DNA of 40,388 nucleotides from the NCBI GenBank assembly GCA_938001965.1, contig CALLBC010000039.1:1-40388 (forward strand), given 5' to 3'. The translations under genes and the position numbers were made by a program. The notes below the pieces were generated by a model that was not told the origin of the DNA, ran no database searches, and saw only the letters and a list, made by a program, of their open reading frames with translations. Every line of letters begins with the position of its first letter. The first letter of the stretch is position 1. Below are positions 1 through 40,388 of the stretch, piece by piece. Source of the stretch: an uncultured Bdellovibrionales bacterium. Lineage in GTDB: Bacteria > Bdellovibrionota > Bdellovibrionia > Bdellovibrionales > UBA1609.

Positions 1-1151
1 GAAAAGTTAGCAAACCCACATAAAGCATAAGATAAAATAATTAAGGAGCGCGGTTGTAACTGCTCAGTAATGGCTGACAAATTTAAGTAAGCCACAAACT
101 CATTAATTACAATTTTTTCACCTAAAAGGTTGGCCGCCAAAAAGATATCTTGGTTTGGAATTCCCATTAACCAAGCCACTGGTGCAAAGATCCAACTGAA
201 AAATAAGTTTAAAGATAGCTTGGGAGCTTCATTAGGGTTGAGAGATAAAAAGTCGCCCCAATTTTCAAAACCAATTAAGTCGCCAATATAGCCAAGCCCT
301 GCGTTGGCCATGGCAATAAGAGCAATAAAGGCCAGTAACATAGCGGCAACGTTAAACATGAGCTTTAAGCCATCACTGGCTCCTTGTGCAGCCGCTTCAA
401 TAAGGTTTTGATAAGGAGATTCATTGTGCTCATCTGGTATTCCTGTTTCAGTTTCAGTTTTTTTAGTTTCAGGAATCATAATTTTAGCAATCACTAAGGC
501 AGCAGGAGCAGATAAAACACTGGCTGTAAGTAAGTGGCCAGCAATATCGGGGATTTTGTCTTTTAAAAGCCCTACATAGGCGGCAAATACACTTCCTGCC
601 ACTGTGGCCATACCACCCACCATCACTGAAAATAGCTCTGAACGGGTCAGTTTATTGATAAATGGCTTAATAATTAGGGGAGCCTCAGTTTGCCCAACAA
701 AAACATTGGCCGCCGCCGCTAGTGACTCAGCCCCACTCACTTTTAAAGTCTTATGCATGAGCCAAGCAAATACATGTACGATTTTTTGCATAATCTTTAA
801 ATGGTATAGAACAGCCATTAAAGCTGATAAGAAAATAATTACTGGTAAAACTTGGAAAGCCAGAATGAATCCTGATTTTTCAATATTCATTAAGCCACCA
901 AATAAAAACTCTGTTCCTTTGCCGGCAAAGTTTAAAATGGCAGTGAAAAATATATTTGCAGAGTTAAATATTGGCCTTAGGGGGCCTGTGAAATTAATTG
1001 CAGGAATTCCCAAAACACTTATAGCTAAAACAAACTGGAGTAAGATTCCTGAGATTATAAATTTATAATCTACTTTTTTTTTGTTGCTAGAAAGTAAAAA
1101 GGCAAAGCCTAAGAAACAAAGAATACCAAAAACACTTATAATTTTTTCCAT
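1..1151 (-). CDS. nupC: Concentrative nucleoside transporter (CNT/NupC family), 3' end outside window
   Basis: Inner-membrane symporter that takes up nucleosides with H+ or Na+. The frame is open from an ATG at 1149-1151 to the window edge (383 full codons), so the C-terminus is missing. Visible family signatures are a glycine/glutamate helix reading NVFVGQTEAPLIIKPFI, the following GGMATVAGSVFAAYV segment, and near the edge YALCGFANF, the conserved late CNT helix. NupC proteins are about 400 residues, so only a few residues are probably lost. Many hydrophobic segments are visible. The ribosome-binding site is weak. Substrate (purine or pyrimidine nucleosides) and coupling ion cannot be told from sequence. 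A scavenging transporter would suit an organism that recycles nucleosides from prey or debris, but that is inference. Confidence 0.9.
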   Translation of the reverse strand, partial: MEKIISVFGILCFLGFAFLLSSNKKKVDYKFIISGILLQFVLAISVLGIPAINFTGPLRPIFNSANIFFTAILNFAGKGTEFLFGGLMNIEKSGFILAFQVLPVIIFLSALMAVLYHLKIMQKIVHVFAWLMHKTLKVSGAESLAAAANVFVGQTEAPLIIKPFINKLTRSELFSVMVGGMATVAGSVFAAYVGLLKDKIPDIAGHLLTASVLSAPAALVIAKIMIPETKKTETETGIPDEHNESPYQNLIEAAAQGASDGLKLMFNVAAMLLAFIALIAMANAGLGYIGDLIGFENWGDFLSLNPNEAPKLSLNLFFSWIFAPVAWLMGIPNQDIFLAANLLGEKIVINEFVAYLNLSAITEQLQPRSLIILSYALCGFANF

Positions 1152-1333
1152 AGCTAAGAGAGCTAACCTAATTTGATGTAAAAATACAGTAGTGAGTCAG
1201 TTCTCAGGCGTAGTTTTTTAAGCTATTGAAATTTATTGATTTTTTTTCTGCTCAAGAGTGAAGAGTCTTCAAAATAATATAAATGGCGCAGGTGGTAATT
1301 TACAATTTATACTATTTATTGAGGTGAGAGTTT

Positions 1334-2656
1334 TTATTTAAGCTCAAGGGCCCAACGGTTGAGAACGCCAACATCTCTTGAAAAGCCATCAGAGACTTTT
1401 AGTTTCCAGTTACCAACAAGTCCACTTTCAGCTAAACGAATGAGCTCTTGTTGGAGTTCTTTATCGTTTCCTAGTGTAACCTTCAAGTTGTCACCAGCAC
1501 TACCACTATTATCTACTAGTGTAATGCTGTCTCCACTAGGGGAGGTAAGGCTTACTGTTAGGTCTCCAGTCCAAGTATGTTCAATGTCTATATGAACAAA
1601 AATTTCAGAGTAATTAGTGTCAGACTCTATGGTTAAGCTTGAATAAATCCCATCAGCCGGGCTGTCAGGTATATCTATGCCAGGACTTTCTTCAAATAAG
1701 TTTAGGCGAGTAGGAAGGTAGGGAAGAACTTTAGAGATTCTAGTGGCCTCTTCCCCAGTGCATTGGGTGTCCTTTTTTACGTAGTCACAAACATGTGAGC
1801 GAAAACAGTTTTCGTTTCTGTCATATACAAAGTCTAAGGCTCCTCTAATTAAGATGCCTTCAATATCTCCAGTTTTAGTGTTAAAAATTGGCGAGCCAGA
1901 GTTTGCTCCATAGGCGTCTAAGTCAGTGCGTAAGATGGATAAACTTAAAGAGTGGAGCTTGCCGGCCTCTGTAACTTTAGTGGGAAGCCCAGATGGTTTG
2001 CCAATCATAAAGAGATCGTCGCCTTTTTTAGGTTGTCCAAACTGTCTGTAGCTGAGTCCTTTTCTATTTTTTACATTTCGATCTAGTGTGACTACTGCAA
2101 AGTCTAGCCCACCCAATTCAGCAACAGTGTAAACAACCCCTTTGCATTGATATACGTTGTTGGCCGGAACATCACTGTAGTTAATATTTTGGTTTTTTTT
2201 GTGCTTTGTTAAACCAAATACAAAAGTGGTGTCTTTGCATTTTTTCAAATCTGGTATGCAGTGGCCAGCAGTTAGAATAGTATTTTTATTTATTAAAACA
2301 CCAGAGCAATGTGTTGTCATTTTTTGATCATAAAAACGTTCGCTCTTACAGAGCTGTCGCTCTTTGCCGTAAGAGTTCACTAAAACGGTGTAATTGCCAT
2401 TGCTTTTTTTAACCACTCGACTTTTTCTGGTTAATCCAACAACTGAGGCTTCAAATTTTTTAGCTCGATCATTGTTTACGGAATAAAGATCTTTTCTATT
2501 ATCTTCACCATAAATAACTTTAGTTTCAATGGAGTTTTCATTACTACTTATAAAATCTTCTAGGTTTTTATTAGAAACATAGTTTACGCCACAGGCGCCA
2601 ATGAGTGCTACTGAAGCGTAAAGTGAGAACTTAAGTAAATAATTTTTAAGTTTCAT
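1334..2656 (-). CDS. Trypsin-like serine protease lipoprotein with C-terminal P-domain
   Basis: Exported chymotrypsin-fold endopeptidase (S1 family) of 440 residues. The N-terminus is a lipoprotein signal peptide with the cleavage site LIGAC (Cys22), so the enzyme is probably lipid-anchored. The catalytic triad is visible: His132 in TAGHC, Asp185 in GGLDFAVV, Ser253 in GANSGSPIF. Cysteines near the active site suggest disulphides. Residues about 325-438 form a proprotein-convertase P-domain (jelly roll), recognisable from HTWTGDLTVSLTSPSGD and the ending GNWKLKVSDG...NRWALEL. P-domains stabilise or target secreted proteases, usually subtilases, and are less usual behind an S1 domain. It stands alone, 166 bp from the tamA end. 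The substrate is unknown; a role in digestion or surface processing is inference. Confidence 0.88.
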   Translation of the reverse strand: MKLKNYLLKFSLYASVALIGACGVNYVSNKNLEDFISSNENSIETKVIYGEDNRKDLYSVNNDRAKKFEASVVGLTRKSRVVKKSNGNYTVLVNSYGKERQLCKSERFYDQKMTTHCSGVLINKNTILTAGHCIPDLKKCKDTTFVFGLTKHKKNQNINYSDVPANNVYQCKGVVYTVAELGGLDFAVVTLDRNVKNRKGLSYRQFGQPKKGDDLFMIGKPSGLPTKVTEAGKLHSLSLSILRTDLDAYGANSGSPIFNTKTGDIEGILIRGALDFVYDRNENCFRSHVCDYVKKDTQCTGEEATRISKVLPYLPTRLNLFEESPGIDIPDSPADGIYSSLTIESDTNYSEIFVHIDIEHTWTGDLTVSLTSPSGDSITLVDNSGSAGDNLKVTLGNDKELQQELIRLAESGLVGNWKLKVSDGFSRDVGVLNRWALELK

Positions 2657-2822
2657 ATAGTTATTATTTTAATAATTTTTTTATTATTTTTCGAATTGAA
2701 AAACTATTACTAGCTAATAGGCTTTTAAAAAAAATGTCAGATGAATTAGTAGGTTTTTAGACTAGGAATTAAATTCCGGTTTTGATCTTAGTCTCGGACT
2801 AGTCTGCTTAGTAAACTATTTT

Positions 2823-5576
2823 TTAAAATGTACCAATGGATATATGTATGCGGGCTTCTGACTCTTGTTCGCCAAATAGTCGGTTGGCTTTAATTCCATA
2901 GTCTAATACAAATGGGCCAAGAGGAGTATTATATCGTAAGCCAATACCATAAGAGTGTCGAAGCGGGTCTTCAAAATCAAAGCCTTGAATATTTACTATC
3001 CCTGCATCCCAGAAAAAGACTAAGCCAAAATCACCTAAAACTGAAAATCGCAATTCAGTTTTAAACAAACCATAGCTTGCATATTTTGTGTCAATAACCT
3101 GTTCCCTTCGGTCAATCTCAAGGCTGCTTGGAATACGGTCAATATCGCTTTTACCACCATAGCCCCGAACAGTTGAAAGCCCACCTAATATAAATAAATA
3201 GTCTTCAGGTATACCACCGCCAACAAAATTTCCTATTTTTGAAGCATAGCCACCTCTTAGTGAGTTGGCCCAAACTATTTTTGGTGTGAAGAGCTTAAAA
3301 TAAGTTGTGAAATTTGCTTCTGTCTTAACAAAGTGAGCTGTATCAGAGGCCCCAAGAAGTGGGCTTGAGTAGCCAATGTCGAGAGTAGAATATATTCCCT
3401 CACTAGGCAGGAAAACATTGTCACGAGAGTCATATGTCAGGCTAGGGCCAATGCTGGTGACATCAACGCGCTTTTTCTGGCGGGTTGTTTCAAGAGTTTG
3501 CGATTGGGAATCTAAGCTCCATATGGTCCATAGCCCTTTTAAGTTTTTAGATAAGTCTTTTTCAATTAAAAAACCAATTCTTCGGTTGAGGTTAGATTTT
3601 AGAGTAGCTCCATCACCAGTGAGGTCCCTTTCAATTTCAGTTCTAATTCTTCCTCGAGTCAAAGTATTAAATAAATAAGGCTCCACATAGCTTCCTGATA
3701 CTTTCCACACTTGGTCCAGAAAGTTTTTATCTTCAAACCTTGTTTCGGTGTCTATTCTTGCATTAATTGCACGGGCAGTGCCAAATAAGTTAATATATGA
3801 GGCTCCTGTATAGCCTCGCAAGTTAAAGCCACGCTCATTACTGGCACCAATACCCACTTTAAGTAGGCCGGGCTTACGTTCGCTCACAGTAATTAATAAA
3901 TCACGATGACCAATATTAGTGTTTGGGTCAGATGTTCTAATGTCTACTGAGGTGAACAGACCTAATCGTGTTAAGTTCGTTTGTGCTTTTACTAGGCGAT
4001 CAGCAGATAGAATATCACCTGATTTTAATTGAATTTCACGGAGTATGACATAGTCTTCTGTGAAGTCGTTACCCTCAATGCGAATATCTTTAATTTTAAT
4101 TTGTGGTCCTTCAGAGATACTGTAGGTAACATCTGCTTGGGTGTTATTTTTAAAGTATTTAATAAAGCGCGCGTTTTTAGGGTATTTCATTTCTAAAAAA
4201 CCTAATGAGTAATAATACTTTGAAATATCGTTCAATGATGTTTCAAAGAGCTTTAAGTTTAGTATTGAACCTTTAGCTAATGGTATCTGACTCAGTATTT
4301 CATTGTCGGTGATAATTTTATTTCCCGCTATTTCAATGGAGTTGACATTAGTTTTGGGCCCTTCATTGAGTATGATAGTGATTTCTACTAGATAGTCTTT
4401 TAAGTATTTTACTCTTGTTGAGATATGTTTTGCGTGTAAATAACCACTGTTCTTCATGTCGGTGACCAAATTCTCGATTCCCTTATCAAGGCTTTCAGGG
4501 GTATAAATATTATTACTAAAAGGCTCAGGGCTATTTTCAAAGAGGAAATCTTTATATAGCTCTCGGCTCGTTGAAAAGCGACCACCAAACTTAACATCTT
4601 TAATTTTTACGAGTTCACCTTCATTAATATTAATGGTAAACTTTTTGATATATTCTTTTTCAATAGTTTTTTGGTTTAATTTAACTTTAGCTTTAATATA
4701 TCCTTTTTCTTGGTAGAGGTTCTTTAGTTTTTCTAATATTTTATTAACTGGATCTTTAGACCAGTTACTTTCATAAAGATCATTGATTTCACTGGTTAAG
4801 TTCGATCGAGTGAGTTTTTCATTTCCGTTAAAATAAAATTCGTATTTAAAGGGATTCTTTACAGTGTATGTTATTTCGGCACTATCTTTAGATTTACTGT
4901 AGTTGGGAGTGCTAGCATCAATATCCACAAAATAGTATTGGCGATCTTTAAGGTATTTATTTATTCGATTATTTATTTTGACTAGCATTTGTTCTGATAG
5001 AGGATCATTTAAATACTTTTTCACATTCAATCGCAATGATTTGTTAAGAGCTTTATTGTTAGATATAAAGTTGATCTTACTAATTTTACAAACTTCATTT
5101 TCTTTAATTTTAATTTTTAGTTTAAAAAATTGATTTACATCTCCATCGTTAATGGCATCTACGCTAAATAAGGTATTGAGGTAGGAACGATTAATATATG
5201 CATTTTTTAGACGACGCATAGCTAAGTTAATTTCTTCTTTAGAAAAAGAAGAGTTAATTTTTAGTTTACTAATTTTCAGAAGCTGTGAATCACTGAAAAC
5301 ATCATTACCTGTAAATTCTATGGCTTTGATTTTTTTTGCAGGTATGGCTAAAATTGAAACTTGGTTATTAACTAAGCTTGCTTTAACGGACTCATAATTT
5401 TTAGTTTTTGAGAGTTCAGAAACAGCAATGTCTAAAATAGAATAGTCGGGTTTTTTTAAAGTAAGAGTTGGGTATCTTTTCAAGATACTTTTTTGATCCT
5501 CTTCTGAGATATCCTGAAAGGTGACTGCCTGGGCGTCAAAGCTGAGTAAAAATAGAGCAGTTAAAAAAAGTTTCAT
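2823..5576 (-). CDS. tamA: Omp85-family outer-membrane assembly protein (TamA/BamA-like), six POTRA-like repeats
   Basis: Outer-membrane beta-barrel insertase or translocation channel. The ATG at 5574-5576 is preferred: it begins a normal signal peptide (MKLFLTALFLLSFDAQA) and lies 4 nt after the tamB stop. An in-frame ATG at 5612 would add 12 residues and overlap tamB. Numbered from the longer start, six POTRA-like repeats can be traced at about residues 95-180, 176-262, 256-335, 336-425, 423-503 and 505-580. Several begin with the typical IxxIxFxGN pattern. Residues 582-929 are the surface-antigen/D15 barrel, with the VRGYGG motif near 815-820 and a C-terminal Phe, as expected of a beta-signal. 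E. coli TamA has three POTRAs and BamA five, so this is longer than both. Coupling to tamB argues for the TAM role. Confidence 0.9.
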   Translation of the reverse strand: MKLFLTALFLLSFDAQAVTFQDISEEDQKSILKRYPTLTLKKPDYSILDIAVSELSKTKNYESVKASLVNNQVSILAIPAKKIKAIEFTGNDVFSDSQLLKISKLKINSSFSKEEINLAMRRLKNAYINRSYLNTLFSVDAINDGDVNQFFKLKIKIKENEVCKISKINFISNNKALNKSLRLNVKKYLNDPLSEQMLVKINNRINKYLKDRQYYFVDIDASTPNYSKSKDSAEITYTVKNPFKYEFYFNGNEKLTRSNLTSEINDLYESNWSKDPVNKILEKLKNLYQEKGYIKAKVKLNQKTIEKEYIKKFTININEGELVKIKDVKFGGRFSTSRELYKDFLFENSPEPFSNNIYTPESLDKGIENLVTDMKNSGYLHAKHISTRVKYLKDYLVEITIILNEGPKTNVNSIEIAGNKIITDNEILSQIPLAKGSILNLKLFETSLNDISKYYYSLGFLEMKYPKNARFIKYFKNNTQADVTYSISEGPQIKIKDIRIEGNDFTEDYVILREIQLKSGDILSADRLVKAQTNLTRLGLFTSVDIRTSDPNTNIGHRDLLITVSERKPGLLKVGIGASNERGFNLRGYTGASYINLFGTARAINARIDTETRFEDKNFLDQVWKVSGSYVEPYLFNTLTRGRIRTEIERDLTGDGATLKSNLNRRIGFLIEKDLSKNLKGLWTIWSLDSQSQTLETTRQKKRVDVTSIGPSLTYDSRDNVFLPSEGIYSTLDIGYSSPLLGASDTAHFVKTEANFTTYFKLFTPKIVWANSLRGGYASKIGNFVGGGIPEDYLFILGGLSTVRGYGGKSDIDRIPSSLEIDRREQVIDTKYASYGLFKTELRFSVLGDFGLVFFWDAGIVNIQGFDFEDPLRHSYGIGLRYNTPLGPFVLDYGIKANRLFGEQESEARIHISIGTF

Positions 5577-5580
5577 TAAC

Positions 5581-8500
5581 CTATTTGAACTCAAGTTTGT
5601 ATTCGAAATCAAGTCCTAGGGCTTCACCAGAGTCATTATCACTATTTGTGGTGTCTTTTCCTTCTTCTTGGGTAAATGAGCCAATAATACCCAGGTTTCT
5701 GTTTAATTTATACTCTAGTTTAAAGGAGTTTGTGGCTTTGGTTTCAATAGTTCGACTAGCAGTAGCATCAAATTTACGTCCAATCTTCTTTTTCAGAGTC
5801 ACAACGGGTATAGGCTTACTTTGATCATCGTTATAAGTGGATGATATATCTAAATCTATCCCTAGCTTGTCGTTCATACCCCTTGTAAGGCCTAGTTTCT
5901 CTTTAATAATTGATGACCCGGCATCAAACATAAGTTGTTCAGTTTGGTCTTGTGGGCCAGCATCATTATCAATGTCGGTAGAGGTGTAGCCAAGAGCTAC
6001 AAGGTTAATAATTTCACTTTCAGGCAGGCTTGGGCTGCTTTGGAAGTTAAATTTGGGGTCATTCCCTGAGCCCAATACAGTAATACTTATATCATAGTCT
6101 TGTATTCTACCTTCCGCATCCACATATAAAAATGGGTTTGAGGGAGGCTGGTCCTCATATGTGAGGTATCCAGTTTTTAGTTGATATTCATTATTCCTAA
6201 ATAAAATAGTACCACCGTTTTTAAAGTCTATTCGTCCTTTTAGGTTTGGCTTTTGGGGTGTATTTGTAACTTTTAGTCGGCCTAGTAAAGTAGTTTGTAA
6301 TTCAAACTGGGTTGTAACAATTTTAGTTGGAATTGGGATCTCAATATTGGCCACAACATTCAATTGTATTGCATTTTCTTTTGCAGCTTGTGACTCTTTT
6401 GGGGCATATTTGCTAATTTTAAATTTGGCATTTTTGGAGCCATCAAGAGAAATAGACTTATCAATATTTCCCTTTTTAATATTGGTGCTCGCAGTTAATA
6501 GGTAAGGTAGTTTAGCTCCTTTTAGTTCAATATCACCATCAAAAACTAAATCAACACCTTCAATAGATTTAAAGTTACTATTTTTTATGCGACCTTTAAT
6601 ATCTAATTTAGGGAATTGATCATTGAACTGTATGAGTCCGTTAGCATTAATTGTACCGTTCCCAAATTCACCAGCCAATGTATTTACGAATAATGACTTG
6701 TTTTTAACGGTTATTTCCGACTGAATGGCTTGGATTGGCTGAGACAAACTAAATAACTTTAAGGTTGAGTCTTGGATATAGATACTGCCAAACATATCAA
6801 CATCATTTAATGGCCCTGTAACTCCCAATGAGACTGATGTTTCCCCTTTGAACTCTTCAACTAGAGATGAAAATATTAAACCCACTCCTAAATCTAGTTG
6901 GCCTTTGGCTTTTAAGTTTAGATTTTTAAGCAAAGAGTTAGTAGAGGTTAATTTTAGGTCAGTCCTTTGCCCTTTAAAGTTAACATCAAAGTCACTAAAG
7001 CGACCATCGGCAAATTCAATTTTTAGTGGTTTTTCAAGGTAAATAGAATAGGCTCCTCGAAGAATAAAAAAGCTATTAATGTTTATTGAGCCCCGAGTTT
7101 TATTGAAGTCTTTGTTTGGGATGACTAAATCAGTACTGCCATTAAAGTTAGTGAATAGATTAAACTTTTTAAAATGAGGAAATATACCTTCAAGTATATG
7201 GCTGAAATTCCAGTTTTGTGCTTTAGTTTTAATATAAGCATCATTTTTCTTGAATGGATAAATAACATTAGAGGTAAACTGTTGTTTATTTAGTGAGATA
7301 TTAGCGTTTAATTCATTTTTGTCTAATGTCAGCTTAACATATGAATCCTTGTGGACCTTATCTCCCAGTGAAGAATTTTTAAGTTTGCCACTAACACTTA
7401 GTTTTGGGTCACTAATATAGCCTGTTAGGCTAGCATCAATTGCAATTTGACCATCGATCTCAGTTTTTAGCGCTTCAAAGTGCTCAGAGTTTTTTAGCTG
7501 TAATGCGGGCACATTCCCTTTTAGGCCGAGACTTCCATCGCGATTAAGCCTTCCTTTTACATTAAAAACACTATCAGCTTTTTTAAGGTACACTTGATCT
7601 GTTTTTATATTCCCAGTTCTGCAAGTGAGTTTAACTTTGGCTTCATCAAAGCTTTCTTTATTGATAAAGCCATAAGAAAATTTTGAATCAAGATCGAAAT
7701 TTAAGTCTTGTAGTTTTAAAGGGCCCCAAAGTTTAAACTTTGCAACGCCTGTTGAATCTATATTGAAGGGGAGTGGTACTTTTTCTTTGATCGCTTCTTT
7801 CACGTCTTTAAGTTCGAGCTTAGTAATATCTGACTGTACTTGGATCGCGCTACCAGCAATATCAACATTGACCGTGGAGTTATGTGTGCTTTCGCCAATT
7901 ATTCCTATAATATTACTTAAATTTAGGTTTCCTTTTTTATACTCAACATCAGTTATGAAGTCACCAAGCTCCCAGCCTTTAAGTCTGCAGTCAAAACACT
8001 CAGCTTTGCTCACTAGCGCTGCAGTTTTTGAATCACCTGTCACTGAGCCAACAATATCTACTTTGCCTTCAAGCTCTAAATCAACTAGGTTATCAATATC
8101 TTTTTTAGCATCGAGAACTGTGCCATCGAAGTCAACATTGAAGCCAGTATCGTATATAGCGGCCCCTTTAGCCATTGCAAAAGAGTCATTAATAGTGACT
8201 TTGCCATCATAGCTTATAGATTTATGGGTAATAGTTACTAGAGCATCACCAGCAATGTTTTTAACCTTAATTAAAGACTTATCAGGGGTACTCTTACTCA
8301 AGTCAAATTCACTTTTTGTTACATTAGTATCACAAATAATTTTTACTCGCGGTCGGAGTTGCCCTTTGCAATCAGCCACTCCCTTTGCTTTTAATTCAAC
8401 TATTGTGCTTGGTTTCTTTATGGGGTTAAGCATATTTAAAAGGTTCCAAAGGCTAAAATGCTTAATTTTTAATTTAGTCTTAACTTCGGAGTTGCCAGTT

Positions 8501-9546
8501 AGGTTGAGAGTTAGAGAGCTATTATCAATTTGACCAACTTTATTTTTAATAGAAAAACTTTTTATATTTAACTGATCACCATCTAAAATGGCGTTTACCC
8601 CTAAGTCACCAATGTAGTATTTATCCACTTTGAGTCTTTTTGTATTGAATTTAAAAGAGGGTTTGCCAATAGACATATTACTTTTATTGTAGTTAACATC
8701 AAACTCAACCAGGCCTGTGGAACTTGGCAATTGAGTGCCTGGGATAAAAGCTTGGGCTATGCCTAAGGCCTCTTGAGTAAGCAGTTGACCAGATGTGTTT
8801 ATATTTAGGTTATCAATATCATTGTTTAGCCAATCTCCATCTAATTGGCCTAATAGATTTAGGTAAGACTGGTCTGAATGTTTGGCTTCAAGTTTAGAAA
8901 CTAAGATTCTTTTGTCTTCAAGTAAGAATTTTGAATTTATTGAAAGGGCAAACTTTTTGTTATTGTTACTTTGCTTAATTAAAAGTTTTGGAGTGCTTAC
9001 ATTTGCAATCAATGCATTTTTTAAATTCTCACAAGAAGCTTTAATGCTTTCAGCATGTAAGGAGAACTTAAGTGGGACTATCTTCAAAAATAACTGAACC
9101 TTGTCTAGATTAACTTTTTCAATTGGAACTTTACTTAGGAACTCAAAACTGTTGAATTTACTTTCCTGTCGCGAGTCAAATTTTTTGATGATAATATTTA
9201 AGGTTGAATCGTTTATATTGATGTTGCTAATATTGATATTGCCTTTAAATAAGTCGATCGTGCTGAGCTCAACCTCTAAGTTTTTAACAACAAATGGGGA
9301 AAGAAAGCCTTTTGCCTTTTTGATGGGGGTCACTTTTAATTCATTTACATATAAGCTTAGTGGGACCCAATTAAAACCAATGTTTTGGTTTTCAAGGTCA
9401 AGCTTAACATAGTCTGAAGCTTGTTTTTTAATTTCTTTAATTATTAATGGTTTTATTTTGGGTATATAATATTTTGAACTAAAACCGATGCCTGCGCTGA
9501 TCAATGGGAGAACAATTGATAAAAATATTAGCCATGCTCTACTCAT
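5581..9546 (-). CDS. tamB: Translocation and assembly module subunit TamB
   Basis: Large AsmA-like protein spanning the periplasm, anchored in the inner membrane, that works with TamA in outer-membrane protein assembly and belongs to the lipid-bridge superfamily. The protein is 1321 residues from the ATG at 9544-9546. A TTG one codon upstream is also in frame but overlaps the upstream stop. One N-terminal membrane helix (residues ~4-24) is followed by about 1100 residues of beta-rich repeats. The conserved C-terminal DUF490 region is clear: GTILFRNNEYQLKTGYLTY, then DYDISITVLGSG and LPESEIINLVALGYTS. E. coli TamB is about 1260 residues, so the length is normal. The start overlaps the stop of the upstream TPR-like gene by one base (TGATG), and tamA follows after 4 nt, so the three genes look translationally coupled. 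Confidence 0.93.
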   Translation of the reverse strand: MSRAWLIFLSIVLPLISAGIGFSSKYYIPKIKPLIIKEIKKQASDYVKLDLENQNIGFNWVPLSLYVNELKVTPIKKAKGFLSPFVVKNLEVELSTIDLFKGNINISNININDSTLNIIIKKFDSRQESKFNSFEFLSKVPIEKVNLDKVQLFLKIVPLKFSLHAESIKASCENLKNALIANVSTPKLLIKQSNNNKKFALSINSKFLLEDKRILVSKLEAKHSDQSYLNLLGQLDGDWLNNDIDNLNINTSGQLLTQEALGIAQAFIPGTQLPSSTGLVEFDVNYNKSNMSIGKPSFKFNTKRLKVDKYYIGDLGVNAILDGDQLNIKSFSIKNKVGQIDNSSLTLNLTGNSEVKTKLKIKHFSLWNLLNMLNPIKKPSTIVELKAKGVADCKGQLRPRVKIICDTNVTKSEFDLSKSTPDKSLIKVKNIAGDALVTITHKSISYDGKVTINDSFAMAKGAAIYDTGFNVDFDGTVLDAKKDIDNLVDLELEGKVDIVGSVTGDSKTAALVSKAECFDCRLKGWELGDFITDVEYKKGNLNLSNIIGIIGESTHNSTVNVDIAGSAIQVQSDITKLELKDVKEAIKEKVPLPFNIDSTGVAKFKLWGPLKLQDLNFDLDSKFSYGFINKESFDEAKVKLTCRTGNIKTDQVYLKKADSVFNVKGRLNRDGSLGLKGNVPALQLKNSEHFEALKTEIDGQIAIDASLTGYISDPKLSVSGKLKNSSLGDKVHKDSYVKLTLDKNELNANISLNKQQFTSNVIYPFKKNDAYIKTKAQNWNFSHILEGIFPHFKKFNLFTNFNGSTDLVIPNKDFNKTRGSININSFFILRGAYSIYLEKPLKIEFADGRFSDFDVNFKGQRTDLKLTSTNSLLKNLNLKAKGQLDLGVGLIFSSLVEEFKGETSVSLGVTGPLNDVDMFGSIYIQDSTLKLFSLSQPIQAIQSEITVKNKSLFVNTLAGEFGNGTINANGLIQFNDQFPKLDIKGRIKNSNFKSIEGVDLVFDGDIELKGAKLPYLLTASTNIKKGNIDKSISLDGSKNAKFKISKYAPKESQAAKENAIQLNVVANIEIPIPTKIVTTQFELQTTLLGRLKVTNTPQKPNLKGRIDFKNGGTILFRNNEYQLKTGYLTYEDQPPSNPFLYVDAEGRIQDYDISITVLGSGNDPKFNFQSSPSLPESEIINLVALGYTSTDIDNDAGPQDQTEQLMFDAGSSIIKEKLGLTRGMNDKLGIDLDISSTYNDDQSKPIPVVTLKKKIGRKFDATASRTIETKATNSFKLEYKLNRNLGIIGSFTQEEGKDTTNSDNDSGEALGLDFEYKLEFK

Positions 9547-10592
9547 CAAGACAGTTTTTCCCTCCAGCTATGCAGTATTTCATAGGCAGAACGATAGCCC
9601 GGCCTTGAGTTGACAATTGCTGTCATTACTTCTGTGGCTTCAACTTGGCTACCTATAACCCATAGAGCTTGTGCTTTTTGGTAAAGGCTAGCAAATTGAA
9701 TCTCGGGATTGTTATCGTTATTTGCATGTAAGCTATCAGCAAGATCTATGCATTCAAAATATCTTTTTGATAAAAATAAAAGTTCAAGTAAAAACCAATC
9801 TCTTTCAAGGCAATGAGGAGCTAGTTGAATACAAGCTAAGGCAAAGCTATAAGCTTCCAATTGGTAAAACAAAACCGTGTAATCAAAGTACTTCTTGTCA
9901 CCAGCATGAGTTTCTTCTTTAATTTTTTCAAAAATTGCAGTACAGCTATTGAGGTCATTTTGTGTCAGTTGTGATTTTATATATTGATCGTAATCTTCTT
10001 CAAAACTTGATTGTTTAGGTTTGGAGAATAGATCAAGTGCGAGTTTTTTATCAATGCGCTCAAGGTGCGAGGCGAGTTCAGGGTTTTCGGGGTCATAAAT
10101 TTTGAGTTGATTGAGTACATTAACCTCTTCTTCAAGAATATTTTTCCCTTGGATAAAGTTAAGTTTGTCCCATAGAAGCTTAATTTTTTTTGAAGCCTCA
10201 TAGGATAAAGAGTCTCTTAGCTCATTAATTTTTTGCTCAAACTTTCTATTCAGAAACATATGCGCTGGCGAAATAAGCGGAGTTTTCCCGTGCACTTTAA
10301 AATAATTGAAGAGCTTATCAAACTCATCGTCATTTAGTTTTTCATTGCAGGCGACTAGAGCGTCTAAAAAAAGTTCCCATGGAAAATATTTTTCTTTGCT
10401 TGGCCACTCACGAAGAATTCTGAACACATCTTTTTTTGAACCCGCATTAAGAGCAAAATGTAAGTAAGAAATTTGTGCTTTCTTACTGAGTTTTTTATCA
10501 TGAAGTGTTTCAAGGCAAGAGGAAACAACCTCCTGAATTGGTTGCCCTTCAGAAAGCATAAAAGAAATTTCAATTTCAACTTTGTTTGGCAA
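9546..10592 (-). CDS. Helical-repeat (TPR-like) protein, first gene of the tamBA operon
   Basis: Protein of 348 residues with no signal peptide or membrane segment, so probably cytoplasmic. It is almost wholly alpha-helical. Repeating 30-40 residue helix pairs, such as LFYQLEAYSFALACIQLAP and ALWVIGSQVEATEVMTAIV, look like degenerate TPR units. The start is TTG at 10590-10592, with an AGGGGA ribosome-binding site 8 nt upstream. Its stop overlaps the tamB start by one base, so it is co-transcribed and probably co-translated with tamBA. I do not recognise a specific family. The operon position suggests a scaffold or a factor linked to envelope assembly, but nothing in the sequence shows a direct TamB partner role. 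Confidence 0.75.
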   Translation of the reverse strand: MPNKVEIEISFMLSEGQPIQEVVSSCLETLHDKKLSKKAQISYLHFALNAGSKKDVFRILREWPSKEKYFPWELFLDALVACNEKLNDDEFDKLFNYFKVHGKTPLISPAHMFLNRKFEQKINELRDSLSYEASKKIKLLWDKLNFIQGKNILEEEVNVLNQLKIYDPENPELASHLERIDKKLALDLFSKPKQSSFEEDYDQYIKSQLTQNDLNSCTAIFEKIKEETHAGDKKYFDYTVLFYQLEAYSFALACIQLAPHCLERDWFLLELLFLSKRYFECIDLADSLHANNDNNPEIQFASLYQKAQALWVIGSQVEATEVMTAIVNSRPGYRSAYEILHSWREKLS

Positions 10593-10626
10593 TGCTGTGT
10601 TCCCCTGAAGTCAAAGCTTGTCCTGA

Positions 10627-10640
10627 GCTCATATTATAGG
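10627..10640 (-). promoter_or_regulatory. Possible -10 element for the TPR–tamB–tamA operon
   Basis: Read on the minus strand, TATAAT (10638-10633) lies about 40 nt upstream of the TTG start of the TPR-like gene. A -35 is poor: TGAATT at 16 nt spacing. The perfect -10 in the only sizeable gap upstream of the operon makes this the most likely promoter. The evidence is a single hexamer in AT-rich DNA. Confidence 0.35.
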
Positions 10641-10715
10641 GCATTTTTATTTAAAATTCATTAGGAATTTTAGATAATTAGAGGGTCTAGCCTAGGAAAA
10701 ATTTGCAGCAGAGAC

Positions 10716-11279
10716 TTAAAGGTTTACACGCTCCATATACTTGGCCTCTTCCGTGTTTATTTTGAGTAAGTCACCCTCGCTGATATGTAGTGGAACATGC
10801 ACTACTAGACCAGTTTCTAGGGTAGCAGGCTTAGTCGTGTTAGAGACGGTATTACCCTTTAGTCCAGGATCGGTTTGAGCCACTTTTAAATTAACTGTTT
10901 TAGGAACCTCTAGACCAACCGCTCTTTCGTTAAAAAAGCAAATTTTAACTTCCATGTCTTCAAGGAGGTAGTATTTTGCATCGCCAATAATGCTTGGGTC
11001 CATATCAAGTTGTTCAAAGTTTTCAGAGTTCATAAAGTGAAATCCACTTTCATCGCTGTAGAGGAATTTCATGTCAGTGTATTCAACATCTGGAATGCCA
11101 AACTTTTCTCCTGACTTAAAGGTTTTCTCTAAATTATTCCCAGTAATTAAATGTTTCATTTTTGTTCTTGTAACAGAATTTCCTTTGCCGGGTTTGTGAT
11201 GTTGGAATTCAACAATTGTATAGGGTTCACCATCAATTAATAGTTTAAGTCCTCTTTTAAAATCACTAGTTGAGTTCAT
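10716..11279 (-). CDS. efp: Translation elongation factor P
   Basis: EF-P binds between the P and E sites and rescues ribosomes stalled on polyproline. The 187-residue length and the three-domain order match the family: an N-terminal KOW-like domain with LLIDGEPY, then EKTFKSGEKF, FHFMNSENFEQL and the C-terminal DPGLKGNTVSNTTKPATLE with VPLHISEGD. The loop residue modified in other bacteria is present as Lys32 in HHKPGKGNS, which fits the EpmA-type lysylation branch, although no modification enzyme is in this window. A clear AGGAG site precedes the ATG by 8 nt. It starts 22 nt after the TPR gene upstream, so the two probably form an operon. Confidence 0.97.
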   Translation of the reverse strand: MNSTSDFKRGLKLLIDGEPYTIVEFQHHKPGKGNSVTRTKMKHLITGNNLEKTFKSGEKFGIPDVEYTDMKFLYSDESGFHFMNSENFEQLDMDPSIIGDAKYYLLEDMEVKICFFNERAVGLEVPKTVNLKVAQTDPGLKGNTVSNTTKPATLETGLVVHVPLHISEGDLLKINTEEAKYMERVNL

Positions 11280-11301
11280 TTTTTGGTGCTCCTGTGGCTT
11301 G

Positions 11302-12060
11302 TTAGCGTTTTCTTTTGTCTATCTGTTTTAAAATATCATGTAAGTAATTTATATTTTCATTAACGTAAACGGTTTGTCTACTCTTAACATTGTGTTCTTT
11401 AATTGGGCTAGAATCTTCGATGTTTTCATCAATAAGCTTTAAACGCTTTATAACCTCAGGGTGATCACCAAAATGGGATCTTGCTTCGGTTAAAACCTTA
11501 AAAGATTTTTCAAATTCACTGCGCACCAAAAAAGCATCGGCTAAAGATATTGCTCGCTCGAGTAGGCGATTTGGTGGCTTTTGATTTCCATTAGTAGTGT
11601 TGTAATTAATTTTTTTAATTTTAAAGCTATCGTCTTCAAACTCTTCAGCGGTTAGGCTTTCCAGTTTTTGTACTTTATCAAGAGATGATTTATCAGTAGG
11701 TCTTAAAAATAAAACCATTTTATATGAGGAAAGTGCTTTTTTAATTTCTCGGGCCTTTAAGTAACTTTCAGCTAAAAGTTTATGGGCTAAGATATTATTT
11801 TGATCAAGTTGCGTGGCTTTTAGAAAGGCCTCCAGAGCTTTGTCTTCATGCCCCATTTCCTCATAAATACGACCTAACACGACGTGTCCACCAGAAAAGT
11901 CCTTATGAAACTTTAGGCCATTTTTAACAATTACAATAGCTTGGTTAAGTTGGCCCATTTTTCGATAGGCATCAGCCAGGGGGGCGAACACTTTTGACCT
12001 GGGGTTTTTATTATATTCAGCCTGGTACTTATCTATTGTTTCAGCAGTTGCTTGATCCAT
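11302..12060 (-). CDS. Tetratricopeptide-repeat protein upstream of efp
   Basis: Soluble 252-residue protein with no signal peptide. Residues ~15-120 hold at least three good TPR units, with matches such as PLADAYRKMGQLNQAIVI, VLGRIYEEMGHEDKALEAF and LLAESYLKAREIKKALSSY. A polar linker (about 130-165) leads to another helical pair near 168-195 and a charged C-terminus. TPRs bind protein partners; the partner is not evident. It is probably co-transcribed with efp and is divergent from ruvC across 57 bp, so the two promoters must be packed together. Confidence 0.8.
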   Translation of the reverse strand: MDQATAETIDKYQAEYNKNPRSKVFAPLADAYRKMGQLNQAIVIVKNGLKFHKDFSGGHVVLGRIYEEMGHEDKALEAFLKATQLDQNNILAHKLLAESYLKAREIKKALSSYKMVLFLRPTDKSSLDKVQKLESLTAEEFEDDSFKIKKINYNTTNGNQKPPNRLLERAISLADAFLVRSEFEKSFKVLTEARSHFGDHPEVIKRLKLIDENIEDSSPIKEHNVKSRQTVYVNENINYLHDILKQIDKRKR

Positions 12061-12117
12061 AAAAATATAGTCTCATGGCTTATATATGGTTTCAACCCTT
12101 TCATGAGGTAAGTTTAA

Positions 12118-12618
12118 TTGTCAGTTATTTTAGGAATTGATCCAGGTTCAAGGTTTACAGGTTATGCGGTGGTTAAGTCTTCAAGCAAAGGCTTGAGTTA
12201 CTTGGATAGTGGTGTAATTAAAATACCTAGTAAAATAGAGTTTAGCTCAAAGTTATTTCATTTGAGTCAAGAGTTAGAGAAGCTATTTTTAAAATTTAAT
12301 ATTACTGATCTATCCATTGAAAAAATATTTTTTGGTAAAAATGCCGACAGTGCCTTTAAATTAGGCCATGTTAGGGGAGTGTGCCTACTTTCTGCAGCTA
12401 GACATGATTGTGAAGTTTTTGAATATGCCGCCAAATATGTTAAAAAAGTAGTTACAGGCTCTGGGGCGAGTAGCAAAGAGTCTGTGCAAACCTTTGTAAA
12501 TCAATATTTTAATTTACAAACTACTAATGTTGATGAGTCTGATGCTCTTGCTTTGGCACTTTGTCATACTAGTGCAGTTGATGTAAAAAATAAGATGAGC
12601 CAAGATTATCGAATTTAA
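12118..12618 (+). CDS. ruvC: Holliday junction endodeoxyribonuclease RuvC
   Basis: Resolves Holliday junctions by paired nicks during recombinational repair. The four acidic catalytic positions of the RNase H-like fold are visible: Asp8 in GIDPGSRFTGYAV, Glu in LSIEKIFFGKN, and the two Asp in VDESDALALALCH. At 166 residues the length is normal. Translation starts at TTG (12118): an in-frame ATG 15 nt upstream is followed at once by a TAA stop, and GAGG sits about 9 nt before the TTG. It leads the ruvC-ruvA-ruvB cluster, with 16 nt to ruvA. Confidence 0.96.
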   Translation: MSVILGIDPGSRFTGYAVVKSSSKGLSYLDSGVIKIPSKIEFSSKLFHLSQELEKLFLKFNITDLSIEKIFFGKNADSAFKLGHVRGVCLLSAARHDCEVFEYAAKYVKKVVTGSGASSKESVQTFVNQYFNLQTTNVDESDALALALCHTSAVDVKNKMSQDYRI

Positions 12619-12634
12619 AAACAAGGATGTCTAA

Positions 12635-13201
12635 ATGATAGGTCACTTACGCGGAAAACCAATAATTTTAGAGGATGACAATGACGTTCTAGTTGATGTT
12701 CGTGGTGTTGGCTATAGCTTGCTATGTTCTCAAAATTCTATTGCTGATATCCAGGGTCAAGCAAGCTGTTCACTTTGGGTTCACACTCATGTTCGTGAAG
12801 ACAGAATTCAATTGTTTGGTTTTTCTACAGTCACAGAAAAAAAATTATTTTTATCATTATTAAAAGTGAATGGAGTTGGACCTAAACTAGCTATAGGTGT
12901 TTTATCAGCCATGGCTTTGGATAAAATTGTGTCATTGATTGATGATGGCGATGTGAAAGGCTTAATGAAATTACCTAAAGTGGGTAAAAAAACAGCTGAG
13001 CAAATTATTTTAAGCCTTAAAGGTAAGCTAATTATGGATCAGTCTAAGGCGAAAGACTTTTCAACGAAAAAAGATATTGTATCAGCCTTGGTTAATTTAG
13101 GTTTTAGATTAAGTGATGTTGAGTTTACAGTGGATAAACTAAAAGAAGATGTAACCGTTCAAGAGGGCGTGCGTGAAGCATTAGCCTCATTGAGTCAGTA
13201 G
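12635..13201 (+). CDS. ruvA: Holliday junction branch migration protein RuvA
   Basis: Tetrameric DNA-binding subunit that holds the four-way junction and loads the RuvB motor. At 188 residues it shows the N-terminal OB fold beginning MIGHLRGKP, with the family's VDVRGVGY and [12 protein letters not shown]. The tandem helix-hairpin-helix motifs [19 protein letters not shown] and [19 protein letters not shown] follow, then a C-terminal RuvB-contacting domain (about 140-188). An AAGGATG site precedes the ATG. It is followed by ruvB after 7 nt. Confidence 0.97.
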
Positions 13202-13208
13202 GGTAGAT

Positions 13209-14198
13209 ATGGAAAGAATTATTGAGCCAATACCTAAAATAAATGAAGAAGAGCCGCGCTTTGAAAAAAGTTTGCGTCCCACATCCTTTGGTGATTTTCC
13301 AGGCCAAGATTCATTAAAGAAAAAGCTAAATGTTTTTGTAAAGGCAGCCGTAGGCCGGGAAGAGCCCTTGGATCATTGTTTGTTTTCAGGGCCTCCGGGG
13401 CTAGGTAAAACAACGCTTTCCCATATTTTAGCTAATGAATTATCGGTTGATTTTAAGTCATCATCTGGACCGGCCTTAAATAAAAAAGGTGACTTAGCTG
13501 CTATATTGACAAGTTTAAAGCCACGCTCAGTATTGTTCATTGATGAAATACACCGTTTAAGTAAAGATGTTGAAGAGTATTTATACAGTGCCATGGAAGA
13601 TTATTATATCGATTTAATCACTGGTGAAGGCATTGGGGCTAGGTCCATGCGCTTTCAATTAGCGCCGTTCACTTTAGTTGGCGCCACAACTCGAGCGGGT
13701 TTGTTAAAGCCGCCGTTTAGAGATCGCTTTGGAATTATCGAGCGACTGTCTTTTTATAAAAAAGAGCACTTAAAAGAAATCTTATTGCGATCAGCGGGTT
13801 TATTATCAGTTGAATTATCAGATGACGGAGCCATTGAAATTGCTAGAAGAAGTCGTGGTACCCCTAGAATCGCCAACCGACTACTGCGTCGAGTGCGTGA
13901 TTATGCAGAAGTAAAAGGGAATGGTTCTATTGATTTAGAAATTGCCGATTATGCACTTAACGAATTAGAAGTTGATAAACTTGGTTTAGACCAAATGGAT
14001 AGGAAAATTCTATTAACAATTGGTGAAAAGTTCTCTGGTGGTCCCGTGGGTATTGAAACTTTATCAGCAAGCCTTAGTGAGGAGGCTGGTACCATTGAGG
14101 AAGTGTATGAGCCTTATTTAATTCAAGAGGGCTTTATCCAAAAAACTCCAAGAGGTCGTATAATTACACAAATAGCCCGCAATCACTTGGATCTGTAA
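13209..14198 (+). CDS. ruvB: Holliday junction branch migration ATPase RuvB
   Basis: Hexameric AAA+ motor that drives branch migration with RuvA. The 329-residue length is normal. The Walker A motif is GPPGLGKTT (residues 61-69) and Walker B is [11 protein letters not shown]. The sensor-1/arginine-finger stretch [19 protein letters not shown] and the sensor-2 region with [18 protein letters not shown] are intact. The C-terminal winged helix ends in [17 protein letters not shown], the usual RuvB ending. It is the last gene of ruvCAB. A weak AT-rich hairpin follows. Confidence 0.98.
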
Positions 14199-14231
14199 AT
14201 AAAAAAGTTTTGCCAATCAATTAAAATTTTT

Positions 14232-14262
14232 AATGAAGCTGATTAATACTTCATTTAATTTC
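14232..14262 (+). terminator. Weak candidate terminator after ruvB
   Basis: AATGAAG (14232-14238) can pair with CTTCATT (14249-14255) around a 10-nt loop, followed by a T-rich but interrupted tract. The stem is short and AT-rich, so termination here is only plausible. Confidence 0.3.
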
Positions 14263-14270
14263 TTTCTGTT

Positions 14271-14300
14271 TTGACGGATATGCTTGTTTCTAATTAAAAT
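14271..14300 (+). promoter_or_regulatory. Sigma-70-like promoter for the 14328 gene
   Basis: TTGACG (14271-14276) and TAAAAT (14295-14300) are separated by 18 nt (or TTAAAA at 17 nt). The gene start is about 28 nt downstream of the -10. GGATAT overlaps the -35 end, and its complement ATATCC occurs just before the ribosome-binding site, a possible operator-like pair of half-sites. Confidence 0.5.
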
Positions 14301-14327
14301 TTATAGGAAATATCCGCAGGAGGGTTC

Positions 14328-14810
14328 ATGAAAGTTTTATATGTAGTTTTATGTCTTTTTATTTTTTCAAATACAAGTTACGCCGAAATGCTTGGTTCAA
14401 AGTGGGTTGGTAAGATTGAGCTTTATACGGGAGAAAATATATTTTGCTCTTATGATGAGTCGAAGAATCCTGAAGTTTTGAAAAATAAAAAAGACGGCTC
14501 TTTGAGTGTAAGCCGACTTGGAGGCTTAGTTTTTATTAACTTTCGAGGTGGTTGTTCAAAAATTTTATTTGGTGGCTTAGTTTTTAAAGTAATTGATGAA
14601 AAAATTATGGATGCTCGTGGTCAGCAAGTGGGAACAATGACTTCTGATAAAATTGAAATAGAAAATTTCAACAGTTTTTTGAACCATATATTTGTTAAGT
14701 CACTTGTTATTGAAGATATAGGCGAGGACAAAATTGATATTGACCTTGTATTTACACACTCCAGTGTAGGGCAAGTGATGACCTTTGTTTCCAATATGCA
14801 AAAACTTTAA
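14328..14810 (+). CDS. Exported protein of unknown function (160 aa)
   Basis: The N-terminus MKVLYVVLCLFIFSNTSYA is a signal peptide with an AxA-like cleavage site near residue 19-20, so the mature protein of about 140 residues is periplasmic or secreted. It is rich in beta-type segments (GKIELYTGENIFCSY, GGLVFINFRGGCSK) and has two cysteines in the mature part that could form a disulphide. A strong AGGAGGG ribosome-binding site precedes the ATG. I do not recognise a family. It converges on the small exported protein at 14861-15244 with only 50 bp between them. No enzyme motif is visible. Confidence 0.75.
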   Translation: MKVLYVVLCLFIFSNTSYAEMLGSKWVGKIELYTGENIFCSYDESKNPEVLKNKKDGSLSVSRLGGLVFINFRGGCSKILFGGLVFKVIDEKIMDARGQQVGTMTSDKIEIENFNSFLNHIFVKSLVIEDIGEDKIDIDLVFTHSSVGQVMTFVSNMQKL

Positions 14811-14860
14811 TTGCTGGTGAAGTTTATAAAATTAAGTCTGTACGATTAAAACAGTACAAA

Positions 14861-15244
14861 TTAAGGGAAGGTAACTTCGCCAGTGCTCATTGAAACCCAA
14901 GCCACACCATCACGGTAAGGGTCATCAGCAGTGCTTAGCTTAAATTCAAATTTGTCACCATCGTTGTTTTTGATTCCATCAAAAAACATAAATACTATTT
15001 TTGTATCAGGGAATGATCTAGGAAAGTTATTTTTTTCAAGAATTCCCCAGGTGGTGTTACCTTTACAGCCTGTAAAAGTGAGGTCCACATTATGGTCGGT
15101 AACTAAAACTTTGTTTAACTTGGCAAAAGCTTGGATAAGACTAATTTGCCCCTCCTCAGAAATAACATCGCACATTGTGCTAGAGGCTCCAAAGGCAGTG
15201 TTAATAAATACTAATACAAGTGACGAAACTAAAATTTTTATCAT
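14861..15244 (-). CDS. Small exported protein of unknown function (127 aa)
   Basis: A signal peptide (MIKILVSSLVLVFINTAFGA, cleavage after residue ~20) leaves a mature protein of about 107 residues. Its two cysteines (Cys25 and the one in FTGCKGNTT) could form one disulphide. The C-terminal half has alternating hydrophobic residues typical of beta strands (TKIVFMFFDGI, KFEFKLSTADDP). No family recognised. It has its own transcription unit, converging with the 14328 gene and diverging from the 15602 gene. Confidence 0.7.
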   Translation of the reverse strand: MIKILVSSLVLVFINTAFGASSTMCDVISEEGQISLIQAFAKLNKVLVTDHNVDLTFTGCKGNTTWGILEKNNFPRSFPDTKIVFMFFDGIKNNDGDKFEFKLSTADDPYRDGVAWVSMSTGEVTFP

Positions 15245-15601
15245 AAGAATAAATACCTTTAGGTTGTAATTTACAAGTGGTGAGAATATAGCAAAGAGTC
15301 CGATATAATTTGATTTTTAGTTAGTTTTAAGTAAAAAAGATAGGTTGGTTAAATAGTTTTCATATAAAATATTCATTTTGAATGAGTTCATACTTAGCAG
15401 GCTCTTGGTCCAGAAAGTGAATCCTCTTAGAAGGAGTAAGGTAAAGCAGTGGATTTAAGCTCATTAATTACTACTTTAAAGTGATATATTTTTTAAAGAT
15501 AACAGCCTGGGGTGCCATTGAGCTCTGTTATTTACAGACGAATCTACAGATTTAGGGTTTTGTAAATGATAACCGTATATTTGAAGATGTATAATTAGCA
15601 G
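15245..15601. other. Intergenic region between two diverging exported-protein genes
   Basis: About 357 bp without a supported gene; it should hold promoters for both flanking genes. Two small symmetric elements are visible near the 15602 start: ATAACAG (15499-15505) pairing with CTGTTAT (15525-15531) across 19 nt, and the palindrome AATCT-AC-AGATT (15541-15552). TCCGATAT at 15299 resembles a sigma-28 -10 but lacks a -35 partner. The region is AT-rich with no ORF of note. Confidence 0.5.
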
Positions 15602-17941
15602 ATGAAATATTTATTACTAGTTAGCTGTATTTTAGTGCTTTCGCTCAGTGCGAAGGCTTATCAAGAAAAAGTCGAGTTTGTAGTTAATGGGCTTTCAGCA
15701 ATGCACTCTCACGATCAAGGCTGTGAAGATAACGAGCTTGAAAAGATTAGTGCTGGCGCTAGCTTCGCAGAAAATAAAGCGAAAGATTGCTCAGATGTAG
15801 AATCAAAGTTTAAAGCTCACATATTAAGCTCAATAAGTGGGTCCATAGATTACACTAATAAATTTTCCAAGTGTATTGATAAAAACTCATCAACTTGTGG
15901 TCATCAGTCTGATCGAATAATCTCTGAGTTAAATCGTTTCAAAAAAACATACAGAAAAATCTCTGAGAGAGCATTAACAAATTGGGTCAAAAAAAATAAG
16001 TCTTTAGGTGATTTAGCAAAAAATTGCATTGCCATGAAAAATGGTAAAGTGTCATTAACAAGCAACCTTCGTATACCTCAGCTTAAGCCATCGGCTGATA
16101 AAAATATTTGTAGGCCAGTTTTGACACGTATTAGCCATAGTTTTGACCAAGAAATATATAATTATACTCAAAGTTCAGGCGCCAAAAATAATTTTTCCGA
16201 ATACGAGCTGGCAAATTTTAACCAAACTTTACAATCTCCAATAATGTCCTTGTTAAGTGCAAAGGCAAAGTTTGGTAACATTGACGATAATAATTTTAAA
16301 AAAGAAATATCAAAGTCACTTAAAAGATCAGAGAAAATGCAAAAAAAACTGTTAAAGAAGCTTAAAAAAAAGAGATTCTTTAATGATGTTCATTTATATG
16401 AATTTGGTTCTGAGTTTCAAGAGTTTGCTAAAACTCTTCCTGGTGAAGAGTCCCAGCTAGGTTTAAAGTGTATAGAAAAGAAAGGAAATAAAGATGGTTG
16501 CTTTAACAGCAAAGCCAATGTTTTTAATAACGGTAAATGCGCCAGCAAATTTGCGCGTGGAGTATTAGATGTAATACCAGGCGTGGGGATGGTTCGTGGT
16601 CTTTTTAAAGTTGGTCGAATAAAGCAAATGAATCAAACAGGATTATTGAGTAAAAAGGATAGTGCTGATTTAAATGTTGGCGCTATCACTGATGTCTTAC
16701 TTAATGTTCCTATTTCTATGGGGGTTATGGTTGTTAGAAAGCTTCTTTACAAAGATACGCAAAAGATAGCTCAGGACCTTGCGCAACAGTTAAAAGTAAT
16801 GACTCCGTCTGAAAAACAAGGAGTTCTGAAGGCTTCTTCTGAGCTTAAAGATAAACAAAGAATAAAAGAGACCAAGAGCCTACTTGGACTGCGCTTTATG
16901 AGCCGTAAAAAAAAACAAGCTATTATTGATGCTCATAATATAGCCCTAGAAAAGGGGTATTTTAATTTTTCAAAAAATGATCTCAAAGATAAGCTGAACA
17001 CATTAACGGCTGCGGGCTTTACAAGTAAGCAAGCCACCGTGATTTTAAGGAAGGGCCTAGCTGGTCAGCATTCATCCTTAAATGCTTATGACGAAGTTGT
17101 GGCAAGGTCTTACTCTGAGCTTGCTGAACAAAGTATTGCAGGTAAGGGGCTTGGGCCAAAAGATATAATGGATCACCTCAAAAAAAATCTTAATGAACTG
17201 CGAGAAACAGCTTCAGATGATATTAAAGAGCATATTGATACCATGATCAAAAAAGCAGATGATACCTACGACGAAGATGTTTTTAATACAGGGCTTGATG
17301 GTCAGCCAATTTTAAAAGCAAATTCTAGGAGTAGTATACCCAATGAACTTGTTAAGCCAAAAGTGGTGTTAAATATTCATGACGGAGCTGATAACTATTA
17401 TGAACATTCACTAAGGCAGTCTTTCGCTGAAATAAGAGAAAATAGCATTGCCGGTAAAACTGTTAGTGAGGCGGATCTAAATAAAAAACTTCTCGAGGAT
17501 ATGAAAGTTTATGTTCAGTATGCCCCTGATAAAGCCACTAAAGAAAAAATGGAAAAATACATTAAGCAAGCTGAAGATAAGCCTTACGAGGCTCAAGAAA
17601 TATTTAATACTTCAGATGCGGGCCAGCCAATTTTAAAGCCCACCCAAGGAAGTTCAATTCCTCATGAATTTGTAGTAGAGCCAACAGTGCTTAAATCACC
17701 GACGGAATCTATTAACCATGCGATACACCATATTGGGCGACTAGATGATTACATCAAAGAAGAGGGGCTAACCCCTGGGCTGGATGTTTACGTTGGTCGA
17801 GCTAAAGAGGTGCTAACAGAACTTATAGACAATACCACTGATGATCAACTAAAGGCTAAACTGCAAAGGGCTTACAAAGGAACAGAGGGTGTTAGTGACT
17901 TTAATTTTGCCGACGATATTTTAAAGGAGCTGAGTCAATAA
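15602..17941 (+). CDS. Large exported protein with C-terminal tandem repeats, pre-toxin-like middle segment
   Basis: Protein of 779 residues with a signal peptide (MKYLLLVSCILVLSLSAKA). The N-terminal half (20-315) is helical and cysteine-rich, with a lysine-rich stretch near 240-260. Residues ~318-380 start GVLDVIPGVGMVRGLFKVG, which resembles the hydrophobic glycine-rich pre-toxin segments found before effector domains in polymorphic toxins; this likeness is by eye. A helical segment at 433-489 (KKQAIIDAHNIALEKGYF, then AAGFTSKQATVILRKGLAG) follows. The C-terminus holds two clear repeats of about 90 residues (496-584 and 599-691), sharing SIAGK, the run FNT-(GL/SD)-xGQPILK and SSIP(N/H)E(L/F)V, plus a degenerate third copy (702-777). 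No catalytic motif is recognised. It could be a secreted effector, adhesin or structural protein; function unknown. Confidence 0.75.
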   Translation: MKYLLLVSCILVLSLSAKAYQEKVEFVVNGLSAMHSHDQGCEDNELEKISAGASFAENKAKDCSDVESKFKAHILSSISGSIDYTNKFSKCIDKNSSTCGHQSDRIISELNRFKKTYRKISERALTNWVKKNKSLGDLAKNCIAMKNGKVSLTSNLRIPQLKPSADKNICRPVLTRISHSFDQEIYNYTQSSGAKNNFSEYELANFNQTLQSPIMSLLSAKAKFGNIDDNNFKKEISKSLKRSEKMQKKLLKKLKKKRFFNDVHLYEFGSEFQEFAKTLPGEESQLGLKCIEKKGNKDGCFNSKANVFNNGKCASKFARGVLDVIPGVGMVRGLFKVGRIKQMNQTGLLSKKDSADLNVGAITDVLLNVPISMGVMVVRKLLYKDTQKIAQDLAQQLKVMTPSEKQGVLKASSELKDKQRIKETKSLLGLRFMSRKKKQAIIDAHNIALEKGYFNFSKNDLKDKLNTLTAAGFTSKQATVILRKGLAGQHSSLNAYDEVVARSYSELAEQSIAGKGLGPKDIMDHLKKNLNELRETASDDIKEHIDTMIKKADDTYDEDVFNTGLDGQPILKANSRSSIPNELVKPKVVLNIHDGADNYYEHSLRQSFAEIRENSIAGKTVSEADLNKKLLEDMKVYVQYAPDKATKEKMEKYIKQAEDKPYEAQEIFNTSDAGQPILKPTQGSSIPHEFVVEPTVLKSPTESINHAIHHIGRLDDYIKEEGLTPGLDVYVGRAKEVLTELIDNTTDDQLKAKLQRAYKGTEGVSDFNFADDILKELSQ

Positions 17942-18063
17942 AACAAAAGTATCGTAACAAAATTCTGAATTAAAGAAAAATGTCTTTAGTTATTAGCTCA
18001 TTATTTAGGTTGGAAGTTTCTAAATCTAGGCCCCCTGGAGCTGACTTTAACAATTTAAAAATC

Positions 18064-18930
18064 TTAAATGGTGTCGGCCAATTCTTTGATAACATAACTT
18101 TCGGGGCTAGCAAGAAGCTTTTTTACAAGCTTGTTCATAACATCGTGCCCTGCTTTATAGAGCACAATATGGCCCATCACAGGAGAGCCAGCGGTGGCAA
18201 GGTCACCAAGGGCATCAAGCACTTTATGCCTAACAAACTCATCTTCAAATCTTAAACCATCTGGATTTAAAATTTTCTCATCATCTAAAATAATTGCATT
18301 ATCTAAACTTCCGCCAAGACCAAGTCCCATAGCCCGTAAAGCTTCCGCGTCTTTTAAAAAGCCAAAAGTTCTAGCAGAAGCGATCTGTTCTTTAAATGTT
18401 CTTTCATCAATATCAATATCAATTTCTTGGAGTCCAATTTTAGGGTGGGCAAAGTCAATTGTGCATGTGATTCTTAGGCCATTATATGGGGCAATATAGG
18501 CATACTTTTCGCCATCACCCAGTTGGATATGCTCTGTGACATAGGCGTATTTACGAGGAGTATCTAAATCAACAAAGCCTGCTTTTATTAGGGCTTCTAG
18601 AAATGGTGCTGCACTTCCATCTACAATAGGAATTTCAGGACCATCCACCTCAATGGTTAAGTTATCAATGCGGTAGGCAGTTAATGCGGATAAGCAGTGT
18701 TCAACTGTGGAGACATAGAGGTCACTATTTCCTAAAGTGGTGGCCATTTGCGTGGCCTTCACATTATCAACTTGTGTTTTAACAAAGGGCTGTCCATCTA
18801 GGTCTGTGCGAACAAAGTGAATGCCACTTCCAGCAGGAGCCGGGCAAAAGCGGAGGGTGGCAGGCTTTCCGGTGTGGATTCCAATGCCTTTAACTTCAAT
18901 TTTTTTGCGTAAAGTTCTTTGTAAAAACAT
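18064..18930 (-). CDS. lpxC: UDP-3-O-acyl-N-acetylglucosamine deacetylase (LpxC)
   Basis: Zinc hydrolase catalysing the committed step of lipid A synthesis: deacetylation of UDP-3-O-acyl-GlcNAc. Key residues are visible: Glu77-His78 in STVEHCLSAL, His235 and Asp239 in RHKVLDALGD (zinc ligands with His78), and His262 in KAGHDVM. The lipid-binding DGSAAPF and TFGFLKDAE segments are also typical. At 288 residues it is slightly shorter than the E. coli enzyme (305) but complete. It is a single gene, convergent with the 779-aa gene and divergent from ald. Its presence implies the cell makes LPS-type lipid A. Confidence 0.97.
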   Translation of the reverse strand: MFLQRTLRKKIEVKGIGIHTGKPATLRFCPAPAGSGIHFVRTDLDGQPFVKTQVDNVKATQMATTLGNSDLYVSTVEHCLSALTAYRIDNLTIEVDGPEIPIVDGSAAPFLEALIKAGFVDLDTPRKYAYVTEHIQLGDGEKYAYIAPYNGLRITCTIDFAHPKIGLQEIDIDIDERTFKEQIASARTFGFLKDAEALRAMGLGLGGSLDNAIILDDEKILNPDGLRFEDEFVRHKVLDALGDLATAGSPVMGHIVLYKAGHDVMNKLVKKLLASPESYVIKELADTI

Positions 18931-19258
18931 GTCTTCCCTTGCTTAGTTTGGCCTCAAAAACACATAAAAATGCGTCCAAAAGCCGCAGAATTTAACCATT
19001 ACCAATACTTACACTACTTGGCCGTTTTTGTGAGTTCAAGACCATAAGCCTACTTAGCCCAAATGAGCTGAAAAGTTGTTGCTAAAATCAAACAATTCGA
19101 TGGACATTGGGCAAATATTCCAATAAAAACGGGATATTAAATTTGAACTAGCTTTTTGATTATACCTTCCGACGAGGATGAAAAGCTATAAAAAGTAAGC
19201 TTTAGTATTATAGTTCTTTTATGAGCTAAAGCCTATTTGAGTAATGGAGAGAATTATT
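18931..19258. promoter_or_regulatory. Divergent lpxC/ald control region
   Basis: About 328 bp with no supported gene; it must carry both promoters. Close to ald, GCTTTAG (19199-19205) can pair with CTAAAGC (19226-19232) across 20 nt, ending 26 nt before the ald ATG and so lying in its probable leader. On the minus strand toward lpxC a TTGAAC/TAGTGT pair at 17 nt is possible but weak. No strong promoter was identified for either gene. Confidence 0.4.
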
Positions 19259-20365
19259 ATGATTATTGGTGTTCCAAAAGAAATTAAAATCAGTGAAAGT
19301 CGTGTTGGGTTAACTGAAGCTGGTGTTAAGCAGTTAGTTGCCGAGGGCCATAAAGTTTTTGTTCAAGAAAATGCAGGCTTTGGATGTCAAATTTCAGATC
19401 AAGATTACGAAAAAGCTGGTGCAGAAATTATACCTACAGCTAAAGATATATATTCAAAATCAGAAATGATTATAAAAGTTAAAGAACCACTTCCTGATGA
19501 ATATGATTTAATGAAAGAAAATCAAATTTTATATACTTATTTACATTTAGCTGCCGAGCCAAAGCTAACTAAAGTTTTGTGTGATAGAAAAGTAAAGGCT
19601 GTGGCTTATGAAACAATCCAAGCTCCAGATGGAAGTTTACCATTATTAACACCAATGAGTGAGGTGGCAGGAAGAATGGCCACTCAAGTTGGTGCTTTTT
19701 ATTTACAAAAAGATAAGGGTGGTAAAGGTATATTACTTGGTGGTGTTACAGGTGTTCATAAAGCTAATGTTGCCATTATTGGTGGCGGAGTAGTTGGAGT
19801 GAATGCTGCCAAAATGGCAGTGGGACTTGGTGCTGATGTGACAATCTTAGATGTAAACCGTTCGCGCTTAGAGTACTTAGATCATATCTTTGATGGTAAA
19901 ATTAAAACATTATATTCCAACTCACAAAATATTGAAGAGCAAGTTGCTGGTGCAGACCTCCTCGTTGGTGCTGTTTTACTTACAGGACAAAAAGCTCCAA
20001 CTTTAGTATCTGAGAAAATGATTAAAAGCATGGGCAAGGGGAGTGTTGTTGTTGACGTTGCCGTTGATCAAGGTGGTTGTATTGAAACTTGTAAGCCAAC
20101 AAGTCATAAGGAGCCAACATTTGAGATCGATGGTGTCATTCATTATTGTGTACCAAATATGCCAGGTGTTGTGGCAAGAACGTCTACCTATGCATTAACT
20201 AACGCTACTTTTAAGTACGGCTCTATTATTGCCGCAATGGGTGTTGAAGATGCTATTTCAAAATTCCCAAGCCTATATAAAGGTTTAAATGTATATAATG
20301 GGTATGTGGCTTATGAGCCTGTAGCAAAAGACCTAGGCATGGAGTACAAGCCTTACCAAAATTAA
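19259..20365 (+). CDS. ald: L-alanine dehydrogenase
   Basis: NAD-dependent enzyme interconverting L-alanine and pyruvate plus ammonia. The ATG at 19259 is chosen over one 15 nt upstream because GGAGAG, a good ribosome-binding site, lies between them and the protein then begins MIIGVPKEIK as in the family. Substrate and catalytic residues are present: Arg15 in ESRVGLTE, Lys75 in KVKEPLPDEY, His96 in YLHLAAEP. The Rossmann motif is GGGVVGVNAAKMAVGLGA, and VDVAVDQGG holds the active-site Asp. The length (368) is typical. A monocistronic unit, it converges on the comEC pair across a large inverted repeat. A catabolic role on amino acids from protein degradation is plausible. Confidence 0.96.
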   Translation: MIIGVPKEIKISESRVGLTEAGVKQLVAEGHKVFVQENAGFGCQISDQDYEKAGAEIIPTAKDIYSKSEMIIKVKEPLPDEYDLMKENQILYTYLHLAAEPKLTKVLCDRKVKAVAYETIQAPDGSLPLLTPMSEVAGRMATQVGAFYLQKDKGGKGILLGGVTGVHKANVAIIGGGVVGVNAAKMAVGLGADVTILDVNRSRLEYLDHIFDGKIKTLYSNSQNIEEQVAGADLLVGAVLLTGQKAPTLVSEKMIKSMGKGSVVVDVAVDQGGCIETCKPTSHKEPTFEIDGVIHYCVPNMPGVVARTSTYALTNATFKYGSIIAAMGVEDAISKFPSLYKGLNVYNGYVAYEPVAKDLGMEYKPYQN

Positions 20366-20379
20366 TTAACCCGCAGTAG

Positions 20380-20567
20380 CCCAAATTCTTGGATAAATAT
20401 TTTTAAAGTTTAGCTTAGATTTTAGCCCTGAGTGCGTTAACGGCTGCATCGCGTCTTCGCACTCTGTCACCTTTCAGGTGAGCACAGAGCGGATACGCGA
20501 AGCGCGACACGATACTCACGACCAAAATCTAAGCGAAACTTTAAAAATATTTATCCAAGAACTTGGG
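20380..20567. repeat. Large intergenic inverted repeat (IR1), about 188 bp
   Basis: The arm at 20380-20425 is the reverse complement of 20522-20567 with 43 of 46 positions matching. Between the arms, further pairings nest inward: GAGT with ACTC, an imperfect ATCGCG...TTCGC/GCGAAGCGCG pair, CTCTGT (20462-20467) with ACAGAG, and CACCT-TTC-AGGTG at the tip. The whole element can therefore fold into one long cruciform or RNA hairpin. The inner part is more GC-rich than the surrounding DNA. It fills the gap between the converging ends of ald and the ComEC MBL gene, so it may terminate both. No coding potential is seen. Confidence 0.9.
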
Positions 20568-20599
20568 TTGTCAGTAAGGCTTAGGTTATGAATAAAGAT

Positions 20600-21340
20600 T
20601 TATAACTTTATTGAGATATGTGACCAATGCTCGGTTGAAAGTATTGGTGTTAGGTTAGCTTTTAGCTTTAGTAATATTCGGCCATGTGGGTGGCCGTAGC
20701 GTTTTTTTCTGGCTGAAACAATACTGTATTTTAAGTTAGGCAACTTATTGATTAAGTAATTAGAGTTGCTGGTTATGCTCCCATGATGCCCTAATATAAG
20801 TATAGAAATATTTTTTAAGGCATTTTTCTGCGCCCAATAAGATTCATTTTTCTTTAAACTGTCGCCCGGATTTAACACTACATCCTCGATAACAAAAACC
20901 TTGCTGAGCTCATTTTTATTTTTAGTGTTCCTAAATTTTGGCTTATAAATTGTTTTAATTGGTGAATTCTTGTAGCTTTGGCAAACTGGAATAGTACGTG
21001 TTTTCACCTTAACATGTTTATAAAAATTTTTATTTGGGTTCACTACACAGTATGAATTCACTTGCCTAGTAAAGGTCTTGTAAAAATTTATATGATCATT
21101 GTCTGAGTGTGAGATATAAATCCAATTAAACCGTTTTTTACATCTTTTAAGAACTTCATTTATTGGCGTGCGTTCTCCGCCCATGTCCATATGGAAGCAG
21201 TCATTGTTTTTTATATAAGTTAACCATTGGCCTTGTCCAACATTCCAAATGATTAATTGGGGTAGATAATCATGATCAATTCTGTGTGGACATAGAATTT
21301 GTATAACTAAAAACAAGAAGCTCAAGTATAGAATTTTCAT
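20600..21340 (-). CDS. ComEC-type metallo-beta-lactamase domain protein (detached C-terminal part)
   Basis: Protein of 246 residues matching the C-terminal MBL domain of ComEC/Rec2. An N-terminal hydrophobic stretch (residues 3-17) suggests membrane attachment or export. The MBL signatures are IIWNVGQGQ (usually DVGQGD), MDMGGERTP, the metal motif HSDNDH (residues 78-83) and ILGHHGS. In DNA uptake this domain is thought to degrade the non-transported strand in the periplasm. Its ATG overlaps the stop of the upstream ComEC membrane gene (ATGA, 21337-21340), so both are translated together. The domain is normally fused to the membrane part; here it is a separate polypeptide. Confidence 0.85.
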   Translation of the reverse strand: MKILYLSFLFLVIQILCPHRIDHDYLPQLIIWNVGQGQWLTYIKNNDCFHMDMGGERTPINEVLKRCKKRFNWIYISHSDNDHINFYKTFTRQVNSYCVVNPNKNFYKHVKVKTRTIPVCQSYKNSPIKTIYKPKFRNTKNKNELSKVFVIEDVVLNPGDSLKKNESYWAQKNALKNISILILGHHGSITSNSNYLINKLPNLKYSIVSARKKRYGHPHGRILLKLKANLTPILSTEHWSHISIKL

Positions 21341-22221
21341 GTAGTATTAACTTGGGATTGATCTTTTATGATTAAGCAAAGGTTAAGGATGAGGGCATAT
21401 CCCCAACTTAAAAAAATGAATGAGTGATTATTACTGTGCTTAGCGCTGAGAGGAGTAGAGGGTTGTATAAGTTCAAGTAGTTGATAAAAAACAGTATAAA
21501 AAAGGTCTAAGATAATATTTAGATTTGGGATAAAGAATGCTAGTAAGTTTAATGGCAAGATAAAGATGGAGACTAACCCACTAATAAAAAAGCCACTGAG
21601 TGCTGAAAGTGGATTGGGCTCAGTAAAAGTAAGTAAGATTGGGAAAAGACTAAGGAAAACCACAAGTGTTTTTGCCGGACTATTTTTTTGAGTCATACAT
21701 AAGGCAGCAACCCAACTCATAGGTAGGGATATAGACTTTAAATAGATTGGGTTAGTAAGTGTTGTAATTATAGCAGTTGTGAGAAGAAGAATATTTTTAC
21801 TTAAGTTAAGCTTTAATAATTTATTTAAATCCAAATTAAGTTGTTGAACAAAGGCTCTAAAGATGGGGGCTGAAAAAAGGCAAGTTAAGGTGTAAGTAAA
21901 TAAAAATATAATTGTTGTTATACTTGCGGCCCACCTTGGGAGTGCATATTGGATTATTTTTCTGTAAAAAGAGAGATGAGCCCCTGAAACAACAAAGATA
22001 TGTATTAGGCCGTTTGAAATAAATAAATCTTTAATTTTTGGGTTGGTAATTTTTTTTCCGCAGATTAAGGCCGAAACTTCATCAAAGTAGTCATAGTTTT
22101 TTTTAGCTTGAGTTATACAAGACTGATGTAGTTGTTGAGAGAGTTTTTCAGATTTTTTTTGTAAGTTGATTATTGAAATCAATATACAAAATAAAACACA
22201 AAGAGCATATTTATAAAGCAT
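21337..22221 (-). CDS. comEC: ComEC/Rec2 competence membrane channel domain (detached)
   Basis: Multi-pass inner-membrane protein (294 residues), the core of the DNA uptake channel. The family hallmark is present as NGLIHIFVVSGAHLSF (canonically GLSHLLAVSGLH), preceded by the conserved VSALICGKK region. Some eight or more hydrophobic helices follow. The usual N-terminal OB-like domain is absent: the protein begins with one helix (YALCVLFCILISIINL) and passes almost at once into the competence domain. The MBL domain is a separate overlapping gene. Together with dprA 3.4 kb away it suggests transformation ability, though pilus and ComEA parts are not in view. Confidence 0.88.
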   Translation of the reverse strand: MLYKYALCVLFCILISIINLQKKSEKLSQQLHQSCITQAKKNYDYFDEVSALICGKKITNPKIKDLFISNGLIHIFVVSGAHLSFYRKIIQYALPRWAASITTIIFLFTYTLTCLFSAPIFRAFVQQLNLDLNKLLKLNLSKNILLLTTAIITTLTNPIYLKSISLPMSWVAALCMTQKNSPAKTLVVFLSLFPILLTFTEPNPLSALSGFFISGLVSIFILPLNLLAFFIPNLNIILDLFYTVFYQLLELIQPSTPLSAKHSNNHSFIFLSWGYALILNLCLIIKDQSQVNTT

Positions 22222-22864
22222 ACCACTAGAGCTGCATAAATCTGATTGAACTTAAAACATATTAAGATCAGGTTCTGTTATAAGCTTATTCAAATACTGG
22301 ACAGAACTAAGGCATAAATAGCTATTTTGTGTAAAGGCATAGCATTATGGAAGGAGAGTTAAACAAGGGCTATTAACTTTCATTATAAAACTTGATCAAA
22401 ACTTAAGCTTTTACTAAATAGGTAAGATCTATTTTCTCCATATTTAGTGTTAAACTAAAATTATTAAGTAATTTTAATGATTTATGTTGGCGAAGAAATA
22501 GTCAAAGAGCTTAAATTGGCCACTAGACTATAGTTCAGGGTGTTTGTAGAGCCGAACTCCACATTTCCTGTGGATAACTTGAAATTACTGTATTTCCCTT
22601 AAATTAGTTTGAATAAAGCAAGTGACATCCACTCAGTTAAAATCATTAGATCTAGTTATCTTATTGGAATTTCTTTGCTTGTTTCGACAGTTGGCGACAC
22701 ACAATGTCATATTGTAATTTTCACCTAAATCAATAGGTTAGCTTTGCAAACAGAATAATTTTGGTTAACCTATTAGTAGGAAAGTCGCACAGATTTATGC
22801 CTAGTAAATTAAATTGATTTGAATGCTTTTTTTGCATCAATGGAATTAGTTAAGGAGTTTTTAA
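22222..22864. other. 643-bp intergenic region between comEC and the YbgF-like gene
   Basis: Divergent promoter region without a supported gene. Visible structure: GTTCTGT (22272-22278) with ACAGAAC (22301-22307), near comEC; and a perfect 9-bp inverted repeat, AATAGGTTA (22732-22740) with TAACCTATT (22766-22774), about 90 bp before the downstream ATG. A perfect DnaA-box 9-mer (TGTGGATAA, 22571-22579) occurs once. The gap is unusually long for this gene-dense window and could hide a small RNA, but no terminator-ended transcript or ORF is clear. Confidence 0.5.
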
Positions 22865-23479
22865 ATGAAATTAATCTTTGTATCTATAACGGCAGTTTTA
22901 TTAGCCAGTTGTGTATCTGGCAATGGTACAGCTGAAGAGAATAGCTATAGAAAAATGAGAACCTTAAGCTCAAAAGTTAAACAGCAAGAGCGTGAAATTG
23001 ATCGTTTAAAAGCTAAAAATGAAGTTTTAAAAGGCCAAGAAAGATCCACATCTAAGTTTCAAAGAAGAAGCCTATCTTCGCGAGCTAAATATGATTTAAA
23101 TCAAATGACTGAAGCTGGTGCCTATAAGGGATTATTAAGGTTCTATAAGAATAATGATGAGCGTTCATTAAAGGCTGCATCTAAGCGTTTTATAAGAAAG
23201 TACCCGAAAAGCTCTTATAACGATAACGTTTATTATATGATCGGCTCAATGAAACTTAAGCAAAAAGATTATGTAAAATCAATTAAGTACTTCGATAAAG
23301 TTGCTAAAAAATACCCAAATGCTGACAAAGCTCCTTTTGCCGTTTTTGCAAAAGGATTAGTATATAAAAAACTAGGTCTTAATGAGCAAGCTAGGTCAGC
23401 GTTTACAGATGTTTCTAGAATGTATCCTAGATCATCAGTGGCAAAAAAGGCCTCTCAAGAGTTAAAAGTTATTAGATAA
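22865..23479 (+). CDS. YbgF/CpoB-like TPR lipoprotein
   Basis: Envelope lipoprotein of 204 residues. The signal peptide ends in the lipobox LLASC (Cys16). Residues ~30-60 form a charged coiled coil (LSSKVKQQEREIDRLKAKN) and residues ~85-204 hold TPR units (YYMIGSMKLKQKDYVKSIKYF, GLVYKKLGLNEQARSAF). This coiled-coil plus TPR order is that of YbgF/CpoB, which links the Tol-Pal machine to septal wall synthesis. In E. coli CpoB is soluble and encoded beside pal; here no tol or pal genes are adjacent, so orthology is unsure. An AAGGAG site precedes the ATG. The LysM gene follows and may be co-transcribed. Confidence 0.75.
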   Translation: MKLIFVSITAVLLASCVSGNGTAEENSYRKMRTLSSKVKQQEREIDRLKAKNEVLKGQERSTSKFQRRSLSSRAKYDLNQMTEAGAYKGLLRFYKNNDERSLKAASKRFIRKYPKSSYNDNVYYMIGSMKLKQKDYVKSIKYFDKVAKKYPNADKAPFAVFAKGLVYKKLGLNEQARSAFTDVSRMYPRSSVAKKASQELKVIR

Positions 23480-23530
23480 TATATTTTAATTAAATTTTAT
23501 TAATAGTTTTGAACAAGGATGTTCGGCTGC

Positions 23531-25522
23531 ATGAAAATTACAACACGATGTTTATTTCTAATTTCACTATTTTTTCTTAGCTCTTCAATTAACTTGAAGA
23601 GCATTTCCAATATAAATTTTTTAAACTATGTCTACGCCGAAGAAGAAGACTTTGATGGTGAGGATGAGTCTTTATTTGACAATGGAGACTCAGATGCAGA
23701 CTTTTCTGAGGATGACCCTGATGAGAAGTTTGGTGACTTTACTGAAGATAGTGGCGATGACACGGACTTTATGGACTTTAATGATGACGAATTAGAACAA
23801 GCAGATGCAAAAGGCAAAAATGATGCAGACTTTGATGAGTTTGAAAATGAAACTGAAGTTGTAGATGAGTCTACTCCTATTGTTAATGAGCCAGCTCCAG
23901 AGCCAGAAGTAATTGTTGAGGAGCCACAACCAGTAATTGAAGAACCAACACAGGTAGCTGACCCAATTGCTGAGCCTTCTGATAGTTTTGTATCTATTGA
24001 GTCAACTAAGAGTTTTAACACAGAGTATGAAGACCAGCTATTTAACATTTATCAGAATTATTATAATTTTCCTGTGTCTGGCTCTGACTGGGATAGTTTA
24101 ACTGGAGATAGAAAAAGTGAAGTATACGTAATACAGCGGGGTGATACTTTATGGGATATTAGCTCCACTTTTTTTGGTGATGGTAATTATTGGCCAAAGA
24201 TTTGGTCTGTTAACGGTAGAATTACAAATCCTCATTTAATTGAAGTAGGAAATAATATATTATTTAATTTGGGTAATATTAACTCACCACCAACATTTAC
24301 AGTGAGTGATGATGGTGTAACTCCTATTGACCAAAATCAGTTAGGTGGCGTCGTAAGTAGTCAAAATTTAGTAGCTTCAACTGGGCCGGTTAAGGTTCCA
24401 AAATCTAAAATCAAAAGAAGGCCTGTGTTAAGGAACCTACCTAATAGTTTGCCAGCATGGGCTCGAGCGAGAAAGCAAACAGTAATCCCTTTTGATGTTG
24501 TTGCCTCTAACTCCAAGTCTAGTCGAAACAGTAATATACCAGTGACCCATCTTATTAAGCGAGAGAAGCTTGCTTCGTCTGGTCGGGTAGTGGAAGCAGA
24601 GGCTGGGGAACGTTTAGCCACTGCAGGCCAGTATGTTTATGTAGAGTTTAATGGTTCTCCTGGCTCGGAACGATACTTAGCGGCAAGGCTAATTGAAAAA
24701 ACAAGTCCTGAATTAAATTCAGGAACAATTAGTGGGCCAAACGGAAACGTTTATGAAATACAAGGTGAAATTAGTATTAGAGGCGACTTTAATAATAATG
24801 GTGGAGATAAGTTATACCGTGCCTATGTAGAGTCCTCTTACTCTCCAATTAGAAAGGGATCAATTTTGTTGAATCAAGATTTGGTTAGAGTAAATATTAA
24901 AAAGTCGGGAGATTACAATTTAACGCCAGGTCAAATAATTGGTGGCTCCATGCTTAAAGGTTCAAATCTTTTATCACAAGGAATGTTTGCTTTTATTAAT
25001 AAAGGCTCAAGTGATGGAATGGAAGTGGATGATCGTGTAATGTTTATTTCTCAAAAAAGAGTAAGAAAATCAAAGTCAAGAGTAAAGGGAGCTTTATTTA
25101 AGGTTGGTGAAGGTCAAGTTGTGGATGTTTCTGGTGATGTTTCAACAGTACTCGTTACTAAAGTATATCGAGAAATTTATGTTGGTGACTTTATTGGTGA
25201 GCCTGAATTCAACTTAATTAATAAAGAAGGTAAGAGTAATTTTAATAATTCGAGCTCGACGGTTACAGATGAACTCGGTGGCGATGACTTTGGTGATGAT
25301 TCAACATTTGATGCTAGCGATGATTTTGGTGGTGACGATGATTTTGAAGATGGTGGAGATGAAGATTTCGGCGGTGAGGATAGTTTCGGTGATGGTGGCG
25401 GAGATGATAGCTTTGAGGGGTCTGGTGATGAGGACTTTTCTGATGAGACTGAAGACGACTTTTCTGATGGTGACTTTGTAGAAGAGGGGGCCGATTCAGG
25501 AGATTTTGACGAAGAGTTTTAA
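23531..25522 (+). CDS. Exported acidic LysM-domain protein
   Basis: About 663 residues from the ATG at 23531, which gives the signal peptide MKITTRCLFLISLFFLSSS and better spacing to AAGGA than the ATG at 23519. Mature N-terminal ~100 residues are very acidic with DF/DD repeats. A proline/glutamate linker leads to one LysM domain (YVIQRGDTLWDISSTFFG, then WPKIWSVNGRITNPHLIEVG), a peptidoglycan-binding fold. A basic linker (KSKIKRRPVLRNLP) and a beta-rich region of about 300 residues follow. The last ~75 residues are again low-complexity acidic (DDFGGDDDFEDGGDEDFGG). The acidic ends might bind calcium or basic surfaces. It lies 39 nt after the YbgF-like gene and before dprA. Probably wall-associated; exact role unknown. 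Confidence 0.85.
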   Translation: MKITTRCLFLISLFFLSSSINLKSISNINFLNYVYAEEEDFDGEDESLFDNGDSDADFSEDDPDEKFGDFTEDSGDDTDFMDFNDDELEQADAKGKNDADFDEFENETEVVDESTPIVNEPAPEPEVIVEEPQPVIEEPTQVADPIAEPSDSFVSIESTKSFNTEYEDQLFNIYQNYYNFPVSGSDWDSLTGDRKSEVYVIQRGDTLWDISSTFFGDGNYWPKIWSVNGRITNPHLIEVGNNILFNLGNINSPPTFTVSDDGVTPIDQNQLGGVVSSQNLVASTGPVKVPKSKIKRRPVLRNLPNSLPAWARARKQTVIPFDVVASNSKSSRNSNIPVTHLIKREKLASSGRVVEAEAGERLATAGQYVYVEFNGSPGSERYLAARLIEKTSPELNSGTISGPNGNVYEIQGEISIRGDFNNNGGDKLYRAYVESSYSPIRKGSILLNQDLVRVNIKKSGDYNLTPGQIIGGSMLKGSNLLSQGMFAFINKGSSDGMEVDDRVMFISQKRVRKSKSRVKGALFKVGEGQVVDVSGDVSTVLVTKVYREIYVGDFIGEPEFNLINKEGKSNFNNSSSTVTDELGGDDFGDDSTFDASDDFGGDDDFEDGGDEDFGGEDSFGDGGGDDSFEGSGDEDFSDETEDDFSDGDFVEEGADSGDFDEEF

Positions 25523-25580
25523 ATAATTATTTATTTAAATCTGTATAAGTAATCCGTTAATTGAATATAACAAACAATGA

Positions 25581-25630
25581 TCACTTAAATAAAGTTTGGC
25601 CTTGTTTAAACTTATTTTGTATTTAAGTGA
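25581..25630 (+). promoter_or_regulatory. Long hairpin covering the dprA ribosome-binding region
   Basis: TCACTTAAATA (25581-25591) pairs perfectly with TATTTAAGTGA (25620-25630). Inside it AAGTTT (25592-25597) pairs with AAACTT (25608-25613), leaving a 10-nt loop and a 6-nt bulge. The 3' strand ends 4 nt before the dprA ATG and includes AAGTGA, the only candidate ribosome-binding stretch. No T-tract follows, which argues against a simple terminator for the upstream LysM gene. Translational masking of dprA is the better reading, but is inferred. Confidence 0.55.
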
Positions 25631-25634
25631 GTGC

Positions 25635-26486
25635 ATGACGGATATTAAAAATTTCATTTCTATTCTTAACTGGATTGACTCCAGGTTTACTGTTGAAGAT
25701 CTTGAAACACTTAAGCTTGAGCAAGTTGGTTTTGAAAAAATATTAGGTAAATTTACTAAAAGTAAAAAAAATGAGTTTGAAAAAGTATACTCTTCCGTAG
25801 AAAAATCTTTGCAAAATGGATACAATATTCTTTGTGTTACTGATAAAAAATACCCTGAAGATTTAAAAAGAGTTTTTAAGCACCCAGTGCCATTAATGTA
25901 TAAAGGGGAGTTTAAATTAAATCAGTTTAACCTTGGAGTTGTGGGTAGCAGAAGGCCCCAATCGACCACAAATGAGTGGTTAAATTCTGAATTATTAGAG
26001 GCTTTAGCTGTATTACAAAATAATAATGTAAAAGTTAATGTTTTTAGCGGAGGGGCGTACGGGGTAGATCAAATGTCCCATAAAGTAGCACTGCTTTCTA
26101 ATATTCCAACAACTTGTTTTTTACCAACTGGTGTTAATACTTATTACCCAAGATCTTTAGTTCCTTTGGCAGAGCAGATTATAAATAACGGAGGAGCAGT
26201 GGTTAGTTCTTTCCCTCCTAATTTTCCCATTTACAAATCAAATTTCTACTTTAGAAATAAAATATTAGTTATATTATCTAATTTAATATTTATTGCTGAG
26301 GCAAGGAGGAGGAGTGGAACAATAATGACTGCAAATATGGCAGTGAGTAGTGGGAAGTCTATTGTGGTACTTCCTCAAGCGCCAGTAAAAAACTGCCTTG
26401 GAAGTTTAGACTTAATTAACTCTGGCATTCCAATTATTAGGTGTAAAAAAGATTTAGTTTGCACTGTTAAAGAACTAAATTTTTGA
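25635..26486 (+). CDS. dprA: DNA processing protein DprA
   Basis: Binds incoming single-stranded DNA and loads RecA in natural transformation. The ATG at 25635 is preferred; a TTG at 25596 is in frame but would put the hairpin inside the gene. The Rossmann core is clear: GVVGSRRPQS, FSGGAYGVDQMSHKVAL (the SGGAxGID motif), LPTGVNTYYPR, the FPP...FYFRNKILV region and IAEARRRSGTIMTANMA. About 283 residues, ending soon after the core, so the C-terminal winged helix of many DprA proteins is absent. The 3' end overlaps the 3' end of lptF on the other strand by 12 bp. Confidence 0.92.
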   Translation: MTDIKNFISILNWIDSRFTVEDLETLKLEQVGFEKILGKFTKSKKNEFEKVYSSVEKSLQNGYNILCVTDKKYPEDLKRVFKHPVPLMYKGEFKLNQFNLGVVGSRRPQSTTNEWLNSELLEALAVLQNNNVKVNVFSGGAYGVDQMSHKVALLSNIPTTCFLPTGVNTYYPRSLVPLAEQIINNGGAVVSSFPPNFPIYKSNFYFRNKILVILSNLIFIAEARRRSGTIMTANMAVSSGKSIVVLPQAPVKNCLGSLDLINSGIPIIRCKKDLVCTVKELNF

Positions 26487-27578
26487 TGATTTTCTAAATA
26501 AATATATACCTGTAACTAAATATAGAAAATTAGCACCCCATAAAGAAACTATGACAGGGAGCTTGCCTGACTTTGCTAGGTTTTCTGAGCTTACGAAAAG
26601 CAGCCAGTAAACAACGATCAAGGCCACACATGCGACGAAGCCATTAGACTTTGATTGGCGTTTTTGTGTGATTGTAGCAATGCCAAAACCAATAAATGAA
26701 AATAATAAGCTCGCTAAACTCAACGCCCATCTCTTGTTAAGCTCAATGTTTGCTTTTAAATAGTTTTTTGAGTCTATAGCGGCCTCTTTCATTGTCATTT
26801 TAATCTCTGATAAAGACATTATCATTGGGTTTTTCTTAATCGATCCTAGTTTTTGCGGATCATATAGGTTAATTATATTTTCGTTAAAAGAGACTTTGGT
26901 GTGTGAGTTTTCGTTTGTTTTGTGTATATGGCCATCATTTAATTTAACAAAACCAAAAGCTCCACCTTCTTTTTTTTGAGATTTAAAATAACCTTTTTGT
27001 GCCACAATGGCGATGGGTTCAGTCCCTTTAACTTCATTGTAGATAAAGAGGCGATCAATTTCTGATTTATCTTTACTGATTTTATCTGCGTATATTACTA
27101 CATCTTTAAACTGAGTTGTAAAAACACCTTCTTTAATATTTAGCTTTACTTTGCTCTGGGCAAGCTCGCTGAATAAGCGTGCCATTTTTTTTTGTCCCCA
27201 AGGGGCAATATAAAAGGATAACTGAGCAGAGATATAGCTACAGCCTAAAGATAGAACTAAAGCAGGAAGAAATAAATTTTTTGTACTCAAACCGAGTGAT
27301 TTTAATGCAACCAATTCCGACTCCATATTGAGGCGTGAATAAGTCATTAGTAGTGAAAAAAGAAGACTCATGGGTATGATCACTGGTAAAAAACTAAGAG
27401 AAATATAAAGAATTATTTTACAAATACTAAAAAAATCGGCCCCAAAGTTGATGATATCATCAGATAAAGAAAAGGATTGGATCATAATAATTAAAAATAA
27501 AAAAATAATCATTCCAAAAAATAAATTGGTAATGAGGTCTATAATCAAATATGAAAATGCCTTGCGGGAAAATACCAT
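26475..27578 (-). CDS. lptF: LptF/LptG-family LPS export permease
   Basis: Inner-membrane component of the LptBFGC transporter that extracts LPS and passes it to the periplasmic bridge. The 367-residue protein has the family layout: N-terminal helices (residues ~8-110) containing SELVALKSLGLSTKNLFLP, the coupling-helix region contacting LptB, a periplasmic beta-jellyroll of about 150 residues (KEGVFTTQFKDVVIYADKI), then three C-terminal helices. LptF and LptG are paralogues, and the choice of F rests on general resemblance only. Only one copy is in the window, without its usual partner. It converges with dprA, overlapping by 12 bp. Confidence 0.88.
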   Translation of the reverse strand: MVFSRKAFSYLIIDLITNLFFGMIIFLFLIIMIQSFSLSDDIINFGADFFSICKIILYISLSFLPVIIPMSLLFSLLMTYSRLNMESELVALKSLGLSTKNLFLPALVLSLGCSYISAQLSFYIAPWGQKKMARLFSELAQSKVKLNIKEGVFTTQFKDVVIYADKISKDKSEIDRLFIYNEVKGTEPIAIVAQKGYFKSQKKEGGAFGFVKLNDGHIHKTNENSHTKVSFNENIINLYDPQKLGSIKKNPMIMSLSEIKMTMKEAAIDSKNYLKANIELNKRWALSLASLLFSFIGFGIATITQKRQSKSNGFVACVALIVVYWLLFVSSENLAKSGKLPVIVSLWGANFLYLVTGIYLFRKSSKI

Positions 27579-27750
27579 GATTTAATACTACAGCCAGTTC
27601 ATAGCTTTGACAATTAATACCAATTTCATGGAATGATTAGAGTACTAGGTGGAAGTCGAGGTATTAGTTAGTGAGTAATAAAAGGCTTAAATGTCTTAGG
27701 CATATAAAATAGAATCAAATGTGGTTAGTTATAAATAGAGAAATGAGGGC

Positions 27751-28386
27751 ATGATGTTTAAGGTACTATTATACTATGACGCTTTTGATAAGCTCGTAAA
27801 AATGGTTTCAGATATGAAAAAAATTGGGATAGACGTTGCAAGTCATCAAAGCCCAAATCAGGTTTTAACACAAGTGATTGAGTTTAATGCTGACTTTGTT
27901 GTTTTACAAGCAGGGCAAAACCCTGATGAGGCTTATTTAATTTCATCCAAGCTAATTCACTTGGCAAAATCTCCAACTGTAATATTAATTAAATCTGAAG
28001 GGCAGCAGTTAGACCCCGAAGCTATTGTTGCTAATAATGTTTCTAAGGTATTCTCAGAGCCTTTAGATTTTAATGGATTTATGGCTTATATGTTAGAGGT
28101 AAAGGGTTTTGATCCAGTAGAATATTTTAATAAGTATTTGGAGGTTGATTACAAGCCCAAAAAAACAATCACTCCTAAAAAAGGGAAAATTGAAGATAAG
28201 TTTAAGGAAAGAAATTACTCAAAAGATTATGCAAGTTTTTTAGACGATGAAGAGATGGATGTTAAAAAAACATTTAGTCTAGACAAGGTGAGTGAGTTTA
28301 AAAAAAATCAAAAAGATATTTCTGTTGATTCGCCTGACACTGAAAGAGAACGATTTATGAAGGCTCTGTTATCAGGTGATTCTTGA
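27751..28386 (+). CDS. Degenerate receiver-like (pseudo-CheY) protein
   Basis: Cytoplasmic protein of 211 residues. Residues 1-120 follow the alternating beta/alpha pattern of a response-regulator receiver: VLLYYDAFDKLVKMV, ADFVVLQAG, PTVILIKSE, SKVFSEPLDFNGFMAYML. The key positions are altered. The phospho-acceptor Asp expected in the VLLD-like strand is replaced (VVLQAG), and the late Lys-Pro has become SEP. It is therefore unlikely to be phosphorylated. A basic then acidic tail (125-211, with KPKKTITPKKGK) follows and looks disordered. Two adjacent ATGs (27751, 27754) are both possible starts. It lies upstream of trxA. It may act as a protein-interaction module; partner unknown. Confidence 0.6.
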   Translation: MMFKVLLYYDAFDKLVKMVSDMKKIGIDVASHQSPNQVLTQVIEFNADFVVLQAGQNPDEAYLISSKLIHLAKSPTVILIKSEGQQLDPEAIVANNVSKVFSEPLDFNGFMAYMLEVKGFDPVEYFNKYLEVDYKPKKTITPKKGKIEDKFKERNYSKDYASFLDDEEMDVKKTFSLDKVSEFKKNQKDISVDSPDTERERFMKALLSGDS

Positions 28387-28601
28387 GTAATGAGCGTGCA
28401 CCTCTATAGGTTTTAGACTATCTGTATCTAAAAAACACTAACTAGCCAGTTGCGCAAGTACCTGATATCATTTATTTTTATTCGTGTAGTGTATTTTTAC
28501 TTTAACCCAACAATTATGGAAATAGCTTGAAGTAAGATAATCCTTAGCAGGAATGTTTAAATATGCTATCTTTTTTAAAAAGTAAAACCCCGGAGGGACC
28601 A

Positions 28602-28919
28602 ATGGCTACACACGCAGTGAATGATGGAAATTTTGAAAGTGAAGTTTTAAAATCTGAACAGGTTGTTTTAGTAGATTTTTGGGCGGAATGGTGCGGACCA
28701 TGTCGAGCACTTGGGCCAAAATTAGAAGATCTATCCAATGAGATGGCTGATGTTAAAATTGTAAAGGTTAATGTTGATGAGAGTCCAGAAGCACCAGCTA
28801 AATATGGCGTTCGTGGGATACCAACTATGATCCTATTTAAAAATGGCGAACAAGTTGATCAAGTGGTTGGCAATCAGCCAATTGAAAATATAAAAGCTAT
28901 TATCGAAAAACACTCATAA
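28602..28919 (+). CDS. trxA: Thioredoxin
   Basis: Cytoplasmic dithiol reductant. The start at 28602 is chosen because GGAGG lies 6 nt upstream and gives a normal ~105-residue thioredoxin ([16 protein letters not shown]). An upstream in-frame ATG at 28563 would add 13 residues. The active site is [13 protein letters not shown], with the buried Asp in VLVDFWAEW and the cis-proline in [11 protein letters not shown] strong terminator follows 22 nt after the stop. Confidence 0.97.
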
Positions 28920-28941
28920 AAAATTTTAAAATTTTGCAGCG

Positions 28942-28972
28942 AGACCTCCTTATTTCGGGAGGTCTATTATTT
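28942..28972 (+). terminator. Rho-independent terminator after trxA
   Basis: AGACCTCC (28942-28949) pairs perfectly with GGAGGTCT (28958-28965) around an 8-nt loop and is followed by ATTATTTTA. The short distance to the trxA stop supports it. Confidence 0.85.
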
Positions 28973-28988
28973 TATGACTGCAACAAGG

Positions 28989-29238
28989 TTTAATTTTTAA
29001 CACTCTTATTTCATTTAGTTTATCCATGCTCAAACTGAATAATGAACTGTCATTTACATCGCTCTGTCCAATCAGGACTAAGCGCTATAAATAACAAACT
29101 TTTATTTATCGCTCTAACGTAAGCTTCGCTTACTACGAGCTAACAAGCGCCAGCCACCATGAGTCACTTGGTGATCACATGGTGTCAATGCAACTGCGCT
29201 TGGATAAACTAAATGAAATAAGAGTGTTAAAAATTAAA
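28989..29238. repeat. Large intergenic inverted repeat (IR2), about 250 bp
   Basis: The 38-bp arm at 28989-29026 is a perfect reverse complement of 29201-29238; the right arm runs through the rodA stop codon. The interior holds several hairpins: GTCC-AATCA-GGAC (29067-29079), AGCG..ATAAATAA pairing with TTATTTATCGCT (29081-29114), GTAAG-CTTCG-CTTAC (about 29119-29133), and CACCATG..GTCAC pairing with GTGATCACATGGTG (29156-29184). Like IR1 it sits between converging genes (trxA and rodA), and shares with IR1 the interior words CATCGC and CTCTGTC. It could be a bidirectional terminator, a structured RNA or a miniature mobile element. No ORF is seen inside. Confidence 0.9.
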
Positions 29239-30349
29239 ACAGAAAGCGGTGATAAGATACAGACGAAATAAGGCCTAGGCCGAGCATTATGGTCATCATG
29301 CTAGAGCCGCCATAAGATAATAATGGCAATGGCATACCCACAATTGGTAAAATACCTATCACCATGCCTATATTGATAAATGTATGAAAGAAAACAAATG
29401 AGAAGATGCCAATAACCAGTAGTGCTCCAAATTTATCCCGAGCCTCGTAACTAATTCTTAAACTTGTAAAAAACAAGATTGCAAAGAGCCCTAGGGCAAA
29501 TAAACTGCCTATAAAGCCATGCTCTTCACTTAAAACGCTATAAATAAAGTCGGAGTGGCGTTCAGGAATAAATTCAAGTTGAGATTGAGTTCCTTTGCGA
29601 AAGCCTTTCCCTAAGAGGCGCCCACTTCCAACAGCCACTTTAGATTGAATACTATTATAGCCTTTTCCTCGAGGATCAGACCCTGGGTTTAAAAACGTTT
29701 TAACTCGATCTTTTTGGTAAGATTTTAAACCAAAGTTCCACAATAAGGGAGTTGCTAAAACCCCAGTGACTAAAACAAAAATTAAAATACTCCACTTAAC
29801 TCTGATAAAGATGATCATGCTTGCAGCAATACCAATTATTAAAAGTGAAGTACCAAGGTCAGGTTGTTTTAAAGTTAGAACAAATGGAATTAAAGTGACT
29901 ATGGCTGGAAGGAAAAGGTCTTTTACGCCAAGGCCATTAGGGTAAGACTTATCACAAAAAATTTTTGCTAATACAATGGCCACAGAAATCTTAGCCGTTT
30001 CAGAGGGTTGCCACATGAAAAAACCTAGGTCAATCCAGCGCTGTGCCCCCAAGGCAGTATGTCCAAACAGTTTTACACAAACCAATGCAATGACATTAAA
30101 AAAATAGAAGGGGTAGGCAAAGCGTTTAAAAAAATCGTAGTCTAAAAAGGTCGCGCTCAAAAAAATTCCCCAGCCAATAAAAACCCAAACTAACTGTTTC
30201 CAAAACAGTTGTGTATTATGCCCAAGGTTTAAACTGTGGGTGGCACTGTATAAATTAATTAAGCCAATAAAAACTAAAGCAAAGATGATAAAAGCAAATT
30301 TAAAGTTAAATCGGGAAATGCTGGTGGAGGAAGTAAGTGGGTTATTCAT
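29234..30349 (-). CDS. rodA: SEDS peptidoglycan polymerase RodA
   Basis: Inner-membrane glycosyltransferase that polymerises lipid II for lateral wall growth with PBP2. The 371 residues include about ten hydrophobic helices. SEDS signatures are visible: ALGAQRWIDLG, QPSETAKI, KQPDLGTSL, and the catalytic loop SQLEFIPERHSDFIYSVLSE with the conserved Asp, then GMPLPLLSYGGSSM. The start overlaps the mrdA stop (ATGA, 30346-30349), so the pair is translationally coupled. Last gene of mreC-mreD-mrdA-rodA. Its stop codon lies inside the right arm of IR2. Confidence 0.97.
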   Translation of the reverse strand: MNNPLTSSTSISRFNFKFAFIIFALVFIGLINLYSATHSLNLGHNTQLFWKQLVWVFIGWGIFLSATFLDYDFFKRFAYPFYFFNVIALVCVKLFGHTALGAQRWIDLGFFMWQPSETAKISVAIVLAKIFCDKSYPNGLGVKDLFLPAIVTLIPFVLTLKQPDLGTSLLIIGIAASMIIFIRVKWSILIFVLVTGVLATPLLWNFGLKSYQKDRVKTFLNPGSDPRGKGYNSIQSKVAVGSGRLLGKGFRKGTQSQLEFIPERHSDFIYSVLSEEHGFIGSLFALGLFAILFFTSLRISYEARDKFGALLVIGIFSFVFFHTFINIGMVIGILPIVGMPLPLLSYGGSSMMTIMLGLGLISSVSYHRFLF

Positions 30350-32310
30350 TGGCTATTAGCTCCCACTTTTTTAATATTCTGTGTTTTTAAAAATACATCA
30401 GGTTTATATTTTTCTAAATAAGCTAAAACAATATCCTTAAAAGGACCAGCTCCACCAAGAGCTCCAGAGCAACTATGCTCAGCGAGCACTGCAATTGTTA
30501 TTTCAGGGTCCTTAAAAGGTGCATAGCCCACAAACCAGCCATGGTGACGGTACTTTGGTGGACGCTCTTTACAGCTCTTATAAATATTTTTTGACGAAAA
30601 TCGTTTAACTTGGGTGGTTCCTGTTTTTCCCGCCATTTCAAAGTTTTTAATTTTATACCAAGTGGCCGTTCCTTTATCACCATGAAATACATCTCTCATG
30701 CCTTTTTGAACATACTTGAAGTATTCTTTTTTAATATAAGTGTCTCGGTCTTCAGTGGGTTGAGTAATGTCAGTTATAATTTCAGGTTCAAAAGTTTTTA
30801 CAACATTGTTATTATGGTCTAAAATCTGTTTAACCAGGTATGGTTTATAAACAATTCCATCTTGTGCAATGATATTATAAGCTTTAGCCATTTGTAGGGC
30901 AGTGGTTAAAACGAAGCCTTGCCCAATTGCAGTTACAAGAGTTTCTCCAGGAGTCCAAACTTCACCTAAAGCTTTCTTTTTCCACTCACGAGAGGGTATG
31001 CGTCCAGGGACTTCATAGCCAATATTTAAGTTAGTTTTTTCACCCATATCAAAAAGTTTGGCGTATCGATGTATTCTATCAATACCAAGTGTTTGCCCGA
31101 CTTTATAAAAGAAAACATTACTAGAGCCTTCAATGGCTTCCATAATATTAATATTTCCATGTCCTTCGCGATGAGAATCATGAAAAGTGGCATTGCCAAG
31201 AGTGTAGCTGCCGGGAGAATACATTTTGGTATAAGGGCCAACAATTTTCTCTTGTAATGCTGCTAGTGCAATCAGTGGTTTCATTGTTGAGCCAGGGGAG
31301 TAATGATCTTGTATCACTCGATTTCTTAAAGGACGATGGGGATGGTTTGTAAGTTCAGACCACAGTTTAGATGATATACCAGTAGAAAAATTGTTTGGAT
31401 CAAATGAAGGAGTGCTTACCCAGGCGAGTATTTCGCCTGTGTTTTTCATAACTAATATACTGCCTACGCGATTTCCAACCCAGTCCTCTCTTTGAAAAGC
31501 TTTATAGGCTGCCTCTTGTATATCTTTATCTAGAGTCAGAACTAATGAATTACCCGGAACTGGTGGCTTTGGCTCCATATTTAAAAACTTGGAGGAACTT
31601 TTGTAGGTTTTGCGTCCTCTGGCGTCCACCTCAATAAAATCGGCTCCATTAACGCCTTTTAAAGTAGACTCAGAAGAAAGTTCCAATCCTTTTTTTCCAA
31701 TAATGTCGCCGGGCTCAAAATTTAAATTTTTATAACGTTTACTAAATTTTTTAATTTCGTCTTTAGAGATTTGTCGAACAAACCCAAATAACTGCGCGCC
31801 ATTCTCGCCTAATAAGTAGTTCCTAAGTTGCGTTTCTTCAATTTCTAAGCCTGAATAATCAACTCTTAGCCGCTTTAGTTTGTAAACATCTTCACGAGAA
31901 AGATTCTTTTTAATGGGTACGGGTAAAAAAGGGCCATTTCTACGACGACTTTTTTTAACTTTAGTTATGATTTCAGATTTTTCAATTTTTAGTATTGGCT
32001 CTAAAGCGGTGGCTAGATCATTTAGGTTGGAAGTGTATTGAGGAGAGATAGTCACCATGAAGCCAGAGAGATTATTTATTAGTAAGTTTTTATCTCGATC
32101 TAAAATTAAGCCTCTGGGGGCTGCAACCCTAGTCTTTTTTAAACTATTTTTTTCAGAGAAAGTTTTCAATTGTTCGCCACTTACAATTTGTAGATGCCAT
32201 AAACGAAAAATTAAAATTGAAATTAGCACTGAAGTGGCAATGTAAAAAAGGAGGTATCTCCTGGAATATTCTTTTGTTTGGTTTTGGCTATTGTGAATGA
32301 TACTAGACAA
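30346..32310 (-). CDS. mrdA: Penicillin-binding protein 2 (class B transpeptidase)
   Basis: Elongation-specific DD-transpeptidase that cross-links the wall made by RodA. The 654-residue protein has a single N-terminal helix (about 19-37), a pedestal domain starting at AAPRGLILDRDKNLL, and the transpeptidase domain with all three motifs: SxxK at Ser341-Lys344 (SPGSTMKP), SxN at Ser396-Asn398 (GSSNVFF) and KTG at 562-564 (AGKTGTTQ). The start is TTG (32308-32310), directly abutting the mreD stop, with no better ATG nearby. Coupled by a 4-nt overlap to rodA. Confidence 0.97.
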   Translation of the reverse strand: MSSIIHNSQNQTKEYSRRYLLFYIATSVLISILIFRLWHLQIVSGEQLKTFSEKNSLKKTRVAAPRGLILDRDKNLLINNLSGFMVTISPQYTSNLNDLATALEPILKIEKSEIITKVKKSRRRNGPFLPVPIKKNLSREDVYKLKRLRVDYSGLEIEETQLRNYLLGENGAQLFGFVRQISKDEIKKFSKRYKNLNFEPGDIIGKKGLELSSESTLKGVNGADFIEVDARGRKTYKSSSKFLNMEPKPPVPGNSLVLTLDKDIQEAAYKAFQREDWVGNRVGSILVMKNTGEILAWVSTPSFDPNNFSTGISSKLWSELTNHPHRPLRNRVIQDHYSPGSTMKPLIALAALQEKIVGPYTKMYSPGSYTLGNATFHDSHREGHGNINIMEAIEGSSNVFFYKVGQTLGIDRIHRYAKLFDMGEKTNLNIGYEVPGRIPSREWKKKALGEVWTPGETLVTAIGQGFVLTTALQMAKAYNIIAQDGIVYKPYLVKQILDHNNNVVKTFEPEIITDITQPTEDRDTYIKKEYFKYVQKGMRDVFHGDKGTATWYKIKNFEMAGKTGTTQVKRFSSKNIYKSCKERPPKYRHHGWFVGYAPFKDPEITIAVLAEHSCSGALGGAGPFKDIVLAYLEKYKPDVFLKTQNIKKVGANSQ

Positions 32311-32844
32311 TTAATACCTACCTAGTTCAGAAGGCCAACTTTTAGCCATAATACTATCAAACCAAATGTAAAACTGAAATAAGGCTACTGAAAAAAGTGC
32401 AGTTAATAAAGCGCTAATAATCCAAGAGAAAAACTCGAAGTTTTGTATAGGGTTCGATTCAATAATCATGGACAAGATGTAATGGGTTACTGGGAACAGC
32501 AGGGTAATTAATAATGTAAGCAGGGATAAGAAGATGGGCTTTGAAACCATAAATCGAGATTTAATAATTAATAATAAAACCATTAAAATACTATTGCAGG
32601 CCAACATTAAGCCAATGGGAATATTTACAAATGGAGCTGCAATTAGGCTAGTAATATATGTGAGGGCAATGGTCTCAGGAAGTTGTCTGTAAAAGGCACC
32701 ATAAACTATAAAAGTTAGCCATAAGCACGGTGAGGGGAATTGAGAGAAAAGCTGAAGCCAAATAGCCCCTTGAAAAGCCATCATAACTAGTAAAATAGAA
32801 AAAAATAAAAATAAATGACTTAAGAAAAACACGGCTGGTTTCAT
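32311..32844 (-). CDS. mreD: Rod shape-determining protein MreD
   Basis: Small polytopic membrane protein of the elongasome; 177 residues with about five hydrophobic helices (FFLSHLFLFFSILLVMMAF at the start, then several more). The family is weakly conserved and the call rests on size, topology and position between mreC and mrdA. The start overlaps the mreC stop by 4 nt (ATGA) and the stop abuts the mrdA start, so this is a tightly packed operon. Confidence 0.9.
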   Translation of the reverse strand: MKPAVFFLSHLFLFFSILLVMMAFQGAIWLQLFSQFPSPCLWLTFIVYGAFYRQLPETIALTYITSLIAAPFVNIPIGLMLACNSILMVLLLIIKSRFMVSKPIFLSLLTLLITLLFPVTHYILSMIIESNPIQNFEFFSWIISALLTALFSVALFQFYIWFDSIMAKSWPSELGRY

Positions 32845-33815
32845 TGAGCGGTGGCCTCCTTAGTTTCATCTAAAGTCTTTTCTTCTTGAAGCTCTATTTC
32901 TTTTTTCTGCAGAAGAGCAAGTTCCTCTTCTTCAGTGATAACTTTTGGTTCAAGGTCTTCTCCGTTGGCATTTAAAATTATGAAAAGTTCTTCAGTTTTA
33001 TGCGGGTCCACTGCAGGCTTTACAAGGATTTGTTTAATAGTATTTTGCGTGCCTTTTTCAATATTAATTATTTGCCCAATAGGGAAGCCTTTCGGAAACA
33101 CTTTGTGTAGACCACTGGTTACAATCTGGTCACCCACTTTAATGTCAGCTCCACTTTCAACATGACGAAGCTGTGAATATTTCTTTGAATGGCCTTCAAG
33201 AAGTGCTCTTGAGCGAGACCTTTGAACAATGGAATCAATAACCATATATCTGTCAGTGATTAATAAAACTTTAGAAGTTTTTGGAAGGCTTTCTACAACA
33301 TATCCAACAACACCACCGGGGGTGATTGCAGCCATATTTTTTTTAACCCCTTGTTTATAACCTTTATCGATAATGATGGCGCTATGGTCAGGCAATGTAT
33401 TACTGGCAATAACTTTTGTGGCCAGTAGTTCCATGTTTGATGTTTTTTTAAATTCTAAAAGTTTATTAAAACGTTGGTTTTCAAGCTTAAGCTCAGTGAG
33501 AGCTCCTAGTTGAGCCCTTAGTTCTTCATTGGTTTGTAACAAGCTTTTGTTCTTTTTTTTAGTATCAATAAGATCAAGATACATTTGGGTGGTTCCACGA
33601 ACTCCAGAACTAATTTTAAAGTAGGATCTCTGGATGCCTTGCCCAATTAATGAGAAAGGGCTTAGGGACCAATGGGTCTTATTTGGGTCATGCGTTAAAT
33701 TCGCTGAAATTAAAGGGATAACCACAAGGAAAAAAAACACTAAGACTTTCTTGTAATCAAAGTTAAAAAAAGACAATAGACCCTCTATAGTTCTTGTGAA
33801 GTTAGTATTGGGCAC
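32841..33815 (-). CDS. mreC: Rod shape-determining protein MreC
   Basis: Bitopic periplasmic scaffold that activates PBP2-RodA. The 324-residue protein has a cytoplasmic start, one helix (VLVFFFLVVIPLISANL, residues ~20-38), a coiled coil (about 78-115, LLQTNEELRAQLGALTEL), and the beta-barrel MreC domain with VVGYVVE, ITDRYMVIDSIVQRSRSRALLEG and DQIVTSGLHKVFPKGFPIG. The C-terminus is an unusual acidic glutamate-rich tail (last ~40 residues). First gene of the elongation operon. mreB, which normally precedes mreC, is not adjacent: a divergent PpiD-like gene is there instead. Confidence 0.96.
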   Translation of the reverse strand: MPNTNFTRTIEGLLSFFNFDYKKVLVFFFLVVIPLISANLTHDPNKTHWSLSPFSLIGQGIQRSYFKISSGVRGTTQMYLDLIDTKKKNKSLLQTNEELRAQLGALTELKLENQRFNKLLEFKKTSNMELLATKVIASNTLPDHSAIIIDKGYKQGVKKNMAAITPGGVVGYVVESLPKTSKVLLITDRYMVIDSIVQRSRSRALLEGHSKKYSQLRHVESGADIKVGDQIVTSGLHKVFPKGFPIGQIINIEKGTQNTIKQILVKPAVDPHKTEELFIILNANGEDLEPKVITEEEELALLQKKEIELQEEKTLDETKEATAQ

Positions 33816-33907
33816 ATCGACTAATTCGCTTAGTCATTCAAAAGCCTATTTCAACTTAACTTTGGCTTGAATTGGCCAGTTGAAATGGTCGAAGCACTCA
33901 AGAAGCC

Positions 33908-33935
33908 ATAATATTAGTATTTTGTATTTTATCAA
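33908..33935 (-). promoter_or_regulatory. Possible sigma-70 promoter for the mreC operon
   Basis: On the minus strand TTGATA (33935-33930) and TATTAT (33913-33908) are 16 nt apart, each one base from consensus. The -10 is about 93 nt from the mreC start. AT-rich context means chance matches are possible. Confidence 0.4.
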
Positions 33936-34007
33936 TAAAAACTCCTTGAAAAAAAAGTTAATTTTATAGACAGTAATACCTTGTTAAGAATAACAACTGG
34001 AGAACAC

Positions 34008-35510
34008 ATGTTAGATAAATTAAGAGATCCCACAAGAACGAGAAGCCCCTTTAAAAAAGTATTTTACGGCATTTTATTTGCTTTGATAATAGCCGCTTTT
34101 GTCTTCATGTCTGGAGCAGGCTCTCCTGTTGGTGGATCAGCCGGTGGGAAGGTTGCTGTTGTAAACGGTAAAGTAATTACTCATCAGGACTTCAATAGAC
34201 AGTATACAAGTGAGGAAAACAGAATTAGACAACAAGCAAAGGGATTGCCTGCCGCTTTGCGTCAGCAGTATATGAAGGGGTTAAGCCAGCAAGTTGTTGA
34301 AAGAATGATTAATATGGAACTAGCTAGGCAGCTTGCCACAGAATCAGGAATCTTTGTTTCTGCCAACGAAATTAGAGATGAAATCTCGAGTATTCCTAGT
34401 TTTCAAGAAAACGGGCAGTTTCAAGCTTCAAGATATCAACAGCTTTTACAGGCCAATAGAATGAATACCTCTGCTTTTGAAGATAACATCAAAGGCTCAA
34501 TTGCTTTTGAGCGTTTTAGAAATATTTTTACAAACTCTGTGAAAGCGACTAGTGAAGATGTGGAGCTGACTAACTTTGCAAGATCACAAAAAATAAATGT
34601 GGAATACCTTGAAATATCCCAAAATTTACTGAAGAAAAACATTGTAGTGTCTGATGCTGAAATAGCAGCTTATAATACTTCTGAAGCGGCAAAGGTGAAA
34701 AAGTATTACGAAGACAATAAGGCTGATTACACATCCAAAGAAAAAACTAAAGCTAGTCATATTTTAATTAAAACAAAATCACAAAAAGATGAAGATTATA
34801 AAGTTGCTTTAGATAAAATTAAAAAAATTCGCACAGAGATTACTGACACAAATTTTGCTGAAATGGCAAAAAAGTACAGTGAAGATGGTAGTAAATCTAA
34901 GGGTGGAGACTTAGGCGAATTTGATAAAGACGTAAGGTTTGTAGCCCCTTTTAAGGAAGCGGCCTTAACTTTACCTGTGGGTAAGTTATCTGAGCCAATA
35001 AAGACTCAATTTGGTTACCACTTAATTAAAGTAACTGGGAAAACTCCAGGTGGAGTTAAGTCTTTAGATGAAGTTAAAAACAGTATTGCTAAGCAGTTTA
35101 TCTCTGATAAAAAAGTTCAAGAGGACATGGAAAGTTTATCAAAAGGTGAGTCAGGAGTTGATATGGCTGCCATAAATAAGATTAAAGATAAGTACAATGT
35201 GAAGTGGCAAAACACAGGGCTTTTTAGTTTAGAGCAAAAAAATATTCCAAAGCTAGGTGATAGAGATAAGGTTTGGGATGCCATTTCGGACTTAATTGGT
35301 AAAGAGGGCTCTAAACTAATTGAATCTGATGGTAAATATTTTGTGGTAAAATTAAAAGACTCTAAGTTTGAGCCAGTAAAAGTAGGTGATATGGAAAGTC
35401 AGATTGCTCAGCTGTCTCAAAGTAGGTCAGGTGATGCTGTACAGTCTTTTATTGAGAATGAAGCTAAGCGTGCTAGGATTAAACGGTACTCCACAGGTAT
35501 TACAAACTAA
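34008..35510 (+). CDS. ppiD: Membrane-anchored periplasmic peptidyl-prolyl isomerase (PpiD/SurA-like)
   Basis: Folding factor for exported proteins. The ATG at 34008 is preferred because TGGAGA lies 8 nt before it; a TTG at 33981 is in frame. Of about 500 residues, a short basic cytoplasmic start (DPTRTRSPFKK) is followed by one helix (VFYGILFALIIAAFVFMSG). A SurA-like N-terminal chaperone region comes next (NGKVITHQDFNRQY to about residue 220). Then a parvulin PPIase domain begins KTKASHILIKTKS and includes KYSEDGSKSKGGDLGEF and TQFGYHLIKVTGK. E. coli PpiD is larger (623) but has the same order. Single gene, divergent from the mreC operon, ending in a strong terminator. Confidence 0.9.
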   Translation: MLDKLRDPTRTRSPFKKVFYGILFALIIAAFVFMSGAGSPVGGSAGGKVAVVNGKVITHQDFNRQYTSEENRIRQQAKGLPAALRQQYMKGLSQQVVERMINMELARQLATESGIFVSANEIRDEISSIPSFQENGQFQASRYQQLLQANRMNTSAFEDNIKGSIAFERFRNIFTNSVKATSEDVELTNFARSQKINVEYLEISQNLLKKNIVVSDAEIAAYNTSEAAKVKKYYEDNKADYTSKEKTKASHILIKTKSQKDEDYKVALDKIKKIRTEITDTNFAEMAKKYSEDGSKSKGGDLGEFDKDVRFVAPFKEAALTLPVGKLSEPIKTQFGYHLIKVTGKTPGGVKSLDEVKNSIAKQFISDKKVQEDMESLSKGESGVDMAAINKIKDKYNVKWQNTGLFSLEQKNIPKLGDRDKVWDAISDLIGKEGSKLIESDGKYFVVKLKDSKFEPVKVGDMESQIAQLSQSRSGDAVQSFIENEAKRARIKRYSTGITN

Positions 35511-35542
35511 CCTTTACTCTTCTATAATTTTGTAATTATTGA

Positions 35543-35572
35543 AAAGCGTTTCACTATGAAACGCTTTTTTTT
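35543..35572 (+). terminator. Strong Rho-independent terminator after the PpiD-like gene
   Basis: AAAGCGTTTC (35543-35552) pairs perfectly with GAAACGCTTT (35558-35567) around a 5-nt loop, followed by a run of T. It separates the ppiD-like gene from the protease gene, which therefore needs its own promoter. Confidence 0.95.
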
Positions 35573-35618
35573 CATTTATAACTCCCATTTTAAAAAATAA
35601 TAAATACAGACTTTTGGC

Positions 35619-35645
35619 TTAAGTTTTAAAACTTTAGTCCGATAA
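35619..35645 (+). promoter_or_regulatory. Sigma-28 (FliA)-type promoter before the subtilase–PilZ gene
   Basis: TTAAGTTT (35619-35626), an 11-nt spacer, then TCCGATAA (35638-35645). The enterobacterial FliA consensus is TAAAGTTT-N11-GCCGATAA, so each half matches at 7 of 8 positions with exact spacing. It is located between a strong terminator and the GTG start 26 nt downstream, exactly where a promoter is required. The motif is seen in sequence; use by a flagellar sigma factor is inferred. Confidence 0.7.
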
Positions 35646-35670
35646 ATAATTTATAAAAGAGGTCCGTATT

Positions 35671-37584
35671 GTGATAAAAAAAGTATTCTTAATAACTTTA
35701 TCTGTGTTTCTATTTTCTGCTTACTCCTATGCTCAAGAGTATGTTCCTGGTGAAGTTATAGTTAAAATGCGTAACACTGGCGATTCAGGGTCTACCAATA
35801 GGTTTCATCAAAAAGCACAAGCTGAAAACGGAATGGAACTAAAGCAAGCTTTCTCAGAAATGAAAGTTTATCATTATAAAATCAATGACCAAGATTCAGT
35901 TGAAAATGCCATTAGTAATTTAGAGCTTGATCCAGATGTGGAATTTGTCGAGCCTAATTATATTGTCCACAAAGCAACTGCTTTTGATAATAATGTTGAG
36001 CATGTAAGCCCTGAGCGAGTGGCTGAAATGAGAAATAATGAATTAAGAGATGAGGCTGAGGCCATTGGTTATCCAATAAGAAACCCAGGGCAAAATTCAG
36101 GTAACAACAAAGGTGTAAATCAAAAATTAGGAGCTCTTTCGACCTTTGTTCCTGTGGTTGCAGTTATTGATACTGGTTTAGATATTAACCATGATGTTTT
36201 TGTAGATAGTGGTGCCATTTGGCAAAATAGTGGCGAGATACCTGGAAATGGTATTGATGATGATGGCAATGGTTATATTGATGACGTGAATGGGTGGAAC
36301 TATATTACTAATAGTGGCTTTATGCATGATGATGAAGGTCACGGGACTCATGTGTCAGGAATTGTGTTAAAAGCAGGGATAGATATTTTTGCAGACCCTG
36401 TAGATCCTTCGCCAATGAAAATCATGCCATTAAAGTTTTTAGATCATACCGGGAGTGGTTCAACTTCAGCAGCCATTGCTGCAATTTACTATGCTGTAAA
36501 TAACGGTGCCAATGTTATTAATAACTCTTGGGGCGGATCAGGTTATAGTGAATCCCTTCATGCAGCCATTGCTTATAGTTATGATAATGGTGTGGCCTTT
36601 ACAGCAGCAGCAGGAAATGCAGGCACTAATAATGACGGTGCTCCACTTTATCCTGCTAGTTATGATGTACCTCATATCATGTCAATTGCTGCAACAACGG
36701 CAACAGACTACTTAGCTTCTTTTTCTAACTTTGGTAAATCAACAGTAGATTTAGGCAGCCCTGGTTTATATATTCTAAGTACATGGCCTTGTTCGGGTTC
36801 AAGTTGTGGTCATAGTACCTCTTCGGGAACAAGTATGGCTGCACCTCTAGTGGCTGGTTTTGCTGCCATGATGCTAATTGAAGCACCAACCATGCTCGGT
36901 TATCAAATTAAAAGTATTTTATTTGGCGAGTCCGACTATGTTTCAGCTTTAGATAATAAAATTCTAACTGACAGCCGTATAAATGGAGCCTCGTCAGTGG
37001 CGTTTTCTAAAACAGCTGCCATTGACCCGGATCAACCTGCATATACTTTTGTTCCATTAAGATCTCTATCTAGTGCTGATTCAGGTGGTGGCTGTGGATT
37101 AGTAAAACGAATGTATGAAAGTAAGCAGCCTCCAAAAATTGGGCGAGGTGGTGCGAAAGCTCCAGTAGGTATATCTTGGTCATTACTTATGGTTTTAGGC
37201 TTGTTTGCAGCTCCATTTGTTGTAGCCAGTGTTATGCGCACGCAAAGTAAAGAGCCGCAAGTGAATCGAAGAAAGCATGAAAGGTTTAGCATTGAGTCCA
37301 GTGTGTCACTAAATGTTAATGGTGAAAACGTGAAAGGTTCAGTGAGCTGCATCTCTGCCGGTGGCGTTCAATTATCCACAGGAGCTCTTCTTGAAAAGGG
37401 TGGAGTTGTGAAAATGGTGATTAGCAGTCCAGATGGCAGCGAGCAAATTGAAGTGGCTGGTCAGATTGTTTGGGAAAAAGACAAAGAGTCTTATGGTGTA
37501 CAATTTAAAAATGTACAAGAGGCTGTGAGTTCGCAAATTAATGAGTGGACAGAGTCATTAGAGCCAGAAGCCAGTGAATCATAA
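35671..37584 (+). CDS. Subtilisin-like serine protease with transmembrane segment and cytoplasmic PilZ domain
   Basis: A 637-residue S8-family protease. GTG start with an AAGAGG site. Signal peptide MIKKVFLITLSVFLFSAYSYA; an I9-type propeptide (about 22-100, ending DVEFVEPNYIV); a catalytic domain with Asp167 (VAVIDTGLD), His224 (GHGTHVSG), oxyanion Asn316 (AAAGNAG) and Ser388 (GTSMAAPLVAG). Residues 465-500 hold a glycine-rich GGGCG patch, then one hydrophobic helix (501-521) and basic residues. Residues ~533-620 form a PilZ domain: RRKHERF supplies the RxxxR motif, while the second motif reads CISAGG instead of (D/N)xSxxG. Topology predicts an outside protease and a cytoplasmic c-di-GMP sensor on one chain. 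It is preceded by a sigma-28-like promoter and flanked by terminators, so monocistronic. Substrate unknown. Confidence 0.9.
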   Translation: MIKKVFLITLSVFLFSAYSYAQEYVPGEVIVKMRNTGDSGSTNRFHQKAQAENGMELKQAFSEMKVYHYKINDQDSVENAISNLELDPDVEFVEPNYIVHKATAFDNNVEHVSPERVAEMRNNELRDEAEAIGYPIRNPGQNSGNNKGVNQKLGALSTFVPVVAVIDTGLDINHDVFVDSGAIWQNSGEIPGNGIDDDGNGYIDDVNGWNYITNSGFMHDDEGHGTHVSGIVLKAGIDIFADPVDPSPMKIMPLKFLDHTGSGSTSAAIAAIYYAVNNGANVINNSWGGSGYSESLHAAIAYSYDNGVAFTAAAGNAGTNNDGAPLYPASYDVPHIMSIAATTATDYLASFSNFGKSTVDLGSPGLYILSTWPCSGSSCGHSTSSGTSMAAPLVAGFAAMMLIEAPTMLGYQIKSILFGESDYVSALDNKILTDSRINGASSVAFSKTAAIDPDQPAYTFVPLRSLSSADSGGGCGLVKRMYESKQPPKIGRGGAKAPVGISWSLLMVLGLFAAPFVVASVMRTQSKEPQVNRRKHERFSIESSVSLNVNGENVKGSVSCISAGGVQLSTGALLEKGGVVKMVISSPDGSEQIEVAGQIVWEKDKESYGVQFKNVQEAVSSQINEWTESLEPEASES

Positions 37585-37604
37585 ATAAAAGTAAAATTTA
37601 AATT

Positions 37605-37638
37605 AAAAAAGCACAACTAATATGTTGTGTTTTTTTTT
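37605..37638 (+). terminator. Terminator after the subtilase–PilZ gene
   Basis: CACAAC (37612-37617) pairs with GTTGTG (37624-37629) around TAATAT, flanked by A-rich DNA on the left and a long T-run on the right. The A/T flanks make it potentially bidirectional, serving also the converging 37684-38055 gene. Confidence 0.85.
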
Positions 37639-37683
37639 AATTTTTAAGCTATATAAGAAGGAGTGCAAACTATATTAGAGGAA

Positions 37684-38055
37684 CTACTTGGAAATTAAAG
37701 TTCTTTTAGCGCTGAATACAAATGGGAATTGCACCTCTGCGATGCGCTTATTGTTTGATTTGGGAAAGCTCCAGGTGCGGATTTTTTTAGCTAAGCAATT
37801 ACTTACAAACCGATCAATGGTTTTCACAGTTTTTACATGGGTGGCTCTGCCATCAGGGTGAACATTCCACTTCATAATAACTTTTCCATAAGCATTAAAA
37901 CCTTCTGCTAAGTAACTTTGATAACAGTTATTAATATCTTGTTTGTTTTTCTTTAGTGTTTGATGCACTTGCTTGTTTGTCACAGTGAGTGAGCTATTTG
38001 CGAAAGAAAAATTTGAAAAAATAAGCAAGGTGAGTAAGGCTATAACTAGTTTCAT
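37684..38055 (-). CDS. Small exported AgmX/PglI C-terminal-domain protein
   Basis: Protein of 123 residues with a signal peptide (MKLVIALLTLLIFSNFSFA). The mature part matches the TonB-like C-terminal domain of AgmX/PglI proteins: QVHQTLKKNKQDINNCYQSY, GKVIMKWNVHPDGRATHVK, then a cysteine in SNCLAKKIRTWSFP and a QFPFVF ending. The two cysteines probably form a disulphide. In AgmX and PglI the domain ends long envelope proteins, with AgmX known from Myxococcus gliding motility; here it stands alone as the whole mature protein. It likely binds a periplasmic partner; function unproven. Converges with the protease gene. Confidence 0.82.
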   Translation of the reverse strand: MKLVIALLTLLIFSNFSFANSSLTVTNKQVHQTLKKNKQDINNCYQSYLAEGFNAYGKVIMKWNVHPDGRATHVKTVKTIDRFVSNCLAKKIRTWSFPKSNNKRIAEVQFPFVFSAKRTLISK

Positions 38056-38224
38056 GGGTCTAGTATATTAAGCATTCATTAAGAAGTAAATGTATTATTT
38101 CAAGCTTTAGTCTTACTGCTTTAGTATTAATTTTTATAAACTAGACTATTTATACGAGACCTTCTCCCGGAAGGGGACTTGGACTAGGTAGCTCTGTGAT
38201 GTCAACTTTGTTAGAATTAAGCTA

Positions 38225-40388
38225 TTGGTTTATTTTACACTAAATAGGTTTGCCTATTTATTATTATTTATTTCTTTTATGCTATGTTTACCCATGGGCT
38301 GTGGTGGTGGGTTTGACCCTAACAATGTTGGTGGTTCTGGTGGTAGCGGCTCAAATATACCACCTAAATCCTGGGGCTTTGATTCTCCTGCAAACTATAC
38401 TTTTAATAGCACGCAAGTGGAAGTAACAGGAAGTGCTGCAAAAATTAAACGAGTCAATTATGAAGTAGATACGGCCGGTGAATTTGCTGCAGGTACGCAT
38501 TATGGTACTGCTTATAGCGGTGGACACTTAACCTTAGTGACAGGGACAGCAACTAGTGAATTAAATGCTGTGACAACACCAAAATTTGCAGATTTAGTCG
38601 CCTACTGGAAGTTTGAAGGAGACTTTACTGACAGCTCCACAGAAAGCAATGACGGCACAGCTATTGGTGATGCCGCTGTTGATGCAAGTTCATTTATGGT
38701 GGGAAGTGGAAGTGCAACATTTGATGGCGTAGGTGATTATATCACCGTGGCAGATGGCAATAGTTTAGATTTAGATTTGGCTTCAAATTTTACAATCTCT
38801 GCATGGGTAAAAAGTAATGCAACAGGAGCGAATGATAGGATTGTTGCCAAAGAATGTTTTGATGTCTCCTACATACAGTCTTCATTTTACTTAACTACTA
38901 ATATTTCAGATGGGTATAGCTTTGGTATATCAACAGATGGAACAACATTTAGCCCCGCAGCCAACACTCCTGTGGCTTTTAAACCGGGTGAATGGAAGCA
39001 TGTTGTTGGAACCTATGATGGTGTGAATCTTAAGGTTTATGTTGATAGTGTTTTAATGAATACAAGAGCTAGAACTGGAAGTGTTTTTAATGGAACAACA
39101 GATGTGTCAATCGGTGCAAGGACTGGCAGTGCTACTTGTAATGTTGGAGCAGCCTATTTTGATGGAAATATAGATGATGTGGCCATTTGGAAAAGTACAT
39201 TGTCTGAGGATGAGGTTTCATCAGTTTATAATCAACAAAAGCAAAGGTACTTTGGTTATTTTGATTCTGATATTTTAGACTCAGGCACGCCCATCTCTCC
39301 TTGGCCATCACTTGAGTGGACAGCGGACTTACCTTACTTTAAAGAGCTGACTGGTGATGTTAATAATGATGGTGTTCCAGACAGTGAAAGTGCAACAGTG
39401 GCGAACTATACAAGTTTGGTTGGTTCAAGTGGCTCAACTTCAGATAATAACTTAATGAACTCTCTAATTTTATTATATAGATTTAATGGGTTGGCTGATT
39501 ATACGGGAGTTGCCGATGAAGTGACAGACTATGCTCGTAATACACCGGCCTTAGATAATAGCGGTGTTGCCATTGGTGGTAATATTAGTTCTGCTAAAGG
39601 AATGTTCCTTCAAGGTCGAGAGTTTGATGGCTCTGGTAAAAGTATAACTGTTTCCAGTTTTAACTCTAACCCAGTATTTACGGCTGATAAATCATTTTCA
39701 TTTTGGTTAAAACTCAACCCAACACAAGCAGACACAACAAGTACAACAAATACTATATTATTAGATGGTGATGGCACTAGAACTTTTAAAATAGGCGTGC
39801 ATAATCAAACTGCTCTGGCCGCTGATATTGGGAAAATATTTATTGAAGCTAGTGATGGAGCAACTACACCAACTTTAACAAGTACTAAATTGCTAAATGA
39901 TGGAAAGTTTCATCATATAACTATTATGAGTGGTGGAAACTTAAGGTTATTTATTGATGGTGAGTTTGAAGGAAGTGTAATTAATTCGACCATAGGAACT
40001 TATGGTGGAGCATATACGTTTAACATCAGTGCGGCTGTTGAAGGTTTCTCAGGTGTGATTGACGAATTGGCTTATTGGGCAAGAGCTTTACATTTTAATA
40101 TTGGAACTTCAGTTTCCCATGAGGCTGAACAACTTTATTTAAGAGGTGCTAATCGTATTAAAACATTGGTAAAAAGTTGTATTGACCCTGCTTGTAATTG
40201 TGTTGGCTTCGGAGTAGGTGGTAATACCACAGATTGTGATGGGGATACCACTCCAAATGCATCAGATAATGATGATTTGTTTTTCTCTAAATGGTTAGGG
40301 CCAAATAATACTGCCAACACTTTTTTCTCTGAACTTCATAACAATACAAGCATTAATGCTAGTGGCGAGGCTGATGGAGAAGTAAATA
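38225..40388 (+). CDS. Large LamG-domain lipoprotein, 3' end outside window
   Basis: The frame is open after a TAG near 38192 to the window edge (about 721 codons). The start is uncertain: TTG at 38225 gives a full signal peptide (MVYFTLNRFAYLLLFISF, then LPMGCGGG); ATG at 38279 would leave a very short one. Neither has a strong ribosome-binding site. Cys in MGCGGG is the probable lipid-modified residue, followed by a Gly/Ser linker. Two concanavalin-like LamG domains follow, each opening with a YWKFEGDFTD or LYRFNGLAD motif and closing with an (I)DDVAIWK or IDELAYWAR motif. They are joined by a thrombospondin-3-like calcium motif (GDVNNDGVPDSES); another (DCDGDTTPNASDNDD) follows the second LamG. 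Probably an outer-surface binding protein. Ligand unknown. Confidence 0.85.
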   Translation, partial: MVYFTLNRFAYLLLFISFMLCLPMGCGGGFDPNNVGGSGGSGSNIPPKSWGFDSPANYTFNSTQVEVTGSAAKIKRVNYEVDTAGEFAAGTHYGTAYSGGHLTLVTGTATSELNAVTTPKFADLVAYWKFEGDFTDSSTESNDGTAIGDAAVDASSFMVGSGSATFDGVGDYITVADGNSLDLDLASNFTISAWVKSNATGANDRIVAKECFDVSYIQSSFYLTTNISDGYSFGISTDGTTFSPAANTPVAFKPGEWKHVVGTYDGVNLKVYVDSVLMNTRARTGSVFNGTTDVSIGARTGSATCNVGAAYFDGNIDDVAIWKSTLSEDEVSSVYNQQKQRYFGYFDSDILDSGTPISPWPSLEWTADLPYFKELTGDVNNDGVPDSESATVANYTSLVGSSGSTSDNNLMNSLILLYRFNGLADYTGVADEVTDYARNTPALDNSGVAIGGNISSAKGMFLQGREFDGSGKSITVSSFNSNPVFTADKSFSFWLKLNPTQADTTSTTNTILLDGDGTRTFKIGVHNQTALAADIGKIFIEASDGATTPTLTSTKLLNDGKFHHITIMSGGNLRLFIDGEFEGSVINSTIGTYGGAYTFNISAAVEGFSGVIDELAYWARALHFNIGTSVSHEAEQLYLRGANRIKTLVKSCIDPACNCVGFGVGGNTTDCDGDTTPNASDNDDLFFSKWLGPNNTANTFFSELHNNTSINASGEADGEVN

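Follow-up and report, generated by a model that had tools for sequence, protein, structure and literature searches.

Locus of the subtilase-PilZ gene

The window, which is the whole stretch of 40,388 nucleotides analysed here, is contig C39 of a 3.55 Mb genome. It contains a gene for a protein that combines a subtilase with a PilZ domain (Table 1). The gene upstream of it encodes, by Pfam, a SurA/PPIC-type peptidyl-prolyl isomerase and ends in an intrinsic terminator. Between this terminator and the GTG start codon of the subtilase-PilZ gene lies the sequence TTAAGTTT-N11-TCCGATAA, at positions 35619-35645, which matches the Escherichia coli FliA consensus TAAAGTTT-N11-GCCGATAA at 14 of 16 positions with exact spacing and is the sole match to it within the window at two mismatches or fewer. 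It agrees also with the FliA consensus of the Bdellovibrio bacteriovorus attack-phase promoters (PMC3627812). The first-pass annotation had described a near-consensus site in the gap between a strong terminator and the GTG codon, and its coordinates, the number of matches, the N11 spacing and the location are all confirmed. A sigma-70-type promoter for the protease gene was ruled out, as none is present in the gap from the terminator to the GTG.

Table 1. Features of the subtilase-PilZ gene and its upstream region (positions in the window)
Feature	Position	Strand	Basis or remark
Intrinsic terminator of upstream SurA/PPIC-type peptidyl-prolyl isomerase gene	35541..35569	+	stem of 13 pairs with a loop of 3, followed by a T run
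-35 element TTAAGTTT, FliA type	35619..35626	+	TTAAG as in B. bacteriovorus attack-phase consensus (PMC3627812); octamer identical in G002 and G003
Spacer, 11 bases	35627-35637		between -35 and -10
Partial spacer element AACTTTAGT	35630..35638	+	GAC-N4-GT in most orthologues; column counts over 47 orthologous sites
-10 element TCCGATAA	35638..35645	+	sequence; CCGA[AT]N[AG] in 64/77 orthologue upstream regions
Expected transcription start (predicted)	35652	+	about 7 bases past -10, from sigma-28 promoter geometry
Ribosome-binding site GAGG	35659..35662	+	8 bases ahead of GTG start at 35671
Subtilase-PilZ gene, 637 aa, GTG start	35671..37584	+	Pfam 133, 62.6 and 42 bits
Peptidase S8 catalytic domain	36151..36924	+	PF00082, 133 bits; D, H and S motifs intact
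Predicted transmembrane helix dividing protease from PilZ	37171..37239	+	peak hydropathy of 2.27 at aa 504 (19-residue span)
PilZ domain	37264..37551	+	PF07238, 62.6 bits (cut-off 22.5)

The protein begins with a signal peptide (about residues 1-21, by eye), which is followed by a fervidolysin-type prodomain (22-96) and the peptidase S8 domain (161-418). The C-terminal part is comprised of one hydrophobic helix (about 501-523) and the PilZ domain (532-627). The catalytic residues, namely the D of DTGL, the H of HGTHV and the S of GTSM, are present in 33 of 33 aligned members. The PilZ RxxxR motif, RKHER here, is likewise kept in all 33. The [D/N]xSxxG motif reads CISAGG here, with the D/N missing, and a D or N two positions before the S is found in none of the 33 aligned members, all of which have [C/S/T]-x-S-x-G-G. 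In a search of PDB sequences the only PilZ chains matched were 'type IV fimbriae assembly protein' entries (E 0.004-0.01). Entries of this kind include some PilZ proteins not known to bind c-di-GMP. The earlier proposal that the PilZ domain ties the protease to c-di-GMP is therefore a possibility only: the domain stands by its profile and its RxxxR motif, but the D/N of the other motif is lost throughout. The altered motif cautions against reading c-di-GMP control off the name of the domain.

Hydropathy, from which the topology was derived, would place the protease domain probably in the periplasm and the PilZ domain in the cytoplasm, in which case PilZ could modulate the protease from the cytoplasmic side. 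The LapD-LapG system of Pseudomonas is an example of periplasmic proteolysis controlled by c-di-GMP. By analogy, the window protein would also relay a nucleotide signal from the cytoplasm to a protease in the periplasm; it is, however, one polypeptide with a subtilase and PilZ, whereas LapD-LapG employs a cysteine protease and a degenerate GGDEF-EAL protein. A domain survey reports subtilisin and PilZ in a single protein of B. bacteriovorus, NP_969350.1, by architecture only (PMC2605481), and the window protein resembles it in this architecture, by which alone the two were compared. A search of named genomes with a close homologue as the query yielded no more than three distant subtilases, none of them from Bdellovibrio.

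Conservation of the promoter-type site

The genome-wide test for chance consisted of pattern searches with reversed patterns as controls. With two mismatches or fewer, 16 matches are found in the host genome against 6 for the reversed control, so that the mismatch count alone is not decisive. With one mismatch or fewer the numbers are 5 and 0 and, across 99 genomes, 107 and 28 (totals summed by hand). In the local test, the 150-base upstream region was shuffled 2000 times with dinucleotides preserved, and no shuffle reaches the matrix score of the site, the weights of the matrix having been set by hand from two published consensus sequences.

Homologues of the protein are present in 98 of the 99 genomes searched and are mostly full-length. 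Upstream regions of 77 orthologues were usable and were scored against shuffles and the reverse strand; those of L114, L118, L119, L121 and L122, whose start codons were unplaceable by the script, were excluded from the statistics. A score of at least 9 is reached in 47 of the 77 regions (shuffle mean 2.4, maximum 6; reverse strand 11), and GAC-N5/6-CCGA occurs in 48 of them compared with 0.9 in shuffles (maximum 5). The reverse strand also exceeds the shuffles (17 against 4.2 at a score of 8), which indicates that part of the excess is a background of intergenic DNA. When 47 sites with a 6-base gap are aligned, the information per column is 0.98 bits within the element and 0.17 and 0.15 bits in the flanks, the GAC and CCGA columns being invariant by construction because the alignment was chosen on them. 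The promoter-type site at the protease gene is real and conserved across the order, a judgement that comes from its conservation at the orthologues (48 of 77 against 0.9, with unconserved flanks) and not from the mismatch count. Equally good matches scattered at random, which the first-pass annotation had regarded as damaging to its proposal, are not the picture obtained, given the excess over reversed controls and the conservation at the orthologous gene.

The form of the site varies with distance. Orthologue upstream regions were read in two genomes of the same genus, G002 and G003; their -35 octamer and CCGATAA match those of the window exactly, and their spacers differ. Outside the genus, most orthologues have a weak -35 element (TNAA, with the G missing) one base further off, with a spacer of 12; thus, FliA may be only part of the explanation. 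An element GAC-N4-GTC, overlapping the -10, is common in most orthologous promoters. The window site differs from most orthologues in having A in place of G in this element and a -35 spacer of 11, not 12; together with the C at 35639 its spacer element reads AAC-N4-GTC, inside which there is an inverted repeat, ACT-TT-AGT, at 35631-35638. Four aflagellate relatives differ from one another in their upstream regions: the site is clear in G005, reduced to the -10 in G022 and degenerate in G018 and G024. No more than about 6-15 bases separate the end of the -10 from the start codon in L042, L061, L065, L123 and L224, so that the mRNAs there could be leaderless or the starts misplaced.

FliA in the host genome and in relatives without flagella

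The first-pass annotation had made its reading depend on a fliA gene in the genome, and one is present, scoring 267 bits with TIGR02479 (FliA/WhiG) and 263 bits with NF005413 (FliA), both above the NCBIfam cut-off. It shares a contig with the FlhA gene. The suggested check, whether other sites precede flagellar genes, was run as a pattern search. Similar sites precede four flagellin genes of the host genome (for example, TAAAGCTA-N11-ACCGATTA and TAAAGTTT-N11-GCCGAGAC), and an intergenic site lies just upstream of one FliL-like gene (23.5 bits, slightly below the Pfam cut-off). Across the order, flagellin promoters read TAAAG-N15-CCGATGA or near it. A further intergenic FliA-type site of the host genome lies upstream of a second PilZ gene, which scores 25.8 bits. 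This arrangement recalls the PilZ gene bd0064 of B. bacteriovorus with its FliA promoter (PMC12622784, PMC6606864). Attack-phase pilZ genes of B. bacteriovorus include Bd2524, Bd2545 and Bd3100 (PMC2797640). The sequence TAAAGTTGARACA...CTGCCGATAA, which in the host genome sits ahead of this second PilZ gene, is common to many genomes (L009:1501-2101; L168, L169, L171, L173-L178). In three genera, genes for lipoproteins with a DILWVIDNSGSM-type domain (VWA/MIDAS-like, by eye; L218, L220, L227) are found 80-84 bases behind FliA-type sites bearing GAC-N4-GTC.

In B. bacteriovorus, some two thirds of the mapped attack-phase promoters, those of protease genes included, are proposed to be under FliA regulation, and the consensus of these promoters is TTAAG-N16-CCGATA (PMC3627812). 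The TAD pilus operon (flp1) of B. bacteriovorus is under FliA control, experiments in E. coli confirmed that the flagellin and flp1 promoters of B. bacteriovorus and B. exovorus depend on FliA, and deletion of fliA in B. bacteriovorus failed (PMC5430801). The window site resembles the attack-phase promoters of strain HD100 (Karunker et al. 2013, PMC3627812) in TTAAG and CCGATA, and the two genomes have in common a FliA gene and non-flagellar targets that include proteases. The site departs from those promoters in the gap between TTAAG and CCGATA, which counts 15 in the window and was published as N16; moreover, the orthologues outside the genus mostly have a weaker -35 and the extra GAC-N4-GTC, and the transcription start is predicted here but mapped in HD100. 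The window site equals E. coli FliA class 3 promoters in spacing, but T replaces A in the second position of the -35 and G in the first of the -10, and its target is non-flagellar.

Twelve relatives (G004, G005, G012, G016, G017, G018, G020, G022, G024, G031, G032 and G033) have neither flagellin nor FlhA. FliA scores above the cut-off in 11 of them, with a partial match in G012, and is therefore not tied to flagella in this group. The 12 genomes contain 12 sites with one mismatch or fewer and no control matches, and roughly half of these sites lie ahead of genes. In G016 a FliA-type site precedes a gene for a Flp-type pilin, identified by eye from DESGQGTAEYVLILVAIV (L270), which accords with the FliA control of the flp1/TAD operon (PMC5430801). 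In G017 a FliA-type site is found 8 bases ahead of a large protein, the beginning of which resembles Cas12a by eye (L272:205-2199).

The full-length protease-PilZ protein is present in every flagellated genome of the set that is at least 90% complete, compared with 2 of the 12 aflagellate ones, an association that is confounded by genome reduction. Among the aflagellate relatives, G022 keeps the protease-PilZ protein, the PilZ domain of G018 has diverged, and the proteins of G005 and G024 end past the membrane helix. The assignment of the protease to a flagellar or motile phase, made from the window, agrees with the FliA site, with fliA, with the flagellin-gene sites and with the full-length protein in flagellated genomes, but it is too narrow. 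'Attack or surface phase' fits better than 'motility', because FliA is a global attack-phase regulator in Bdellovibrio and outlives flagella here.

Transcription of the protease gene and alternative readings

The site is very probably a FliA (sigma-28) promoter, the sole recognisable promoter of a one-gene unit, which by analogy would put the protease in the attack-phase programme. FliA-RNA polymerase would start near position 35652 and produce a short-leader mRNA of the protease gene, whose product would be a subtilase that is exported, anchored in the membrane and equipped with a PilZ domain at its C terminus. The protease would then join a FliA-driven programme of flagellins, pili, adhesins and proteases, as in B. 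bacteriovorus; the attack phase itself is assumed for the host from Bdellovibrio. Probably, the protease belongs to the FliA-controlled attack-phase gene set, and the known regulon is extended with no new kind of control.

It is highly improbable that the resemblance arose by chance, with a housekeeping or ECF-type promoter driving the gene. The 6 reversed-pattern matches at two mismatches or fewer would allow it, but the orthologous site is conserved in many genera while spacers and flanks change, and the gap is without a sigma-70-type site. The first-pass annotation had pictured a two-level motility gene, with FliA acting in transcription and c-di-GMP acting via PilZ. This is consistent with the FliA site, with the PilZ score of 62.6 bits and its RxxxR motif, and with the distribution of the full-length protein between flagellated and aflagellate genomes. 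Half of the model is supported, namely the conserved FliA-type promoter. Motility is too narrow a description of what FliA, an attack-phase regulator in Bdellovibrio (PMC3627812, PMC5430801), controls in a group where it outlives flagella, and the c-di-GMP step is unproven, with the D/N lost in 33 of 33 members and the PDB matches being solely type IV fimbriae assembly proteins. As a whole, the model appears unlikely.

A second dimeric regulator might act together with FliA by binding the GAC-N4-GTC inverted repeat over the -10, its repression or activation setting the timing and FliA alone being insufficient. Columns on which the alignment was not selected are conserved too (G at -2 in 44 of 47 sites, A at -18 in 44 and C at -12 in 37), and 32 of the 47 sites have T at -1, where FliA prefers G. 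GAC-N4-GTC lies one base nearer GATAA in some flagellin promoters and ahead of a VWA-like lipoprotein gene, and there the deviation from the FliA -10 again preserves the repeat. The genome-wide counts nevertheless give little or no excess for GGAC-N4-GTCCGATAA (13 against 5 in the control), CTGGAC-N5/6-CCGATAA (15 against 9) and the -35 plus the element (21 against 20), the window's own site retains just AAC-N4-GTC, and the conserved bases may be mere FliA-preferred spacer DNA; we regard such a factor as quite unlikely. The same counts led us to set aside the idea of a regulon across the genome marked by CTGGAC or GGAC-N4-GTCC. A broader combination has been considered, in which, throughout the order, a composite promoter (a FliA -10, a weak -35 at 12 bases and GAC-N4-GTC read by a second factor) would drive a one-piece inside-out signalling protease whose PilZ domain senses either a signal other than canonical c-di-GMP or that signal in another manner, under FliA as an attack- or surface-phase sigma factor independent of flagella. 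This, too, is rather improbable.

With FliA as the probable regulator, a conserved, hitherto uncharacterised membrane protease of Bdellovibrio-type bacteria joins their probable FliA regulon and offers a clean target for studying how predators time surface proteolysis. The presence of FliA in flagella-less relatives opens to direct test the published proposal that this sigma factor turned into a regulator of the cell cycle in the group.

Elsewhere in the window, a ComEC-like sequence at 20600-22221 on the minus strand is found as two overlapping reading frames, for the N-terminal part and the MBL part, which is either a split gene or a frameshift. Also on the minus strand, at 2823-9549, an Omp85/POTRA protein adjoins a TamB protein, forming a TAM-like pair.
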